DNA of 64,000 bases from an uncultured bacterium (GTDB lineage Bacteria; Bacillota; Clostridia; Lachnospirales; Lachnospiraceae): positions 80,184 to 144,183 of the forward strand of contig CANSLJ010000008.1 in the NCBI GenBank assembly GCA_947647735.1. The letters are read 5' to 3'. Positions within the stretch are counted from its first letter, which is position 1, and each line of letters starts with the position of its first letter. The notes under the pieces are model-generated. The model was given only the letters and a program-made list of their open reading frames with translations, searched no databases and had not been told where the DNA came from. Shown piece after piece: positions 1-64,000 of this stretch. The position numbers were made by a program, and so were the translations under genes.

Positions 1-1152
1 CGTCTGTTCCTCCGTCAAAAACTTTGTAAAGGAGGACTTCACTGCGCCGTCCTCACCGATACACAGGTAAGCCAGCCCCTTCGCACCGCTGCCCTTTGCC
101 ATGCCCACCAGCGCATCGATCTTCTTTCTGGGCATAGCTCCCTGTCCCTTGACATTGATGCCACGCACCGAACCACCGTTTTCCAGTGCGGACGTAAAGA
201 CGCCGAAACCGCAGTCCTTCACTACATCCGACACATCCACCAGTTCCATGCCGAAACGGGTATCCGGTTTATCAGAACCATAGCGGTCCATCGCCTCCTG
301 CCATCTGATCCGGGGCAGAGGAAGCTGAATATCCATTCCCACAGTCTCCTTACACACATACTGGATCAGACGCTCATTCACATCCAATACGTCCTCCACA
401 TCAACGAAAGAAAGCTCCATATCAGCCTGGGTAAACTCCGGCTGCCTGTCCGCTCTCAAATCCTCATCTCTGAAGCACCTTGCGATCTGGAAATACCGGT
501 CATAGCCGGAACACATAAGGAGCTGCTTATAAAGCTGAGGGGACTGGGGCAGCGCATAGAAATTGCCCGGATGCACCCTGCTCGGCACAAGATAGTCTCT
601 TGCCCCCTCCGGCGTGGAACGGCACAGGATCGGCGTCTCGATCTCCAGAAAGCCTTCCTTCGCCATAAACTCCCGCATAGCCGTTACCATTTTGCTTCTC
701 AGTATCAGCTTCTGCTGCAGATCAGGCCTGCGCAGATCCAGAAATCTGTATTTCAGACGGATCTCTTCCTTTGTCTTGCTCTCCGCCTCAATAGGGAACG
801 GCGGTGTCTCCGCCTCCGCCAAAATACGCACCTGCTTCGCCCGCACCTCGATCTCTCCGGTAGCAAGGTTCTCATTCACCGCACCGCCTCTTTTTTCAAC
901 GGTACCAACCACCGCGATCACAAACTCACTGCGCATCTTCTCCGCCTTCGCAAAAGCCTCCGCGCCGCAGTCGCACTCCTCAAAAATAACCTGCAAGATC
1001 CCCGAGCGGTCCCGCAGATCCACGAAAATAATACCGCCCTTGTTCCTCTGTTTCTGCACCCATCCCATCACGGTAACCGTCTCTCCCACATTCGCTGTGG
1101 AAAGCTCCGCACACCGATGGCTCCTCTTCAATCCCTGTAATGACTCTGCCAT
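1..1152 (-). CDS. aspS: Aspartyl-tRNA synthetase, C-terminus outside the window
   Basis: Charges tRNA-Asp with aspartate in the cytoplasm. The first 384 codons are present, read from an ATG at 1152 with a GAGG SD nine bases upstream; the rest runs off the left edge. An N-terminal OB-fold anticodon-binding domain (residues about 1-110, with GETVTVMGWVQKQR) is followed by the class II catalytic core. Motif 2 reads FRDEDLRADRQPEF near residue 226, and the segment GSDKPDTRFGMEL near residue 295 is typical of bacterial AspRS with the inserted GAD domain, which follows. It lies downstream of hisS on the same strand, a common clostridial pairing. Whether the enzyme is discriminating or non-discriminating cannot be judged from the visible part. 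Confidence 0.97.
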   Translation of the reverse strand, partial: MAESLQGLKRSHRCAELSTANVGETVTVMGWVQKQRNKGGIIFVDLRDRSGILQVIFEECDCGAEAFAKAEKMRSEFVIAVVGTVEKRGGAVNENLATGEIEVRAKQVRILAEAETPPFPIEAESKTKEEIRLKYRFLDLRRPDLQQKLILRSKMVTAMREFMAKEGFLEIETPILCRSTPEGARDYLVPSRVHPGNFYALPQSPQLYKQLLMCSGYDRYFQIARCFRDEDLRADRQPEFTQADMELSFVDVEDVLDVNERLIQYVCKETVGMDIQLPLPRIRWQEAMDRYGSDKPDTRFGMELVDVSDVVKDCGFGVFTSALENGGSVRGINVKGQGAMPRKKIDALVGMAKGSGAKGLAYLCIGEDGAVKSSFTKFLTEEQT

Positions 1153-1243
1153 TTCTTTATCCTCTTTTCTATACTACTCCAAGTATTAAATTTATTTAAA
1201 TAAACATCTATCTATATTCACTATGCTATTAACCAACACACAG

Positions 1244-1377
1244 ACCAGATGAAAATTAATTTCTTAAGGAGCCTCTTGAAAAACGCCGGCACTTGGCGAG
1301 GTAGTTCACGAGCCTAGTACCGTTACGCTTTTCACGAAGCGAGAGCGTGGCGACGAAGAAATTAATTTCCTTCTGGT
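1244..1377. repeat. Intergenic inverted-repeat element (about 134 bp)
   Basis: The hisS-aspS spacer holds two long arms in inverted orientation. The left arm (1244-1266, ACCAGATGAAAATTAATTTC) matches the reverse complement of the right arm (1355-1377) at nearly every position. Between them are smaller nested stems, such as CGCTT/AAGCG and ACGCT/AGCGT around 1324-1347. There is no open reading frame. The layout fits a small palindromic intergenic element (MITE or REP-like) transcribed between hisS and aspS, but it could also be a structured processing or attenuation element. The sequence CCGGACGACC just outside the right arm recurs at 63926-63940, possibly the edge of another copy. Confidence 0.6.
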
Positions 1378-1386
1378 CGTCCGGCT

Positions 1387-2649
1387 CTAATACTTCAAAG
1401 CCTCTCTATAAAACTCCTGAAACTCCGTATACCCCTGCGCCTTCAGCTGTTCCTTCTGAAACTTCTTATTCTTATTCATCCGGGTGACAAGCACCTTTTT
1501 CCCTGCGCTCCGCTCTTCCTGCGCCTGCCTCATCACCTTCGTCATCACATCCGCCGAAACGCCCTTCTCGATCAGGTACGCCGTCTTCTCTGCCGCTCCC
1601 GGCACTTTAAATCCGCTCTCCATCAAAAGCAGGATGATCCGTTCAAAACCGATGGAAAAACCGCAGGCAGGCACATCCTTTCCGGTAAACTTCCCGACCA
1701 TCTTGTCATAGCGCCCGCCGCCTCCGCAGCTCCCGCCGAACTCCGGCATGGCGATCTCAAAGATCGTACCTGTATAATAGGACATTCCCCGCACCAGCGT
1801 AGGATCAAACACCAGCTCAAAGAAATCACCCTTGGAAGCATTCACGCTCTCCAGGATCTCCTGAAAACCGCTCCGCACATCCTCCGGCAGATAGTCTTCC
1901 AATTTCTCCATCACATAGGCCGCCTTATCTTCCGCCTCTTCCATCTCCTCAAACAGTTTCAGATAACGATCCGCCACAGCCTCTTCATATCCTGCGGACA
2001 ACAGTTCACTCCGCACGCCGGAAAGCCCGATTTTGTCCATCTTATCCAGAATGATAAAGACCTCGTCATAACTTTCCTCCGCAAAACCGCTGTACTTCGC
2101 CATCGCCTTCAAGATCTGCCTGTCGTTGATACGAATCTGGAAGTTCCGAAATCCCAGTTTCCCCAGCGTCGTAGTTGTCGCAAGGATCAGCTCTATCTCC
2201 GCCAGATTGGAAGCCTCACCGAGGATATCAATATCACACTGCATAAACTGACGGTATCTCCCCCGCTGGGGCCTGTCTGCCCGCCAAACATTGCCCATCT
2301 GCAATGCCTTGAAAGGCGCCGGCAGTTCTCCGCTGTGAGCTGCATAATAGCGGACAAGGGGCACTGTCAGATCATAGCGCAGGCCGCCGTCCACCAGATC
2401 CTCCTCTTTCAGATCCCCTTCCAGCTTCAGCTTTTCTCCTCTCTTTAAGATCTTAAAGATCAGTTTTTCGTTTTCTCCGCCCGCCTTACAGTTCAGATTC
2501 TCCAGATGCTCCACAGCCGGTGTCTCCATCGAGGTAAACCCGAAACTGCCATAAGTATCCTTGATCACGCCCATCACATAATCCCGGATCTCCATCTCCT
2601 CAGGCAGAATATCTTTCATGCCGGTTACCGGTTTTTTACTTAATGCCAT
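1387..2649 (-). CDS. hisS: Histidyl-tRNA synthetase
   Basis: Attaches histidine to tRNA-His. The 420-residue length is normal for the bacterial enzyme. Class II motif 2 appears as RADRPQRGRYRQFMQCD (about residues 125-141). The HisRS-specific signature is LVRGMSYYTGTIFEI (about 290-304), followed by the glycine-rich GGGGRYD. The C-terminal anticodon-binding domain starts near residue 340. The ATG at 2649 follows the SD AGGGAG. The gene has its own sigma-A-like promoter, although in many Clostridia it is read together with hemZ upstream; here hemZ lies about 47 kb away. aspS follows after a spacer of 234 bases. Confidence 0.97.
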   Translation of the reverse strand: MALSKKPVTGMKDILPEEMEIRDYVMGVIKDTYGSFGFTSMETPAVEHLENLNCKAGGENEKLIFKILKRGEKLKLEGDLKEEDLVDGGLRYDLTVPLVRYYAAHSGELPAPFKALQMGNVWRADRPQRGRYRQFMQCDIDILGEASNLAEIELILATTTTLGKLGFRNFQIRINDRQILKAMAKYSGFAEESYDEVFIILDKMDKIGLSGVRSELLSAGYEEAVADRYLKLFEEMEEAEDKAAYVMEKLEDYLPEDVRSGFQEILESVNASKGDFFELVFDPTLVRGMSYYTGTIFEIAMPEFGGSCGGGGRYDKMVGKFTGKDVPACGFSIGFERIILLLMESGFKVPGAAEKTAYLIEKGVSADVMTKVMRQAQEERSAGKKVLVTRMNKNKKFQKEQLKAQGYTEFQEFYREALKY

Positions 2650-2747
2650 AACTTTTCTCCCTGTATTTTATTCCCGCAAGAACAGATCCGTAAATGATTC
2701 ACTCGTACCATTGTTCCACACTGCGGGGATATTTAACTTGACAACTT

Positions 2748-2776
2748 ATCTTACAATGATTTTCCCCACATTTCAA
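2748..2776 (-). promoter_or_regulatory. Promoter of hisS
   Basis: On the minus strand TTGAAA (2771-2776) and TAAGAT (2748-2753) are separated by exactly 17 bases. Initiation would be near 2741, leaving a leader of about 90 bases before the hisS ATG. No T-box consensus is visible in that leader. Confidence 0.55.
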
Positions 2777-2804
2777 CTCCTCCAAAGAAAAAAGCAAAAA
2801 TTAT

Positions 2805-2832
2805 GTTACAATATTCCATAATGTGGTATAAT
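2805..2832 (+). promoter_or_regulatory. Promoter of the DegV gene
   Basis: GTTACA (2805-2810), a 16-base spacer and a perfect TATAAT (2827-2832) precede the DegV start. The SD AAAGGAG lies at 2869-2875, before the ATG at 2885. Confidence 0.55.
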
Positions 2833-2884
2833 GAATTAATTTACGTAGTTTTAATTTCTACTTATTGAAAAGGAGCGATCTCAT

Positions 2885-3787
2885 ATGCGCGAAACATTCC
2901 ATATTATCAGTGACGGTTCCTGTGATCTGCCCATGGAACTGACTCAGGAAAAAAATATTACGGTAGTCCCGTTTTATGTATCTTTTGATGATGAACATTA
3001 TTTAAAGGAAAATATAGATATCGATATCCGGGATTTTTATCAGCAGATGGTTGACAAAAAGGGAGTCTATCCCAAATCCTCCATGCCCTCTGTGCAGGAT
3101 TATGAGGATGCCTTCCTGCCTTTTGTAAAAGCGGGCACTCCTGTGATCTGCATCTGCATCACCACAAAATTCAGCGGTTCCATGCAGTCCGCCCTGAACG
3201 CCAGATCCATGATACTGGAAAACTATCCTCAGGCGGAGATCACCGTGATAGACGCCACCATCAACACCGTCCTGCAGGGACAATATGTTCTGGAAGCGGC
3301 ATCTCTCCGGGATGCCGGCTGGGGCTATCAGGAGACCATCGCCCGGCTCGAAGAGATCAAAAGCACCGGCAGGATCTTTTTTACCGTAGGAAACATGGAA
3401 TATTTAAAACACGGCGGCAGGATCGGAAAAGTGGCGGCACTTGCCGGCAGCGTTCTGGATATCCGCCCTGTGATCACCTTAAAAGAGGGCGAGATCTTCC
3501 CCTCCGGACTTGACCGGGGCAGAAAACGCACCACACAGAAAGCACTGGAACTTCTGCTTTCCTATTTAAAGGAGAGCAGACTGGGAAGCGAATGCTACAG
3601 CATCGCTGTCGGATACGGCTATGATATCAAAGAAGGTATGACCTTCCGCGACCATGCCCTGTCTGTACTGAAAGAAAAAGGGTATCAGATAGAAGAGATA
3701 CCGATGTACCAGATCGGCGCCACCATCGGCGTGCATACCGGTCCCTATCCGCTGGGCTTTGGTATCATCGAAAAAGGAATCCACTGA
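2885..3787 (+). CDS. DegV family fatty-acid-binding protein
   Basis: A 300-residue DegV-family protein, the family that binds a fatty acid; FakB members present it to the kinase FakA for phosphorylation. Typical segments are DGSCDLP near the N-terminus, YPKSSMPSVQDYEDAF in the position of the lipid-site serine motif, TKFSGSMQSA, KHGGRIGKVAALAGSVLDI and the C-terminal GATIGVHTGP. A clear AAAGGAG SD supports the ATG. No fakA kinase gene lies nearby. It is a single plus-strand gene converging on psd, and a cytoplasmic location is expected. The exact lipid and partner cannot be told from sequence. Confidence 0.9.
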   Translation: MRETFHIISDGSCDLPMELTQEKNITVVPFYVSFDDEHYLKENIDIDIRDFYQQMVDKKGVYPKSSMPSVQDYEDAFLPFVKAGTPVICICITTKFSGSMQSALNARSMILENYPQAEITVIDATINTVLQGQYVLEAASLRDAGWGYQETIARLEEIKSTGRIFFTVGNMEYLKHGGRIGKVAALAGSVLDIRPVITLKEGEIFPSGLDRGRKRTTQKALELLLSYLKESRLGSECYSIAVGYGYDIKEGMTFRDHALSVLKEKGYQIEEIPMYQIGATIGVHTGPYPLGFGIIEKGIH

Positions 3788-3835
3788 TCTGTCCTGTGGC
3801 CCCAGGATATACGCACCTGCCGGAAAGAAACCCGC

Positions 3836-4672
3836 TCACCCTTCCTGTAATCGTGCGATGGATTCCCCTCTGCCTACCGGTATCTCCTCATCGCTGCCAT
3901 CTCTTTGATACAATGCCTCATTGATACGGACAGCATCCTTTTGAAACAATAGGATGACCGTGGAACCGCCGAACTCAAACCATCCCTTCTCATCGCCCTT
4001 CAGCACGTCCCTCTCCTCCGGCGGCAACGGACGGTTTTTGATCTTCCCCACCAGCAGTGCGCCTATCTCCATCTGAATCACCATTCCCGGACCTGCTGTC
4101 CTAATCACCTGATATTCCCTGCAATTCTGCACAAATACCGGCACTGTCTCCAGCGCAACGGGCCTGACACAGTGGAGCTTCCCCTGTATTTTCCGGGAAC
4201 GGACGACCTGACCGTCCGCCGCATAACAATATCTGTGATAATTGGCAGGCGTCAGACGAAAAATGAATGCCTTACCGCCCTGAAAGCGCTCCGCAAGCGC
4301 CCGATCCTTCAACAGATCCCCCAGAGAATAACAGGTGTTTTTAACCGTAAACACCGTATCTTTTCCAATATCCACTAAAGTCAGCCACCCATCGCAGGGA
4401 CTGATCACACACGCCGGCGTCAGATCAAAATACTCCATACTTCTCTTTCTTGTAAAGAATGCATTAAAAGAAGAAAATCCTCCCTCTGGGATCTCTATCC
4501 CTCTCATATCGATCTGATGCTTTCTGATATAATACGGCACCAGACACTTAGAAGCTTTGGAAGAAAGAAAAATTCCCGCCGCTTTGGAAATTTTCGGCTG
4601 CACCAGTATCTTTAATACCAGCCGCCCCGGAACTGTCCTGTATAAAAAGCGCAGAAGTAAAGAATCTTTCAT
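3836..4672 (-). CDS. psd: Phosphatidylserine decarboxylase
   Basis: Converts phosphatidylserine to phosphatidylethanolamine at the membrane. The GGST motif (FEFGGSTVILLF, near residue 240) marks the expected self-cleavage site that makes the pyruvoyl cofactor. The length of about 278 residues fits the short bacterial form. The ATG at 4672 overlaps the pssA stop (ATGA) and has a GGTGGGG SD inside pssA, so the two are probably translationally coupled. A GTG four codons upstream is possible but less convincing. It acts directly after PssA in the same operon. Confidence 0.93.
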   Translation of the reverse strand: MKDSLLLRFLYRTVPGRLVLKILVQPKISKAAGIFLSSKASKCLVPYYIRKHQIDMRGIEIPEGGFSSFNAFFTRKRSMEYFDLTPACVISPCDGWLTLVDIGKDTVFTVKNTCYSLGDLLKDRALAERFQGGKAFIFRLTPANYHRYCYAADGQVVRSRKIQGKLHCVRPVALETVPVFVQNCREYQVIRTAGPGMVIQMEIGALLVGKIKNRPLPPEERDVLKGDEKGWFEFGGSTVILLFQKDAVRINEALYQRDGSDEEIPVGRGESIARLQEG

Positions 4673-5325
4673 ATCAATCCCCACCCCATAAAATGTATCA
4701 TCCCCAGTATTTCAAAAATGCCGGCTATGATGATACATACCTTTCCTGCCAGCCCCGGCTTTTTGATCTCAACCGGTGAAAGAAATCCTGCACCCATCAA
4801 GATCAGCAGTGCCGGAAAACAGATGGTATTTCCATGCAGACGATTGTCATACAACATATAAACCACGGGCAGCAGGATCGCTATTGTCGTGACAGGAACC
4901 CCTAAATAACTCTTCCGCTTTTCCGAAGTTCCCCGCTGCCGCTCCTCCTCCAGCACATTAAAATAGGCCAGACGGATCAATGCACACAGAACAAACAGGG
5001 AAGATATCACACCCACCGCAGGATTTTTATCGGAGATCATATATACAAAAATACCGGGAAGAACGCCGAAACTGATCAGATCACTCAAGGAATCAATCTG
5101 GATCCCGAATTTTTTCTCACTTTCTGTTCTATCTTTGGTGGAAGCCACCGCCCCGTCGAACATATCGCATATGCCCGCCATCATCAGACAGAATACCGCT
5201 TCCCAGTAATTCCCGCTGATCACCCTGAGTATGCCGTAAAAGGCAAACAGCATGCCGCAATATGTAAGTACCACCGTATAATCATAATATCCAAGTGCTT
5301 TTCTCTTCATCTCTTTTGTCTCCAT
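4669..5325 (-). CDS. pssA: CDP-diacylglycerol-serine O-phosphatidyltransferase
   Basis: Makes phosphatidylserine from CDP-diacylglycerol and serine. The CDP-alcohol phosphatidyltransferase motif is present: CDMFDGAVAS, then GIQIDSLSD, giving the metal-binding aspartates D..DG..A...G...D...D. Serine stands where arginine is usual, and the spacing between the halves is a few residues longer than the textbook motif. Several hydrophobic segments indicate an integral membrane enzyme. The start is uncertain: ATG 5325 is chosen, but an in-frame TTG at 5391 would overlap the upstream gene by 23 bases. Psd follows with a 4-base overlap, giving a two-step route to phosphatidylethanolamine. Confidence 0.9.
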   Translation of the reverse strand: METKEMKRKALGYYDYTVVLTYCGMLFAFYGILRVISGNYWEAVFCLMMAGICDMFDGAVASTKDRTESEKKFGIQIDSLSDLISFGVLPGIFVYMISDKNPAVGVISSLFVLCALIRLAYFNVLEEERQRGTSEKRKSYLGVPVTTIAILLPVVYMLYDNRLHGNTICFPALLILMGAGFLSPVEIKKPGLAGKVCIIIAGIFEILGMIHFMGWGLI

Positions 5326-5368
5326 TCCCGTTCTGTATCCGCCTGCACGCTCCACAGGAGAATACTGT

Positions 5369-5926
5369 TTATTTGATAAGCCCGAATACAAGGCTGTACG
5401 CTAATATGCACCAGGGCTTTCCCAATATGATGATCCAGATAAATTTCTTACTGTTCATTTTCATCAGCCCGGAAAAATAACACAGAAAATCATCCGGAAA
5501 CAATGGCAGCAGCATTGCGATAAACAAAAATCTGTCATAGGACCTGCTCTTCTCTATCCGTCTGCTCCACTTTTCATACTGTCTCTCGGAAAACATCATA
5601 AGTACGATGCGCATCCCGTATTTTTTTGCCAGAAAGTAGGCGATAACAGAACCCAGACATATCCCGATATAATTACACAAAAAACCTGTCACACTGCCAA
5701 ACGCAACCGCTCCCGCGGCACACCCCAGATATCCCGGCAGCACCGGAACCACCACCTGAAACGCCTGAAATGCGGTAAGTATGAGCGGTGCTGCTATCCC
5801 GAATCCCTTCATATAGTTCTGCAGATCCTCCACAGATGTGAACCTCTGCCCCAACAGCTGTTTTGTCAGGATGACGCTTATGACGATAACTCCCAGAATA
5901 AACCATGCTTTCATCCTCTTTCCCAC
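5369..5926 (-). CDS. TVP38/TMEM64 (DedA-like) membrane protein
   Basis: A 185-residue integral membrane protein of the TVP38/TMEM64 (VTT domain) family. It has an N-terminal helix, a glycine-rich segment (LPGYLGCAAGAVAFG), a basic stretch before the re-entrant region and the segment LLPLFPDDFLCYFSGL. Members are linked to lipid scrambling or membrane homeostasis; the precise substrate here is unknown. The GTG at 5926 is preferred because AAAGGAGG lies nine bases upstream; the longer frame from 5950 has no SD. It is the first gene of an operon with pssA and psd, so a role in distributing newly made phospholipid is a reasonable inference. Confidence 0.82.
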   Translation of the reverse strand: MGKRMKAWFILGVIVISVILTKQLLGQRFTSVEDLQNYMKGFGIAAPLILTAFQAFQVVVPVLPGYLGCAAGAVAFGSVTGFLCNYIGICLGSVIAYFLAKKYGMRIVLMMFSERQYEKWSRRIEKSRSYDRFLFIAMLLPLFPDDFLCYFSGLMKMNSKKFIWIIILGKPWCILAYSLVFGLIK

Positions 5927-6013
5927 ACAGTTTTTCCTCCTTTCTGCCACACAGGTACTTTTTCATAAAATACCCGTATGCTGTCCGAACATTTTCCGTT
6001 CCGCAACAGTTAT

Positions 6014-6068
6014 ATTATAAACCATAATATAAAACAGCTTTCTTAAATACTCCTTAAGCCATCCTTAA
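6014..6068 (-). promoter_or_regulatory. Promoter with three TTAAG boxes before the phospholipid operon
   Basis: A TATAAT (6014-6019, minus strand) lacks a good -35. In that place lie three TTAAG boxes at 6042-6046, 6053-6057 and 6064-6068, exactly 11 bases apart, just upstream of the expected -35 position. Direct repeats on one face of the helix overlapping the -35 are typical of OmpR/PhoB-type activators, and such a regulator is encoded next door. Similar boxes precede the permease gene at 9509-9546. Confidence 0.55.
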
Positions 6069-6074
6069 CTTTTC

Positions 6075-7382
6075 TTATACCGCCGAAAACCTGAGCCCTA
6101 TCCGAAACTTCTCCTCCTCCTGTATCACATCACATTTTCCGCCCATCGCCTCCATCATCATCCTGATGTTTCTGATGCCTATATTGTATCCTCCTGTATT
6201 TCTACTTTCTCTCAGACATAAATTCTCACAATAGACGCATACTTCCCCTACCGGATACGCATCCCAGATCAGGACTGGCGCCTCTCTATCCGCATATTTT
6301 AATACATTGGAGGAAATATTGTCAAATATCCTCACCAGATACTCCTCACAGACGCGGATCTGTCCGCTCTTCCACTGCATCTCTGTCTTTACCTTCCAAC
6401 CCTGCTCCTCCAGATATTGACACATATCCGATAATTCATCATACAGCGCACCCGCCAGCGGCTTATACCGTGCCGGCACATACCTGTTCTCCGCCGCCTG
6501 AACCGAATAGGCGAGGAGCCCGTCCGAGAGATTTTTCATATACTGGACCTTTTTCATGATCTTATCCAGATAAATCTCTCTGCCTTTTTCCCCCTCGTAT
6601 TTCCCGCTTTTTAAGATTTCCGCATACAGTAATACCGATGTGAGCGGCGTCCTCAGATCATGGGATATTTCTGTCACCAGTTCCTGATTGCTCTTTGTCA
6701 GGTATTCCACCTCCTCGATCTGGCTGCGGAAAGATACCTTCATCGCGTTCAGTCCCCTTGCCAGATCCGCAAGCTCATCATTCCCCTGCACCTGCACCTC
6801 ATGCTCCAGATTACCGCCTTCCAGAATCTCAATATCCCTGCTCAGCCTGTTGATATACAGGATCTTCTTCCGGATTCCAAACATGGTGAGCATTAAAAAC
6901 AAGGCGACAGAAATGACGATATCCATGATCAGCACGATCGTATAAGTATTATAAAAATACATTCCCACGATATACACCCGCGCTGTCCCGTCCGTAAATT
7001 CGATGAAATAACTGCTCTCGGGGACATAAAAAGAAACATCTTGCTCCATCTGTCCCCACTCTGCATATCCCCCGGAAGAATATATCCATTTATTATCTTT
7101 TTCTATTTCTATATATATCAGTCTGTTCTCATCCACCCACCCGTCCAGCTTTCCCGGCTCTTCGGATGAGATATTTTGCTCTGTTATATATTCCTGTAAG
7201 CTGGCTATATATTTTTTGTCAAAATTCCGTATTACTTCCCTGTCCTCATAGTACCTGTCTATCCATCCCTCTGCCACATAGGCGCTAAACATAAAAAACA
7301 GGAGGCTGACGATCCCTGCCACAAAAAGAAGCAGTATCCACTCGAGATAAAGCGACCTTCGTTTTTCATTTTTCCCCTTCAA
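6075..7382 (-). CDS. Sensor histidine kinase of an OmpR-type two-component system
   Basis: A membrane histidine kinase of about 435 residues. Two transmembrane helices flank an extracytoplasmic domain of about 110 residues. Then come a HAMP linker, a dimerisation domain with the phospho-acceptor histidine in EISHDLRTPLTS, and a short HATPase domain with an N-box (NISSNVLKYA) and GIRNIRMMMEAMGG. The TTG at 7382 has AAAGGGG seven bases upstream and overlaps the regulator gene by 17 bases; the frame itself is open up to an ATG at 7433. It partners the response regulator directly upstream. The extracellular stimulus is unknown; the neighbouring permease gene suggests cell-envelope or peptide stress. 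Confidence 0.88.
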   Translation of the reverse strand: MKGKNEKRRSLYLEWILLLFVAGIVSLLFFMFSAYVAEGWIDRYYEDREVIRNFDKKYIASLQEYITEQNISSEEPGKLDGWVDENRLIYIEIEKDNKWIYSSGGYAEWGQMEQDVSFYVPESSYFIEFTDGTARVYIVGMYFYNTYTIVLIMDIVISVALFLMLTMFGIRKKILYINRLSRDIEILEGGNLEHEVQVQGNDELADLARGLNAMKVSFRSQIEEVEYLTKSNQELVTEISHDLRTPLTSVLLYAEILKSGKYEGEKGREIYLDKIMKKVQYMKNLSDGLLAYSVQAAENRYVPARYKPLAGALYDELSDMCQYLEEQGWKVKTEMQWKSGQIRVCEEYLVRIFDNISSNVLKYADREAPVLIWDAYPVGEVCVYCENLCLRESRNTGGYNIGIRNIRMMMEAMGGKCDVIQEEEKFRIGLRFSAV

Positions 7383-8082
7383 AACGATACCCCTTTCCCC
7401 AGACTGTTCTGATGTAAAAAGGTTCCTGGGCATCCGGCTCTATCTTTACCCGCAGCTTGCGGATATGCACCATCACCGTACCGTTGCAGTTATAAAAATA
7501 GGGCTCGTTCCAGATGGATTCATACAGATTCTGGGCAGAAAATATCTTGCCTCTGTGCTGCATCATCAAAAGAAGGATCCTGTACTCAATATCTGTCAAC
7601 TCCACCGCCTTTTCATTCACAAACACCTCATTAAAAACCGTATGGATCCGGATTCCTCGACTTTTAATATATTTCGCTGTCTCTGCCTTCTCCCGCTTCT
7701 CAAAAGAACCTCCATAAACCGTATATCTCCTGATCTGTGCTTTTACTCTGCCCAGCAGCTCCGCATAGGAAAAGGGCTTTGTCAGATAATCATCGCCCCC
7801 CGCCATAAGCCCCAGAAGCTTATCGGATTCCTGCACCTTTGCTGTCAGAAACAGAACCGGTACACAGAACTTCTTCCTGATCTCCTCACACACCCTGACG
7901 CCGGACATGCCGGGCATCATGATGTCCAGAATGACAAGGCTGATCTCCTCCGTCAGCTTTCCGAGCCCTGCCGCTCCATTTTCAGCCTCCTCCACAAGGT
8001 ATCCCTCACTCTCAAGCAGTATGCGCACACCCTCCCGGATATCATCGTCATCCTCTATCACCAGTATTTTGATATCTTTCAT
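7366..8082 (-). CDS. OmpR/PhoB-type response regulator
   Basis: A 238-residue DNA-binding regulator. The receiver domain shows the acidic pocket EDDDD near residues 9-13, the phospho-acceptor aspartate in VILDIMMPGMSG and the conserved lysine in LTKPFSYAELLG. The C-terminal half is a winged helix (ELTDIEYRILLLM...TVMVHIRKLRVKIE...VWGKGYRFE). GGGAGG precedes the ATG by seven bases. It lies 19 bases after the permease gene and overlaps the kinase gene, so all three are likely co-transcribed. TTAAG direct repeats upstream of the permease and of the phospholipid operon are its likely binding sites. Confidence 0.93.
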   Translation of the reverse strand: MKDIKILVIEDDDDIREGVRILLESEGYLVEEAENGAAGLGKLTEEISLVILDIMMPGMSGVRVCEEIRKKFCVPVLFLTAKVQESDKLLGLMAGGDDYLTKPFSYAELLGRVKAQIRRYTVYGGSFEKREKAETAKYIKSRGIRIHTVFNEVFVNEKAVELTDIEYRILLLMMQHRGKIFSAQNLYESIWNEPYFYNCNGTVMVHIRKLRVKIEPDAQEPFYIRTVWGKGYRFEGEK

Positions 8083-8101
8083 TCCGATGCCTCCCTTCCT
8101 G

Positions 8102-9430
8102 TCATTCGTTCCTGATCGCCGCCAGAGGACTCAGCCTCATAGCCCGATATGCCGGAAAAAATCCCGCCAGCATACCGATGAGTATAGAAAACATAACTGC
8201 TGCCAGCGTGAGCCAGAAGGGAATATAGGAAACACCCTGCTGTCCTGCGGCATTTTCCGCCGCTATATTGATCACTGCAGATATGGTGTAGCTTAAGCCA
8301 AGCCCCGCAACGCCTCCTGCCAATCCGATAAAACCTGCCTCCAGCAAAAACAACCTGCAGATATCTCCCAGATCACAGCCAAGAACCTTCAAGACACCGA
8401 TCTCCTTCGTTCGCTCATAAATAGACATCATCATGGTATTTGCAATGCCGATAGCCGCCACGAAAAGAGAAACAGCACCGATCCCGCCGAGCGCCATCTG
8501 AATCGTCTTCATCTGTTCCTGTGTCTGTTTCAGCCATTCCATATTGCTCTCCGCCCGAAAACCCATATCCTGAATTTCCTTCTGAAGCCGTTCTACAGAT
8601 TCCAGCTCATCCGCCCTGATGTATACACTGTTATAATAAAGTTCCTTAAAAGGCTTCCCTTTCTTGTTGGTCGGCTGCCCTGGGATCGCCCGGTTTTTAA
8701 ACGTCTTTTTCACCTGCTTCATCAGTACGTCCAGATCCGCATAGACCATATAACTGTTGTTGGAATAATCCTCCTCTTCTCCCTCCAGAATACCGCTGGC
8801 CTTCAGCAGATATTTTTTCGGCGGTGCAGTACGCTTACCGTTATTTCCTCCGTTTCGGTTCCGGGACTGCTCATAAGCCTCGGTGTCAAAAATATAAAAA
8901 ATCGTATCATTCATAAAATCAATGGAGGGCATCTCCCCGTTCCCGGATGGGCTGTAAAAAAAGTTCTGCACCTGATTTCCAAAAAACAGCTCCAGCGGTT
9001 CCCCGCCGGAGGGCAATTTCCCTTTTCCGGCTTTTAAATTCATATTCTGCAGGGCTTCCTGGCTCATTCCGTTTATGGTAAGATTTGCCTCATATTTTCC
9101 GGTCTTCGCCAGAACCGTCACCGTGAGCACGGGAGAAATTGTTTTAATATGCGCAAGCCTGCCGAGGCTCTCCACCGCTTTATCATCCAGCCTTCTGATC
9201 TTCTTTTCATCCCCGGATACCTGATCTTCATTAGAATATACTGTGATCGTTGTCACGCCCCCCGATCTCTCGATCTGTTCCAGCGCGCTTTTCTTCAAAC
9301 CTAATCCCAGCGAAAGCATCACCACAATGGATGCCGTCCCTATCACCACCCCCAGTACCGTCAGCACAGTCCTCAATTTACGTCTCCATAGGCTGGATAA
9401 ACTCATTCGCAGTAAATCTATGACTTTCAT
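8102..9430 (-). CDS. MacB/FtsX-type ABC transporter permease
   Basis: A 442-residue MacB-like permease. It has an N-terminal transmembrane helix after LWRRKLRTVLTVLGVVIGTA, a large extracytoplasmic MacB-type domain (about residues 45-310) and three C-terminal helices forming the FtsX domain, with the motif IYERTKEIGVLKVLGC before the second. Proteins of this kind work with a cytoplasmic ATPase in peptide efflux, lipoprotein transfer or stress sensing. No LolD/MacB-type ATPase gene is adjacent, so the partner must lie elsewhere or the protein may act as a sensor. It is the first gene of the permease-regulator-kinase operon. GAGGGAG precedes the ATG. Confidence 0.87.
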   Translation of the reverse strand: MKVIDLLRMSLSSLWRRKLRTVLTVLGVVIGTASIVVMLSLGLGLKKSALEQIERSGGVTTITVYSNEDQVSGDEKKIRRLDDKAVESLGRLAHIKTISPVLTVTVLAKTGKYEANLTINGMSQEALQNMNLKAGKGKLPSGGEPLELFFGNQVQNFFYSPSGNGEMPSIDFMNDTIFYIFDTEAYEQSRNRNGGNNGKRTAPPKKYLLKASGILEGEEEDYSNNSYMVYADLDVLMKQVKKTFKNRAIPGQPTNKKGKPFKELYYNSVYIRADELESVERLQKEIQDMGFRAESNMEWLKQTQEQMKTIQMALGGIGAVSLFVAAIGIANTMMMSIYERTKEIGVLKVLGCDLGDICRLFLLEAGFIGLAGGVAGLGLSYTISAVINIAAENAAGQQGVSYIPFWLTLAAVMFSILIGMLAGFFPAYRAMRLSPLAAIRNE

Positions 9431-9492
9431 CCGTTTTCTCCCTCATTCTAACATTTCTTCATATGAATAACACCTGTTGTTTTCTAAAAAAT

Positions 9493-9546
9493 ACAATATG
9501 CTGCAAATCTTAATCTTTTTCAGATTGATTTCTTAAAAGTTCTTAA
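9493..9546 (-). promoter_or_regulatory. Promoter region with TTAAG boxes before the permease operon
   Basis: TTAAG boxes lie at 9542-9546 and 9532-9536 (10 bases apart, both followed by AA) and a third at 9509-9513, on the minus strand. TATTGT (9493-9498) is the best -10 candidate; there is no good -35. The boxes resemble those at 6042-6068, which suggests autoregulation by the neighbouring response regulator. Confidence 0.45.
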
Positions 9547-9581
9547 CTTATCATCACAGATATTCATTACTGTGTGTACAT

Positions 9582-9606
9582 AAAAAGGGGCTGTCACCGA
9601 CAGCCT
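9582..9606 (-). terminator. Rho-independent terminator after the drug-response operon
   Basis: A perfect 7-bp stem GGCTGTC/GACAGCC with a 3-base loop (9589-9605) is followed on the minus strand by CCTTTTTA. It sits 13 bases after the stop of the last gene. Confidence 0.8.
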
Positions 9607-9618
9607 TTATTCCCCTCT

Positions 9619-10227
9619 TTACTCTTCAAACCAGCAATCTACATATGACACAAGAGCCGGTATCAATTGTTTGATCGTTTTATCAGAAGTATTGATACAC
9701 AAATGGTACGTTTCCTTCTGCCCCCATTTACTGTCTGTCAGCAGCTCACGGCAGGCAGCGCGGTCACGATCGATCTTTCTCATCATATGCAGGATATCCC
9801 GTTCATTTTCCTTTTCTTTTATACGCTGCATGCAACGTAAAAGCCTGGATTCCTGACTGCCATAGACAAACAGATTCATTGGATTTAAATCCCGCAGGAT
9901 CACATCAGCACAACGGCCGACGATCACGCAGTCCCCGTCAGCGGCAAGCGTTCTGATCACATTCTGCTGTGAAACCAATACCTGAATAGAGTCTTTTGTC
10001 TTTGTCGGATACATCATAAACCGCTTCCCTATCGTCATAGGATAAACCGTACGGACATCCGCCTCCGAAATATGTTCCACATGCTCCGGTTCCAATCCAT
10101 GCAGCTTTGCAACCCCCTCTATGATCTCCTGGTCATAACAGGGTATCTGCAGTGCATCTGCAAGCCTCTTCCCCAGCTCGCGTCCTCCGCTTCCAAATTC
10201 CCGGTCAATCGTTATAATTCTCATCAT
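9619..10227 (-). CDS. Cytidylate-kinase-like family protein (copy A)
   Basis: A 202-residue P-loop protein resembling the cytidylate-kinase-like family (Pfam Cytidylate_kin_2). The N-terminus reads IITIDREFGSGGRELGKRLA, a glycine-rich phosphate-binding loop. A second conserved part is CVIVGRCADVILRD. Members are annotated as kinases, but substrates are generally not established. It is the last gene of a four-gene operon with an ABC-F protein and a MATE exporter, 30 bases after the exporter, and is a paralogue of the first gene of that operon. AAAGGGG precedes the ATG. True CMP kinase is a different, larger subgroup, so a metabolic role should not be assumed. Confidence 0.82.
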   Translation of the reverse strand: MMRIITIDREFGSGGRELGKRLADALQIPCYDQEIIEGVAKLHGLEPEHVEHISEADVRTVYPMTIGKRFMMYPTKTKDSIQVLVSQQNVIRTLAADGDCVIVGRCADVILRDLNPMNLFVYGSQESRLLRCMQRIKEKENERDILHMMRKIDRDRAACRELLTDSKWGQKETYHLCINTSDKTIKQLIPALVSYVDCWFEE

Positions 10228-10257
10228 CTTTTCCCCTTTCTGCCATATATTTTTATG

Positions 10258-11571
10258 TTATTGATACACAATGCCATTCTTCTCTGAATTTCTTAACAGG
10301 ACAACCGACACAACCAAAACCAGCCCTTCATAAATCCCGAAAGTAAACCATATGATACTTCCGCCAAACATTGCGGGAAGTAAAAGGATCACAATGGAAT
10401 TAACCACTAAACTGCGCAGTACATTGATAATGACCGCCTGCTTGGAACGCTTCGTGGAGTACAGATATGCTGATATCATCACATTCAGAGACATAACAAC
10501 AAATCCCCATGCAAACATCGGCATGGCTTTTACTGCAAATTCCAGCGTATCCTGATCCGCGCCGAACAGCGCACAGATCCATTTACCCGCAAATAAAAGT
10601 AACACGTTAATGAACAGGCTTCCTATAAAGTTGATGAGCAGTCCGGCATGAAAATATCCCTTTAATTCTTTTTCCTGTTTCGCACCATAACTCTGTCCGA
10701 ACAACGGCTGCAATCCCTCACTTGATCCTAAAAATACAGCGATTGAAAATGATGCCACATAGGAAATAATGGAAAAAGCATTTACGCCGATATCTCCGAT
10801 ATGCTGCACGAGAACCATGTTCATGCAAAGCGTCATCACAGGCGTAGCAAGCTGTGAAATACTTTCCGGCAGGCCGCGCACCGCAATCTTCTTAAACAGC
10901 GCACCATCAAATTTTGGCATATGGAAATACAGATCACCTTTACGCATGACAAAATGCGTCAGTACAATAAACAGCGAAACCACCTGCGAAACTCCTGTTG
11001 CAGCTGCCGCGCCCTTAAGCCCCATGGGGATCGGGAATATCAAAAGCCAGTCTCCGAAGATATTGCATGCCGTGCTGATGATCGTTGCCACACTGACCAG
11101 CACAGGAGAACCATCATTACGACAAAATCCCATAAGCACAGTATTCAGTGCAGACGGAATGATAAAAAGAGAATACCAGAACAGATATTCTGCTGCCATC
11201 TCATGGAACGTCCCGCTTGCGCCGAGCAGAGTACAGATCGGATCAGCAAAAAACACACCCGCCACGCACAAGATTAATGCCGCTGCGACACTTCCCAGTA
11301 CGGAATGCATAAATGCCTGGTTCGCACCATTTTTGTCCCCTCTCCCCAGACGGATCGCGGCTATGGTTACGCCGCCGATCGTTGTCAGCATAAAGACAGC
11401 ATTGACAACCATGACAAAGGGCATAACAAGATTAATTGCACCAAGCCCGTTCGTCCCGACACCATGCCCGATAAAAACACCGTCTACGATCGTAAACAGA
11501 AAGAAGCATACACTGCTCAACATTGTCGGGACCACATATTTCACGATATTTTTGTTATACTGATCAGACAT
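10258..11571 (-). CDS. MATE family efflux transporter
   Basis: A multidrug and toxin extrusion exporter of about 437 residues with roughly twelve membrane helices. It exports cationic drugs or other toxic compounds, driven by sodium or protons. Family features include the N-terminal YVVPTMLSSVCFFLFTIVDG and the repeat-half motif SEGLQPLFGQSYGA. The ATG at 11571 has GGAGG eight bases upstream, lying in the 3' end of the ABC-F gene, whose stop is one base away; translation is probably coupled. It is the third gene of a four-gene operon. Joint encoding with an ABC-F protein suggests combined export and ribosome protection, but the compound is unknown. Confidence 0.92.
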   Translation of the reverse strand: MSDQYNKNIVKYVVPTMLSSVCFFLFTIVDGVFIGHGVGTNGLGAINLVMPFVMVVNAVFMLTTIGGVTIAAIRLGRGDKNGANQAFMHSVLGSVAAALILCVAGVFFADPICTLLGASGTFHEMAAEYLFWYSLFIIPSALNTVLMGFCRNDGSPVLVSVATIISTACNIFGDWLLIFPIPMGLKGAAAATGVSQVVSLFIVLTHFVMRKGDLYFHMPKFDGALFKKIAVRGLPESISQLATPVMTLCMNMVLVQHIGDIGVNAFSIISYVASFSIAVFLGSSEGLQPLFGQSYGAKQEKELKGYFHAGLLINFIGSLFINVLLLFAGKWICALFGADQDTLEFAVKAMPMFAWGFVVMSLNVMISAYLYSTKRSKQAVIINVLRSLVVNSIVILLLPAMFGGSIIWFTFGIYEGLVLVVSVVLLRNSEKNGIVYQ

Positions 11572-11572
11572 T

Positions 11573-13177
11573 TCATTTTCCTCCATTTTCCATTTGTTCA
11601 TAACCATCTGAAATGTATTGTGTAACGCCATTTTTAAAAATCAAAAGGGCATCCGCCACCTGCTTTATAAAATAACGATCATGGGAAACAAAAAGCACCG
11701 TCCCTGAATAGTTTTTCAGCATATGCCCTAATACCTCTTTGCTTAAGATGTCCATATGGTTTGTCGGTTCATCCAAAATCAGGAAATTAGGTTTTCTTGA
11801 CATGATTTTACAGAGTGCCAGCCTCACCTTCTCACCACCGGATAATATCCGGATATTTTTATAGACATCATCCTCACTGAATAAAAACGCTCCCAGTGCA
11901 TTGCGGACTTCATGATTCGTAAAAGCCGGAAAAGCTCTGCAAAAATCGGTCAATACATCATCGGTACTGTTGTACTGTGCCATCTGCTGTTCAAAATATC
12001 CGATTTCTATATTTCCCCCGAATGAGAATGTTCCTCCAAGCGGAGCTGCCTGCCCTATAAGTGTTCGCAGAAGTGTGGATTTTCCGCACCCGTTATCACC
12101 AATAACGCCTATTTTTTCGCCCTTTTTCTGTTCCAGACTGACCTCTGCCAGCTTCCTGTTATAACCAATCTGAAGTTTTTTGACAGTAAGGACATCTGTA
12201 TAACTTTCCTTTGCCGGTTCAAATTCCGGGTGAAATGTTTTCAGATCATAGCGTACAGGCGGCAAAATACGCTCCATCCGTTCAAGCTGGCTTCGTTTGG
12301 CACGTGCCATAGGTGCCTTTGTAGGGTGCCCCTTAAAGTGGTCGATCAATTTTTCCAATCTTGCGATCTCATTTTGCTGTGCTTCATACTCTTTTTGCCT
12401 CTTGTCATAATTCTGCCTTTTCTGTATCACAAACGAAGAATAATTTCCACTGTACATGGTGATATGTTTCCGCTCTATCTCATAAACCACACTTACCACA
12501 TTGTCCAAAAACATACGGTCATGGGAAACGACTACAAGCGCCCTTTCATAAGTTTTAAGATACTGTTCCAGCCACCTGATCGTCCCGATATCCAAATGGT
12601 TGGTCGGCTCGTCCAGCAAAAGCACATCCGGCTTACTGAGCAGCATTTTGGCAAATGCGATCCGGGTACGCTGTCCGCCGGAAAATTCAGATAATTTTTT
12701 CTTCCTGTCATCTTCTGTGAAACCAAATTTTTGTATCAGCAATTCATATTCCTTTTCATACTCATACCCGCCCATATTTTGAAACTGTGCCTGCAGATCT
12801 ACATATTCCTGTACAATTTCCTCTGTTGCATCATTTTCCATCCTTTCAAGCAGCTCATCCAGTCGTCCCTGAGCATCAAGAATTTTCTGAAATGCCTTTT
12901 TTATTTCCTCCTCCAATGTTACAGAATCATCTTCAAATGCATTTTGCTGTAAATAACCGATTGTCACTCCTCCCCGGCGTGCAATAAATACATCCTGATC
13001 ACTGTCCTGCCTGTCCAGTCCGATCCTCCCAAAAATAAGGTTTAACAACGTCGTTTTCCCACATCCATTGCGCCCGATGATCGCAATCTTTTCCGTATTT
13101 TTGATGATAAAATTGATATCTGACAATATCGTATCCGCACCAAAAGATACCGTCCCATGACTGATTTCCACTAACAA
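11573..13177 (-). CDS. ABC-F family ATPase (possible antibiotic-resistance factor)
   Basis: A soluble protein of about 534 residues with two ABC domains and no membrane segment. Walker A motifs are GRNGCGKTT and GDNGCGKST, signatures LSGGQRTRIA and LSGGEKVRLA, and Walker B segments LLLDEPTNHLD and LILDEPTNHMD. A charged linker of about 80 residues separates the domains, as in ribosome-acting ABC-F proteins. The TTG at 13177 is chosen because AGGAGG lies seven bases upstream, inside the end of the previous gene. Co-transcription with a MATE exporter behind a MarR repressor favours drug protection over a housekeeping role, but sequence alone does not prove resistance. Confidence 0.9.
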   Translation of the reverse strand: MLVEISHGTVSFGADTILSDINFIIKNTEKIAIIGRNGCGKTTLLNLIFGRIGLDRQDSDQDVFIARRGGVTIGYLQQNAFEDDSVTLEEEIKKAFQKILDAQGRLDELLERMENDATEEIVQEYVDLQAQFQNMGGYEYEKEYELLIQKFGFTEDDRKKKLSEFSGGQRTRIAFAKMLLSKPDVLLLDEPTNHLDIGTIRWLEQYLKTYERALVVVSHDRMFLDNVVSVVYEIERKHITMYSGNYSSFVIQKRQNYDKRQKEYEAQQNEIARLEKLIDHFKGHPTKAPMARAKRSQLERMERILPPVRYDLKTFHPEFEPAKESYTDVLTVKKLQIGYNRKLAEVSLEQKKGEKIGVIGDNGCGKSTLLRTLIGQAAPLGGTFSFGGNIEIGYFEQQMAQYNSTDDVLTDFCRAFPAFTNHEVRNALGAFLFSEDDVYKNIRILSGGEKVRLALCKIMSRKPNFLILDEPTNHMDILSKEVLGHMLKNYSGTVLFVSHDRYFIKQVADALLIFKNGVTQYISDGYEQMENGGK

Positions 13178-13179
13178 AT

Positions 13180-13821
13180 TTATGCCTCCTGTAACCTGAA
13201 AAACTTTCCTGCCGCGGAGCATATGATCTTGGCACATTCCTCAATGCCAAGTGCCCCGCTGTCAAGATTCATATGATAATTGTGCTGTTCTCCCCATTGC
13301 TGACCGGTGCATCGTTTATAATAAGCTGCCCGCCCCCTGTCTACGATCTTGATCTTTTCAGAGAGGCTTCCATTACGTATCAGGTACTCGTCATAAAGGC
13401 GTCTGATACGGCTGTCCTCCTCCGCGCCGATCCATACACGCAGGCAGCGCCCCCGGTCTTTCAACACAAAATCTGCACACCGCCCTACGAAAACACATGA
13501 TCCCGCTTCCGCCAGTTCACTTATGATCTTACTTTGTGTCATAAACATTTCTTTCTCACTTGAATAATAAGGTGAACCGGATTTCCAATAGTTTAAGTTC
13601 CACATTTGTGCCGACGGATCATCTGCACCCCAGATATCAAGGCTGGATACACTCTCCCGCCAATCTGAAATATAGGTTTTATCCAGATCCCTTTCATGCG
13701 CAATATTATCGATCCGGTTTCTGTCATAATAAGCAATACCCAGTTTTTCTGCGATGCGTTTCCCGATCATCGAGCCGCCGCTGCCATATGCACGGCTGAT
13801 CGTAATAATAAAATGACTCAT
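13180..13821 (-). CDS. Cytidylate-kinase-like family protein (copy B)
   Basis: A protein of about 213 residues in the same family as copies A and C. The N-terminal P-loop reads ITISRAYGSGGSMIGKRIA and a later conserved part is CVFVGRCADFVLKD. The ATG at 13821 has AGGAG about 12 bases upstream; the frame is open to 13881, but that start lacks an SD. First gene of the operon with ABC-F, MATE and copy A; the ABC-F start follows its stop by two bases. Its function is not known. A small-molecule or nucleotide kinase that modifies the exported compound is one possibility, and it would be speculative. Confidence 0.82.
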   Translation of the reverse strand: MSHFIITISRAYGSGGSMIGKRIAEKLGIAYYDRNRIDNIAHERDLDKTYISDWRESVSSLDIWGADDPSAQMWNLNYWKSGSPYYSSEKEMFMTQSKIISELAEAGSCVFVGRCADFVLKDRGRCLRVWIGAEEDSRIRRLYDEYLIRNGSLSEKIKIVDRGRAAYYKRCTGQQWGEQHNYHMNLDSGALGIEECAKIICSAAGKFFRLQEA

Positions 13822-13904
13822 ATTGTCACTGTTCTCCTCCATGCTATTTACCGGACTGTATAAATCCCATAATAATCCCATATTCCATGCCTCTTAGAAT
13901 TCTT

Positions 13905-13933
13905 ATTATCAAAATATCCCCAAAAGCTTCCAA
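13905..13933 (-). promoter_or_regulatory. Promoter of the CK-like/ABC-F/MATE operon
   Basis: On the minus strand TTGGAA (13928-13933) and GATAAT (13905-13910) are 17 bases apart. Initiation near 13898 gives a leader of about 75 bases. It lies directly downstream of the long hairpin that ends the marR transcript. Confidence 0.6.
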
Positions 13934-13939
13934 CAAAAA

Positions 13940-14002
13940 TGCGCCCGGTTATTTATACTTATTGAACCTCTGTTGCTCAATAAGATTTCATAACCGGGCG
14001 CA
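13940..14002 (-). terminator. Long nested hairpin, terminator or attenuator after marR
   Basis: A perfect 13-bp stem (13940-13952 with 13990-14002, TGCGCCCGGTTAT/ATAACCGGGCGCA) encloses a perfect 8-bp stem (13958-13965 with 13977-13984, CTTATTGA/TCAATAAG). On the minus strand it is followed by TTTTTGTT. It ends the marR message; transcripts that read through would enter the ABC-F operon. Confidence 0.75.
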
Positions 14003-14062
14003 CCCGACATCTTCCCTTCGACTGTGGTACAGGCTCTGTGCCTGACCGTATCATTGCGATGA

Positions 14063-14527
14063 TCAGTCCTCCGATGACAATACAGTTATTTCATTTATTT
14101 CTGCCCGAAGCAGCCTCAAATATTTCTGCGTGAAATGCAGCAGCATTTCCTGTTCTTTAGTGTTCAGGTTTCCAAAGGCATTTTTCTCTGCCTCTATGAC
14201 AGGAACAGCTATTTTCTGTGCAAGTGTATATCCCGCCTCCGTCAGTACGATCTGCTTATTCTTTTTCTGTCCCGGCAGAGGAACAAGCTCAACCAATCTC
14301 TCAGATTCCAGTTTTTTCAGCGCTGAATTTACAGTCTGCCTGCTGAGAGACCATTTTTCGGACAGGTCTTTCTGCGTATAGGCATCGCTGTTCTCATACA
14401 GTGTATAGAATATCCAAAACGCACAATCCGGCAGCCCGGATCTCTTTGCATAATCACTGTACAGATCATCCAACTCCATCCATAACTGGTTATACACAGC
14501 CAAATTTTTTATTGTCAGTTCATCCAA
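14063..14527 (-). CDS. MarR family transcriptional regulator
   Basis: A 154-residue winged-helix regulator. The DNA-binding core is YTQKDLSEKWSLSRQTVNSA (about residues 51-70), followed by the wing LVELVPLPGQKKNKQIVLTE and a C-terminal dimerisation helix. The TTG start is supported by AAAGGA eight bases upstream. It lies between the drug-response operon, on the same strand, and a divergent Fic gene. Two palindromes overlap its own promoter, indicating autorepression. The likely target is the downstream ABC-F/MATE operon, through read-through or additional sites, with release by a small-molecule ligand. Confidence 0.9.
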   Translation of the reverse strand: MDELTIKNLAVYNQLWMELDDLYSDYAKRSGLPDCAFWIFYTLYENSDAYTQKDLSEKWSLSRQTVNSALKKLESERLVELVPLPGQKKNKQIVLTEAGYTLAQKIAVPVIEAEKNAFGNLNTKEQEMLLHFTQKYLRLLRAEINEITVLSSED

Positions 14528-14542
14528 AACCGTTATCCTTTC

Positions 14543-14595
14543 ATAATCCGAAATCGGATAATTGTTATTATAATCCGTTGTCGGATTATTGTCAA
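14543..14595 (-). promoter_or_regulatory. Consensus marR promoter with two built-in operators
   Basis: On the minus strand a perfect TTGACA (14590-14595), a 17-base spacer and a perfect TATAAT (14567-14572) form a consensus promoter. A perfect palindrome ATAATCCG-N4-CGGATTAT (14570-14589) fills the spacer, and a near-identical copy (14543-14562, one arm CGGATAAT) lies just downstream, 27 bp centre to centre. Occupancy would block RNA polymerase, as expected for MarR autorepression. Confidence 0.85.
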
Positions 14596-14600
14596 CATTC

Positions 14601-14629
14601 TTTTCATAATTTTATTATTATGATACAAT
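14601..14629 (+). promoter_or_regulatory. Possible promoter of the Fic gene
   Basis: TTTTCA (14601-14606), a 17-base spacer and TACAAT (14624-14629) on the plus strand. It starts 12 bases from the second MarR palindrome, so the regulator could affect both directions. Confidence 0.45.
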
Positions 14630-14693
14630 GAGTGTTAGCGAAAAGCATGATAGATTAAACCGAACTCTACCACTCAAGGGAGAACATGATACT

Positions 14694-15299
14694 ATGACAC
14701 TCAAAAACAAACTGGGCATCACCGATTCTGCCGAACTGGCAAAAGCCGAAGAACGGATCAGCAAAATAAAGGCTCTGGAACTGTTTGAAAAGGGCCTGCT
14801 CGACACTTTTGAAACCGGAACCTTTCAAGGCCTTTCGCAGATCCACAAATATCTGTTTGAGGATATCTATGATTTTGCAGGACAGATACGGACTGTAAAC
14901 ATCGCAAAAGCCTGCTTCCGCTTTGCCCCTGTCCTGTATCTTGAGGCTGCACTCCAAAACATCAGCAGAATGCCTCAATCTACTTTTGATGAGATCATTG
15001 AAAAATATGTTGAAATGAATGTTGCACATCCCTTCCGTGAAGGTAACGGAAGGAGCACCAGATTGTGGCTTGATGCCATCTTGAAAAAGGAGCTGAAACT
15101 TGTTGTAGACTGGAGCCGTGTAGATAAAGATGATTATCTGCCGGCAATGGGACACAGCCCTGTAAAAGATCTGGAGATCAAAGTTTTATTAAAAAATGCT
15201 TTGACGGATAAGATCGATGACCGTGAAGTCTATATGAAAGGCATCGATGCAAGCTATCACTATGAAGGGTATGATGTTTACAAAACCGGCAGGATCTGA
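14694..15299 (+). CDS. fic: Fic/DOC family protein
   Basis: A protein of about 201 residues with the Fic core motif [12 protein letters not shown], matching HxFx(D/E)GNGRxxR, the site that transfers AMP or another nucleotide phosphate to a target hydroxyl. The upstream segment [16 protein letters not shown] is typical of the Fic flap and core. The ATG at 14694 with AAGGGAGA upstream is preferred; an earlier ATG at 14628 overlaps the promoter -10. No VbhA-like antitoxin gene and no clear (S/T)xxxE(G/N) inhibitory helix were recognised. It lies divergent from marR. It could be a toxin, a phage-defence effector or a regulator of a housekeeping target. Confidence 0.88.
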
Positions 15300-15368
15300 C
15301 ATCAGTTTTCCCTTAAACCACCCTCAGCAAAAAAGCCATATACAGTAGAAGCGTAAGCACCTGCCATA

Positions 15369-16292
15369 TCAAATAGCCTGTTCCCGCAAAAACCCCAGAA
15401 ACCGTTCCACTCCCCCGCCGATCCACTCTACTTTCTCCGGCCTTCCCCCCGGCAGTTTTGACACATCAAAGAAATCCCCGTCTTTCGTCAGTTCCGTTAT
15501 CATAAAGCTGTCGCTCCCGAATATCCCTTCCTCGATCCCAGTGAATTCATCCCCCCAGAAAGCGCATTCCTCCGCTTTGATCCCCGTTTCTTTTTGAATC
15601 CTTTGAAAGATGGCATTCACATTATCGCTCTTGCTGCTGATCCCCGCTTCCAGATACTTCGCGTCGCAGGTGGGTTTGATCTCCAGATCAAATTTTTTTC
15701 CTGTCTCCCCCGCAATTTTTATCAGCTCTTTTAACCCGCCCGTGATCCCGTGCGCCGAAAGGCTTTCCTTCAGCATATCCAGTTCACTTTCCTGCATAAA
15801 CAGATTGTCCCCCCGCAGCGCCTTCGGCATCAGGTCTATCTTACAGTAATTCGGTCTGCTGAATACGATATCCGTATCAAGATCATACCGGTTTTTCAGT
15901 TCCATATGAATCTCAAAACAGATCCGATGAATTTTTTCAAGGCATTTTGCATCCGGCATCAGCTCGTGAAATATACAGGGCTTTCCCTTCCGAAAAGCAT
16001 AATCGTACGCCCCCCTGCCAAGCCCCAGGTACAGGTTATCCAGTTCTTCCTCCGTAAAATAGCTCTCTATCCTGCCTCCCGCTATATTCTCTATCGTTGT
16101 TCCGCTGACGATCACCAGTTTGACACCCTTCTTCAAAAGCGGTTTCATCGCGGATACCGCTTCCTCCACAGGTGCTTTCCGGGACAGAACCGCCGTCCCG
16201 TCCCAGTCAAAGAATATAGCCTTGTATTTCTGATATCTTTTCTCCAATTCCGTTTCCTCCCCCGACGTCTTATCCGTCACTGCCCGTTTCAT
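15369..16292 (-). CDS. HAD superfamily hydrolase (type IIB-like cap)
   Basis: A protein of about 307 residues. HAD motif I is FFDWDGTAV (nucleophile and acid/base aspartates), motif II LVIVSGTT, and motif IV WGDEFTG near the C-terminus. The long insertion between motifs II and III resembles the IIB cap found in sugar phosphatases. The ATG at 16292 overlaps the stop of the upstream phosphorylase (ATGA). Being last in a GH65/ABC sugar operon it probably removes phosphate from a sugar phosphate made in that pathway. It does not look like beta-phosphoglucomutase (usually about 220 residues with a different cap), which often accompanies GH65 enzymes. Confidence 0.82.
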   Translation of the reverse strand: MKRAVTDKTSGEETELEKRYQKYKAIFFDWDGTAVLSRKAPVEEAVSAMKPLLKKGVKLVIVSGTTIENIAGGRIESYFTEEELDNLYLGLGRGAYDYAFRKGKPCIFHELMPDAKCLEKIHRICFEIHMELKNRYDLDTDIVFSRPNYCKIDLMPKALRGDNLFMQESELDMLKESLSAHGITGGLKELIKIAGETGKKFDLEIKPTCDAKYLEAGISSKSDNVNAIFQRIQKETGIKAEECAFWGDEFTGIEEGIFGSDSFMITELTKDGDFFDVSKLPGGRPEKVEWIGGGVERFLGFLREQAI

Positions 16293-18736
16293 TCCTTTCT
16301 TCCGTGAATCTCCCGCATTTTTTCGATCCACTCCTCACCGCATTCTTTCAGTTCCACCGTCTCCCCGTCCATCAAAAAGCGGATGCCGTCCCCGCTGACC
16401 AAAGAAAACTTCACTTCCCCCTCTGTCACCGACACTTCCAGCACGCTCCCCTGATACCGCACTTTAAAAGAATAGCTTTCCCACGCTTTAGGCAGACAGG
16501 GATGGAACTTCAGGCTCCTCCTCTGACACCGCATCCCTCCGAATCCGTTCACGATCATCTGCCATGTCCCCGCCATATTTGCCGCATGGATACCAGCATA
16601 AAAATTATTGTGATGGTCATCCAGATCCATCCGCGCCGACTGCATAAAGTATGCATAGGCATCCTCCACATATCCGATGCCGCATGCCACGATCCCGAAA
16701 ATACAGGTGGAAAGGGAGGAGTGATGCAATGTCACTTCCTGATAAAAATCATAATTTCTTCTTATCTCTTCCTCCGTAAAAAGATCACTGTGCAGATACA
16801 TTCCCAGAATCGCATCCGCCTGCTTGGACATCCGGTGCCTCATGATGAACAGCGGATGATAATTTTCATAGAGCCATGCCCGCTTCTCCTTCGGTATCCT
16901 TTCCTCATCCCAGAACTTTCTCATCATAAAACCGTCATCCATAGGATAGATCCTTCTCTCCTCATCATAAGGAAAATACATTTTTTCTATGATCTTATCC
17001 CAAAGCGCAAGCTCCGCCTCCTGAAAGCCCAGCTTTTTCTTCAATGCCTCATACGCAGCCGGTTCCTCCTCCATCAGCCACCGCACAGCCCCCGCCGCAT
17101 CCTTCAGGTGTTCCCTTGCCATCAGATTGGTATAAAAATTATTGTCCACCAGAACATTATACTCATCCGGTCCTGTCACGCAGCAGATACAGTACCTGCC
17201 GCCCTTACATTCCGCAAAGCTTCCCACATCCGCCCAGATACGCGCCGTCTCGATCAGCAGTTCCGCCCCCTTTTCTCTCAGGTACTCCTTATCTCCCGTC
17301 ACCTGTAAATACAAAGACAGGGCATATGCGATATCTGCATTGATATGATACTGCGCCGTACCCAGCGGATAATAAGTGGAGGCTTCCTCCCCGTTGATGG
17401 TCCGCCAGGGAAACAGCGCACCCTTATCATGCCCCAATACTCTTGCCCGATCTCTCGCCTGGTCCAGTGTCTCATACCGAAAATCCAAGAGCCTTCTTGC
17501 TGTTTCCGGCGCCGTATAGATAAATACCGGCAGCACATACATCTCCGTATCCCAGAAATAATGTCCCTCATAACCTTCCCCGGACAATCCTTTTGCGCCC
17601 ATCCCGTGTCTGCCGCCCCCTGCCGCCGACTGGAAAATATGGAACAGATTAAAATGCAGCCCCTGCACCAGTGCCTCGCATCCTTCTCCCTCTATCCGGA
17701 TATCCGCCGTCTCCCAGAACTTCTCCATGTGAACTTTCTGGTATCTTTTCAGTTCCTCATAACCTGTCTCTGTCTCTCTTTCTCCCTGTCTTTCACCCCT
17801 TATTGTCCCCACTTCTTTCGCTTCATCCACATCGGTGCTCTCTGCTCTCCTGAGCTCTTTCCTCACAAAGCCTTCAAGCCCCTCCTTCTCCATATCCAGC
17901 GAAGTCGCATAGCAGATCATCTTTTCCAGCACAACAGGCACGCCTTCTTCCGCCGCCACTTCAAGAGAGCACAACGCCTCCAGCTCCCGCACCTCCCCCT
18001 GTACGATCACCTTTGCCGCCTCCCCGGCAATGATCCTGTGGCTGCTCCCGCACCCCACGGTCAGTCCGCTGTTCTGCGTCGTCCCCTCATAATAAAGCAG
18101 ACTCCCCTCCTGCCGGATCTTATCCGCCTCCAGCTTCCGTCCAAAGGGCCCATAGTCCACGATCGGATTGGTCTTCCTCGTATGATTCTCCACATCCCCC
18201 TGCAGCTTCGACACAAAACAGATCTTTCCGGAAAAATTCAGCGGCACCGCCTCATACCGGATTGCCATAATATGCTCCATCTCAAAGGACACGAGCCTTT
18301 CGATCCGTATCCGCACGGACTTCCCGCCGGGAGAAGTCCACACAAGGCGCCTCTCCAGAACCCCCTCCTTCATATGCAGCACCCTCGCATACTCTGTCAC
18401 CGTCCCCCGCTCCATATGGAACTCCTCCCCGTCCACATACAGCTTCGTCTCCTTCAGGTTCGGCAGATTCAAAAGCGACTGGCTCTGCAGAGGCGAACCA
18501 AAATTCGCCTCCCCGTAACGGATCTTCTCCCTCTCATAAAACCCGTTCACAAAATTCCCTTCCAGCCCCGTATCAATATCAAAATCATACGCCTCCTCAA
18601 ATGTTCCCCGCGTACCGATATACCCGTTCGACAAAGAAAACGTAGTCTCATTCCTGTAATTCGTACTTCTATCAAACCGCTCTTCCGTCACCTTCCACTC
18701 TTCTATCGGATAAACAGGTGCTTTTCTCACCGCCAT
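16289..18736 (-). CDS. Glycoside hydrolase family 65 disaccharide phosphorylase
   Basis: An 815-residue GH65 enzyme, the family that phosphorolyses alpha-linked disaccharides such as maltose, trehalose, kojibiose or nigerose, giving beta-glucose 1-phosphate. An N-terminal beta-sandwich (about 1-280) precedes the (alpha/alpha)6 barrel. GHYFWDTEMYVLP lines the active site, GPDEYNVLVDNNFYTN holds the general acid glutamate, and HHSSLSTCIFG matches the phosphate-binding loop. No signal peptide, so intracellular. It lies 10 bases after the permease gene, so the ABC importer delivers its substrate. The exact linkage cannot be assigned by eye. Between residues 305 and 325 there is a charged insertion of low complexity. 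Confidence 0.92.
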   Translation of the reverse strand: MAVRKAPVYPIEEWKVTEERFDRSTNYRNETTFSLSNGYIGTRGTFEEAYDFDIDTGLEGNFVNGFYEREKIRYGEANFGSPLQSQSLLNLPNLKETKLYVDGEEFHMERGTVTEYARVLHMKEGVLERRLVWTSPGGKSVRIRIERLVSFEMEHIMAIRYEAVPLNFSGKICFVSKLQGDVENHTRKTNPIVDYGPFGRKLEADKIRQEGSLLYYEGTTQNSGLTVGCGSSHRIIAGEAAKVIVQGEVRELEALCSLEVAAEEGVPVVLEKMICYATSLDMEKEGLEGFVRKELRRAESTDVDEAKEVGTIRGERQGERETETGYEELKRYQKVHMEKFWETADIRIEGEGCEALVQGLHFNLFHIFQSAAGGGRHGMGAKGLSGEGYEGHYFWDTEMYVLPVFIYTAPETARRLLDFRYETLDQARDRARVLGHDKGALFPWRTINGEEASTYYPLGTAQYHINADIAYALSLYLQVTGDKEYLREKGAELLIETARIWADVGSFAECKGGRYCICCVTGPDEYNVLVDNNFYTNLMAREHLKDAAGAVRWLMEEEPAAYEALKKKLGFQEAELALWDKIIEKMYFPYDEERRIYPMDDGFMMRKFWDEERIPKEKRAWLYENYHPLFIMRHRMSKQADAILGMYLHSDLFTEEEIRRNYDFYQEVTLHHSSLSTCIFGIVACGIGYVEDAYAYFMQSARMDLDDHHNNFYAGIHAANMAGTWQMIVNGFGGMRCQRRSLKFHPCLPKAWESYSFKVRYQGSVLEVSVTEGEVKFSLVSGDGIRFLMDGETVELKECGEEWIEKMREIHGRKE

Positions 18737-18746
18737 TTTTCTCCTC

Positions 18747-19589
18747 CTACCCTTTCACAGCCCCCGCCGTCAAACTCTCCACCACCTGCTTCTGCAGAAC
18801 AATAAACAAAATGATCGTCGGCAGTACCGTCATGACAACCGCCGCAAACAGAGCGGAATAATTATTGGCAAAGGTTCCCATATAGTAATTCAGCGCGATC
18901 GGCACTGTCCTCGCCGAATCCCCGCTGGTCAGCATCAGCGCAAAATAAAACTCATTCCATGTATTGATAAACTGCAGAAGCGCTATGGTCACAAGCCCCG
19001 GCTTTGCCAGCGGAAGTATGATATAGCCGAACGTCTGTAAAAAAGAAGCCCCGTCTATATAGGCGGATTCCTCCAGCGCTGTGGATATCGTCTTGTAATA
19101 GCTGACCATCACAAAAAAGGACATCGGGATCCCCATCGCCGAATAAACGATGATCAGCCCCAGCTTCGTATCAAAAATATGAAGTTTTTGAAAGATCGCA
19201 AAAAGTGGCTGGGATATCGCCTGTGCCGGCAGCATCAACGATGCCGATATCAAAAGCACGATGAGCGTTTTCAGCTTAAAACGAAACCTTGAGATGATAT
19301 AGGCACACATCGCCACAAGCGCCACCGTAACCAGAACGCTGAGTCCTACGATGATCACACTGTTACAAAAATATCTGGCGATCGGTGCATACTGGAACGC
19401 CGCCCTGTAATTGTCCAGCCTGAAAGAAGACGGAAAGGAAAGCGCGGAAGAATTGATCTCCGCATAGGTTTTAAAGGAACTGATCCCCGCCCACAAAATG
19501 GGCGCCACTGCGATCAGTGTAAAAAACAACATAAAAATATACTTTGCTGTTTTTGCGGCATAAATGATTCCCTGTGGTGTCTTTTTCAT
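18747..19589 (-). CDS. Carbohydrate ABC transporter permease (MalG type)
   Basis: A 280-residue inner permease subunit with six predicted helices. The EAA loop reads EESAYIDGASFLQTFGYIIL and would contact the ATPase. It starts directly after the stop of the MalF-type gene. With the solute-binding protein and MalF-type permease it forms an importer that lacks its own ATPase gene, as is usual in Clostridia where a shared MsmX-type ATPase serves many importers. Substrate is probably an alpha-glucoside, given the adjacent GH65 gene. Confidence 0.94.
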   Translation of the reverse strand: MKKTPQGIIYAAKTAKYIFMLFFTLIAVAPILWAGISSFKTYAEINSSALSFPSSFRLDNYRAAFQYAPIARYFCNSVIIVGLSVLVTVALVAMCAYIISRFRFKLKTLIVLLISASLMLPAQAISQPLFAIFQKLHIFDTKLGLIIVYSAMGIPMSFFVMVSYYKTISTALEESAYIDGASFLQTFGYIILPLAKPGLVTIALLQFINTWNEFYFALMLTSGDSARTVPIALNYYMGTFANNYSALFAAVVMTVLPTIILFIVLQKQVVESLTAGAVKG

Positions 19590-20477
19590 CTATCTTCCAT
19601 CCTCCTCTCCTGCTCTTGTCATAAACAGACGCTGTATCAACAGTACCAGTGTTATCCCGATCACGATCTGCACCACGCCCACCGCATTGGCTTTTCCGTA
19701 ATTGTTTTCCAGTGTTGCCGCCTTATACAGATAGATCGGCAGATTTAACGTACTGCTCCCGGGACCGCCCTTCGTCGTCATATAGATAATGTCAAACTGG
19801 GAGACCATCGCCACGGAAGCCAGCGTGACACAGGTGCCGAAGATATTTTTCATCAGCGGCAATGTGATATACCTGTCAACCTGCCACGGCTTTGCGCCGT
19901 CCACCCGGGCGGCTTCATAGATCTCCTTGTCGATCGCCCCCATCTCCGCCAGAAAGATGATCGTATTAAAACCGGAATATAAGATCCATGTCAATGTCAC
20001 GGTCCAGAACGCATATCTGGAATTTCCGAACAGATTCGGCACCCGGCTCATATCGAGCCCCAGCTTTTCCCACAGCGGTTTTATCACACCAAAGCTGGGA
20101 TTTAAAAGCAGCGTAAACATCACGCCTGTCGCCGCCGTAGGGATGATGTTCGGTATCATATAAGCCGTACGCACGACCTGCCAGCCCTTCGGCTTTCTTC
20201 TCAGCACCAGCGCCATCGCAAGCCCCAGCGTCACATGAAAAGTGGACTGCAGCAGTACCCACACCAGCGTATTTTTAATGGATATCCGAAAACTCTCATC
20301 CGCGAAGATCGTCATAAAGTTTTTCAATCCTGTAAACTCCGGCGATGAAAACGTTGTGTAATTGCACAGGGACGTATAAAACACGGTCACAATGGGCGCC
20401 GCATAGACCAGCGCAAACAGCAGCATACAGGGCATGGTAAACAACGTGATCCACAACCCCTTGTTTTTTATCTTCAT
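19590..20477 (-). CDS. Carbohydrate ABC transporter permease (MalF type)
   Basis: A 295-residue permease with six predicted helices and the EAA loop EAARVDGAKPWQVDRYITLP. It follows the solute-binding protein gene after a spacer with a weak terminator and abuts the MalG-type gene without a gap. GAGG-type SD bases (AAGGAGGC) precede the ATG. It forms the membrane channel together with its neighbour. Confidence 0.94.
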   Translation of the reverse strand: MKIKNKGLWITLFTMPCMLLFALVYAAPIVTVFYTSLCNYTTFSSPEFTGLKNFMTIFADESFRISIKNTLVWVLLQSTFHVTLGLAMALVLRRKPKGWQVVRTAYMIPNIIPTAATGVMFTLLLNPSFGVIKPLWEKLGLDMSRVPNLFGNSRYAFWTVTLTWILYSGFNTIIFLAEMGAIDKEIYEAARVDGAKPWQVDRYITLPLMKNIFGTCVTLASVAMVSQFDIIYMTTKGGPGSSTLNLPIYLYKAATLENNYGKANAVGVVQIVIGITLVLLIQRLFMTRAGEEDGR

Positions 20478-20497
20478 GGCATGCCTCCTTTTAAAAA

Positions 20498-20519
20498 AGG
20501 GACCGCATAAGCAGTCCCT
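20498..20519 (-). terminator. Partial terminator between binding-protein and permease genes
   Basis: A 6-bp stem AGGGAC/GTCCCT with a 10-base loop is followed on the minus strand by TTTTTT. Its position after the binding-protein gene suggests it lowers expression of the permeases relative to the binding protein. Confidence 0.65.
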
Positions 20520-20531
20520 GCCGTTTCCTTA

Positions 20532-21914
20532 TCACTCCTGATTCTTCTTCGCCGATTCAGACAGTTTTTCACAGAACTCCCCGGGCGTGATATTGCCGTA
20601 AGCGAGCTCAGGCAGTTCTGTCGAAAAGGTATCTATCGTATTCTGATACCAGTAAGCCTGATTCTGCCCGTATGTAACCTCCGCCTGATTCTGGATCTCC
20701 AGAACCTGTGCCATCAGCGGATCGCTCTGCGTCAGCTCAGAGGGAATCTCCAGATCGTTGGATACCGGCTGCAGGCCTGTCATCTCCAGTGCCTTGATCT
20801 GATTTTCCGGTTTCGTCTCAAACTTCAGGAAGGCAACTGCGGCCCTGATCTTCTCCTCCTCGGAAGCTCCCACCATATCGCCCGGTGTGGGAACCATCTC
20901 CATACCCTTACCCGGCATCAGCATAATACCTACTTTGTCATAAAATCCCTCCGGTGCTTTCTCCGTCTCCGAAAAATCCGGGATCATCCAGGGACCATTG
21001 GGGAACATCGCCACTTCCCCGTTGAAGAAATGGGTTGCCATGGGATCGTATTTTCCGCCCACTGCATCCGCTGTTGTGTATTCCTGGAACATTCTCTGGA
21101 TCGTCTCTGCAGCCGCTTCCACTTCCGGCGTGTTAAAATCCGTCGGATACATGCTGTTCATCCATGTGTTTCCGGCTTCCCCGTCTGTTCCGATCAGTGC
21201 GCTCATCCACAGATTGGTGAGCCATCCCGAATCCGCCGTATCCATTCCCACCGGGATAATGCCCGCCGCTTTCAGCTTATCACAGGCTTCAAAAAACTCT
21301 TCCCATGTGGCATAGGAAACCTCCGGGGCTTCAATGCCTGCCTGCGCAAACAATTCCTTATTGTAATAGATGTAGGAAATCTCTTTGGAAACGGGAACAC
21401 CATATATCTTGCCGTCCACCGTATTAAACTCCAGAGATGTCTCATCAAACAGGGCTTTCCATTCAGGATCTTCCTCAAAATACGGTGTCAGATCCGCAAC
21501 CTTTCCTGATCTCGCCGCCAGCTCCGTGATATTGTTACCGCCGTTAAACACGATATCGGGAAGGTCCCCGCTGGAGATCAGAAGCTTGATCTTCTGGTTG
21601 AAAGCGTCTGTCGTCGGTATCTCCTCAAAATGAAACTCTACATTTTTGCCTTCCTCGGTCTGCTGAAAAGCCTCAAACAGGTAGGTATAATATTCCGCCG
21701 CATAGTCAGTTCCCACATGATAGTTGATCACATCCAGCACGATCTTATCCCCGGAAGAGTCCTCCGCCTCCTGCCCTGTGCTCTCACCGGCTGCCACACT
21801 CTCACTTCCTGTCTCTGTCCCGCTCCCCGCGCTGTTTCCACAGGCAGTCAGCGACAGCACCATCACGCCGGTCAATACCGCACTGAAAAACCTGCTTACT
21901 GTTTTCTTCTTCAT
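20532..21914 (-). CDS. Sugar ABC transporter solute-binding lipoprotein
   Basis: A 460-residue extracellular binding protein of the family 1 (MalE-like) type. A signal peptide ends in the lipobox LTAC with lipidated Cys25, followed by a Gly/Ser/Glu-rich linker. The mature part has the YGVPVSKEISYIYYNKELF segment that is common in this family. AAGGAGG precedes the ATG. It is the first gene of the operon with two permeases, GH65 phosphorylase and HAD phosphatase, and is divergent from a YesM-type kinase likely to control it. Substrate is probably an alpha-linked disaccharide; this is inferred from the GH65 neighbour. Confidence 0.94.
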   Translation of the reverse strand: MKKKTVSRFFSAVLTGVMVLSLTACGNSAGSGTETGSESVAAGESTGQEAEDSSGDKIVLDVINYHVGTDYAAEYYTYLFEAFQQTEEGKNVEFHFEEIPTTDAFNQKIKLLISSGDLPDIVFNGGNNITELAARSGKVADLTPYFEEDPEWKALFDETSLEFNTVDGKIYGVPVSKEISYIYYNKELFAQAGIEAPEVSYATWEEFFEACDKLKAAGIIPVGMDTADSGWLTNLWMSALIGTDGEAGNTWMNSMYPTDFNTPEVEAAAETIQRMFQEYTTADAVGGKYDPMATHFFNGEVAMFPNGPWMIPDFSETEKAPEGFYDKVGIMLMPGKGMEMVPTPGDMVGASEEEKIRAAVAFLKFETKPENQIKALEMTGLQPVSNDLEIPSELTQSDPLMAQVLEIQNQAEVTYGQNQAYWYQNTIDTFSTELPELAYGNITPGEFCEKLSESAKKNQE

Positions 21915-21960
21915 TCTTCTCCTCCTTATTGTGAAACGAAAACTTTTTGGTTGTAAGAAA

Positions 21961-21989
21961 ATTGTATCTCAGACCGCCTCTGCTTTGAA
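21961..21989 (-). promoter_or_regulatory. Promoter of the GH65 sugar operon
   Basis: TTCAAA (21984-21989) and TACAAT (21961-21966) on the minus strand, 17 bases apart, 47 bases before the start codon. The weak -35 fits dependence on an activator such as the divergent YesN-type regulator. Confidence 0.5.
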
Positions 21990-22124
21990 TAAAATGTGTT
22001 GCGCTCATATTGTGCTATTTCGCTCTGATCATTGCCTTTTCTACGCTGCCTTCGCCTTCCCGGACCATAATCTTTCACTCTCATGCTCTCTTCTTTAAAA
22101 ATTTTGCGGATTCTCCAAACCACA

Positions 22125-22153
22125 TTGAACCCCCAAAATAAATGTGAGATAAT
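22125..22153 (+). promoter_or_regulatory. Promoter of the YesM/YesN pair
   Basis: TTGAAC (22125-22130), 17 bases, GATAAT (22148-22153) on the plus strand, giving a leader of about 74 bases before the kinase ATG at 22234. The SD AAGGAG lies nine bases before it. The rest of the 319-base divergent spacer shows no other clear feature. Confidence 0.55.
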
Positions 22154-22233
22154 GTCCGCAAAGGGCGGGATTTTTCAGGTCTCTGCCCGGACTCACCACC
22201 GTACACCCATCCCCCCACCAAGGAGACCACCCC

Positions 22234-24015
22234 ATGCCACAAAAAAATACACACAAGATCATATCACTCCGTACCTTCATGACCATCGCCATCTGTCTGA
22301 TCGTCACTGTCATCCTGCTGTTTTCCGGTCTCTTCTATTATAACAAAACCGCCGGCATCCTGATGGAAAACTATGAACGTTCCTTTACTTCCCAGCTCAC
22401 CCAGGTGAACCAGAAGATCTCCGACCAGATCGCCGCCGTCGATTCCGTTGCGCCGCTGTTCTTATCCGATACGCGCCTCCTCGATATACTGGAATCCCCT
22501 GATTCCTCCCATGTTACCGCAGAGCAGAAACTCGCCATCGAACGCCAGATGTCCTCCATGTACTACAGGACATCCATCGCCAGCCACAATTTCACAGATT
22601 CCATTTTTATCATCAGCAAGGACAGCTCCCTGTTCCACATCTATACCTCCGGCTCTTTTGCGCCCTATGAGGAACAGAATGCCGCCCTTATGGACAGCCT
22701 TGATCGATCCCGGACACATCTTATGTGCCGCGTACTGCCTTCGGATGAACACAGCATCTACTTTATCCGAAACCTTTTTAACAGCAATACCGGAAACTAT
22801 ATGGGAACTTTTTTTATCAAACTCAACCGGGAAAAATGGATGCAGTATTGCGTGGAGGGCCTTGATCCCTCCTGGTTTATCTGCCTGTACAATCAGGAAA
22901 TGACATTGGTTTCCAATGATGCCATGAATGCACAGGGAGCCGAACTGGCAGAGCATTTCACCGCCGAACCTTCTTCCTCCGTCCTGTTTCGTGAAGTGAT
23001 GCTGGGAGGAGAAAGTTATTTTGCAGCTTCCGAACAGCTCCCCGGCCCGGGGCTTACCTCAGCGGTAGTTGCCCCGAAAAACCTGCTGTTAAGGGACTTG
23101 AACAATACCCTGAAAACCTACCTGCTCTTTCTTGTCCTTACTGTTTTTATCGCCCTTGCCGCGGCGATCATCATCAGTCAGATGATCACCTCCCCCGTAA
23201 AGCGGATGATCTATCACATCAACCGGATCTCAGATGGCACAAGCCTTGCGCTGCCTCCCATGAAGATGTATCATGAATTTGAAGTCTGGGCAGATTCCTT
23301 TAACCGGATGCTGCGGCAGCTCGATACTTATTACACGGATAATTTCCAGAAACAGCTCCTTTTAAAAAATGCGGAGATCCGGGCTCTTCAGTCCCAGATA
23401 AACCCCCATTTTCTTTTCAATGTGCTCAACACGATTGCATGGAAAGCTCAGATCATCAACAACGAGGAGATCTATCAGATGGTCATCTCGCTCGGAGAAT
23501 TGTTGAAAGCGAATACCCTGTCAAAGGAAACCGACTTTATCGAATTGGAAAAAGAAATGGAATATGTGAAATTCTATATCTATCTGCAGCAGCGCCGCTT
23601 TGAGGACCGGATCGACTGCGTGATTCGTATTCCGGAAGAGTTGATGGACTGTAAAGTGCCCTGTTTCTGCATCCAGCCGCTGGTGGAAAACGCCATTGTC
23701 CATGGACTGGAGCCCAAAAAGGGAAAAGGAAAACTGATCATACAGATCGTTCCCACTGATTCCCAAACGCCGGAAATGGAGATCGCCATCATTGATAACG
23801 GTGTCGGATTTGCCGAAATCCCGGACATCCGCAGTATCTCCTCCTCCGCAGACGATTCGCATACCCATATCGGACTGAAAAATCTGGACAAGCGGCTTGA
23901 ATTATTGTTCGGGGAAGGCGCACGGCTCAAAATAGAGAGTATACCCGATCTGTGCACCACAATCTCTTTCCGGCTCCCTATCTCCCCCGCACCCGGCATT
24001 ATTTCTCAAAAGTAA
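22234..24015 (+). CDS. YesM-type sensor histidine kinase
   Basis: A 593-residue kinase of the LytS/YesM class. An N-terminal helix (residues about 15-40), an extracellular sensor domain (about 40-285) and a second helix (about 290-315) precede a HAMP linker. The His_kinase domain has the acceptor histidine in SQINPHFLFNVLNT, and the ATPase domain holds ENAIVHGLEP and GIGLKN-like GLKNLDKRLELLFG. Kinases of this class sense sugars or oligosaccharides and phosphorylate a YesN partner, here the next gene. It is divergent from the GH65 sugar operon, its expected target. Confidence 0.93.
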   Translation: MPQKNTHKIISLRTFMTIAICLIVTVILLFSGLFYYNKTAGILMENYERSFTSQLTQVNQKISDQIAAVDSVAPLFLSDTRLLDILESPDSSHVTAEQKLAIERQMSSMYYRTSIASHNFTDSIFIISKDSSLFHIYTSGSFAPYEEQNAALMDSLDRSRTHLMCRVLPSDEHSIYFIRNLFNSNTGNYMGTFFIKLNREKWMQYCVEGLDPSWFICLYNQEMTLVSNDAMNAQGAELAEHFTAEPSSSVLFREVMLGGESYFAASEQLPGPGLTSAVVAPKNLLLRDLNNTLKTYLLFLVLTVFIALAAAIIISQMITSPVKRMIYHINRISDGTSLALPPMKMYHEFEVWADSFNRMLRQLDTYYTDNFQKQLLLKNAEIRALQSQINPHFLFNVLNTIAWKAQIINNEEIYQMVISLGELLKANTLSKETDFIELEKEMEYVKFYIYLQQRRFEDRIDCVIRIPEELMDCKVPCFCIQPLVENAIVHGLEPKKGKGKLIIQIVPTDSQTPEMEIAIIDNGVGFAEIPDIRSISSSADDSHTHIGLKNLDKRLELLFGEGARLKIESIPDLCTTISFRLPISPAPGIISQK

Positions 24016-24069
24016 AACAGCAGACCACTGTTAACCTTTTTATATTATATAAACTGACAGGAGAAAATC

Positions 24070-25593
24070 ATGGCCTTCAAACTTCTTATTGTAGACGACG
24101 AATCCACCATGCGCAAAGGCATCGCTGAATTCATGAACTGGAATTCCATTGACTGCGAGGTTGCCGGCACTGCCGCCGACGGCCTCGAAGCCATTGCCTT
24201 TTTAAAAAAACACGCGGCAGACATCATCATAACCGATATTAAAATGCCTGGAGCAGACGGACTGGATGTGGCAAAATACGTCTATGAAAACTGCCCTGAC
24301 AAAAAGGTCATCCTTCTGACCGGCTACGCGGATTTCGAGTACGCCCAAACTGCCATTCAGTATAACGTCTCCGCTTTTATCCTGAAACCCACCAACAAAA
24401 AAGAACTGTTTGAAGCGGTGGAGACAGCCCGGGACCAGCTTGTGACATCCATGCATTATTTTCACATCGCCAGAGAGGAAAATGCCTTTTTAAAAGAACA
24501 GTTTCTTCAAAAACTGACCGATCAGCCCTACAGCCCTGCCTTCCAGGAAAAGCTGGAGAAATTTGACCTCTGCCTTGACAGGTATTATGTGGCGGCATTC
24601 CGCCTGATCCCCTATCAGGATGACATCACTTCCCTGAAAAAGATCATCATCGATGAAAAGGAACACGCCTATTGCTACCGCTATAATAATCTGATCATCA
24701 CCATCTATTTTCTGGATGATCCGGATCAGATTCTGCAAAACTGCAGAGAAATAGAATCGATCATGCGGACGCTGGATTCCAGGGAGATTTCCGCCGGCAT
24801 CAGCCGCCTCCATCATACCCCCGCCGCCTTCCGGCAGGCGGTATCCGAAGCCATCCAGGCACTGACGCTGCATTTCTACAGTCAGGACCATATTGCCCTG
24901 TTTTCGGAAGAAAAGACCGAAAATGACGGCCTGAGCGCCGAAAATTCTCTGGATCTGTTTCAATTTGAGAACCTGCTGCTGGACTGGCAGTTTCAGGAGG
25001 CGGAAACCCTGCTCCGCAATATATTTGTCAAATTTAAACGAGACTTTGTAAACGCCCAGGATGTCAAAAATATCTGTGCACAGCTCTATTATATCTGCTC
25101 ACGGATCGCCATAAAAAAGGAGCTGACACCCTTATCTACTGACCATTTAAATACGATCCGCCGCGCCAATGATATCTTTGCCCTGGAGCAGGCGGTGTTT
25201 GAGATATTCCATGCCATCCGGCTTTCCTTCAGCGATGCCGCCACCACCCAGAGACAGCTCACGGAAAAAGCAAGGAAATATATTGAAGAAAATATTGCCG
25301 ACGACCTGTCCCTGGAACAGATTGCGGAGCATCTCCATATCTCCGCCTCCCATTTAAGCCGTACCTTCAAAAAAAATGCTGATATTTCCCTGACTGACTA
25401 TATCAATCAGGTACGTATCAGCAAAGCCAGGGAGCTGCTGCGCAGCACCGATATTTATATTTATGCCATCTCGGAGATGGTAGGCTACCATGACGCAACC
25501 TACTTTTCCTCCATCTTCAAAAAACTCACCGGCGTCAGCCCTTCTGAGTACAGGAATCCCCTGCCTCAGCCGGATCCTTCTTCCGGTTCCTGA
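24070..25593 (+). CDS. YesN-type response regulator with AraC DNA-binding domain
   Basis: A 507-residue regulator. The receiver domain has LLIVDDESTMRKGI and the phospho-acceptor aspartate in IITDIKMPGADG; lysine is in LKPTNKKEL. A middle region of about 250 residues resembles the YesN linker. The C-terminal AraC domain (about 395-500) contains SLEQIAEHLHISASHLSRTF and the second helix-turn-helix ISEMVGYHDATYFSSIFKKL. It lies 54 bases after the kinase gene. Its 3' end overlaps the convergent BASS transporter gene by 59 bases, an unusually long tail-to-tail overlap. The sugar operon divergent to the kinase is its likely target. Confidence 0.93.
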   Translation: MAFKLLIVDDESTMRKGIAEFMNWNSIDCEVAGTAADGLEAIAFLKKHAADIIITDIKMPGADGLDVAKYVYENCPDKKVILLTGYADFEYAQTAIQYNVSAFILKPTNKKELFEAVETARDQLVTSMHYFHIAREENAFLKEQFLQKLTDQPYSPAFQEKLEKFDLCLDRYYVAAFRLIPYQDDITSLKKIIIDEKEHAYCYRYNNLIITIYFLDDPDQILQNCREIESIMRTLDSREISAGISRLHHTPAAFRQAVSEAIQALTLHFYSQDHIALFSEEKTENDGLSAENSLDLFQFENLLLDWQFQEAETLLRNIFVKFKRDFVNAQDVKNICAQLYYICSRIAIKKELTPLSTDHLNTIRRANDIFALEQAVFEIFHAIRLSFSDAATTQRQLTEKARKYIEENIADDLSLEQIAEHLHISASHLSRTFKKNADISLTDYINQVRISKARELLRSTDIYIYAISEMVGYHDATYFSSIFKKLTGVSPSEYRNPLPQPDPSSGS

Positions 25594-26503
25594 TCCCGGC
25601 ATAGATCGTTCCGGAAATATTATGCCATACCGAGAAGATCGCTCCGGGCAGCGTGGCAAGAGGATTTGCCGCAAAGTTCGCTGTTGCAAGGGAGATCGCA
25701 AGACCGCTGTTCTGCATGCCCACCTCGATTCCGATCGCCGTCACTTTTCTCTTCTCCAGTTTCAAAAGCTTTGCCGCGCCGGTTCCCAGCGCAAGGCCGA
25801 TCACATTGTGGATCGCCACCACAACCATCACCAGCGCGCCGCAGGTCATGATCTTCTCCGCATTGCTGCCGACGATCCCGGAAATGATCATCACGATAGC
25901 GATAACCGATACGAGCGGCAGCATCTCCCTGACCGCATCCACCTGCTTCGGAAAGATCCGATAGATCAGGATACCCGCCAGCACAGGAACCAGCACAACT
26001 TTCACCACCGATATCATCATCGTGATCAGGGAAACCTCCACCCAGGAACCCGCCAGAAAATATACCAGAACCGGTGTACACAGGGGGGCCAGCAGCGTGG
26101 ATACGATGGTCATGCCCACAGACAGAGGCACGTCCCCGTCAGCCACATAAGTGATCACATTGCTCGCCGTCCCGCCGGGGCAGCATCCCACCAGGATCAC
26201 CCCCAGCGCCAGATCCGCCGAAAGCCCGAACAGCTTCGCAAGAGCGAACGCCGCAAGAGGCATCACCGTATATTGCAGCACAAAACCGATGCAGAGATCC
26301 TTCGGTCTTGTAAAAACAACCTTGAAATCCTCCGCCTTGATGGTCAGCCCCATCCCGAACATCGCCGTCCCCAGAAACAGGGAAGTATAGTTCGTTGCCC
26401 AGGAGAATCCACCCGGATAAAAGAAGGCGATCACTGAAAAGATAATGATCAGTACTGCAATGTTTCTCGATAGAAAGTCACATGTTTTCTTCATCCGGCT
26501 CAT
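25535..26503 (-). CDS. Bile acid:sodium symporter (BASS) family transporter
   Basis: A membrane transporter of about 322 residues with about ten helices. Family features are VGCCPGGTASNVITYVADGD, corresponding to the crossover region of helix 4, and GIEVGMQNSGLAISLA for helix 9. BASS proteins couple uptake of organic anions to sodium. The ATG at 26503 overlaps the coaBC stop (ATGA) and AAAGGAGG lies eight bases before it. Being last in a panC-panD-coaBC operon that lacks panB and panE, it may import pantoate or ketopantoate, like the BASS-family ketopantoate transporter PanS of Salmonella. Bile acid transport is the alternative; sequence alone cannot decide. Confidence 0.85.
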   Translation of the reverse strand: MSRMKKTCDFLSRNIAVLIIIFSVIAFFYPGGFSWATNYTSLFLGTAMFGMGLTIKAEDFKVVFTRPKDLCIGFVLQYTVMPLAAFALAKLFGLSADLALGVILVGCCPGGTASNVITYVADGDVPLSVGMTIVSTLLAPLCTPVLVYFLAGSWVEVSLITMMISVVKVVLVPVLAGILIYRIFPKQVDAVREMLPLVSVIAIVMIISGIVGSNAEKIMTCGALVMVVVAIHNVIGLALGTGAAKLLKLEKRKVTAIGIEVGMQNSGLAISLATANFAANPLATLPGAIFSVWHNISGTIYAGIRNRKKDPAEAGDSCTQKG

Positions 26504-27747
26504 AGCTTCCCCTCCTTTTTCTGCTTCCCTCTCCATATCTCAAACAGCCGATCCAGCAGCATGTCGGCGCACTCTGCCTTGCTCCGCATGCCAAGATCCT
26601 CCTCCCCGTCCTTCGTGATCAGAACAAGGTGGTTTGTGGCAGTGCCGAACCCTGCCCCGGTTTCCCGCAGACTGTTTGCGGCGATCATATCCACTTTTTT
26701 CTTCTCCAGTTTTTTTGCGGAATTCTCCAGCACATGCTCCGTCTCCATGGAAAAGCCGCAGATGCACTGATCCGCCCTCCTGATGCGCCCGAGTTCTGCC
26801 AGAATATCCTTTGTACGCTCCAGCTCGATCACAAGAGAGCCTTCCTGCTTCTTGGTCTTCTCCTGATTCACCTGCTTCGGACGGTAATCGGCTACCGCCG
26901 CCGCCTTGATGATCATATCCTGCTCTTTGGCCCTGCTTACCACGGCCTGATACATTTCCTCCGCTGTTGTCACCGGAACACTCTCCACGCCGTCAGGCAT
27001 CTCCAAATTGACCGGTCCGGTCACAAGGGTGACTTCCGCTCCCCGCTTCTTCGCCTGTTCCGCTATGGCATAGCCCATCTTACCGGTGGAATGGTTTGTG
27101 AGAAACCGGACCGGATCGATGCTCTCTCTGGTAGGTCCCGCCGTGACGAGGATGCGCCTGCCGGCTAAATCTTTTTCTGCTTCGGTTTCCGAAAAATCAT
27201 CCGTACCAAGGATCCGCTTCATCACCGCCTCAACCAATACTTTTTCCCCCGGCAGCTTGCCGACTCCCACCGCATCGCATGCAAGATGCCCCGATGCCGG
27301 TTCGATAAATTCATAGCCAAAGCTTTTCAGCTTCCTGATATTATCCTGCACGATAGCATTCTGATACATATGCGTATTCATGGCCGGTGCAAACAGGACC
27401 GGGCAGGTTGCCGCCACGATAGCCGAGGACAGAAGATCATCCGCGATCCCGCAGGCCGCCTTCCCCAGAATATCCGCCGATGCCGGTGCAACAAGCATCA
27501 GATCCGCCGTCTGCCCTAAGGAAAGATGATGGATATCGGAAGGATCTCTCCTGTCAAAGGTATCCATCATGCAGGGATTCTTCGTCAGCGTCTCAAAGGT
27601 CACCGGCGTGATAAATTCTGCCCCGCTCTTTGTCAGTACCACATGCACATCACAATGCTGTTTGACCAGCATGCTCGCCACATTTGCCATCTTGTAAGCC
27701 GCAATACTGCCGCTCACGCCCAGCACTACTTTTTTCCCTCTCAGCAT
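26500..27747 (-). CDS. coaBC: Phosphopantothenoylcysteine decarboxylase / phosphopantothenate-cysteine ligase
   Basis: A 415-residue bifunctional enzyme of coenzyme A synthesis. The CoaC flavoprotein half (about 1-185) has GSIAAYK, the active-site region PAMNTHMYQN and GHLACDAVGVGKLP. The CoaB half (about 195-400) begins ILVTAGPTRESIDPVRFLTN and has KAAAVADYRP and FSMETE. Together they add cysteine to 4'-phosphopantothenate and decarboxylate the product. The start shares one base with the panD stop (TAATG), so translation is coupled. Confidence 0.96.
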   Translation of the reverse strand: MLRGKKVVLGVSGSIAAYKMANVASMLVKQHCDVHVVLTKSGAEFITPVTFETLTKNPCMMDTFDRRDPSDIHHLSLGQTADLMLVAPASADILGKAACGIADDLLSSAIVAATCPVLFAPAMNTHMYQNAIVQDNIRKLKSFGYEFIEPASGHLACDAVGVGKLPGEKVLVEAVMKRILGTDDFSETEAEKDLAGRRILVTAGPTRESIDPVRFLTNHSTGKMGYAIAEQAKKRGAEVTLVTGPVNLEMPDGVESVPVTTAEEMYQAVVSRAKEQDMIIKAAAVADYRPKQVNQEKTKKQEGSLVIELERTKDILAELGRIRRADQCICGFSMETEHVLENSAKKLEKKKVDMIAANSLRETGAGFGTATNHLVLITKDGEEDLGMRSKAECADMLLDRLFEIWRGKQKKEGKL

Positions 27748-28148
27748 TACTTATCTCCTGTGATATCTGTCAGCGCCCCGTGTTTCTCATACCGGGACAC
27801 CGACGTGATCTGATTGTTCTCATCCACAAACACGACCTTCGGCGGATTCTCCTTTGCCTCCTCCGGTGTCATCTGTGCATAACACATGATGATCACCTTG
27901 TCCCCGGTGGAGACCATCCGCGCCGCCGCACCGTTTAAGCAGATGATTCCGCTTCCCTTTTCGCCTGCGATCACATAAGTCTCAAATCTGGCGCCGTTGT
28001 CCACATCTGCGATCTGCACCTTCTCATATTCGTAGATGCCTGCCGCCTCCATCAATGTCTCATCGATGGTGATGCTTCCCACATAATTCAGCTCCGCCTG
28101 TGTCACCACCGCCCGGTGTATCTTGCTCTTTAACATTTCCAAAGTCAT
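27747..28148 (-). CDS. panD: Aspartate 1-decarboxylase
   Basis: Makes beta-alanine for pantothenate. The 133-residue proenzyme is expected to cleave itself between Gly24 and Ser25 ([10 protein letters not shown]) to form the pyruvoyl cofactor; lysine 9 and the RxxV segment near the N-terminus are typical. It lies between panC and coaBC, so both branches that meet in pantothenate are covered except the pantoate side. Confidence 0.96.
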
Positions 28149-28232
28149 ATTTTTTACCTCTATTATGCAGATTTCTTTCTTATTTGAAACCGCCTTTTTA
28201 TATACTTTTTACTATATATACTATATCCCTAT

Positions 28233-29078
28233 TTATACTTCCATGATAAAATTATCGATCAGCCTCGTCTTCCCGATATAAACCGCCATCGCCGTCAGCA
28301 CTCTGCCTTCCGCCTTCGTAACCGGCGTGATGCTGTCCGCATCCACCATCTCCACATAATCGATCCGTGCCAGAGGTTCCGCTTCTATGATCTTTCGCAT
28401 TGCCGAAAGAATCGTCTCCGCATCCCGCTCACCCTTCTCCATCATCTCTTTCCCGCAGAAAACAGCCTTGGAAAGCACCAGCGCCGCCTCTCTCTCCGCC
28501 TCATTTAAATAGGTATTTCTGGAGCTCTTCGCCAGTCCGTCCGCTTCTCTGATGATCGGGCAGCCCACGATCTCAATATCCATATTCAGATCCCGCACCA
28601 TCCGGCGCACCACCGCAAGCTGCTGGGCATCCTTCTCCCCGAAATATGCCCTGTCAGGCGAAACAATATGGAACAGTTTATTGACAACCGTGCAGACACC
28701 CCTGAAATGCGTCGGACGGCTCTTGCCGCACAGCCCCTCGCTGACCTTCTGCATCTCCACATAAGTAGAAAAATCAGGCGCATACATTTCCTCCGGCGTC
28801 GGATGGAAGATCAGGTCCGCCCCCGCCGCCTCGCAGAGCTTCTTATCCGCCTCGATATCCCTGGGATAAGTGGAAAGGTCTTCATTCACCCCGAACTGGA
28901 TCGGATTGACAAAATCGCTGACCACCACCCTGTCATTTTCCTTCACCGCCCTGTCGATCAGGCTCTTATGCCCCTCATGAAGATACCCCATGGTCGGCAC
29001 CAGTCCCACGCTGAGTCCCTGCTTTCTCCATTCCTTTACCTGTGCCCTTACTTCCATTATCGATCCTGTGATATTCAT
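28233..29078 (-). CDS. panC: Pantothenate synthetase
   Basis: Joins pantoate and beta-alanine using ATP. The HIGH-like motif is in PTMGYLHEGHKSLI and the KMSKS-like motif in KSSRNTYL. The ATG at 29078 gives 281 residues, the normal length, with GAGGAG just upstream; the frame is open to 29216, but that extension has low similarity to any enzyme. It is the first gene of panC-panD-coaBC-BASS. panB, which usually precedes panC, is absent here, so pantoate must come from elsewhere or from outside the cell. Confidence 0.96.
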   Translation of the reverse strand: MNITGSIMEVRAQVKEWRKQGLSVGLVPTMGYLHEGHKSLIDRAVKENDRVVVSDFVNPIQFGVNEDLSTYPRDIEADKKLCEAAGADLIFHPTPEEMYAPDFSTYVEMQKVSEGLCGKSRPTHFRGVCTVVNKLFHIVSPDRAYFGEKDAQQLAVVRRMVRDLNMDIEIVGCPIIREADGLAKSSRNTYLNEAEREAALVLSKAVFCGKEMMEKGERDAETILSAMRKIIEAEPLARIDYVEMVDADSITPVTKAEGRVLTAMAVYIGKTRLIDNFIMEV

Positions 29079-29376
29079 AAACTCCTCTTTTCTGCGGGTG
29101 TTCTCTTCTCCTGCTTTACCAGATCCTCCTGACCCGGTCTGTGCCCCACGCGCCAAAACACAGCTCTCCTCCACGCAAAAAATGCCTGAACATCCAACTG
29201 TCCAGACACACAACAAAGAATTCCTCTCCGAAACGTACCGCCCTTTTCCGGTGCAGTCATCTGCTGTAAGAATCCTGATCTACGATCTATTTACTTCTGT
29301 CTTGTATGCCGTGGTACAGTTCCTTTTGGATACCGTCCGCTTAGATACTAGCACACTGAAACAAAAAATGCAACCG

Positions 29377-29937
29377 CTAACCATAAAAAATAAGCCCCGC
29401 GATCCCGCTTATCACCATAATGATGATCGGATTGATCTTCCATCTGCGCAGCACAAACAGCATCACGCCAAAAATAAGCAGCGCTGTCATATTCACCGCC
29501 GTCAGATCCGCCCCGGGATCACGACTGCCGTACAGCGCCAGCAGTATGATCGTAAATGCTGCCGATATGATCAGCCCCAGCGAAGCGGATTTCAGCCCGT
29601 TCAGCACTTCCAGCACATAGGCGGACTGCCGGTGTGTCTGAAAAAAACGATACAGCCCCAGCGAAATGATGACTCCGCACAGCACACAGCCGATCGTCGC
29701 CGCCAGAGCCCCCGCGATCCCGCCGATCTGAAGCCCCACAAAGGTTGACGTATTGACCGCCAGCGGTCCCGGTGTCATCTGCGAGATCGTGATGATGTCC
29801 GTAAACATTTTTTCGCTGATCCAGCCGGTCTTCTCCACGACCTGCTCCTGAATCGACGGTATGATCGCATAACCGCCGCCGATGCTGAACAGCCCTATCC
29901 TGAGAAACGCGATAAATAATTTCCACACAACACTCAT
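29377..29937 (-). CDS. Chromate transporter family protein, second half
   Basis: A single-domain chromate transporter (CHR) protein of about 186 residues with about six helices. GLFSIGGGYAIIPSIQ and ISQMTPGPLAVNTSTFVG match the conserved motifs of the family. The ATG at 29937 overlaps the stop of the paired gene (ATGA). Short CHR proteins work as pairs, each being one half of the longer ChrA. Substrate may be chromate or another oxyanion; the name comes from the family. Confidence 0.88.
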   Translation of the reverse strand: MSVVWKLFIAFLRIGLFSIGGGYAIIPSIQEQVVEKTGWISEKMFTDIITISQMTPGPLAVNTSTFVGLQIGGIAGALAATIGCVLCGVIISLGLYRFFQTHRQSAYVLEVLNGLKSASLGLIISAAFTIILLALYGSRDPGADLTAVNMTALLIFGVMLFVLRRWKINPIIIMVISGIAGLIFYG

Positions 29938-30497
29938 TTTTCTTTCCTCTTCCTGTAAACCACCTGTAAAATACATAAGAAACAGCATACCAGAAGGATC
30001 ACCGCCACATTGATGCCCAAAACAAAATTTGCGATAAACGCCAGCGGGATCATCGCCGTATAAAAGACCGACCTGCGCTTAACGATCAAAACACACATAT
30101 CCATGATCAGATCCACCATCAGGGCCGCCACCCCCGCTTCCATTCCCTTTAAGACCGCCGCCACAACCGCATTGGAGACAAACATCTTATAAAATGCCGA
30201 GACAAAAGCAAGGATGACGAGCGGCGGAATGATCGCCGCAACACAGCTGATCACGGCTCCCGCCGTGCCTGCCGTTCTGTATCCCGCCAGCGCCGAAAGA
30301 TTGATGGCGATCGCGCCGGGCGTCGATTGTGCTATCGCCGCCATATCAACCAGCTCCTCCTCCGAAAAACACCGCTTTTTTACAACAAAAAAACGCCGTA
30401 CCATCGGAACAACCACATAACCGCCGCCAAACGTGAACGCGCTTATAAACAGATTGACTGCCAGAAGCCATGCATATGTTTTGATACTCCGTTTCAT
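29934..30497 (-). CDS. Chromate transporter family protein, first half
   Basis: A CHR-domain membrane protein of about 187 residues. The motifs AFTFGGGYVVVPMVRR and AIAQSTPGAIAINLSALAGY are conserved. The ATG at 30497 has AGGTGAT just upstream; the open frame to 30551 adds no recognisable sequence. Paired with the overlapping downstream gene as the other half of a two-part transporter. Confidence 0.88.
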   Translation of the reverse strand: MKRSIKTYAWLLAVNLFISAFTFGGGYVVVPMVRRFFVVKKRCFSEEELVDMAAIAQSTPGAIAINLSALAGYRTAGTAGAVISCVAAIIPPLVILAFVSAFYKMFVSNAVVAAVLKGMEAGVAALMVDLIMDMCVLIVKRRSVFYTAMIPLAFIANFVLGINVAVILLVCCFLCILQVVYRKRKEK

Positions 30498-30663
30498 CTT
30501 ATCACCTGCATCACTTGTCTTTTTATGCTCATAAACAAATCTATTTCCCACACCTCTAAGTATATATCATAACGCTTTCAAAATAAATACACAATGACTC
30601 AACTACATGAAAGAAAAATACTGACACGTCCCGAATCTCCGCCTGCCATGCATTGACACGCAG

Positions 30664-30693
30664 TAAAAAACAGAGGCGCCAAAGCACCCCTGT
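30664..30693 (-). terminator. Rho-independent terminator of the nucleoside operon
   Basis: A stem of about 10 bp with two G-U pairs (ACAGGGGTGC/GGCGCCTCTGT, loop TTT) is followed on the minus strand by TTTTTTACTG. It lies about 55 bases after the last permease gene. Confidence 0.75.
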
Positions 30694-30747
30694 CCCTCTT
30701 GATCCATTTATGATCGTGCCAAAAACCGATGGACGTCCTTTCTCCCG

Positions 30748-31701
30748 TTACTTTCCTCCCTTTTTATAAGGCTGGCCGGAAGCCCTCGGCTCCTTTGAAC
30801 TTTTAGAAGTAAACGCAAGTACGATCAATGTTACGATATATGGAACGATCTTATAAAAATACGTGGGAATCTGCCACGCCGCAAGAAACGGAATCGCCCC
30901 GTAAGCCGAAGATAATGTTTTCATAACCCCGAAGAAAAGAGAGGCAAACAAGATCTTTTTGGGAATCCACTGCCCGAAGATCATAACCGCGATCGCAAGA
31001 AAGCCATATCCGGACACTGTGGCATTAAATTCTGTGGAAGTAGGTACAACGAACACGATTCCGCCGATGCCGCCCAGGGCTCCCGAGATCAGTACCCCGG
31101 AGTAGCGCATCGCATATACATTGATCCCGACAGAATCCGCCGCTTTAGGATGTTCCCCGCAGGACCGCAGCCTGAGCCCGTATCTGGTTCGGAACAGCAC
31201 AATTGATGAAAGGATCAGAATCCCCAGTCCGATATAGGTTGTAAGATATGCATTCTGGAAAAACATATTTCCGATCACCGGAATATCACCCAGCAGCGGA
31301 ACCTTTTCCATCCGAAACGTATTATCAAAGGGAATCTGTTTTACGCCGCGGATCATACGCGCTGTAAAAATCGCAAAAGCCGGCGCAAACATATTCAGGG
31401 CGGTTCCGCTGACTGTCTGGTCTGCCTGCAGGTTAATAGAGGCAAAAGCATGAAGCAGCATAAAAACCACACCCGCCAGCGCTGCTATCAGAACACCAAA
31501 CAGCAGCAACAGCTGTCCATGCATCTTATCCTGCATCAGACTGATAAACAGGATACCGGAAAAGCCGCCTATGATCATGGTTCCTTCCAGCGCAACATTC
31601 CATACGCCGCTTCTCTCAGAAAACATTCCTCCCAACGCCACGATCAGCAGCGGAACAGAGAAAAGCATTGTCTGCTGGATCAAAAAATAGAGCGTATTCA
31701 T
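30748..31701 (-). CDS. Nucleoside ABC transporter permease (NupQ type)
   Basis: A 317-residue permease of the BMP-associated importer family with about eight to nine helices. SERSGVWNVALEGTMIIGG and LRSCGEHPKAADSVGINVY are characteristic. The start overlaps the upstream permease by four bases. Works with the second permease, the double ATPase and the BMP lipoprotein to import nucleosides, followed by phosphorolysis by DeoD from the same operon. Confidence 0.93.
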   Translation of the reverse strand: MNTLYFLIQQTMLFSVPLLIVALGGMFSERSGVWNVALEGTMIIGGFSGILFISLMQDKMHGQLLLLFGVLIAALAGVVFMLLHAFASINLQADQTVSGTALNMFAPAFAIFTARMIRGVKQIPFDNTFRMEKVPLLGDIPVIGNMFFQNAYLTTYIGLGILILSSIVLFRTRYGLRLRSCGEHPKAADSVGINVYAMRYSGVLISGALGGIGGIVFVVPTSTEFNATVSGYGFLAIAVMIFGQWIPKKILFASLFFGVMKTLSSAYGAIPFLAAWQIPTYFYKIVPYIVTLIVLAFTSKSSKEPRASGQPYKKGGK

Positions 31702-32783
31702 TCTTTTCCCCCCTTTCGCTGAAGCAGTTTACGGATCATTCCTTTCACCAGTACGGCAAATGCGCCGAAATAAACGATCACCGCAATGGTGATATCAATG
31801 ATCTCAACCGGATACTTATAGACCTGAGTATAAAATCCCCCCACCTCCAGATAGGAGATCAAAAGTCCTGCAAGCAGGGCGCCCACCGGCGAATTCAATC
31901 CCAGAAGCGCTACCGCGATTCCTGTAAAACCGTCTCCTGCCAGAACATCTACCACAGAAATACACTTTCCGTCTCCCGCCAGATACGCAAGAGCTCCGCC
32001 AAGCCCTGCCAGGCCCCCTGAAAACATAAAGGACTGGACCAGTCTCTTTTTTGCGCTGATGCCCGCATAAAGGCTCGCCTGCCGATTCATACCGCAGGCT
32101 TTTATCTCATATCCGAACACCGTCTTACTGATCAGCACCTGAAGTATGATGACCACCAGTATCACTACGATGATGCCGGCATTCAGCGAACTGCCCGGAA
32201 ACAGTACATTCATCCCGGCTTTCGGCGCGACCGCGGTGGCTGCGACCGCCTTTGACTGATTCTTTGCCGCATTATAAACAGTGTTGGTGATCAGGTAATT
32301 CGCCGTGTACATTCCCACATAATTCATCATAATAGCAGATACCACCGCATTTACCTGAAAATGCGCATGTAATACTGCCGGAACAAAGGCCCAGACGGCA
32401 CCTGCGATAAACCCGCCCAGAAGCGCGGCGATCCAATGTATACCTGCAGGCAGAAACGTCCATTTTACCCCGATAAATACAGCAGTAAATGCTCCCATGA
32501 TGAACTGGCCCGCCGTGCCGATATTAAATACGCCTGTCCGAAAAGCCAATGCCACAGCCAGACCGGTCATAATAATGGGAATCGCCTGAAAGATCACATT
32601 CCCGATCCCTTTCAGCCCGCCGTTAAATCCCCCCAGCAGAATACTTCCAAATCCTGCCAGTGCATTGGAAGAATCACTGAACAACAGAATAATAAAGCTG
32701 ATCAGCAGACCGGAGATAACAGCACAAACACTTCCCAGCACAGATAAAGTGCTTTCTTTTTCAAAAAATCCTCGTATCTTCAT
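31698..32783 (-). CDS. Nucleoside ABC transporter permease (NupP type)
   Basis: A 361-residue permease with about ten helices. FNIGTAGQFIMGAFTAVFIG and EIKACGMNRQASLYAGI are typical of the branched-chain amino acid/nucleoside permease fold. It overlaps the ATPase gene by four bases upstream and the second permease by four bases downstream, so the three are translated together. Confidence 0.93.
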   Translation of the reverse strand: MKIRGFFEKESTLSVLGSVCAVISGLLISFIILLFSDSSNALAGFGSILLGGFNGGLKGIGNVIFQAIPIIMTGLAVALAFRTGVFNIGTAGQFIMGAFTAVFIGVKWTFLPAGIHWIAALLGGFIAGAVWAFVPAVLHAHFQVNAVVSAIMMNYVGMYTANYLITNTVYNAAKNQSKAVAATAVAPKAGMNVLFPGSSLNAGIIVVILVVIILQVLISKTVFGYEIKACGMNRQASLYAGISAKKRLVQSFMFSGGLAGLGGALAYLAGDGKCISVVDVLAGDGFTGIAVALLGLNSPVGALLAGLLISYLEVGGFYTQVYKYPVEIIDITIAVIVYFGAFAVLVKGMIRKLLQRKGGKE

Positions 32784-34306
32784 CGTGTATTCCCCCTCTT
32801 CGATCCCGCCATATAAAGTCCGAGTTCCTGAACAGTGATCTTTTCAGGCTGAAGGTCTCCCACAATTTCCCCTTCATACATTACCAGAATACGGTCGCTG
32901 ATATCCATGACTTCATCCAGTTCCAAAGAGATCAGAAGCACTGCCTTTCCCGCATCCCTCTGTGCAAGCAGCTGTTTATGGATATACTCTGCTGCTCCCA
33001 CGTCAATCCCCCGGGTAGGCTGCACCGCGATCAGCACTTTCCGGTCAAGCCCGATCTCCCGGGCAATAATGGCCTTCTGCTGATTTCCGCCTGACATACT
33101 GCCCGCAGTTGTCTGTGTTCCTCTGCCCGCCCTGATATCGAATTCTTCTATCTTCTGTTCTGTATACTTCTGGATCTCCGAATGTCTTAAAAAGCCGTGT
33201 TTCTGAAAATCCGGCATAAAATACTGTTTTAAGACCATATTTTCTCCCAGATTGAAAGGAAGCACCAGCCCGTACCGCTGGCGGTCCTCGGGAATATGGG
33301 CTAAACCTTTCAGATTCCGGTAGCGGACTGATTTATCCGTTACATCCTCTCCGTCCAGAATGATCTGCCCTCCGCTGACCGGAAGCAGGCCAGCGATGGC
33401 ATATGCCAGTTCCGACTGGCCGTTCCCCTCAATACCCGCTATACAGGTAATCTCTCCTTCACGCGCCTGAAAGCTCACATGATCCAGCAGATTTTTATTG
33501 CTAAATCTGGATTTCACCACCAGATCTTTCACTTCCAGAGCACAACCGGCAGGATGTGCTTCGTTCTTTTCCAGATGAAGCTCTATTTTATGTCCGACCA
33601 TCATCTCCGAAAGTTCTTCTCTGCTCGCCTCTGCAACATCCACCGTGCCGATATACCTTCCTCTCCGCAGCACGCTGCACCGGTCCGCCGCCTCTTTTAT
33701 CTCATTCAGCTTGTGCGTGATCAGAATGATAGACTTCCCTTCAGCGGCAAGCTTCTTTAATATTTTCATCAGATCCTGAATTTCCTGCGGCGTCAGCACT
33801 GCCGTAGGTTCATCAAAGATCAATATATCATTATCCTTGTACAGCATCTTCAGGATTTCCACTCTCTGCTGCATGCCGACACTGATATCCTCCACATAAG
33901 CCTCTATATCCACATTCAGCCCATATTGTTTTGAAAGCGCCTGCACTCTTTCTCTGGCGGCATCCATTTTCAGGAATCCCTTTGACACGGTTTCCACGCC
34001 CAGGATGATATTCTCCAGCACTGTAAAGTTATGGATCAGCATAAAATGCTGATGCACCATGCCAATACCAAGCCTGTTTGCATCTCCGGGATTTTTTATC
34101 TGTACTTTCTTTTCGTTAATCCAGATCTCACCTGCATCTGCCTGATACAGACCAAACAGGATGCTCATCAATGTGGATTTTCCGGCTCCATTCTCCCCAA
34201 GAAGAGCGTGAATCTCTCCCTTTTTTACGGAAAGATCCACGCAGTCATTTGCAATGACGCCAGGAAATCGTTTGGTGATCTGCTTTAACTGAACCGCATA
34301 TTCCAT
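32780..34306 (-). CDS. Nucleoside ABC transporter ATPase with two nucleotide-binding domains
   Basis: A 508-residue double ABC ATPase of the NupO/RbsA type. The first domain has GENGAGKST, a signature region DISVGMQQRVEILKML and Walker B LIFDEPTAVLTPQE. The second has GIEGNGQSE in place of a standard Walker A, and MSGGNQQKAIIAREI; the weaker second site is usual in this family. It energises nucleoside import with the two permeases downstream. Confidence 0.95.
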   Translation of the reverse strand: MEYAVQLKQITKRFPGVIANDCVDLSVKKGEIHALLGENGAGKSTLMSILFGLYQADAGEIWINEKKVQIKNPGDANRLGIGMVHQHFMLIHNFTVLENIILGVETVSKGFLKMDAARERVQALSKQYGLNVDIEAYVEDISVGMQQRVEILKMLYKDNDILIFDEPTAVLTPQEIQDLMKILKKLAAEGKSIILITHKLNEIKEAADRCSVLRRGRYIGTVDVAEASREELSEMMVGHKIELHLEKNEAHPAGCALEVKDLVVKSRFSNKNLLDHVSFQAREGEITCIAGIEGNGQSELAYAIAGLLPVSGGQIILDGEDVTDKSVRYRNLKGLAHIPEDRQRYGLVLPFNLGENMVLKQYFMPDFQKHGFLRHSEIQKYTEQKIEEFDIRAGRGTQTTAGSMSGGNQQKAIIAREIGLDRKVLIAVQPTRGIDVGAAEYIHKQLLAQRDAGKAVLLISLELDEVMDISDRILVMYEGEIVGDLQPEKITVQELGLYMAGSKRGNTR

Positions 34307-34339
34307 TCCAATCCTCCTGCTTATTGCACCATTTTGATT

Positions 34340-35515
34340 TTATTCCATTACCTTTACAGAAACATAGGTAACTGGAAGCTGATCGGCAGATTCCGCATCT
34401 GCATCTTTTAAGATCCCATCCAGAATACCATCTGTATTCTCTTTCATCGCTGCATAAATTGCATCATAATCATCCTGTGTGAAATTCTCAAAACGTGCGT
34501 TATCCATCACAAGTCCTACACCATCGGACTCTACGCCAAGTGTTGCATCCACACCGCCTGGGAAGTTTCCTGCATAGTAATCTTCCAGCGCTGCTTTTAC
34601 TGTGACCTCCAGCTGTTTAACAGAAGAAGTGATAACTGTATCAGAGTCTCCCGACTGATCCACATCCACACCGATCGCTTTTCCGTTATTTGCTTCTGCT
34701 GCCGCAAATACGGACTGTCCTACTGCGCCGCCGCAGGCAAAGATCACTTCTGTTCCCGCCTGATACCAGGAAGCTGCTTTGTTCTGATTATCCGGAGTTG
34801 CATCAAAATTTCCTGTATAAGCATAGGAAATCTCAACTTCCCCCGCCGAAAGGCCGAGCTCTGCCGCCGCGTAATCTGCCCCCTGTACAAATCCATAACC
34901 GAAACGCACCACTGCAGGCACTGCCATTCCTCCAAGGAAACCAAGCTTTCTGTATCCATCTTTTACAGCCGCATAACCTGCCAGAAAACCTGCCTGTTCT
35001 TCCGCGTAAATAACTGAATAGGTATTATCTGCCGTTGTGTATGTGGCATCGTCACCTGCCTGGGGCCGGCCGTCGATGATCATGAAATATACATCCGGAT
35101 ACATATCCTGTGCCTTATAGATAGCCGTTTCGAACATATAGCTGGGACCGATGATGATCTTTGCTCCCGCATTGATAGCCAGTTCAAAACTGTTCAAATA
35201 TTCTTCATCTGAATCCTCCATACTCTGGTAATACTGATAGGCTTTCCCGTTGGCATCCGCATAAGCTTTAATGCCTTCCCAGGTTCCCTGGTTAAAGGAC
35301 TTATCATCAATGCTTCCCCCATGATCGATCACCATGGCGATCTCCTGAGTTCCCTCTCCTGTTTCCGTCTCCTGATCTGCTTTCGCCTCCTGATCTGTTT
35401 CAGCCTCCACAGCCACATTTTCCGCCGCCGGTGCTTCCTCTTTCTGCCCGCATCCGGCACAGAAAACACTTACGATGCACACGCTTAAAAGCACTGCCAT
35501 AAATTTCTTTCTCAT
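34340..35515 (-). CDS. BMP family nucleoside-binding lipoprotein
   Basis: A 391-residue binding lipoprotein of the Bmp/Med family. The lipobox FCAGC lipidates Cys22 and an acidic Glu/Ala-rich linker follows. The body holds IAMVIDHGGSIDDKSFNQG near the ligand pocket, and the family segments GKAIGVDVDQSGDSD and YAEEQAGFLAGYAAV. It delivers purine nucleosides or related compounds to the ABC importer encoded directly downstream. The deoD gene lies 27 bases upstream. Confidence 0.94.
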   Translation of the reverse strand: MRKKFMAVLLSVCIVSVFCAGCGQKEEAPAAENVAVEAETDQEAKADQETETGEGTQEIAMVIDHGGSIDDKSFNQGTWEGIKAYADANGKAYQYYQSMEDSDEEYLNSFELAINAGAKIIIGPSYMFETAIYKAQDMYPDVYFMIIDGRPQAGDDATYTTADNTYSVIYAEEQAGFLAGYAAVKDGYRKLGFLGGMAVPAVVRFGYGFVQGADYAAAELGLSAGEVEISYAYTGNFDATPDNQNKAASWYQAGTEVIFACGGAVGQSVFAAAEANNGKAIGVDVDQSGDSDTVITSSVKQLEVTVKAALEDYYAGNFPGGVDATLGVESDGVGLVMDNARFENFTQDDYDAIYAAMKENTDGILDGILKDADAESADQLPVTYVSVKVME

Positions 35516-35542
35516 AAAATACCTCCTGATCCTTCTTTGTTT

Positions 35543-36253
35543 TTAATTTTCCAAAAGTGTCTCCAATGCAATATTGATCATTCTGTCTAATCCTTTTTCC
35601 TTGATATCTGCCGCCATATGCTCCTGGGGACGGTAAAGATTTACAACGATCGTCAAGAGCATAAGAGCCTGCACTTTTTCTTTGGCTCCCACCGTATACA
35701 GGCCTGCACCCTCCTGTTCTGATGCCAGAATTCCATATTTCTCCCATATGCGGCTGTAGTTTTCTTTATCATCCACATAAAAATGATCGTTGCACAGTGT
35801 GTTTCCCACATAGAACCTGCAGTCAGCTTCTTTTGCCGCATGATATGCTTTATGAAGCAGTTCAAAATCCGCAGACGGTGCAAATACACCCGGAAGCTGA
35901 TACTGATTGATCCCGGAAGTTGTACTTGTAGATGTGGAAAGTACGATATCCCCTATCTGCAGCTCTTCCCTGACAGCTCCCGCGGTTCCGATCCGCACCA
36001 GTTTTTTGCAGCCATAATCCCTGCAAAGCTCCGTGGCATATATCATAATAGACGGTGTCCCCATACCGGTAGCCATCACAGATACCTTCTGCCCTTTGTA
36101 ATATCCTGTATATCCGTACATTCCCCGGATATCATTAAAGCATACTGCGTCCGTCAGATAGGTCTCAGCAATATGCTTTGCCCTCATCGGATCGCCGGGA
36201 AGCAGGACATTGGGGGCTATCTCTCCGACTGCCGCCCGAATATGCATACTCAT
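35543..36253 (-). CDS. deoD: Purine-nucleoside phosphorylase, DeoD type
   Basis: A 236-residue hexameric-type phosphorylase that splits purine nucleosides with phosphate into base and ribose 1-phosphate. VLLPGDPMRAKHIAETYL binds phosphate and ribose; GTAGAVREELQIGDIVLS and the active-site region EQEGAGLYTVGAKEKVQAL complete the fold. GGAGG precedes the ATG by eight bases. It is the first gene of the nucleoside operon, so imported nucleosides are cleaved by its product. Two palindromes upstream suggest control by the divergent Crp/Fnr-type regulator. Confidence 0.96.
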   Translation of the reverse strand: MSMHIRAAVGEIAPNVLLPGDPMRAKHIAETYLTDAVCFNDIRGMYGYTGYYKGQKVSVMATGMGTPSIMIYATELCRDYGCKKLVRIGTAGAVREELQIGDIVLSTSTSTTSGINQYQLPGVFAPSADFELLHKAYHAAKEADCRFYVGNTLCNDHFYVDDKENYSRIWEKYGILASEQEGAGLYTVGAKEKVQALMLLTIVVNLYRPQEHMAADIKEKGLDRMINIALETLLEN

Positions 36254-36313
36254 TCTGCCTTCCTCCTGTTATTCAGTTTCTGATAAAAAACAGCGCCGCT
36301 TTTTATTTACTGT

Positions 36314-36398
36314 ATTCTATCACTCTTTCGATCCTCCCTGACACGACAAATGTCGTGTGTATTTTCATTTAATCGCCCTCAGCACGACAAATGTCGTG
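36314..36398 (-). promoter_or_regulatory. Nucleoside-operon promoter with two Crp/Fnr-type operators
   Basis: TAGAAT (36314-36319, minus strand) predicts a start near 36307. There is no good -35. Instead a perfect palindrome CACGACA-AA-TGTCGTG (36342-36357) is centred about 42.5 bases upstream of the start, as in class II Crp/Fnr activation. A second identical 16-mer (36383-36398) lies 41 bp further, about four helical turns. Confidence 0.75.
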
Positions 36399-36405
36399 TA
36401 TACTT

Positions 36406-36434
36406 TTGCTTTTTTCTGCGATTATTAGTATACT
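36406..36434 (+). promoter_or_regulatory. Promoter of the Crp/Fnr regulator gene
   Basis: TTGCTT (36406-36411), a 17-base spacer and TATACT (36429-36434). The second operator is centred about 50 bases upstream of the expected start, so the regulator may control itself. An inverted repeat CTGAATTT/AAATTCAG (36433-36460) forms a possible hairpin in the leader. Confidence 0.55.
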
Positions 36435-36481
36435 GAATTTACAATTATCTACAAATTCAGTGTAAATGGAGTTTTGTATAA

Positions 36482-37153
36482 ATGATCATCAATAACCCAT
36501 TGGTAAGAAAAGAATATTTTGACCGTTATCAGATACAGGAATGGTTTTCTTTCAATATCACTCCGTGGCTGGAATTATGCCATTTCAAAAGAGGAGAACA
36601 TCTGTGCAATGAAAATGAAATCACCTCCTGCCTCTATTTTCTTGTAGAAGGCAGAACAAAGATTTATACAACACATAGAAACGGGCGTATTTCTCTGATA
36701 GAATACAACGCTCCTGTTTCCATTATCGGTGAAATGGAATTGATCGGCACCCGGCAGAAAACCATTGCTGTTCAGGCACTGGAGGACTGTTACTGTATCA
36801 TGATCCGCCTGCACGAATGCCGCAGACAGATCCTGAACGATCCTGTATTTTTACTTCGATTAAGCCAGTATTTAAGTGAACGCACCGTAAGAAATACGCG
36901 TAACTTTGTGGCAAATCAGGCGCACCCTCTGGAAGAGAGGCTCTGTGCTTTTATCCTGACAGCACAGATCAATGGCTGTTTTACCGAGCCGCTTACGGAA
37001 TCCTCCGAGTATCTCGGCGTCAGCTACCGGCACATGCAGCGTGTGATTGCAAAACTGTGCAATGCAAATATCCTGACGCGGTGCAGAGAGGGCTATCAGA
37101 TCACAGATATGAATTATCTTGTAGAACACAGCAGTCCATTTTCGACTGTTTAA
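36482..37153 (+). CDS. Crp/Fnr family transcriptional regulator
   Basis: A 223-residue regulator. An N-terminal cyclic-nucleotide-binding-like beta barrel (about 20-130; CLYFLVEGRTKIYTTHRNGR, then SIIGEMELIG) is followed by the dimer helix and a C-terminal helix-turn-helix (SSEYLGVSYRHMQRVIAKL). The N-terminal cysteine pattern does not match the FNR iron-sulphur cluster, so the ligand is unknown; it may resemble YeiL-type regulators. TGGAG precedes the ATG. It is divergent from the deoD nucleoside operon and is the best candidate to bind the two palindromes in between. Confidence 0.9.
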   Translation: MIINNPLVRKEYFDRYQIQEWFSFNITPWLELCHFKRGEHLCNENEITSCLYFLVEGRTKIYTTHRNGRISLIEYNAPVSIIGEMELIGTRQKTIAVQALEDCYCIMIRLHECRRQILNDPVFLLRLSQYLSERTVRNTRNFVANQAHPLEERLCAFILTAQINGCFTEPLTESSEYLGVSYRHMQRVIAKLCNANILTRCREGYQITDMNYLVEHSSPFSTV

Positions 37154-37185
37154 AGGCAATAACAATATAAGAAAGGGATACCACT

Positions 37186-37728
37186 ATGCAGAACAGATCA
37201 CCCATCTCTACTTTTCAGGCTCTGACCATCGCTATTGTACGCGGTCTGGCATTTTCCCTGATCACCCTCATCTATCTGGGAATACAGACGCCTCTCACTC
37301 CCTATCTGTGGGTCGTATACACTGGTTTCTTTTTGAGTACCGCTCTGGGATGTGACCGGCACAGATTCTTCTCTTATCTCTGCAGTTTGGGATGCGGTTT
37401 TCTCTGGGGGATCCTTTACCTGCATATGAGCGGATGGATCACTTCACTGCTTCCTGTAAGCATGCTGGCGGCAACTGTGTTTTCCGAATTCTTTTTAACC
37501 TCATCACTTTTATTTATCCATCTTAAATTTTTGAAAGGAACCCTGCTGGGAACCATTCCAGCAGTTTTTGCTGCGATCGCCGTGTTGTTTTCTTCCGGCT
37601 CCTTATCCGCTATTCCCTGGTGCGCCATTTCCGCAGGAACCGGTATCTGTATGGCCTTTTTGACTGAACTTGTCATTCAATGGATTCTTCGTATGCACGA
37701 TCATCTCACAACGCCCCGGCTCCCTTAA
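37186..37728 (+). CDS. Small integral membrane protein, DUF1097-like
   Basis: A 180-residue protein with about five to six predicted helices and almost no soluble part. Length and layout, with a GxxxG-rich helix and an acidic residue in EFFLTSSLLF, resemble DUF1097 (YcdZ-like) proteins; the match is by eye. It follows the Crp/Fnr gene by 32 bases with a good SD (AAAGGG) and is probably co-transcribed. Function unknown; proximity to nucleoside uptake makes a transport or sensing accessory role possible. Confidence 0.6.
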   Translation: MQNRSPISTFQALTIAIVRGLAFSLITLIYLGIQTPLTPYLWVVYTGFFLSTALGCDRHRFFSYLCSLGCGFLWGILYLHMSGWITSLLPVSMLAATVFSEFFLTSSLLFIHLKFLKGTLLGTIPAVFAAIAVLFSSGSLSAIPWCAISAGTGICMAFLTELVIQWILRMHDHLTTPRLP

Positions 37729-37731
37729 CAT

Positions 37732-37782
37732 AAAAACACCTCCAAAGCAGACATTGATTGTTTCACATATCTGCTCCGGAGG
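37732..37782 (-). terminator. Terminator after the aldolase gene
   Basis: Stem CCTCC + AGCAGA with TCTGCT + GGAGG (37739-37751 with 37770-37782), small internal loop and an 18-base loop. On the minus strand GTTTTTATG follows. It could also slow plus-strand transcription leaving the DUF1097-like gene. Confidence 0.6.
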
Positions 37783-37875
37783 CATCATATTAGTTCTTTG
37801 CCAGCCTCAGTATAAATTTTTGCCGTATTTTAGTTTACCCCCGCAGTATCGGACATTTGGGGACTTTTCCCTTTT

Positions 37876-38748
37876 TTATTCCGCATCCATCATCGCAAAC
37901 GTCCGCATCGCCTCTTTCACATTCTCCCGCATGGCATCTCTTGCTTTCGCCAGCACCGTCGAGAAAAAGACCGGTTCTTTATCCGCTGCTTCCTTCACAT
38001 ACTCCGCCGCCGCATTACCGCCCGCCTTGTCCATATAGGTAAAATAATTGATCTTCCGCACGCCTGCCCGGACGGCCTCCTGAAAATCCTCCCTGCTGAC
38101 GCCGGAACCGCCGTGCATCACTACAGGAATGTTATTGCACTGCCTCCGCACCTCTTTTACCACATCAAAATCCAGCTTCGGCTTCTTTAAGTAAATTCCG
38201 TGGGTCGTGCCGAAAGAACATGCCAGCGCATCGATGCCAGTCTGCGTCACAAAATCCTTCGCCTGCACCGGATCCGTGTAGATCTTTGTATCGTCATCCT
38301 CGCCGGAACCGTCCCCCGCGCCGGACTCCCTTCTGCCCATACTCCCCAGCTCCGCTTCCACGCTGGCGCCGTATTTTGCCGCCAGCTCCACAGCCTTCTT
38401 CGTATTCGCAAGGTTCTCCTCATAGGGCAGGGTGGAACCGTCGTACATGATCCCGGTAAGCCCGATCTTCAGCGCACGCTCCAAATACTCCAGATCCTCA
38501 CCGTGATCCAAATGCACACATACAGGAACCCCCGCCTTCTTTGCAAAATCCACCATCAAAGGCCCTATCAGATCGATCGGGATCCATGACTCATGACACT
38601 GTGCAAACTGGATGATCAGCGGAACGCCAAGTTCCTCCGCCGCCTCAAAATTTGCCTGAAGGCTTTCCAGATTCGCCGCATTAAACGCGCCCACAGCGAT
38701 CTGCTTTTCCTCCGCGATCTGTAAGATCTCTTTCAATGTAACTAACAT
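37876..38748 (-). CDS. Class II (zinc) ketose-bisphosphate aldolase
   Basis: A class II aldolase of about 290 residues that cleaves fructose- or tagatose-bisphosphate type sugars. VCVHLDHGEDLEYLERAL holds the metal-binding and catalytic histidine/aspartate; AELGSMGRRESG, SFGTTHGIY and MHGGSGVSREDF complete the metal and phosphate sites. The ATG at 38748 has GAGAGGAG six bases before it and overlaps the kinase gene by seven bases; the open frame upstream (to 38886) is a shadow of that gene. With the PfkB kinase it could form a kinase-aldolase pathway for a hexose phosphate; tagatose or fructose cannot be separated by eye. Confidence 0.9.
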   Translation of the reverse strand: MLVTLKEILQIAEEKQIAVGAFNAANLESLQANFEAAEELGVPLIIQFAQCHESWIPIDLIGPLMVDFAKKAGVPVCVHLDHGEDLEYLERALKIGLTGIMYDGSTLPYEENLANTKKAVELAAKYGASVEAELGSMGRRESGAGDGSGEDDDTKIYTDPVQAKDFVTQTGIDALACSFGTTHGIYLKKPKLDFDVVKEVRRQCNNIPVVMHGGSGVSREDFQEAVRAGVRKINYFTYMDKAGGNAAAEYVKEAADKEPVFFSTVLAKARDAMRENVKEAMRTFAMMDAE

Positions 38749-39866
38749 AATTTTCTCCTCTCCCATCCCTGCGCGATCTTCTCCCGCAGTTCCTCCAGTG
38801 GCTTCAGCCCGCCGAGGGCATCGTATGCCCCAAGGCAGCAGGCGCCCGTCGCCAGCGCCATCTCCACCGCCTCCTCTATCCCGCATCCATCCAGCACGGA
38901 AACGAGAAAAGCCGCAATACTGGTATCCCCGGCTCCGGTTCCCGATAAGATCTTCTCCGGCACAAAGCTCGCCTCAAAGCCCTCTTTATCCGCCCACTCA
39001 TCCACCGCAAGCCCCAGCTTTTCACAGACCGGTGCAGTCCGCTCCACAGACGCCGTTTTATAATACATCCCCAGCGCGCCGCATTTGATCAGCACCGCCC
39101 TTGCCCCCATGGAAACCGCCTTTTCGGCGAGAGGCTTCACATCCTCCGGCGTGATCACCTCCGTCATATCCCTTCCTTCCGCCCGCAGGCTCCACGCCTC
39201 ATACCTGTCCTGATCCAGCATAAAGCACAGCTCCTCCACGCTGGGCACAAAAAAATCCACATAGGGAAGCGTTCTTCCCAGAATCTCCTCCCAGTCGGCG
39301 GCTCCCGCCTCCGAATCCGCATCCACCGCCGCCAGATCGAGGGATGTCGCCGTATCCAGCGCCTTGATATGCCGGAACATTTCCGCCAGTTCCCGCCCGC
39401 CGTCCTGATACATCCGCCTCATGATGGGCGGATAACCGAAATGAAACAGATCCGCCTCCGCCGCTTTCCCGTAATCGATATCTTCAGCGCCAAAGGTATC
39501 ATTCGCTCCCGGATTGTGCAGAAAAATGCGGTCTATCCCGGGAACCGCCACCACCACGGAATAGGAGGTGGACTCCTCCTCAGAAACCAGCATCCCCTGA
39601 TCCGCCTCATATTTTCGCAGAATATGCAATACCATCTCGCCGAAAGCATCCGCCCCGATCTTGCCCATCAGGGTGACATCCGCCCCCAGAAGCTTCATGG
39701 CAAGCCCCGTATTGGCGACTGCCCCGCCGGTATGTACATCCGCCTCCTTCATATGGATCAGCTTTCCGGGGATCAGAATATCGCTGACCTGCCCCGCCTT
39801 CTGCTCCGGAAAGACAGGCGTGATATCCAGACAGATATGTCCCGCCGCTATTATTTTCTTACGCAT
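38742..39866 (-). CDS. PfkB family carbohydrate kinase
   Basis: A 374-residue ribokinase-fold kinase, longer than most members (about 300). The N-terminal substrate region is HTGGAVANTGLAMKLLGAD, and the C-terminal PfkB signature SGTGAGDTSIAAFLVSVLDG carries the catalytic aspartate. An extra segment with VDFFVPSVEELCFM and DRYEAWSL accounts for part of the length. AGGAGG precedes the ATG. The aldolase start lies inside its last codons. Substrate may be a sugar or sugar phosphate; the partner aldolase suggests a product split to three-carbon units. Confidence 0.9.
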   Translation of the reverse strand: MRKKIIAAGHICLDITPVFPEQKAGQVSDILIPGKLIHMKEADVHTGGAVANTGLAMKLLGADVTLMGKIGADAFGEMVLHILRKYEADQGMLVSEEESTSYSVVVAVPGIDRIFLHNPGANDTFGAEDIDYGKAAEADLFHFGYPPIMRRMYQDGGRELAEMFRHIKALDTATSLDLAAVDADSEAGAADWEEILGRTLPYVDFFVPSVEELCFMLDQDRYEAWSLRAEGRDMTEVITPEDVKPLAEKAVSMGARAVLIKCGALGMYYKTASVERTAPVCEKLGLAVDEWADKEGFEASFVPEKILSGTGAGDTSIAAFLVSVLDGCGIEEAVEMALATGACCLGAYDALGGLKPLEELREKIAQGWERRKLC

Positions 39867-39968
39867 AGTCCCTCCTGTCCCGGTTCATCCTCCCTCTGCT
39901 CCAGCGTTTTACTCCACGCCCATCAGCAGATTCACCACGTACATTTCCAACCCTTCAAAATCCAAATA

Positions 39969-40568
39969 TCACCCCTTCACCGCCTCCATCAGCAGCTTCA
40001 CGCACAGATCCATCCCCAGCCTGCCGCTGTCCATATACAGTTCATAATATTTCGGATTTCCCCATTCCCAGTCTGTCACAGAACGGTAAAATCCGCTCCT
40101 GCGCTTATCGTTTTTTTTCAGAGCATTTTTCGCTTCCGCCCCGCTGAATCCCTCTTTTTCCACAGCTCTCTTCAGCCTTTTTTCATCATCAGCATGGATA
40201 AACACCCTCAGGCTGTTCTCCCTGTTTCTGAGGATATAGCCTGCCGCCCGCCCGACGATAATGCAGTTTCCTTTTTCCGCCGCCTCCTCTATAATGCGCT
40301 CCTCCTCCAGAAACAGCTTATCCGACATGGAAAGATTTTTACTGTCGGAATTTCCGCCTAAAGAAGTCTTGGAAAGATTAAAGAGCAGGCCGCCCGGACT
40401 GCACTCATCCAGCCCCTCGATCTGATAGGGAGGTATCTCAAGGTTCTTTGCGGCCTCCAAAAGAATATTCCTGTCATACAATTTATAGCCCAGTTCTTTC
40501 GCCAGCCTTTTTCCGATTTCGTTTCCTCCGCTGGCATATTTTCGTTCAATTGTAACAATATTATACAT
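39969..40568 (-). CDS. Cytidylate-kinase-like family protein (copy C)
   Basis: A 199-residue protein, third member of the cytidylate-kinase-like family in this window. The P-loop reads VTIERKYASGGNEIGKRLA; a later segment is CIIVGRAAGYILRN, matching the GR(C/A)A pattern in copies A and B. AAAGGAGG lies seven bases before the ATG. It precedes the PfkB kinase gene by 102 bases. After its TGA the same frame stays open for another 17 codons and then ends, a possible readthrough tail or decayed end. Function unknown. Confidence 0.8.
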   Translation of the reverse strand: MYNIVTIERKYASGGNEIGKRLAKELGYKLYDRNILLEAAKNLEIPPYQIEGLDECSPGGLLFNLSKTSLGGNSDSKNLSMSDKLFLEEERIIEEAAEKGNCIIVGRAAGYILRNRENSLRVFIHADDEKRLKRAVEKEGFSGAEAKNALKKNDKRRSGFYRSVTDWEWGNPKYYELYMDSGRLGMDLCVKLLMEAVKG

Positions 40569-40661
40569 TTTTTCTCCTCCTTTCTGGTAATTATTGCCTA
40601 TATTTTTATTATATCACTCTTTTCCAATTTCTCAATCTGTTTTTCTGAATATTCGGCACAA

Positions 40662-40690
40662 AAAAATGAGATGCCGAAGCACCTCATTTT
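40662..40690 (-). terminator. Terminator of the chemoreceptor gene
   Basis: Near-perfect 12-bp stem (AAAATGAGGTGC/GCATCTCATTTT, one mismatch) capped by a UUCG tetraloop on the minus strand and followed by TTTT. It lies 40 bases after the chemoreceptor stop. Confidence 0.85.
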
Positions 40691-40730
40691 CAACCTTTGA
40701 CGGTCTCACTTTCTATGTATTTTACAACGG

Positions 40731-42422
40731 CTATTCCTTTAAACAGAATCTGCTGACCAGATCCTCCATAAGCTGTGACTGGCTTGACAGCTCTTCGCTG
40801 GCTGCCGCGCTCTGCTGGGCTGTCGCCGTATTCGTCTGCACAACATCGGAGATCTGTTCAATTCCAATGGTGATCTGAGAGATCGCCTCCGCCTGGTTAT
40901 CGCTGGCTTCTGAGATCTGGGTGATAATACCGGTGACCTCCCTGACTCCGCCGGCTGTCTGATCCAGCATCTTCGCCGTCTCATCGGCTATCCGTGTTCC
41001 GTGCTCCACCGCCTTTATGATATTATCTATCAGTGACGCCGTATTGCCGGAAGCTTCGGCACTTTTATCGACCAGGGTACGGACCTCCTCAGCGACAACG
41101 GCAAACCCTTTTCCGGCATCTCCCGCCCGTGCCGCCTCTATGGAAGCGTTGAGCGCAAGAATATTAGTCTGGAAGGCAATATCTTCGATCGTCTTAATGA
41201 TCTTGTAGATCTCATCCGTACAGCCGTTGATATCATTCATGGCATGAATCATTTCCTGCATCTTTTGATTGCTTTCATCCATCCTGCCTCCAACAGTATC
41301 AGCCATACGGCTCGCCTGCCGTGCATGCTCGGCATTCTGTTTTACCCTCTCGGAGACCTCATTGATGCTTGCGGCAAGCTCTTCAACCGAGCCGGCCTGT
41401 TCCACCGCTCCCTGAGAAAGCGCCTGCGCCCCGTTGGATACCTGGTCAGAGCTGCTCGCCACCTGGATGGAGCTTTGGCTGATCTGAAGTATCGTATTGT
41501 TCAGTTTATCGGCGATCTCCCGGAAAGAAACCAGAAGCGGGTAGAAGCCGCCGGTATATTCCTCCTCACAGGCAGTGTCCACCGTAAAATCGCCGGAAGC
41601 CATCTGCGCCAGAAAACGGTTTTCGTCCTCGATGATCGTCTGCAATTTCCGGATCAGCACCCTCACCTGATCGGAGAGCACTCCCAGCTCATCCTCGGAG
41701 GTGTAGGATATCTCTATGTCCAGATCACCCTGCGCCATTCTGGAAGCGGCATCCTTTATTTCCAGAACCGGAAGCCTAATCCCGCGAATGATCACAAAGG
41801 AGAAGTAAACGCCTGTCAGGATCGTTATCAGCATAATGCCTGACTGCACGATCGTTGAGTTTCGATAGATCCTTTTGCTGGAAAGAGTCTCCGCCTCGCT
41901 CCCGCTCACATTATAGGTAACGATATCATTGAGAGCGCCGCTCAACCCATTATAAAGTTCCACACACTCTCCCTCAAGAATGGAGCGCGCCTCATCCTTC
42001 TGCCCCGCTTTTCCCAGTTCTATCAAACGGTTATCCGCCTCACTGTACTCACTCCAGTACCTTGCGGCCTTCTCGTACAGGCTCCTCTCATCTTCATCGA
42101 TCATTCCCGCATACCGGGCCAAAAGCGAATCCATCTCGCCCTTTTCCTTTTCGACATACTGCAGGCTCATATCCTCCATTTCCTCTGTAAGCGCGGTGAG
42201 GTATCCCAATTCGTTGAGCCGGATATTGGACAATGTGGCAGTCATGTCCCTTGCGACATCTACACTGGGCAGCCAGCTGGTCGAGATATCGTTGTTCTTA
42301 TCGTTCATGATGCCCATCAAGAAAAAGGACATTCCTCCGATAAGGAGCATACCAACCAGCGCGACCCCTACCAGTACATAGAGCTTTAAACCGATCTTTA
42401 AATTTTGAATTTTCCTTACCAT
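40731..42422 (-). CDS. Methyl-accepting chemotaxis protein
   Basis: A chemoreceptor of about 563 residues. A first helix (about 12-34), an extracellular four-helix-bundle sensor (about 35-190) and a second helix precede a HAMP domain, a second HAMP-like segment and the signalling domain. The hairpin tip has [20 protein letters not shown], identical in pattern to the CheW/CheA-binding tip. The ATG at 42422 with AAAGGA ten bases upstream is preferred over the longer frame to 42488. The promoter is clear. It lies downstream of the lipoprotein/hybrid-kinase operon and may respond to the same ligand through a binding protein. No che genes are in the window. Confidence 0.93.
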
Positions 42423-42524
42423 GTCAAATTGATCCTTTCCAGTTTTATCGTACAGATACTTCCTGTTCCGGTTTTGATCCGGTACCAAAAGTATAGGTTC
42501 AGCTTTTACGCCAAACCCATTTAA

Positions 42525-42553
42525 ATTGTACCATACCGGCCATACTATTTCAA
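42525..42553 (-). promoter_or_regulatory. Promoter of the chemoreceptor gene
   Basis: TTGAAA (42548-42553), a 17-base spacer and TACAAT (42525-42530) on the minus strand. A perfect 8-bp hairpin ATCCGTTT/AAACGGAT (42553-42573) abuts the -35 and could be an operator. The leader is about 95 bases; no c-di-GMP riboswitch consensus was found in it. Confidence 0.6.
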
Positions 42554-42614
42554 TCCGTTTTCGCTAAACGGATCCCCTGTACGGAAATAAAGCCCCCCTG
42601 ACATTTCGTCTGTA

Positions 42615-42695
42615 TTATGCTCTTTTCGCCTTATCAATCTCCTCCTCAACAACCCTGAAAAATGCCACATGTTTCAGCTCATATCCTTCATCCAT
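42615..42695 (-). CDS. Tiny reading frame after the hybrid kinase, possibly a gene remnant
   Basis: ATG at 42695 gives 26 codons (MDEGYELKHVAFFRVVEEEI and on to KAKRA). The frame continues open upstream to 42720 without a start. The residue pattern looks like a real, acidic/basic protein end rather than random sequence, so it may be the C-terminal remnant of a lost gene. No SD is visible. Low confidence. Confidence 0.25.
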   Translation of the reverse strand: MDEGYELKHVAFFRVVEEEIDKAKRA

Positions 42696-42721
42696 AAAGT
42701 CCGGATCTATATAATATTCTG

Positions 42722-45373
42722 TTATGCTTCCATCACCGTTTTAATGGTCCGCTCCAGCACGCCGATATCCACGGGCTTCGCCACGTGGGCGTTCATGCCG
42801 GATTCCAGTGCGTCGCGGATGTCCTCGGAAAAGGCGTTGGCGGTCATAGCGATAATGGGAATGGTTTCTGCCAGCGGATGCTCCAGCGCCCTGATCGCTC
42901 CGGCCGCCTCATAGCCGTTCATCACCGGCATCTGCACATCCATCAGGATTAGCTGATACTGGCCCGGAACAGATTTTGCAAAGGCCTCCACCGCAAGCTG
43001 CCCGTTTTCACAGATTTCACAGGAAGCCCCCATCATATCCAACAGTTCGGAAAGTATCTCAGCATTGATCTCATTATCTTCCGCCGCCAGAATATGCATT
43101 CCCTGCAGAATGCTCTTCTCCTCCTCTTCCTTCTCCTCTGTCGAATCAGCCGGCGCGGCGTTCAGCAGATGATCCATCTTCCGGCGGAAGTTTGTCAGGA
43201 AGAAGGGCTTGGGCATAATGGCGTCGATGCCTGCCTCCCGGGCCTCCTCCTCGATATCCACCCAATCGTAACTGGTGAGCACCAGGATCGGAATATCCTT
43301 CGGTACCGCCTGACGGATACGGCGGGCAGTTTCCACCCCGTCCATGCCCGGCATCTTCCAGTCCAGTAAAACCACATGATACAGCCTGCCTTCCTCCTCC
43401 GAACGCCTGACCATATCCACTGCCTCCCGGCCCTCCAGCGTATAGTCCACCTGAACGCCGGTTCCTTCCATAGTCATCCGGACGCTCTGACAGCTTATCT
43501 CTTCATCGTCCACCACCAGCAGCCGGGAGATGCCGTTCTTCTGCCAGAAATCGTGATCGACCGCGTCTTCGCTGATATGCAGCTCCAGATCCACCGTAAA
43601 CCTGGAACCCTGCCCTTTCCGGCTTTCCACGGAAATGATGCCGCCCATCAGATCCAGCAGGTTTTTGGTGATAGCCATACCCAGGCCGGTTCCCTGAATC
43701 TTGTTGGTAATACTGTCCTCCTCCCGGGTGAACGCCTGAAAAATACGCTTTACATAATCCTCGCTCATACCGTAGCCATTATCTTCCACAACAAAGCGGA
43801 AACGTGCCAGCTGCTGCGTGAGCTGAGGCAGTTCCTCCATTGTCAGTGCGATATGTCCGCCCTCCGGCGTATATTTCACCGCATTGGATAAAAGATTCAA
43901 CAGGATCTGGTTCAGCCGCAGCCTATCCATCACTACCCGTTCATGGCGAAGTCCCTTGTTATATACCTCAAAGGTATGTCCCTTTGCCTTCATCTGAGGG
44001 CGGATGATGGAGTCAATGCCCTCGATCAGCTCTTCCATATTTTCATCGGACAGGTTCAACGCGGTCTTCCCCGCCTCGATCTTACTGATATCCAGAATAT
44101 CGTTGATCAGGCCCAGCAGATGCTGTCCTGACGAGGTGATCTTTTTCGTATACTCCCGCACCTTATCCGGGTTCTCCGCATCCCTCGCCAGAAGAGCCGC
44201 AAAGCCCACGATAGCATTCATCGGCGTGCGGATGTCATGGCTCATATTGGACAGGAAGGAACTCTTGGCGCGGTTGGCATCCTCGGCGATCCGGAATGCC
44301 TGCTCCGCCGTCTCCTTGGACTGCACCAGCATGGTATTATATTCCTCCAGCTGCTGGTTCAGCTCCTCCTGCCGGCGCAGGCTCGCCTGTTCCTGCAGGT
44401 ACAGCCTGTTGCTGCTGCGCTGCCGCAGCACGGCAACAGCCGCCAGCACCACCAGCACCACCAAAATTACCGCAAAGATCAGCAGGGCGCGGATCACCAT
44501 GTTCATCATCTCCACCGTGCCCGCCGCAACAAAATCCGCCGGGATAAGGAAGAGCAACAGCGTGTCGTACTCCTCCAGAGAGGTGATACAGTAATAATAT
44601 TCCTGCCCCTCCATCCGGAAATTACTGCTGATGGTATCCTCCTTCGCCAAAGCAGAGCGGATATCGGTATACTTCTGTCCCTCCATCTCCTCCAGCACTT
44701 TGAGCACATTGTACGCCTGAATCGAATTTTTCTGAGAGATGTTGTCATGCATCCGGGTACCGTTACTCTTCAGTATATAAGTCTCATTCTGGCTGCCATA
44801 GGCGGCGCTGTCATAATACTCGGTAAGTGTCTGAACATCCTTAAACAGCACGACATGTGTAAAACTCAGGCCGTCACCGGTCCGGATCGGCTCCTTCAGC
44901 TTCTGCACAAAAACCCAGAAACTGCCGTCATACAGGCTGCTGTCGGATATGAAAGTATATCGTTCCTCTCCGCCCGCCACCAGATCGATGTCAGACCATA
45001 CGCCATGCCTGCCCTGCACATCATAGCAGCTGCCCTGACTGTCCAGCAGCATAAGGGCAGCGCTGTAATTTTCCGTCTCCAGCAGCTTCTCCAGCTTCTC
45101 CACATAATCCGTCACGTCATCCTCACCATCGAACTGTCCTGCCTCCAGGGCATTGACAGCGGCGGTGAGATAATTCCAATGGGTATCCAGCGCATTATCC
45201 AGATTGGCCCGCACCTGGGTAGTGATCTCCTCCAGCTGCGTCGTACGCTCCACATAAATCTGTGACTCTAAATATCTTTCAAAATAAAAGCCGCCTGCCA
45301 GCAGAAACAAAAGCAGCCCCAGAACAAGTGCCGCCGGGAGGACGGCGTTTTGTTTTGCTTTATCGAAGCCCAT
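42722..45373 (-). CDS. Hybrid sensor histidine kinase with two receiver domains
   Basis: A membrane kinase of about 883 residues. A first helix (about 10-30), an extracellular Cache-like sensor of about 250 residues and a second helix (about 290-315) are followed by a coiled coil, the acceptor histidine in SNMSHDIRTPMNAIVGF, a full ATPase domain (DNGYGMSEDYVKRIFQAF, GTGLGMAI), and two receivers: VVLLDWKMPGMDG (about 605-725) and LILMDVQMPVMNGYEA (about 755-880). No HPt domain and no DNA-binding partner are adjacent. The start is uncertain: ATG 45373 has GGTGA; TTG 45394 would overlap the previous stop. It follows two binding lipoproteins, which probably present the signal. Confidence 0.88.
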   Translation of the reverse strand: MGFDKAKQNAVLPAALVLGLLLFLLAGGFYFERYLESQIYVERTTQLEEITTQVRANLDNALDTHWNYLTAAVNALEAGQFDGEDDVTDYVEKLEKLLETENYSAALMLLDSQGSCYDVQGRHGVWSDIDLVAGGEERYTFISDSSLYDGSFWVFVQKLKEPIRTGDGLSFTHVVLFKDVQTLTEYYDSAAYGSQNETYILKSNGTRMHDNISQKNSIQAYNVLKVLEEMEGQKYTDIRSALAKEDTISSNFRMEGQEYYYCITSLEEYDTLLLFLIPADFVAAGTVEMMNMVIRALLIFAVILVVLVVLAAVAVLRQRSSNRLYLQEQASLRRQEELNQQLEEYNTMLVQSKETAEQAFRIAEDANRAKSSFLSNMSHDIRTPMNAIVGFAALLARDAENPDKVREYTKKITSSGQHLLGLINDILDISKIEAGKTALNLSDENMEELIEGIDSIIRPQMKAKGHTFEVYNKGLRHERVVMDRLRLNQILLNLLSNAVKYTPEGGHIALTMEELPQLTQQLARFRFVVEDNGYGMSEDYVKRIFQAFTREEDSITNKIQGTGLGMAITKNLLDLMGGIISVESRKGQGSRFTVDLELHISEDAVDHDFWQKNGISRLLVVDDEEISCQSVRMTMEGTGVQVDYTLEGREAVDMVRRSEEEGRLYHVVLLDWKMPGMDGVETARRIRQAVPKDIPILVLTSYDWVDIEEEAREAGIDAIMPKPFFLTNFRRKMDHLLNAAPADSTEEKEEEEKSILQGMHILAAEDNEINAEILSELLDMMGASCEICENGQLAVEAFAKSVPGQYQLILMDVQMPVMNGYEAAGAIRALEHPLAETIPIIAMTANAFSEDIRDALESGMNAHVAKPVDIGVLERTIKTVMEA

Positions 45374-45390
45374 AGCGTTCACCATCCCTC

Positions 45391-47217
45391 TCAATGCAGC
45401 GTGATATAGTCCGTAGGTGCCGCCAGCTGCCGTCCATCCTTCAGACGATTCACAATGATCTGTTTATACGGAGTCTCTGTGACAGTATATTCGGTGACGC
45501 CGGCAGCCTCCAGTGCGTCCTGAAGCATCATCGTCATATCGCCGACCACGGCAGCGGTATAGGCTGCTTCCCGATCCAGCTCCCGGCCTCCAACAGTCAG
45601 CTGTTCCAGAGCATAGCCGGAGTCCGTCCTCCGGATAGCCATCTCAAAGCCGCTGGACACATACAGCGTTGAGTCGTTGCTCACCGATCCCCGTTTGCCC
45701 CGGGCAGTCAAAATATATTCCACATACCGGTACAGCTGATCCCCGGTCATCTCACACAGAGCCACTGTCGGAGACTCTCCCATGGTCAGAAAGCCCAGCT
45801 CTGCCTGCGTGTAGTCCCCGGCGGAGATATCTCCCGCCACAGCCGCGGCAGGCCCGATGAGCAGCTCAGCGCCCGTCTCCTCCCGGACAGAGTTCAGCAC
45901 TGCCGAAGCCGCCTGACTGCCATGCTCCGGATCAAAGATATAGGAATAGCCGGTATCGATATGAGCCGCCTGCTCTGCACCATCTTCCGGCGAATCCATC
46001 ATAGCGTTAAAGGCATCAAAGGCGGAAAGGGCATCCGGATAGGTTCCGTCGATCATGCCCTGTACCACGGTCTTCGACACAGAAAACATATCCGCCGAAG
46101 CCAGCCTGATATACAGCCGGTTATCGTCAACATAAGGCTGGAGGCCCGCCAGAGAAGGAGACAGGTCGATGGTCACCCCTTTGTTGTAAGGCACCATATT
46201 CTGGCTGGCTGCAATACTCCGCTGGCCCTCCTCGCTGAGCATGGCTGTAATAACATCCAGGATCAGTTCTCTGCGCCCGGGATCTGTTGTCTCTTTGGCT
46301 GCAATCTGAAAGGCTGGATAAGTAAGGTACCAGTTGTCCTCCGGGCTGCTGCCAAAGTAAGGCATCAACAAAGATTCCCTGCCCTCACCGCCGTATCTCG
46401 CCGCATCCTCCCCGGTTCCCCGGAACATCGCCGCCCGGCCGGCGGTATACTCGTCAGTCACGTTGATGCTGCCATCCATATCTGCGGTTGTGATACCGGC
46501 ATAATCAATAAACTCCTCCATCCGCTGAAACACGGGGAGCCAGACATCCTCACTGAGCTGGTTCGTCTGGCCGGACTCATACTGCTGCCGCCACTCCCGC
46601 CCCGCCTGAGAGGCAAGCTGTTCCACCGACAGCCCCTGAAGGACCTCCATACAAGTGTAATCCGCATCAAAGCCGGAGAGAAAAGGGCGGATCCCCTTTT
46701 CCTGCAACGTGCCGCACAGCGCGACAAACTCCTCATAGTCGGCAGGGACAGCCAGGCCTTCTTTCTCTAGCAGGGTCTTATTCACGATGATACTGTCGAT
46801 CTCGGCACAGGCGGGCAGCCAGTTTATGGTGCCGTCGCTGTAGGTGTAACTGCGCAGGTAAGACTGCGGAAAGGTGTTTGTCAGTTCGCAGTCGCTCAGA
46901 TCCATCAGCTCTCCGCGCCACTTTTCCACGTCCCGCAGCGCAAAGCGGCGGACAGTGAGAATATCAGGCAGGTCCTCCTGCTCCATCTTAAACCGATAGA
47001 AATCAGTGGAGTTGGTGGCTATATAAAAGGTGAAGTCCACCTCCGGGAACTGCTCCTGCAGATAAGCGGCGTACTGCTCTGTCAGCTGATCGCTCCACAG
47101 AGCCACAGTGATCTGCTCCCTCCCGGTCTCTGCCCCCGGCTTGTTCCCGCTGCCGCAGGCGGACAGAGCCGTTATCAGCAGCGCCATTGCAAGGATGAAA
47201 GAAAGTTTCCTTTTCAT
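45391..47217 (-). CDS. Solute-binding lipoprotein with 5'-nucleotidase-C-like tail (second)
   Basis: A 608-residue lipoprotein. Lipobox LSAC with Cys21. The first 420 residues resemble a family 1 extracellular solute-binding protein (INWLPACAEIDSIIVNKTLL, then AAMFRGTGEDAARYGG). The last 165 residues resemble the C-terminal domain of secreted 5'-nucleotidases (GAELLIGPAAAVAGDISAG, LCEMTGDQLYRYVEYIL, LYVSSGFEMAIRR), but the metal-binding N-terminal catalytic domain is absent, so no nucleotidase activity is expected. No permease gene is nearby. It precedes the hybrid kinase directly and probably acts as a ligand receptor for it. Confidence 0.82.
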   Translation of the reverse strand: MKRKLSFILAMALLITALSACGSGNKPGAETGREQITVALWSDQLTEQYAAYLQEQFPEVDFTFYIATNSTDFYRFKMEQEDLPDILTVRRFALRDVEKWRGELMDLSDCELTNTFPQSYLRSYTYSDGTINWLPACAEIDSIIVNKTLLEKEGLAVPADYEEFVALCGTLQEKGIRPFLSGFDADYTCMEVLQGLSVEQLASQAGREWRQQYESGQTNQLSEDVWLPVFQRMEEFIDYAGITTADMDGSINVTDEYTAGRAAMFRGTGEDAARYGGEGRESLLMPYFGSSPEDNWYLTYPAFQIAAKETTDPGRRELILDVITAMLSEEGQRSIAASQNMVPYNKGVTIDLSPSLAGLQPYVDDNRLYIRLASADMFSVSKTVVQGMIDGTYPDALSAFDAFNAMMDSPEDGAEQAAHIDTGYSYIFDPEHGSQAASAVLNSVREETGAELLIGPAAAVAGDISAGDYTQAELGFLTMGESPTVALCEMTGDQLYRYVEYILTARGKRGSVSNDSTLYVSSGFEMAIRRTDSGYALEQLTVGGRELDREAAYTAAVVGDMTMMLQDALEAAGVTEYTVTETPYKQIIVNRLKDGRQLAAPTDYITLH

Positions 47218-47233
47218 TCCGTTTCTCCTTTCT

Positions 47234-49009
47234 TTATTCCCAGAGATTCCCGCCAGGGGAAACCGTCTTCTGTTCCGTCAGCCATTCCCGCAGAAATCCG
47301 CGGACGGCTCCCTTTTCTACCCGGGCGTTATAGGCCTGCCCCGCCTCTTCGGTGTAGCTCTGCATCAAAAAGGCTATCTGATAGACCTCGTTGTCCTCCA
47401 GTTCACCGCCGCCTTTGACCACTAAGGTGTAGGGGTATGGATCTCCGTCCCCCGCCTGGTCAAAACCGGCAGCCGCCATCTCCTTTGCCTGTGCCCCGGT
47501 CATGGTCAAAATAGCATATTCCCCCTCCAGGCCGGGGGCGATGGTATTGCTCACCTCTATGTTGATCCGGTCCTGATAGAGCCTGCCGGTCACACCGGCA
47601 TTCAGCCGCCTACCCTCCTTATAGGTTTCTGTGTAGGGAATCATAGCGGCATCCGCGTCCACAGCGCTGCCCAGCGCCTTCCCCGCAAGCTGCGCGGTTT
47701 CTTCTATGGTAAAATCTGCCGTGCTCTCACAGAAATAGATGGTATCCTGAGTATTCAGATAACTACTTTGCAGCTCATCCATCCGGGCAATACATTTAGA
47801 GCCGTCCATATCGTTCTCTCCCCGGAACCACTCCTTATACGCCTGCCCCATATCCGCCAGAACATTTTCCCAATGGGCGTAAGTCATCTGGAATGCCCGG
47901 CCTTCCCGCATAGCCTGCTGAGCATCGTAGATCATGGAGTCCTCCTGCACTTCCCCGCTGTCCAGCACACTGAGCATACAGGGCGTGCCTTCGTTGATAA
48001 ACGCCGCCTGCCCTTCCGGGGCATAGAGCAGAGACAAAAGCTGCAGAGCCTTCTCCAGCTTTTCCTCATTGCCCGGCTCGGTCAGCCGCTTACTGATCCC
48101 GATGCGGGAGGAGGAATTGTACATATAAATATTCTTGCTGCCGTCCTCCCCTATGTAAGGCATCATTCCCACTTCATCGCCGTTCGACAAAACAGAACTG
48201 CCCATCGTCGCTGACATCGTGAAAAAGACAGTCTTCCGTCCCGCCAGATAATCCTCGATCAGTGCCGCATTGGGCCGGTCCTCCGGATCGGTAGTAAACA
48301 TGCCGATATCGATATATTCCTGCGCATACGCCATGGTGCCTTCCCACATGCCCTCCGCCGAAGCCTTTCCCGCCAGGAAATCCTGCTCCCAGTTCACCCC
48401 TTCCGGCGTGGTGAGCCAGCTGGTCTTTGCCAGATTAAATACAGCGGAAAAAGTGTTTCCTGTCAGCTCCGTTCCTATCACGCCGGGGATCAGCCCTGCC
48501 TCCTCGATCTCGGCGCACAGCGCTTTCAGTTCGGCAAAATCCGAAGGTACCTGCCAGCCGTGCTCCTCCATCAGGGTTTTATTATAATAAATACCGTACA
48601 TGGCGTTGTTCACAGGCAGAAGATAAATGCCCCCGTCAATGGCTGCCTGATCCAGAACAGATGTGGAGAAATCGTTGAGAAAATCATAGCTGGACAGATC
48701 TGCCAGACGCTCCTTCGCCAGATCCTCATCCAGGACCTGGGAAGTGACAAAGATGTCCGGGATATCGTCTCCCCTCATCTGGGCCCAGCTGTAGCCGGTA
48801 GCATTGGCCCCTGCATAACAGGACCGCTCCAGCTCGATATCCGGATAGGTTTCAGCCGCCAGCGCTAAAAAATCGTCGTACCCGCCCCACATACCCCAGG
48901 TCAGCACATCGCTTTTTTGCTCAGAGGTTTCCACAGCGGGTGCACAGGCGGACAACAGGGCGGCTGCAACCGAAAATACCAATAGATGACGAATCCGTTT
49001 GATGCGCAT
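47234..49009 (-). CDS. Solute-binding lipoprotein with 5'-nucleotidase-C-like tail (first)
   Basis: A 591-residue paralogue of the next gene. Lipobox LSAC with Cys22. The N-terminal 410 residues look like a family 1 solute-binding protein (GGIYLLPVNNAMYGIYYNKT; WLTTPEGVNWEQDFLAGKAS). The tail (about 425-590) is a more degenerate version of the 5'-nucleotidase C domain (LGSAVDADAAMIPYTETY, LTMTGAQAKEMAAAGF, YTLVVKGGGELEDNEVYQIA). AAAGGAG lies ten bases before the ATG, and a TTGACT/TAATCT promoter lies upstream. It is the first gene of the sensory operon. The ligand is unknown. Confidence 0.82.
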   Translation of the reverse strand: MRIKRIRHLLVFSVAAALLSACAPAVETSEQKSDVLTWGMWGGYDDFLALAAETYPDIELERSCYAGANATGYSWAQMRGDDIPDIFVTSQVLDEDLAKERLADLSSYDFLNDFSTSVLDQAAIDGGIYLLPVNNAMYGIYYNKTLMEEHGWQVPSDFAELKALCAEIEEAGLIPGVIGTELTGNTFSAVFNLAKTSWLTTPEGVNWEQDFLAGKASAEGMWEGTMAYAQEYIDIGMFTTDPEDRPNAALIEDYLAGRKTVFFTMSATMGSSVLSNGDEVGMMPYIGEDGSKNIYMYNSSSRIGISKRLTEPGNEEKLEKALQLLSLLYAPEGQAAFINEGTPCMLSVLDSGEVQEDSMIYDAQQAMREGRAFQMTYAHWENVLADMGQAYKEWFRGENDMDGSKCIARMDELQSSYLNTQDTIYFCESTADFTIEETAQLAGKALGSAVDADAAMIPYTETYKEGRRLNAGVTGRLYQDRINIEVSNTIAPGLEGEYAILTMTGAQAKEMAAAGFDQAGDGDPYPYTLVVKGGGELEDNEVYQIAFLMQSYTEEAGQAYNARVEKGAVRGFLREWLTEQKTVSPGGNLWE

Positions 49010-49154
49010 GACATATCGACTCCTTTTTTGACTAAAAGGTAATATACTTCACTTATATAGATTAGCAGTTTTTATGAAAAAGTCAAGAATACACGCGAGA
49101 GGAGTCTGCCGCACTACGGTAGGTCGGATCTGGCATGATACCGGAAAACCATAT

Positions 49155-49253
49155 TCATACTTCCTCATCAACCCATCCAATATATTTCTTTACTGTTTCA
49201 TCTGTAGAATAACCCGTATAGTCGCGGATCCATCTACCGGAACAGCATCCCAT
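49155..49253 (-). CDS. Possible small protein of 32 residues after the EamA gene
   Basis: ATG at 49253, 25 bases after the EamA stop, with CAGG upstream; ends at TGA 49155. The C-terminal half (YTGYSTDETVKKYIGWVDEE) looks protein-like with an amphipathic helix. It could be a real small gene or the end of a decayed one. The rest of the 269-base spacer between EamA and the lipoprotein gene holds the lipoprotein promoter and nothing else that I can identify. Confidence 0.3.
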   Translation of the reverse strand: MGCCSGRWIRDYTGYSTDETVKKYIGWVDEEV

Positions 49254-49278
49254 TTATATCCTGTTTTTTTGAAAAAAT

Positions 49279-49692
49279 TTATACGACCATCACCAATGTT
49301 CCAACGCCGATCATAATACAGCCGATCAGCGATTTAACCGTAAATTCCTCATGCAGGAACACAAATGCCAGGATCAATGTGATCACCACACTGAGCTTGT
49401 CTATCGGCACAACTTTAGATGCGTCTCCTATTTGTAACGCCCTATAATAGCATAGCCAGGATGCGCCAGTCGCCAGACCTGACAGGATTAAAAACAGCCA
49501 GCTTTTACGGCTTATGTCCGAAAGTCCCCTTTGCGCATGGGTAAGAAATACCATTCCCCAGGCCATAACAACGACAATAACGGTCCTGATCGCCGTTGCA
49601 AGATTAGAATTAACACCATCTATGCCAATTTTCGCAAGTATAGAAGTCAGTGCCGCAAAAACAGCGGATAGCAAAGCAAACACGATCCACAT
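49279..49692 (-). CDS. Short EamA family transporter
   Basis: A 137-residue membrane protein with about five helices, one EamA repeat (half the usual ten-helix drug/metabolite transporter). The repeat signature includes FALLSAVFAALTSILAKIGI, GLATGASWLCYYRALQIGD and FVFLHEEFTVKSLIGC. Such single-repeat proteins probably dimerise. Substrate unknown. It is a single gene between the sensory operon and hemZ. Confidence 0.87.
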   Translation of the reverse strand: MWIVFALLSAVFAALTSILAKIGIDGVNSNLATAIRTVIVVVMAWGMVFLTHAQRGLSDISRKSWLFLILSGLATGASWLCYYRALQIGDASKVVPIDKLSVVITLILAFVFLHEEFTVKSLIGCIMIGVGTLVMVV

Positions 49693-49844
49693 TTACATAT
49701 TACCTCTCTCCTGATAGTATATTTTTATCAATTCCTCATCACCAACAGCCAACAGACTGTCCCCTTTAAATTGAGCAGCAAAAAACAAACATTTCCAAAA
49801 CAGAAATTCGGATCATATCTCTTAGTTTTTCATATCTATATATA

Positions 49845-51272
49845 TTATTCCCCAAGCAGCCTTCTCTTCCGCTCGATCATCTCGTCGATCTTCTCCATAT
49901 AGAGAGCCACATCCTTCACATTATCGCACCGCTCGATCCGTCCGTCCCCGTACACTCTTTTCGTGATGGTCCCGGCGCCCAGCGCCACGATGGTCTGTTT
50001 CTCCTCCATGATCAGTATATTATATATACCATAGCATCCTTCCCGTGCATACCCGACGTTCTCAAAATTCCCCGCCATATTTTTCTGCCGGTACAGATAA
50101 TAGGGCTTCATGGAGAGCGCCTTTGCCCCGTCCGCCGCGATCCGCATCGTCTCCTCCGTATTCATCAGCATGGAAATGCCGTTTTCTTCAATCCACTCCC
50201 GCAGACGGCTTGCCCGCTTTACCGCAAGGGAATGCACCGTCAGGGAATCCGGCGAGAGCTCCTTTATGGCCTCGATCGTCGCCGCCACATCCTCCTTCGT
50301 CTCCCCCGGCAGGCCCAATATCATATCCATATTGATATTCGAAAATCCCGCCTGCCGTGCCAGATGAAAAGCTTCCCTGACCTGCGCCACCGTGTGCCGC
50401 CTGCCGATCAGCTTCAGCGTCTCATCGTTCATCGTCTGGGGATTGACGGATATCCTTGTCACATGATGTGCCTTTAGAACAGCCAGTTTTTCCGCAGTCA
50501 TGCTGTCCGCACGCCCCGCTTCCATGGTAAACTCTTTTAAACCGGTCAGATCGAAGGCCCCCTCCAGTTTCTCAAAAAGCCTCTCCAGTTCCTCCGGCTC
50601 CAGCGTAGTGGGCGTTCCCCCTCCGATATAGATCGTATCGATCTTTTTATCCCGGTAGATCTCCGCAGTAAAATCAATCTCCTTCTCCAGCGCCGTGAGA
50701 TACTCTCCCACCCTCTTTTTCCAGCTTACGATAGGAAACGAGGTGAAAGAACAGTACAGGCAGGTCGTCGGACAGAAAGGAATTCCGATATATAAACTAT
50801 ATCCGTTATCATAGTCAAGGGGTGCCAGCAGTTCTCTCTCCCTCTTTGCGATATCCAATCCTAAAACCGCCTTTTCCTCCGATACGAAATGCTTCCGACG
50901 CAGAAAATCCAGAATTTCTTCTTCCTGCCTGCCCTCCTCCAGCATGGTCATGGCGATCTTCGTCGGCCTGATCCCGATCAGATTCCCCCAGGGCAGTTTT
51001 TTCCCTGTCATACCAGAAAAATACTGATACAGGACTGTTTTGAAATCATCTTTTCCTCCTGTATCAGCAGATTTTTCTCCCGCTTCTCCTTTTATGATCA
51101 CATGATCCTCTTCCAAAAATATCTCCAGCCTCGGCGCGGTTTCCCAGACTTTTCTGTCCTTCACCGCTGACTCCGGGGAGAGCACCTTTACATCCTCCTC
51201 CGGGTAAAAAGCCTTCACAAGAGAATGGATATCGTATTCGTATTTTGCTTTGTTTATCTTTACAATGTACAT
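49845..51272 (-). CDS. hemZ: Coproporphyrinogen dehydrogenase-like radical SAM protein
   Basis: A protein of about 475 residues of the HemZ/HemW-like radical SAM group. The iron-sulphur motif CPTTCLYC is preceded by YIGIPF; IYIGGGTPTTLEPEEL follows. The N-terminal 150 residues are an extra domain found in HemZ of Clostridia. Family members are called oxygen-independent coproporphyrinogen dehydrogenases, though many act as haem chaperones, so the reaction is not certain. ATG 51272 has AAAGGG seven bases upstream; the frame to 51320 lacks an SD. It follows the MBL-fold gene after a perfect hairpin; hisS, which often follows hemZ in Clostridia, is 47 kb away. Confidence 0.9.
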   Translation of the reverse strand: MYIVKINKAKYEYDIHSLVKAFYPEEDVKVLSPESAVKDRKVWETAPRLEIFLEEDHVIIKGEAGEKSADTGGKDDFKTVLYQYFSGMTGKKLPWGNLIGIRPTKIAMTMLEEGRQEEEILDFLRRKHFVSEEKAVLGLDIAKRERELLAPLDYDNGYSLYIGIPFCPTTCLYCSFTSFPIVSWKKRVGEYLTALEKEIDFTAEIYRDKKIDTIYIGGGTPTTLEPEELERLFEKLEGAFDLTGLKEFTMEAGRADSMTAEKLAVLKAHHVTRISVNPQTMNDETLKLIGRRHTVAQVREAFHLARQAGFSNINMDMILGLPGETKEDVAATIEAIKELSPDSLTVHSLAVKRASRLREWIEENGISMLMNTEETMRIAADGAKALSMKPYYLYRQKNMAGNFENVGYAREGCYGIYNILIMEEKQTIVALGAGTITKRVYGDGRIERCDNVKDVALYMEKIDEMIERKRRLLGE

Positions 51273-51294
51273 CTTTTTTCCCTTTAAAGTGTAA

Positions 51295-51317
51295 TACCGC
51301 CCGAACCCCGGGCGGTA
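51295..51317 (-). promoter_or_regulatory. Perfect hairpin between the MBL and hemZ genes
   Basis: A perfect 9-bp stem TACCGCCCG/CGGGCGGTA with a 5-base loop. The T-run is weak (TTACACTTT on the minus strand), so it could be a leaky terminator, an RNA-stability stem or a protein-binding site that adjusts hemZ expression. Confidence 0.5.
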
Positions 51318-51329
51318 CAAACCATTTTC

Positions 51330-51962
51330 TCACACACAAAACGGATTATGAATCTTCTCATACCCGATGGAGGTCGCCTCCCCGTGTCCCGGATACACCC
51401 TCACCTCATCCGGCAACACAAACAACTTCTCCTTGATGGAACGGATGATCTCTGAGTAGGAACCGGTAGGAAAATCCGTCCTCCCCACGGATTCCTGAAA
51501 CAGCGTATCGCCGCTGACCAGGATCCCGTCCTCCTCAAAATAATAACAGCAGCTTCCCGCCGTATGTCCCGGCGTCAGGATCACACGGAATGTCATGCCT
51601 TCCAGTGTCACTTCCTGCCCGTCCTCAAAAAACTGGTTTGCCTTCACCGTGCAGGCTCTGCCCGCCATCTCGGATACGTTCATCCCCGCATCCAGAAGAA
51701 GCGCCTCCTCCTCTTTGCAGGCATATATCTTCGCCCCGGAAAGCGCCCGCAGCTTCTGCGCGCCCCAGATATGGTCAAAATGTCCATGTGTCAGAAGGAT
51801 CGCCCCTATCTCAAACCCCTTCTGAGTCAGCGCCTGATACAGATATTCCCCCTGATCCGCCGGATCGAAGAACAGCACCCTGTTCTCTCCCTCCCGGTAA
51901 ACAAAATAACAGTTGGTCGCACAGGAACCCAGTGTAATCTTTCCGATCTTCAAATTTGCCAT
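51330..51962 (-). CDS. MBL-fold metallohydrolase (glyoxalase II-like)
   Basis: A 210-residue metallo-beta-lactamase-fold hydrolase. The metal motif LLTHGHFDHIWG matches HxHxDH with glycine between, and VILTPGHTAGSCCY and VYPGHGEATS supply the remaining ligands. Family members hydrolyse thioesters such as S-lactoylglutathione, but in Clostridia the natural substrate is not known. It lies between relA and hemZ, a conserved clostridial order. Confidence 0.9.
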   Translation of the reverse strand: MANLKIGKITLGSCATNCYFVYREGENRVLFFDPADQGEYLYQALTQKGFEIGAILLTHGHFDHIWGAQKLRALSGAKIYACKEEEALLLDAGMNVSEMAGRACTVKANQFFEDGQEVTLEGMTFRVILTPGHTAGSCCYYFEEDGILVSGDTLFQESVGRTDFPTGSYSEIIRSIKEKLFVLPDEVRVYPGHGEATSIGYEKIHNPFCV

Positions 51963-52035
51963 GATCCGTTATCCTCTCCATATCCAGTATATTTTCTATC
52001 ATACAGCCGCACGTTCCGCCTCCGCACACCTTCCG

Positions 52036-54345
52036 TCATCCCGTGGTTCTCTCCACATCCAGCACGCTCTCCACCATCCGGAGTTTTTCAATGATCCGGT
52101 TCAGCTCTTCCCGCCCGGAAATATAAAACGTGGTCACAAGGGTTGCTATCCCCTGCTTGCTCACTCTCGTATTCATGGAACAGATGTCAATGCCCTTCTC
52201 CGTCAGCGCCTTGGAAATATCCGCCAGCAGTCCGCTTCTGTTATTGCCGTAAATCGTGATCTCCGTGAAATATTTCTCGGATCCGGTATTCTCTCCCTCC
52301 GGTATCTGCCATTCCGCCTCGATCAGCCGCTCTCTGTCCACCTCATCCAGATTGATCACATTCACGCAGTCCGTGCGATGGATGGAGATCCCGCGGCCTC
52401 TTGTGATAAAGCCCACGATCTCATCTCCCGGCACCGGCGAACAGCACTTGCTGAAATGCACGGAGACATCATGTACTCCCTTGACAACGATGCCGCCCCT
52501 GCCGGTCTGCTGCTCTCTGTCCTTCGCGTTCTCCTCGATGGCAGCCATCGCCTCCGCATCGGTCATCTTCTTTTTATGGTCGCGTTCATAGAACTCCACC
52601 ATACGATTGATGATCTGGCCTTCCTTCAGGCCGCCGTGCCCGACTGCCGCAAGCACGGAATCCCAGTCCCGGAAACCGTATTTGCGCATGACCGCATCCA
52701 TATATTCCTGTGTCATGATATCAGCCTGATTGATCGCCTTCGCCTTGCAGTAGGCCGCTACCATGTCCTTGCCTTTTACAATATTGTCTTCCTTTAACTC
52801 ATTCTTGAACCACTGGTTGATCTTGTTCCTCGCCTGTGTGCTCTTGACGAGTTTGAGCCAGTCACGGCTGGGACCCTTGGAGTTCTGGGAAGTCAGTATC
52901 TCGATCCGGTCGCCATTTTGTATCTCGTATTCTATGGTCACAAGCTTCCCGTTGACTCTGGCGCCTATCATGCGGTTGCCCACCGCGCTGTGCACTGCGT
53001 AGGCAAAGTCGATCGGCGTGGAGCCGGAGGGCAGGTTTTTCACCTCGCCGTTGGGCGTAAAGCAATATACATTGTCCGAAAACAGGTCCAGATCGTTTTT
53101 CACAAGGTTCATGAATTCCCTGTTGTTCGCATTGTCCTGCTGCCATTCCAGGATCTGGCGCAGCCATGCCATCTTCTCCGCCTCGGACTGATCCTTGCCC
53201 GTCTTCTTCCCGTCGGACGCCTCCTTATATTTCCAGTGCGCCGCAATACCGTATTCCGCCGCCTTGTGCATCTCCTCCGTCCTGATCTGTACCTCAAAGG
53301 GCTTCCCCCCGGTTCCGATCAGCGTTGTGTGAAGGGACTGATACATATTCGCCTTGGGCATCGCGATATAATCCTTAAACCGCCCCGGGATCGGCGTATA
53401 CATCTCATGGATCACGCCCAGCACCGCATAGCAGTCCTTGATGGAATCCACAATGATCCGTATGGCAAACAGATCATAAATCTGATCCAGCGTCTTGTTC
53501 TGATTCACCATCTTCCGGTAGATACTGAAAAAGTGCTTGATCCTGCCGTCCACAGATGCCTTGATCTTCGCCTCATCGATATGGGCTCTCACCTCGTCCA
53601 CTATGGACTGGATATAAGCTTCCCGCACGCTCTTTCTCGTATCGATCTTCTCCACCAGATCATAATACGCCTCGGGCTCCAGATATTTCAGGGACAGATC
53701 ATCCAGTTCCACCTTGATCTTACTGATACCCAGCCTGTCTGCAATGGGGGAATAGATGTCCAGCGTCTCTCTTGCGATCCTCTGCTGTTTTTCCGGCGGC
53801 ATATATTTCAGTGTTCGCATGTTGTGCAGTCTGTCCGCCAGTTTGATGATGATGACGCGGATATCTTTCGCCATGGCAAGAAACATCTTCCGCAGGTTCT
53901 CCGCCTGAATGTCCACCTTGTCCGTGGCTTTTCCCACGCTGCCGGTTCCTTCCATATTGAAGTGCTGCAGCTTTGTCACACCGTCCACGAGGAGCGTCAC
54001 ATCCGCGCCGAACATCTCCGTCAGCTCCTCCTCCGTATACAGCGTATCCTCCACCACATCATGCAGGAGCCCCGCCGCAATGGTCTCCTTATCCATCTCC
54101 AGATCCGCCAGCACAATGCCCACGCAGAGGGGATGGATGATATAGGGCTCGCCGGACTTCCTGACCTGCCCCTGATGGGCATTGTCAGCAAGCTTATAAG
54201 CTTTTTCTATCAGGCTGATATCATCAGAAGGGTGATATTTCCTGACACGGCGGATAAGGTCCTGATACAGATCCTCAGGCCCTTTATAATCACCCACCGG
54301 TTTCATTTTTCCATCTTCAATCACAGTTTTGTTGTTTTCTTCCAT
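52036..54345 (-). CDS. relA: Bifunctional (p)ppGpp synthetase/hydrolase
   Basis: A 769-residue Rel enzyme that makes and degrades (p)ppGpp in the stringent response. The N-terminal HD hydrolase has AGLLHDVVEDT, and HNMRTLKYM; the synthetase domain has GRFKDYIAMPKANMYQSLHT; TGS (VYCFTPNGEVKNLPSGSTPI) and a C-terminal ACT domain (ITIYGNNRSGLLADISKAL) follow. All conserved hydrolase and synthetase motifs look intact. It follows apt by 73 bases, in the common clostridial order. Confidence 0.97.
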   Translation of the reverse strand: MEENNKTVIEDGKMKPVGDYKGPEDLYQDLIRRVRKYHPSDDISLIEKAYKLADNAHQGQVRKSGEPYIIHPLCVGIVLADLEMDKETIAAGLLHDVVEDTLYTEEELTEMFGADVTLLVDGVTKLQHFNMEGTGSVGKATDKVDIQAENLRKMFLAMAKDIRVIIIKLADRLHNMRTLKYMPPEKQQRIARETLDIYSPIADRLGISKIKVELDDLSLKYLEPEAYYDLVEKIDTRKSVREAYIQSIVDEVRAHIDEAKIKASVDGRIKHFFSIYRKMVNQNKTLDQIYDLFAIRIIVDSIKDCYAVLGVIHEMYTPIPGRFKDYIAMPKANMYQSLHTTLIGTGGKPFEVQIRTEEMHKAAEYGIAAHWKYKEASDGKKTGKDQSEAEKMAWLRQILEWQQDNANNREFMNLVKNDLDLFSDNVYCFTPNGEVKNLPSGSTPIDFAYAVHSAVGNRMIGARVNGKLVTIEYEIQNGDRIEILTSQNSKGPSRDWLKLVKSTQARNKINQWFKNELKEDNIVKGKDMVAAYCKAKAINQADIMTQEYMDAVMRKYGFRDWDSVLAAVGHGGLKEGQIINRMVEFYERDHKKKMTDAEAMAAIEENAKDREQQTGRGGIVVKGVHDVSVHFSKCCSPVPGDEIVGFITRGRGISIHRTDCVNVINLDEVDRERLIEAEWQIPEGENTGSEKYFTEITIYGNNRSGLLADISKALTEKGIDICSMNTRVSKQGIATLVTTFYISGREELNRIIEKLRMVESVLDVERTTG

Positions 54346-54378
54346 ATATCATCCCACTTTATATTCTGCCGTCGTTCA

Positions 54379-54417
54379 GAGTTTGCAACGCAAACTCATA
54401 AGGCGAGCGCAAGCTCG
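54379..54417 (-). promoter_or_regulatory. Two compact hairpins between apt and relA
   Basis: Perfect stems GAGTTTGC/GCAAACTC (54379-54397, loop of three) and CGAGC/GCTCG (54404-54417, loop of four, GCAA on the plus strand) fill the apt-relA spacer. No T-run follows, so they are more likely mRNA-processing or stability elements than a terminator. Confidence 0.45.
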
Positions 54418-54942
54418 TTATTTCCCTGGATACACGATCGCAGAATCCAGCCTGTAGCCCTCAATCTTCTTTCTGCCTTCCAGACCGGCAAGCTCCATCA
54501 GCACCACAATGCCGACTACCTCACCGCCCAACGATTCCACAAGATCGATCATCGCTTTTGTGGTACCGCCGGTTGCGATCAGGTCATCCACGATCAGAAC
54601 TTTCTGTCCCGGTTTAATGGAGTCCTTATGCATCTCGATCGTTGCCGTGCCATACTCCAGCGCATAGTCGATGGATACGGTCTCACAGGGCAGTTTTCCC
54701 TTTTTGCGGATCAGCACAAAAGGCTTGTGCATATTATAAGCGATGGGCGTACCAAAGATAAATCCCCTTGACTCGGGACCGGCGATCACATCAACATCCA
54801 GATCCTTCACCAGATCCTGCATGGTCTCGATGGCAAGATGCAGCCCGTTCGCATCCTGCAGCACGCTGGTCACATCTCTGAAAATAATGCCCTTCTCCGG
54901 GAAATCGGGTATGCTTCTTACATATTCTTCCAGTTTTTTCAT
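54418..54942 (-). CDS. apt: Adenine phosphoribosyltransferase
   Basis: Salvages adenine to AMP with PRPP. 174 residues from ATG 54942, the normal length; AAAGGAG lies 11 bases upstream. The PRPP-binding loop is VLIVDDLIATGGT, and the N-terminal SIPDFPEKGIIFRDVT is characteristic of Apt. It heads apt-relA-MBL-hemZ and has a strong promoter. It complements the DeoD nucleoside pathway, which yields free bases. Confidence 0.97.
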   Translation of the reverse strand: MKKLEEYVRSIPDFPEKGIIFRDVTSVLQDANGLHLAIETMQDLVKDLDVDVIAGPESRGFIFGTPIAYNMHKPFVLIRKKGKLPCETVSIDYALEYGTATIEMHKDSIKPGQKVLIVDDLIATGGTTKAMIDLVESLGGEVVGIVVLMELAGLEGRKKIEGYRLDSAIVYPGK

Positions 54943-54992
54943 AGTATATTCAACTCCTTTGTAAGTGTGCACAATCCTGCACTATGGTTATC

Positions 54993-55021
54993 ATTATATG
55001 CTTTTTCATTGGATTCGTCAA
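54993..55021 (-). promoter_or_regulatory. Strong promoter of apt
   Basis: TTGACG (55016-55021), a 17-base spacer and a perfect TATAAT (54993-54998) on the minus strand, about 50 bases before the apt start. Confidence 0.8.
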
Positions 55022-55059
55022 AGAGAATTGACATATTATCGAATATTTCTCTTAGATAA

Positions 55060-55089
55060 AATTTGAGACTGCGCCTTAACGCAGTCTCA
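55060..55089 (-). terminator. Terminator of the 57-residue gene
   Basis: A perfect 10-bp stem TGAGACTGCG/CGCAGTCTCA with a 6-base loop, followed on the minus strand by AATTTTATC. Two further hairpins, ATGACA/TGTCAT near 55117-55138 and a 12-bp stem with a bulge at 55150-55178, stand between it and the small gene. Confidence 0.7.
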
Positions 55090-55185
55090 GATTGATTTCA
55101 CTCTTGACAAGATCAGATGACAGTTATTCAGTTGTCATTCTTTGATCGTATCTGGTTCCGTAAGATTTACGGCCAGATCATTCTT

Positions 55186-55359
55186 TTATATAGTCAATCT
55201 AGTCAAATTTATACCGGACGCTGTTAAAATGACTTTCAATGCCGTATAACGCCTTTTCATTTTTTTATACGCCTCGGATTCTTTATCACAGGATTGCATA
55301 TAATCCTGTAGTCTGTCAAATTCTTCAACCGATACTTTGAGCATCTCTTTTTCTGTCAT
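55186..55359 (-). CDS. Small hypothetical protein of 57 residues
   Basis: A short gene with complete signals: promoter TTGTAT-N17-TATAAT, SD AGGTGA four bases before the ATG at 55359, and a terminator downstream. The product is charged and helical (MTEKEMLKVSVEEFDRLQDY at the start, YKKMKRRYTALKVIL in the second half), with no membrane segment; a short coiled coil is possible. I do not recognise a family. It could be a small regulatory or phage-derived protein. It is separate from apt, which has its own promoter. Confidence 0.7.
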   Translation of the reverse strand: MTEKEMLKVSVEEFDRLQDYMQSCDKESEAYKKMKRRYTALKVILTASGINLTRLTI

Positions 55360-55405
55360 GCATTCACCTGCTTTCTATAAAAAGTGCTGGTTATCTGTCA
55401 TTTTC

Positions 55406-55434
55406 ATTATAGCCTCTCTATTTGGGTTATACAA
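55406..55434 (-). promoter_or_regulatory. Promoter of the 57-residue gene
   Basis: TTGTAT (55429-55434), a 17-base spacer and a perfect TATAAT (55406-55411) on the minus strand, about 45 bases before the start codon. Confidence 0.7.
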
Positions 55435-55580
55435 GCTGTTTTTTGACTATGATAGTGTAAACTTATTGTAGGAATCAAACAGACAGAAAGTTCCTGAGAT
55501 ATGTCCCAGATTTGTGACTGTCTTTACTATATTCGATTTTTCTCTTCTTTACAATCCCCAGATATGGTTTTTCAGGCTGG

Positions 55581-55940
55581 CTATCTTTTTGACTTGGGTA
55601 TAAGGAATACTGTATACCGGAAGGTCTGCCAGTCCTCCCAGCTGCGTTTCTCCATCCGTAGCATCTGCGTACTGCTGTATATGACCTCCTCTGCTCCGGC
55701 AGCTTTCTCCTTCTTCTGATACCTCACTAATTCCAGCATGCCACCGCCGTTCGCTCGGTAGATACGCAGCCTTGCCATCCTATCCGCACCTCTCCTGCTC
55801 CATCCAAGCGGACGGCTGCTCATCCGGTCTGCGTAGATATGGCTCACATGGCCTTTGATAAAGTGAAAGAACGGGCAAAGCTGAAATCTTCTATCGCCAG
55901 GCTCATAAACATCCTTTTCCCTGAGCTTGAAAAACTTGTT
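55581..55940 (-). pseudogene. C-terminal fragment of an ISLre2-type transposase
   Basis: About 120 codons open between a TGA at 55943-55941 and a stop at 55581. FFHFIKGHVSHI and ADRMSSRPLGWSRRGADRMA, then LRIYRANGGGMLELVRYQ, resemble the C-terminus of ISLre2 family (UPF0236) transposases. The N-terminal three quarters of the protein, the inverted repeats and a start are missing. It is an old insertion scar, not a functional element. The assignment is from memory of the family pattern and needs a database check. Confidence 0.65.
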
Positions 55941-56376
55941 TCATGTCACAACGTAATTCAGTACCGTTTCTGACTCTCTGTGAGGCTTATAAAGACGTTT
56001 TTAATGTTTTCACGCTAGAACTCATATAATATGTTTAAAATCCAAAATAAGCCTTCTGGCTACCTTGCACTATTTCAATATTTAATATTGTGAATAAAAA
56101 ATATAATATAAAAATATCTTTTTACATAAAAAGCAAGATAAAACATCTTAATTTTATCTTGCTAAAAAATCTAAAAGTTTTATAAAATTTAGTATTGAGA
56201 TTCGAACTCAAATAATAAACACCGACTGTTTTACTAATATTATTTGATATCATACGTGCAAGATTTTACTCCTTTCTTGCATTTTTATTTTGGTCATCTA
56301 AATATTAGGTATTCAAAGGTATTCAAACTCAAATTGCTCAAACTATTGATTTTACTGAATCTCTGACGATTTCATA
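55941..56376. other. AT-rich region without a recognised gene
   Basis: Much richer in A and T than its surroundings. It holds one strong hairpin (56132-56163, perfect 12-bp stem AGCAAGATAAAA/TTTTATCTTGCT; T-run on the minus strand), a T-arm-like hairpin (56195-56211, TTGAG/CTCAA with loop TTCGAAT on the minus strand) and short frames only. A 43-codon minus-strand frame starts at about 56253 but ends inside the hairpin and its SD is too far away. Probably the scar of an old integration. Confidence 0.5.
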
Positions 56377-56401
56377 AGGGGTTCGAGTCCCCCTATCTCC
56401 A
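56377..56401 (+). other. 3' fragment of a tRNA or tmRNA gene (possible old att site)
   Basis: The sequence GGGG-TTCGAGT-CCCC followed by CTATCTCCA is a T-arm plus acceptor 3' end, followed by TTTTTT. No matching 5' part lies upstream. The acceptor TATCTCC would pair with a tmRNA-like 5' end (GGGGATA), which makes ssrA the best guess. Such 3' fragments are left behind when an integrative element inserts into a tRNA or tmRNA gene. Confidence 0.6.
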
Positions 56402-56455
56402 TTTTTTGTGCCCATAAACAGGGACTTTTCAGACTTTTAACTCCAGTTTTTTCAT

Positions 56456-56962
56456 TTACTCCCCGATCACCTGTATCTGACACATCTTCATCGTTTCCAG
56501 TGCCGCCCTGTGTGTCTCTGGCGTTACGCCTGCACAACAGCCCGCATCCACTGTGATCTCAGCCTCAGGAAACGTTGCCTTCAGGATCAGCGCGTTAGAA
56601 ACCACACAGATATCTGTACACAGACCGACCAGCTCGATCTCATCAAAATTTCTCTCATTCCAGTGTATCCATCCAAATGTAGGCTTATCGATATAAACTG
56701 CTTCCGGCACTTCCAGCCCTTCAGCGATCTCCCAGCCTTTCGTGCCCTGAATACAATGCTTCACGGGCAGCTTTTTACCCTCCGGTGTCTCCAGATAATT
56801 TTCCTGATGAGTATCCCGTGTAAAAATGATCTCATCGCCGCGGCTCCGGTATTCCCCGATCTTTTTCTTTACAGGTTCAACGATTGCCTGCGCCTCCTTT
56901 GTTCCGAGGGAACCGTCGATAAAATCGTTCTGCATATCCACTACGATCAATGTTTTTTTCAT
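56456..56962 (-). CDS. Isochorismatase-family cysteine hydrolase (nicotinamidase-like)
   Basis: A 168-residue cysteine hydrolase. The catalytic triad appears as aspartate in VVDMQNDFIDGSLG, a lysine in KPTFGWIHW and cysteine in ELVGLCTDICVVSNAL. Nicotinamidase (PncA) has this arrangement, and nicotinamide deamidation in NAD salvage is the most likely role, but related hydrolases use other amides. A single gene between the tRNA/tmRNA fragment and the tRNA-Thr element. Confidence 0.85.
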   Translation of the reverse strand: MKKTLIVVDMQNDFIDGSLGTKEAQAIVEPVKKKIGEYRSRGDEIIFTRDTHQENYLETPEGKKLPVKHCIQGTKGWEIAEGLEVPEAVYIDKPTFGWIHWNERNFDEIELVGLCTDICVVSNALILKATFPEAEITVDAGCCAGVTPETHRAALETMKMCQIQVIGE

Positions 56963-57015
56963 GTTTTCCTCCTGTCCTGTCGGTTTTCACATGGTTTAAA
57001 TGTTATTTGAAATGC

Positions 57016-57056
57016 AAAAAGCGAAACCCCCGCACAATCAGGATTTCCGCTCTTTA
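57016..57056 (-). terminator. Original terminator of tRNA-Thr, displaced by the element
   Basis: On the minus strand AGCGGAAATCC and GGGTTTCGCT form a bulged stem followed by TTTT. It follows the duplicated tRNA end at 57059-57083 and resembles the hairpin at 60728-60757 inside the element. Confidence 0.6.
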
Positions 57057-57058
57057 AC

Positions 57059-57083
57059 AATCAAGCTGCTGACGGGCATCGGA
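57059..57083. repeat. Left attachment site (copy of tRNA-Thr 3' end)
   Basis: The 25-base sequence starting AATCAAGCTGCTGACGGG matches the tRNA-Thr 3' end at 60764-60788 with a single difference (base 19, C instead of A). This is the expected duplication of an att core on integration. Confidence 0.85.
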
Positions 57084-57224
57084 TTTCATTTTCCTTCAAA
57101 AAGCTAATAAATTAAAGGAGAAATGCACACTGTCTATCCTGTGTCTACAATCCTGTCTACAGTTGTTCTTCAAACGTTTCTCTGATTCCAATAATATCCT
57201 ATATTAAAAGGAAAAGCCTGTCAA

Positions 57225-57340
57225 TCCCTTTACCGAAGACACTCGCAGAGTGGGGATTTACAGGCGGTAGTAGTGGAAACTACAGCGCCCATAATGGTTA
57301 AAGGGGATATTTCAATAGCACTTTATTGGAATGTCCCCTT
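57225..57340. promoter_or_regulatory. Branched structured region inside the element
   Basis: A 10-bp outer stem (57225-57234 with 57296-57306, one bulge) encloses two hairpins: CACTC/GAGTG (57240-57252) and a GGCG/CGCC stem topped by GTAGT-GGAA-ACTAC (57263-57289). The 3' arm of the outer stem is also the 5' arm of a separate hairpin of about 18 bp (57301-57340), so the two folds exclude each other. Such switching suggests a regulatory RNA or a DNA site (for example an origin). No known riboswitch consensus was recognised. Confidence 0.45.
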
Positions 57341-57370
57341 GATTACATTTTAAAGTTAATCAAACAAATA

Positions 57371-57411
57371 CAAAAAGGGACACCCAATAAAATAATACTG
57401 GTATGTCCCTT
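57371..57411 (-). terminator. Terminator of the CAP protein gene
   Basis: Stem AAGGGACA/TGTCCCTT (57375-57382 with 57404-57411) extended by CCA/TGG; the minus strand then reads CCCTTTTTG. It lies 23 bases after the stop codon. Its sequence is related, in inverted orientation, to the hairpin at 57301-57340. Confidence 0.75.
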
Positions 57412-57433
57412 GATCATTACAACGATTTAAAAT

Positions 57434-58276
57434 TTATTTAAACACTGTTCCATTGGTGTTATATGCTTTTCTTCCTTCAATTTTACCACAGGTAATATAG
57501 TGATTATATAATGCGGTGCCGTTCTGCCCGAAAACTAATGCTACATCTGGGTAGTCTGTTGCGTATCTTACGTAGTCAAACGTAGATGTATTTGTGACAG
57601 GTGCCCCATTTCCAAAAGCCTCAATCCACACTTCATCACCTGTAATAGGATCTACATAAGAAGCACATGCATACTGAGTATAACCAGAACCTATTCGAGC
57701 ACTGTGATGACCTGTGCTATTAATCCATGCACTGTTACTGCTTTCAGCAATACAAGTTCCGAAAGATGCATATCTGCAAGTAAGATTCTCTCTCTGCGTA
57801 TATCCTCTATGGGCTATAGAACTGGTATCAAGACCTTTAGCTTTAGCTTCTGCCATCTCAGGACTATGAATGTTAGCCATTGCTACAGGAAGCCTGTTGA
57901 TGCAATATGCTTCAAGTTCAGCGCTCCATGCAAGTGCACCTACACCATTAACTGCTCTGTCGGCATTTACAAGGGCAAGCATTTCAGGATGGCTTACAGG
58001 TACGCCTGCTACTGTAGGTGCTACAGGAACCGCTGTAACCGCAATAGCCGGATTTGTAGCCTCAGCACCGCCTAACCATATAGAAGCATCTTCATTTTTA
58101 ACATCTTCATACATGGCAACCATTGCGGGGTCGGAAACTATTACTTCTACAGGAATGCCTGTAAATAATGAAAACTCCTCCACTGTCATTGCCTTAGCTT
58201 CCATCTTGGAACCGCCGATGAACATTGCACTTACCATTGCCACCGTTAAAATACTTTTTACTAAATTTCTTTTCAT
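57434..58276 (-). CDS. Secreted CAP (SCP-like) domain protein
   Basis: A 280-residue exported protein. The signal peptide (MKRNLVKSILTVAMVSAMFI) probably ends near residue 29. A Val/Ala/Pro-rich linker follows. The CAP domain (about 93-225) contains MLALVNADRAVNGVGALAWS, SIAHRGY and WINSTGHHSARIGSGYTQYA. The C-terminal segment YNHYITCGKIEGRKAY is a motif seen in several surface proteins of Lachnospiraceae. Likely a cell-surface or released protein of unknown activity. It is the only cargo-like gene in the element. Confidence 0.85.
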   Translation of the reverse strand: MKRNLVKSILTVAMVSAMFIGGSKMEAKAMTVEEFSLFTGIPVEVIVSDPAMVAMYEDVKNEDASIWLGGAEATNPAIAVTAVPVAPTVAGVPVSHPEMLALVNADRAVNGVGALAWSAELEAYCINRLPVAMANIHSPEMAEAKAKGLDTSSIAHRGYTQRENLTCRYASFGTCIAESSNSAWINSTGHHSARIGSGYTQYACASYVDPITGDEVWIEAFGNGAPVTNTSTFDYVRYATDYPDVALVFGQNGTALYNHYITCGKIEGRKAYNTNGTVFK

Positions 58277-58374
58277 TTCCCTTTATCCTTTGTAACTTCA
58301 TTTTTGATACTTATAATAGCTGCGTTCCATAACTATTAAATACATTGTAATACACATTCCCCCTTTCGTAAATA

Positions 58375-58617
58375 CTAGAGATCATTACCGCAGGTTCTAA
58401 TTTTTTCCCATATTTTTCGCATTTGCCGTTCTTTATACTCATCTGTCAGATAATCAGACAATTTTTCATTTTCAAATTCTGATTCCATTTTTTTGGCGTA
58501 TAAATCCATTAATCTAGGATAGTATCTGCATAATATCATATGCTTTTCGATATCCTCAACTAAAGCTTCGGACAATTTTGCAAACAATTTAAGGGAAATT
58601 CCTTTACAATCTTTCAT
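58375..58617 (-). CDS. Hypothetical protein of 80 residues
   Basis: Strong SD (AAGGAAGGATGA) before the ATG at 58617. The product is helical and charged, with YYPRLMDLYAKKMESEFE in the middle and MRKIWEKIRTC near the end. No signal peptide, no recognised domain. Divergent from the XRE-type gene inside the integrated element, it may be under its control. Function unknown. Confidence 0.55.
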   Translation of the reverse strand: MKDCKGISLKLFAKLSEALVEDIEKHMILCRYYPRLMDLYAKKMESEFENEKLSDYLTDEYKERQMRKIWEKIRTCGNDL

Positions 58618-58713
58618 CTATCATCCTTCCTTTTTACAGATAGTATAGACCAGTTTTGGAGTATTTTCAATAGGTTTTCGCAGAATCATAATAACATTAT
58701 AAGGGAAAAGTGT

Positions 58714-58920
58714 ATGATAAGTTATGAGCCTTTATGGCAGACAATGAAAGAACAAAATATAAGCACATATAAGCTGATAAAGTATTATGGGCTCAGTCCA
58801 CGGCTGATCAATGATTTAAAGCATAACAGGGGAATCAATATCCACACCCTCGAAAAGCTGTGTGAAATATTAAACTGTACCCCGAACGATGTTGTAAAAT
58901 TTTCTAAAGAAGAAATATAA
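58714..58920 (+). CDS. XRE-type (Cro/CI-like) DNA-binding protein
   Basis: A 68-residue helix-turn-helix protein. ISTYKLIKYYGLSPRLINDL is the HTH core and NIHTLEKLCEILNCTPNDVV the stabilising helices. AAGGG precedes the ATG. This type of small repressor commonly regulates mobile elements; targets are likely the divergent 80-residue gene or the integrase. Confidence 0.85.
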   Translation: MISYEPLWQTMKEQNISTYKLIKYYGLSPRLINDLKHNRGINIHTLEKLCEILNCTPNDVVKFSKEEI

Positions 58921-58953
58921 GCTCCATAGCATTGGTTTTACTATGGAGCTTAT
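58917..58953. terminator. Bidirectional terminator after the XRE gene
   Basis: A perfect 13-bp stem ATAAGCTCCATAG/CTATGGAGCTTAT with an 11-base loop. It contains the XRE stop on one side and the stop of the convergent minus-strand gene on the other. ATTTTG follows on the plus strand. Confidence 0.75.
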
Positions 58954-59231
58954 ATTTTGTCAGTTACCTTATAAAAATTCCTGCTTTTAATAATGCATCC
59001 AGTTTTTTGATGTTTGATAAAATTCTCGATCAGCCTATTACATGGTTCCATTATTCCTTCGATCTTCTGATCCAGTTCATCTAAAGTTAACCGGAAATCT
59101 TTATCATAACACCATCTCCATGATTTACTGTCCATTATCCGCCCGTTTTCCTTTTCACTGCACAGCTGGGCACGTACCGGCGCAATCATAAAAAGCAAAA
59201 CCCCTTCTTCTGTCTTCATGATATTTAACAA
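58950..59231 (-). pseudogene. Hypothetical protein, probably lacking its start
   Basis: From the TTG at 59231 the frame encodes 93 residues, but no SD precedes it. The same frame is open further upstream to a TAA near 59387 with no ATG, GTG or TTG, which suggests that the 5' end of a longer gene was lost or that a rare start is used. The part DFRLTLDELDQKIEGIMEPC looks like a genuine helical domain. Not recognised. It converges on the XRE-type gene. Confidence 0.4.
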
Positions 59232-59474
59232 TGTTTCAATATAGCTTTCCGAAAAAACTGCGTTACAACTTTTTTCTTCCGAATTTTCGATATACCGGGA
59301 TGAACTGATATATGAATGTATTGTATCAGAAGCACTCCCCGGCTTTATATTAATACGTCCTGATTTTTTGTATTTAATTTAGAAGCTTTTTTACAGCTGA
59401 CTCTCATAAATTTGAAAATACTTGAACACCGAGAAACTAAAAATAAACACTTGCTCGGATGGCAGTAATTAATT

Positions 59475-60674
59475 ATGAAACAGTCAAACGAGAATCTAAA
59501 AATCTTGCAAGAAGCTATTGCAAACGGTATAATAGATAAAGACAGTGTGCTAGATATTGTCATGGCCAAAAGAAAAAACGAAGTCAAAAAATTACATCCA
59601 TATGCTATCACTCCCCCAAAAGAAGACGGCGGACGATGGCACACCAGTTACAGGGATAAGGATGGAAAAAGAAAAAATATCAAAACACGCACCGAGGAAG
59701 AAATACTGAAAAAACTGATACCGATATATTTTCCGGAAACACACCTTGAAAAAATGACATTTCATGACTTATATGAAGAATGGCTTCAATATAAATCTAC
59801 TGTTACTAATAGTCCTAATACGATAAAACGGCACAAACAACATTACAAAAAATATTTTGAAACATCTGTATTGTGTACTATGAAAATCAAGAAAATTGAT
59901 GAGCTTTTACTGTAACAGGAATGCAATCGCATTGTCAAAGAATTTAATTTGTCCAGAAAAGAATGGTACAATGCAAAGACTATCTTAAATGGAATGTATG
60001 AATATGCTGTAAGGAAGAAATATCTCACTGAAAATCTAATGGATAAAATACAGATTCTGGTCAAGTTTCGGCAGATTGTCCGGAAGACAGGGAAAACAGA
60101 AACATATAATTCAGAAGAACTCAGTGAATTAAATGAATTTCTTGACCGTATGTACGAAGAAACTTTAGACACTTCCTTTCTTGCTGTTAAAATCAATTTT
60201 TTATTAGGCTTGCGTGTGGGGGAACTGGTCGCATTAAAATGGAGCGATTGGTGTGATGAAAACCACCTTCATATTATCCGTGAAGAAATCAGAGACCAGA
60301 CAGATAATAGTTATAAAGTTGTTGAGCATACCAAAACAAACCGTGACCGATTTGTGATATTGATTCCCAAAGCAACTGATATCCTGAAAAGGATAGAAAA
60401 AAATGGCGAATATATATTCATGAGGGATGGTAAAAGAATTACATCTATTCGGATCGCTACCATACTCAGAAAATTCGCAAGATATAGAGGAACCTCTATA
60501 AAATCAAGCCACAAAATGAGAAAAACCTATGCAAGTAATCTGAATGCCAGCGGGGTTCCTTTAGATTGTATCAGGGAAATGCTAGGACACAGCAATTTAA
60601 ACACAACACTTGGATATATCTACAATCCATTAACAAAAAGCCAAACCTATGAGTTATTATCAAAAGCTTTATAG
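59475..60674 (+). pseudogene. int: Tyrosine recombinase (integrase) interrupted by an in-frame stop
   Basis: Both parts (59475-59915 and 59949-60674) are in the same frame; only TAA at 59913-59915 (after KKIDELLL) separates them and the reading continues with QECNRIVKEFNLS. Together about 399 codons, normal for Tn916/ICE-type integrases: N-terminal AP2-like domain with GGRWHTSYRDKDGKR, SAM-like core-binding domain, and catalytic domain with Arg in GLRVGELVALKW, HKMR, GHSN and Tyr in GYIYN. A single base change (for example GAA to TAA) explains it. Integration into the adjacent tRNA-Thr is the evident former activity. Confidence 0.88.
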
Positions 60675-60727
60675 CTGTAAAGATATTCTGTCTACAACTG
60701 TCTACAAATATGAAAGACATAGAATAA

Positions 60728-60757
60728 GCGGAAACCTTATAAACAGGGCTTCCGCTT
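60728..60757. terminator. Hairpin between the integrase and tRNA-Thr
   Basis: AGCGGAA/TTCCGCT with small internal pairs (ACC/GGC). Serves as a stop for tRNA-Thr transcription from the right and for the integrase from the left. It resembles the displaced terminator at 57016-57056, so the element brought a replacement. Confidence 0.55.
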
Positions 60758-60768
60758 AACACAAATCA

Positions 60769-60841
60769 AGCTGCTGACGGGAATCGGACCCGTGACCTCC
60801 GCACTACCAATGCGACGCTCTACCGACTGAGCCACAGCAGC
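60769..60841 (-). tRNA. tRNA-Thr (anticodon GGT)
   Basis: A 73-base cloverleaf on the minus strand: acceptor GCTGCTG/CAGCAGC with discriminator T, D-stem GCTC/GAGC, anticodon stem TCGCA/TGCGG with loop TTGGTAG giving anticodon GGT, and T-stem ACGGG/CCCGT. The T-loop reads TCCGATT rather than the usual TTCGATT. CCA is not encoded. It is the insertion target of the integrated element and still looks complete. Confidence 0.93.
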
Positions 60842-60944
60842 TTGCAGACAACCAGCTTTTCCCGATTGCCGAAATTCATTGTATCAAATCCGACGCAGTC
60901 TGTCAACGAAATTTTAACTGAAATGCCACTAATCTTATCCCTTC

Positions 60945-60976
60945 CAAAAAGGGCATCGACCTGGATCAACGCCCTC
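60945..60976 (-). terminator. Terminator of the glycerate kinase gene
   Basis: Stem AGGGC/GCCCT with inner pairs (GTTGATCC...GGTCGAT), followed on the minus strand by TTTTTGG, four bases after the stop codon. Confidence 0.7.
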
Positions 60977-60980
60977 TTCC

Positions 60981-62234
60981 TTATCTGATCAGAATACATG
61001 ACAGATCATTTACATTTGTTCCGGTCGGTCCCGTTTTGATCAGGCCGCCGCATTTCTCCAGTGCATGATAGGAATCATTCTGTGCCAGAACACTGCTGAT
61101 CCGGCATCCTGCCTCCTTAAGTCTGTCAAAGGTATCGCCATCCACAAATCCTCCGGCGGCATCCGTCGGTCCGTCTGTCCCGTCAGATCCAAAGGAAAAG
61201 ATTGCAACATTTTCCATTCCCCGGATCGCTTCCGCCGCTGATAACGCCAGTTCCTGATTACGCCCTCCCAGACCGCTTCCCGTAAGCTGCACTACCGTTT
61301 CCCCGCCTGCCAGAAAAGCCAGAGATTTTTTGCTGTCCTGATACTGCTTTGCGATCGCTCCCAGAAAAGTTCCGGCTTCTCTCGCCACACAGTTCAAACA
61401 GGACGTCAACACAAAAGGTTCATATCCCAGCTCACGGCAGGTTCTCATCGCGGAATCACATAACTCCTTCACACTGCCGGTGATCACAGTCGTTACATTT
61501 TCGCACGCTTTCGGCGTTTCCTTCTCCAGCAGCCCTTTCACATTTTCCGTCAGCACAAGGCCATATTTCTCTACTACCTCCCGGCACATTTCCACCGTCG
61601 AAGAATCCGGATACGCCGGTCCCGAAGCGATCATATCCAGGGGATCACCCAAAATATCTGATAATACAACAGAAAATACCTGCGCCGGATAACAAAGCAG
61701 CGCAAATTTCCCGCCCTTTACCGCTGACAAACGCTTCCTGATAATATTCATCTCTGTAATATCCGCTCCGCAGGCGAGAAGCTGCCCGGTCATATCCTTC
61801 AGCTCCGTTTCCGTACAGAGCGGTATTTCAAACAGAGAGGAACCACCTCCTGAGATCAACATAATGACCACATCCTGCTTTGTCAGGTCTCTGACAAGAT
61901 CTGCCGCATACTCCGTTGCCAGAAAAGAATTTTCATCCGGGACCGGATGCCCCGCCTCAAAAATACGAAACGGCTCTATACTTCCCTTCGCATGCCCATA
62001 TTTTGTTATAACAACACCGGCAGATATCCTTTCCTTTAATATATCCTTTGCCGCCTTTGCCATCTGCCACGCCGCTTTTCCCAGTGCCACAACTATCACT
62101 TTTCCTCGTGGCAATTCCACCTCTTCCAGTGCTTTTTTTACAGCCTGATCCGGCTGTACATCCTGGATTGCCCGACGCATAATAATATCCGCATCTTTTC
62201 GCAGATCGTACTCTGTTTTCTTTTTTTCCTCCAT
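60981..62234 (-). CDS. Glycerate 2-kinase (DUF4147/MOFRL family)
   Basis: A kinase of about 417 residues that phosphorylates D-glycerate (or hydroxypyruvate-related acids) to 2-phosphoglycerate. The N-terminal DUF4147 domain has VVALGKAAWQMAKAA, AGHPVPDENSF and MLISGGGSSLFE; the C-terminal MOFRL domain has GGRNQELALSAAEAI and FSFGSDGTDGPTDAAGG. The ATG at 62234 is chosen for the AGGATAGG just upstream; the frame to 62351 adds residues unlike the family. It lies downstream of glnA on the same strand, 171 bases after it. Confidence 0.9.
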   Translation of the reverse strand: MEEKKKTEYDLRKDADIIMRRAIQDVQPDQAVKKALEEVELPRGKVIVVALGKAAWQMAKAAKDILKERISAGVVITKYGHAKGSIEPFRIFEAGHPVPDENSFLATEYAADLVRDLTKQDVVIMLISGGGSSLFEIPLCTETELKDMTGQLLACGADITEMNIIRKRLSAVKGGKFALLCYPAQVFSVVLSDILGDPLDMIASGPAYPDSSTVEMCREVVEKYGLVLTENVKGLLEKETPKACENVTTVITGSVKELCDSAMRTCRELGYEPFVLTSCLNCVAREAGTFLGAIAKQYQDSKKSLAFLAGGETVVQLTGSGLGGRNQELALSAAEAIRGMENVAIFSFGSDGTDGPTDAAGGFVDGDTFDRLKEAGCRISSVLAQNDSYHALEKCGGLIKTGPTGTNVNDLSCILIR

Positions 62235-62405
62235 CCTATCCTGCTTTCCCAGTCGGCTGTCAAAGACGACAGTACTCCTGCCACCAAAAGTCAGATCGTG
62301 CAAACACTGACATAGGCCTGCTAATTCTATACCGTCGTCCTTGCAAAGCATACACTACTCTATAGATTTTTTGATACTTAAAAACTCTACTCTTTTTGAA
62401 AGCCA

Positions 62406-63836
62406 TCACAGATCATAATACATCATAAACTCCGCCGGCGTAGGAATCTCACTCGCCTGCTTTGCCTCCGCACGTTTCCTCGATACCCATACATCGATCA
62501 GCCTCTCGGGGAATACGCCGCCTTTTGTCAGATAATCATGGTCTGCCTCCAGTGCATCCAGCGCCTCCTCCAGAGTCTTGGGCAGTCCCTTGATCTTTTT
62601 CTGCTCCTCCGGGGAAAGCGTATATAAATTAAAATCATAAGGTCCCCAGCCCATCTTCTCAGGATCGATCTGTTTTTCGATACCGTCCAGCCCCGCCATC
62701 AGGATCGCCGCATAGGCATAGTACGGATTTGCCGTGGCATCGGGGTTGCGCAGCTCAAACCGCTTTGTCTCAGGGGATTTCGCATAGGCAGGGATCCGGA
62801 TGACCGCGCTCCTGTTGGATGTCGCATAACCGATCGTCACCGGCGCTTCATATCCCGGCACCAGCCTCTTGAAGGAATTGGTGGAAGGATTGGTAAAGGC
62901 ACACAGGGAAGCGATATGTGTCAGCAGTCCACCGATAAAATAGTGTGCGGTCCTGCTCAGGCCGGAATAACCGTTTTCATCATAGAACAGGGGTTTTCCA
63001 TCCTTTTTCAGCAGCATATGTACATGCATCCCGCTGCCCGCTTCCTGATAAATGGGCTTTGGCAGGAACGTTGCTGTTTTTCCCTCCCTCGCCGCCATGT
63101 TTTTGATGATATACTTGATGATCATCGTATTATCCGCCATCTCGGGCATATCCGCCAGTTCTACTTCTATCTCCATCTGTCCCGGACCGCCCACCTCATG
63201 ATGATGGTATTTCACCTTGATGCCCCAGTCCTCCATCTCCATACAGATACGGCTTCTCAGATCATATCCCACATCCTGAGGCGCTGCCACATGATAACCG
63301 CCCTGATGAGGTACTTCATAACCGTTGTTTCCCGGAGTGTTAAGGCTCATGTTCCACGCCGCCTGCCTCGTGTCTATCTGGTATGCGCACTGCCTCGGGG
63401 AAACCTCAAAACGTGCCAAATCAAACAGATAAAACTCAAATTCCGGTCCGATGATCATGGAATCCGCGATCCCGCTCTCCTTCATGTACTCCACCGCCCG
63501 CAGGGATACATTTTTCGGATACTGATCAAAAGGTTTGTTTTCTTCTTTCCCTATGACGCACACATTTCCGCACATGGTCAGCGTAGGCACTTCCGCAAAC
63601 GGATCTACATATGCCGTATCCGGATCCGGCAGAAATACCATGTCGCTTTTTTCGATCGGCGCATACCCGTAGTTGGAACCGTCAAATCCTATCCCATAGA
63701 TAAACACATTCTCATCGAACCGTTCCACCGGTATGGTGATGTGACGCCAGCGTCCGTCGATATCCGTCATCTTGAAATCGATCATGCGGATCTGTTTTTC
63801 CTCGCACAGTTTCCTGATTTCCTTACTTTTGTCCAT
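62406..63836 (-). CDS. glnA: Glutamine synthetase, type I
   Basis: Makes glutamine from glutamate and ammonia. 476 residues. GPEFEFYLFD, HHHEVGGPGQMEIEVEL and GSGMHVHM match the glutamate and metal sites; NRSAVIRIPAYAKSPETKRF is the ATP/ammonium region. The segment DFNLYTLSPEE contains a tyrosine at the position of the adenylylation site, so the enzyme could be of the regulated GSI-beta type, although the full NLYxLP motif is not kept. AAGGAAGGG precedes the ATG. TATACT (about 63893-63898) is a possible -10 without a good -35. Confidence 0.95.
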   Translation of the reverse strand: MDKSKEIRKLCEEKQIRMIDFKMTDIDGRWRHITIPVERFDENVFIYGIGFDGSNYGYAPIEKSDMVFLPDPDTAYVDPFAEVPTLTMCGNVCVIGKEENKPFDQYPKNVSLRAVEYMKESGIADSMIIGPEFEFYLFDLARFEVSPRQCAYQIDTRQAAWNMSLNTPGNNGYEVPHQGGYHVAAPQDVGYDLRSRICMEMEDWGIKVKYHHHEVGGPGQMEIEVELADMPEMADNTMIIKYIIKNMAAREGKTATFLPKPIYQEAGSGMHVHMLLKKDGKPLFYDENGYSGLSRTAHYFIGGLLTHIASLCAFTNPSTNSFKRLVPGYEAPVTIGYATSNRSAVIRIPAYAKSPETKRFELRNPDATANPYYAYAAILMAGLDGIEKQIDPEKMGWGPYDFNLYTLSPEEQKKIKGLPKTLEEALDALEADHDYLTKGGVFPERLIDVWVSRKRAEAKQASEIPTPAEFMMYYDL

Positions 63837-64000
63837 AACTTGATTCCCTTCCTTGTTCCTTTGTGTAGTTTGGTTTGCTATGTCTCTTTCAGTATAGCAT
63901 ATGGGGTGGAAGTTTTGTAGTATAAACCGGACGACCGGATGGAAATGTGACTGTCAAGTAAACGTTGGCAAATTTTTTTCATACAGATTTTTCTACTCTG

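Follow-up and report, generated by a model that had tools for sequence, protein, structure and literature searches.

Two binding lipoproteins with orphan 5'-nucleotidase C-terminal domains and a hybrid kinase: a candidate surface receptor of Lachnospiraceae

Two genes for solute-binding proteins (SBPs) immediately upstream of a sensor kinase gene raise the question of whether their products serve in import or in signaling, and of what a 5'-nucleotidase C-terminal domain (C domain) might be doing at the end of each of them. In the window, i.e. the whole stretch of 64,000 nucleotides that was analyzed, which comes from a gut bacterium, such an operon lies on the reverse strand. It is transcribed in the order LP1, LP2, kinase, with a gap of 16 nt between LP1 and LP2 and an overlap of 4 nt between the LP2 stop and the start of the kinase, which is a TTG codon. 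LP1 (47234..49009, 591 aa) is a lipoprotein that joins an SBP domain at about residues 30-390 to an orphan, pocket-less C domain at about residues 425-591. LP2 (45391..47217, 608 aa) has the same make-up, with the Pfam model PF02872 (5_nucleotid_C) matching residues 435-557. The hybrid histidine kinase (42722..45394, 890 aa) comprises a membrane helix, a dCache-type extracytoplasmic sensor at about residues 39-296 (44507..45280), a further helix, HisKA and HATPase_c domains and two receivers; the helices were judged by eye, and the dCache fold is a prediction from structure model comparison. These assignments confirm the basic observation of the original prediction, namely an operon of two SBP/5'-nucleotidase-C lipoproteins and a hybrid kinase. 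On the same strand, what are probably the promoter and ribosome-binding site of the operon were recognized by eye at 49010..49090, where TTGACTTTTT is followed by CTATATAA and then by AAAGGAG ahead of the LP1 start. A consensus promoter scan did not return this region. By eye, similar text is present 5' of LP1 in locus L109, and, with 14 upstream regions aligned, a TTGAC or TTGAT stretch 5' of LP1 in L116, L118, L130 and L135.

Both lipoproteins begin with a signal peptide and a lipobox that are recognizable by eye (LLSAC in LP1 and LSAC in LP2). Pfam detects only SBP domains in LP1, and SBP_bac_8 together with PF02872 in LP2, the latter at 25.8 bits against a cut-off of 23.6. The solute-binding halves of the two proteins share 27% identity, and sugar-binding proteins are the best PDB sequence matches for both of them, with 4G68 being the best match of LP2. 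In excerpted text of a published account, SBP_bac_8 proteins are said to recognize mainly sugars (PMC11113362). Judged from such sequence relationships, a sugar is a possible ligand of LP1 and LP2.

The C domain of LP1 is not recognized by Pfam, nor is that of L043, the nearest LP1-type relative scanned, and PF02872 stays below threshold in the LP1-type relatives L045 (17.0 bits) and L046 (15.2 bits). A profile of 14 orthologues retrieved just two chance matches from the PDB, with E-values of about 0.7. Its identity was settled by profile-profile comparison together with the predicted fold, which in structure comparisons is that of the C domains of UshA, NadN and CD73; the rmsd is 7-10 in many of the alignments, because the N-terminal helix is placed differently, and 3.1-4.4 in those confined to residues 30-196. 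The C domain is a separate fold of its own, which disposes of the suspicion that it might simply be part of the standard binding-protein fold. No metallophosphatase domain precedes it in either LP1 or LP2, Pfam showing an SBP domain in that place. A six-frame search of the host genome with PF02872 yielded no match at E <= 0.001, LP2 itself included; this search is less sensitive here, and we do not claim that the host genome is devoid of nucleotidases.

To assess the ligand pocket, CD73 positions were mapped onto the fusions by motif alignment, with aromatic exchange allowed, and six of them were scored. The sixth is N390, which we take to be a pocket residue of CD73. The remaining five, R354, R395, D506, F417 and F500, are ligand contacts of CD73 according to excerpts of a published study (PMC7508162). 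The scores of the 52 aligned fusions are two-peaked: seven (L044, L047, L050, L053, L063, L067 and L075) keep all six residues and the other 45 keep none or one, with LP1 and LP2 each scoring 0/6. By eye, the pocket is also intact in L197 and L198, which come from other families. The degenerate C domains are under purifying selection and are not decaying. In ten comparisons with relatives the dN/dS of the LP2 C domain is 0.11-0.16, close to that of the LP2 binding domain, and that of the LP1 C domain is 0.09-0.26 in seven of ten (dS being infinite in three), mostly above the LP1 binding domain, all of these being rough figures because nearly all dS values exceed 1. The C domain of LP1 is also less conserved than its binding domain.

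Gene neighborhoods were compared in two surveys, whose counts cannot be added because they overlap (the same loci figure as L041/L158, L068/L114, L070/L118 and L064/L186). In survey 1 a profile of 15 fusions, picked after their neighbors were known, was run against 250 genomes of the family, representing 249 genera. At E <= 1e-30 at least 89 genomes have a match, ordinary SBPs counted in, and by hand count among the matches listed at least 36 have one of fusion length; the loci with fusion-length matches were compared along with 20 shorter ones as a comparison set. A kinase is the immediate same-strand neighbor of 45 of the 51 complete fusion genes longer than 550 aa, a set that includes the window's two and leaves out a 166-aa fragment in L074 and a cut gene in L081. 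With the 15 seeds removed, a hand count gives an adjacent kinase for 31 of 36, the five exceptions being L064 (second gene), two L070 genes at a contig end, L072 and L077. No permease was found within three genes of any of the 51 fusions, as against 23 of the 27 SBPs without a C domain (two cut genes, L048 and L088, and L042 among them), of which just one, L042, has a kinase; the queries, two permeases from the ordinary importer in the window, cover a single importer type. Survey 2 compared LP2-type proteins with named genome contigs, 80 loci being kept from 230 relatives, and counted lipoproteins longer than 450 aa, which leaves aside e.g. the split gene of L177. Here a kinase directly adjoins 73 of 98 lipoproteins at a gap of -160 to 600 nt, on the downstream side in 70 cases and on the upstream side in 7; another 14 lipoproteins open a tandem pair, and the remaining 11 fit neither description, three of them lying at contig ends. 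No permease of the queried importer type was detected within 3.5 kb of any of the 98 lipoproteins. In L160 a less strict cut-off brings up a permease-like gene two genes beyond the kinase. L110, L125, L134, L148 and L154 have such a gene at a distance of 4-7 kb.

Certain neighborhoods contain further elements. In L042 (4747-8823) an LP2-like binding protein without a C domain is encoded 42 nt before a kinase of the same sensor type; since the pairing with the kinase is kept, the C domain is not always needed. A lipoprotein of 271-273 aa is encoded upstream of kinase-lipoprotein-kinase loci in L039 (4560-5375), L057, L060 and L061; the copy in L039 belongs to SBP_bac_3, so that a third binding protein may be present at some loci. 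Genes for proteins of 486-495 aa accompany the lipoprotein-kinase loci L053, L063, L067, L078 and L079, the L067 copy being a GntR-type regulator by Pfam, and a 378 aa protein with a B12-binding domain (L049:12294-13430) is encoded near a lipoprotein-kinase-kinase locus, with a gene of similar size in L073.

Taken as a whole, we put the probability at roughly 80% that LP1, LP2 and the kinase constitute a surface receptor and not an importer, with docking of the lipoproteins on the kinase and output by phosphorelay. That the lipoproteins would signal without transport had been proposed from the outset, and it is supported by the C domain having its own fold and by the finding that no permease of the queried type lies near the genes in either survey. 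They could still be importer binding proteins that use a permease encoded elsewhere, the kinase only regulating that transport: binding proteins can be unlinked from their permeases and work with distant ones, the window has an ordinary set of an SBP and two permeases at 18747-21914, in contrast to the LP1-LP2-kinase trio, and there are further SBP genes in the genome. That no permease of the queried type was found close by, while most SBPs without a C domain have one, makes this improbable. The proposal of a nucleotide ligand has divided fortunes. It is plausible for the seven relatives that retain the equivalents of R354, N390, R395, F417, F500 and D506 of CD73, and the fold shared with UshA, NadN and CD73 might be thought to extend it to LP1 and LP2 as nucleoside or nucleotide receptors; the absence of all six pocket residues from both proteins, which places them squarely in the lower of the two peaks, renders that extension decidedly improbable.

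As to the unity of the trio, the genome survey for the same three-gene order that the original prediction had called for recovered it in 10 other loci (L119, L123, L124, L126, L128-L130, L132, L133 and L135). These include L129, from Schaedlerella arabinosiphila DSM 106076, L133, from Dorea sp. 5-2, in which the trio kinase has 752 aa and one receiver, and L123, with 428 nt between LP1 and LP2; in L118 the trio order can be followed up to the contig end. Other tandem lipoprotein pairs precede a single kinase in L181, L182, L188 and L069. The closest relative found (the L109 genome) keeps all three genes, the LP1-LP2 pair on one contig and the kinase, at 72% identity, on another, and just upstream of this kinase orthologue (L216:5060-7884) is a remnant matching LP2 residues 581-608. 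LP1 is not directly upstream in 14 near-clade LP2-kinase genomes: it is present in eight of them, in three as pieces at contig ends and in L116 at 557 nt beyond the kinase, and the other six gave no LP1 match at E <= 1e-100, one of these (L113) having a 125-aa LP1-like piece that overlaps the LP2 start. In the far clade LP1 was found in none of six genomes at the same threshold. Split LP1 genes, intact in L072, L206, L207 and L208 and with the start cut in L209, have no directly adjoining kinase, and the genome keeps the LP2-kinase pair; in L072 a kinase is situated 2.3 kb upstream of LP1, behind another gene. L116 has a kinase of its own for each lipoprotein, L071 has an LP1-kinase pair, and in the Schaedlerella genome (L211:2728-7224) a second LP1-type lipoprotein is followed not by a hybrid kinase but by separate genes for a 224-aa response regulator and a 583-aa kinase core.

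These patterns of gene order make a single kinase common to LP1 and LP2 likely but unproven. LP2 might instead form a receptor with the window kinase, with LP1 having another partner or acting alone and being merely co-transcribed, as could be argued from the LP2-kinase genomes that lack a detectable LP1 in part of the near clade and throughout the far-clade sample, and from the separate kinases of L116, L071 and L211. The recurrence of the trio, together with split-off LP1 genes that have no directly adjoining kinase in genomes retaining LP2-kinase, speaks against this division, and we regard it as somewhat unlikely. A chemoreceptor with 4HB, HAMP and MCP signal domains (40731-42488, reverse strand) is encoded 233 nt downstream of the kinase on the same strand, and it had been suggested to share the signal. 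It is preceded by a promoter-like site at 42553-42525, which is weak evidence because the consensus scan returned 16 such sites versus 8.1 in shuffled sequences. A chemoreceptor was detected in one of the 80 named loci, namely L109, where it is on the other side of LP1, 267 nt upstream, and in survey 1 one adjoins a fusion only in L083, on the opposite strand. Given its own promoter-like sequence and its rarity at related loci, we rejected the chemoreceptor as a conserved third partner, and the suggestion of a shared signal finds no support. Signaling by the lipoproteins via the chemoreceptor, whether in addition to the kinase or in its place, is very improbable, notwithstanding the chemoreceptor genes close by in both the window and L109 and the CheW-type genes of the host genome, one of which is in a CheA-like frame that also bears an Hpt domain.

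If LP1, LP2 and the kinase do form one receptor, the two lipoproteins would be held outside the cell by their lipid anchors, with the binding domains catching an extracellular solute that is probably carbohydrate-like. Once loaded, they would bind the dimeric kinase at its dCache sensor, comparable to CuaD with CuaS and XylFII with LytS, and docking would alter autophosphorylation of the kinase. The C domain would represent a former nucleoside-binding module that, having lost its pocket in LP1 and LP2, may now be a structural or docking element. From the two receivers phosphate would reach response regulators encoded elsewhere, with a stand-alone Hpt protein as the probable intermediate; these regulators are plausibly enzymes of c-di-GMP synthesis or breakdown. 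The window operon has no response regulator gene, the kinase having two receivers and the next same-strand gene being the chemoreceptor, and no gene with a GGDEF, EAL or HD domain directly adjoins the kinase. The host genome has a stand-alone Hpt gene, and at another of its loci (L196:2726-7622) a small Hpt-like gene separates a two-receiver hybrid kinase from two receiver-HD genes, an arrangement that might serve as a model of how the window kinase relays phosphate. Around the loci 27 receiver genes lack a kinase core; two of them belong to the window and one to an ordinary SBP locus, and several are fragmentary or distant. Eight of the 12 neighboring response regulators among them that were scanned with Pfam have GGDEF, EAL or HD domains, a share without a null control. 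In L077 (6017-10225) an SBP/5'-nucleotidase-C lipoprotein adjoins a dCache_1-GGDEF-EAL protein with no kinase, an arrangement that suggests direct control of c-di-GMP by the lipoprotein.

The operon has relatives beyond its host. At E <= 1e-70, a survey of the order found matches in at least 7 of 295 genomes (the host, five further members of its family, and G522, which belongs to a different family) and a survey of the phylum in at least 3 of 398 (the host, G866 and G855). These two surveys and survey 1 each scored 3-5 candidates per genome, which makes their counts minimum figures. All four loci from these three other families (L197-L200) have an adjacent kinase, and among the relatives are isolates of Schaedlerella and Dorea as well as a Lachnospiraceae isolate. 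These proteins appear to be a fairly large receptor family that borrowed a module from extracellular nucleotidases and has no part in transport; it would explain the role of Lachnospiraceae SBP genes that an annotation based only on domains would assign to transport, would tie outside chemistry to a phosphorelay and perhaps to c-di-GMP control, and would offer a clean case of an enzyme's substrate-recognition domain turning into a receptor part. More tentatively, SBP lipoproteins with a nucleotidase specificity domain may be a new class of receptors with two branches. The intact-pocket branch (7/52), for which the conserved residues predict nucleoside sensing, would possess an SBP-type and a nucleoside-type pocket and could therefore sense a nucleoside jointly with another solute. 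The branch of the window would have given up the second pocket, with two different lipoproteins sharing one dCache kinase dimer instead, and such an asymmetric two-input receptor would set c-di-GMP levels in gut Lachnospiraceae.

Among known systems, LuxP-LuxQ of Vibrio resembles the window's operon in coupling an SBP to a hybrid kinase with a two-part extracytoplasmic sensor that feeds a phosphorelay, and differs in the soluble nature of LuxP, its sugar-like autoinducer, its single SBP and the lack of a known C domain. The 50 fold matches listed for the sensor model do not mention LuxQ by name, to which we attach no weight. NspS-MbaA of Vibrio cholerae, as described in excerpts, has a binding protein that controls a membrane c-di-GMP protein, which is the arrangement seen in L077. 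Unlike the window's operon, it works with a polyamine SBP and is not known to include a C domain or a kinase. UshA, NadN and CD73 share the fold of the LP1 C domain but combine it with a metallophosphatase domain and have a functional nucleoside pocket, whereas LP1 and LP2 have neither. XylFII-LytS, from Clostridium beijerinckii, differs from the window's operon in its SBP family and kinase type and has no known C domain. In this system, excerpts of the literature describe an SBP that acts on the kinase sensor, in a complex with two copies each of the SBP and the sensor domain (PMC10384115). The same excerpts describe CuaD-CuaS-CuaR of Ruminiclostridium cellulolyticum, in which, as in the window, a family-1 SBP gene stands beside the gene of a sensor kinase with a large extracytoplasmic sensor, the SBP being an extra one dedicated to sensing, as is proposed for LP1 and LP2; CuaD binds CuaS, cellobiose use is more efficient with CuaD, and CuaD was modeled on 4G68 (PMC10384115), the SBP that LP2 matches best in the PDB by sequence. 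Unlike LP1 and LP2, CuaD is a single, ordinary two-domain SBP without a nucleotidase C domain, and unlike the window, the CuaDSR operon includes a response regulator gene and controls a neighboring importer (PMC10384115). Excerpted text on characterized SBP-kinase couples gives 10 of 11 as gene neighbors (PMC11113362), and, as in SBP-dependent sensor kinases, an SBP gene in the window adjoins the kinase gene and a folded extracytoplasmic sensor is predicted. Judging by titles and the beginnings of abstracts, we found no description in the open-access literature of SBP/5'-nucleotidase-C fusions with kinases, nor of an orphan C domain as fusion partner, of the two-peaked pattern in which its pocket was lost, of the repeated use of two lipoproteins or of how large the family is. 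SBP-driven kinases as such are already known, and by analogy the working principle of the window's operon would be that of CuaD-CuaS, XylFII-LytS and LuxPQ.
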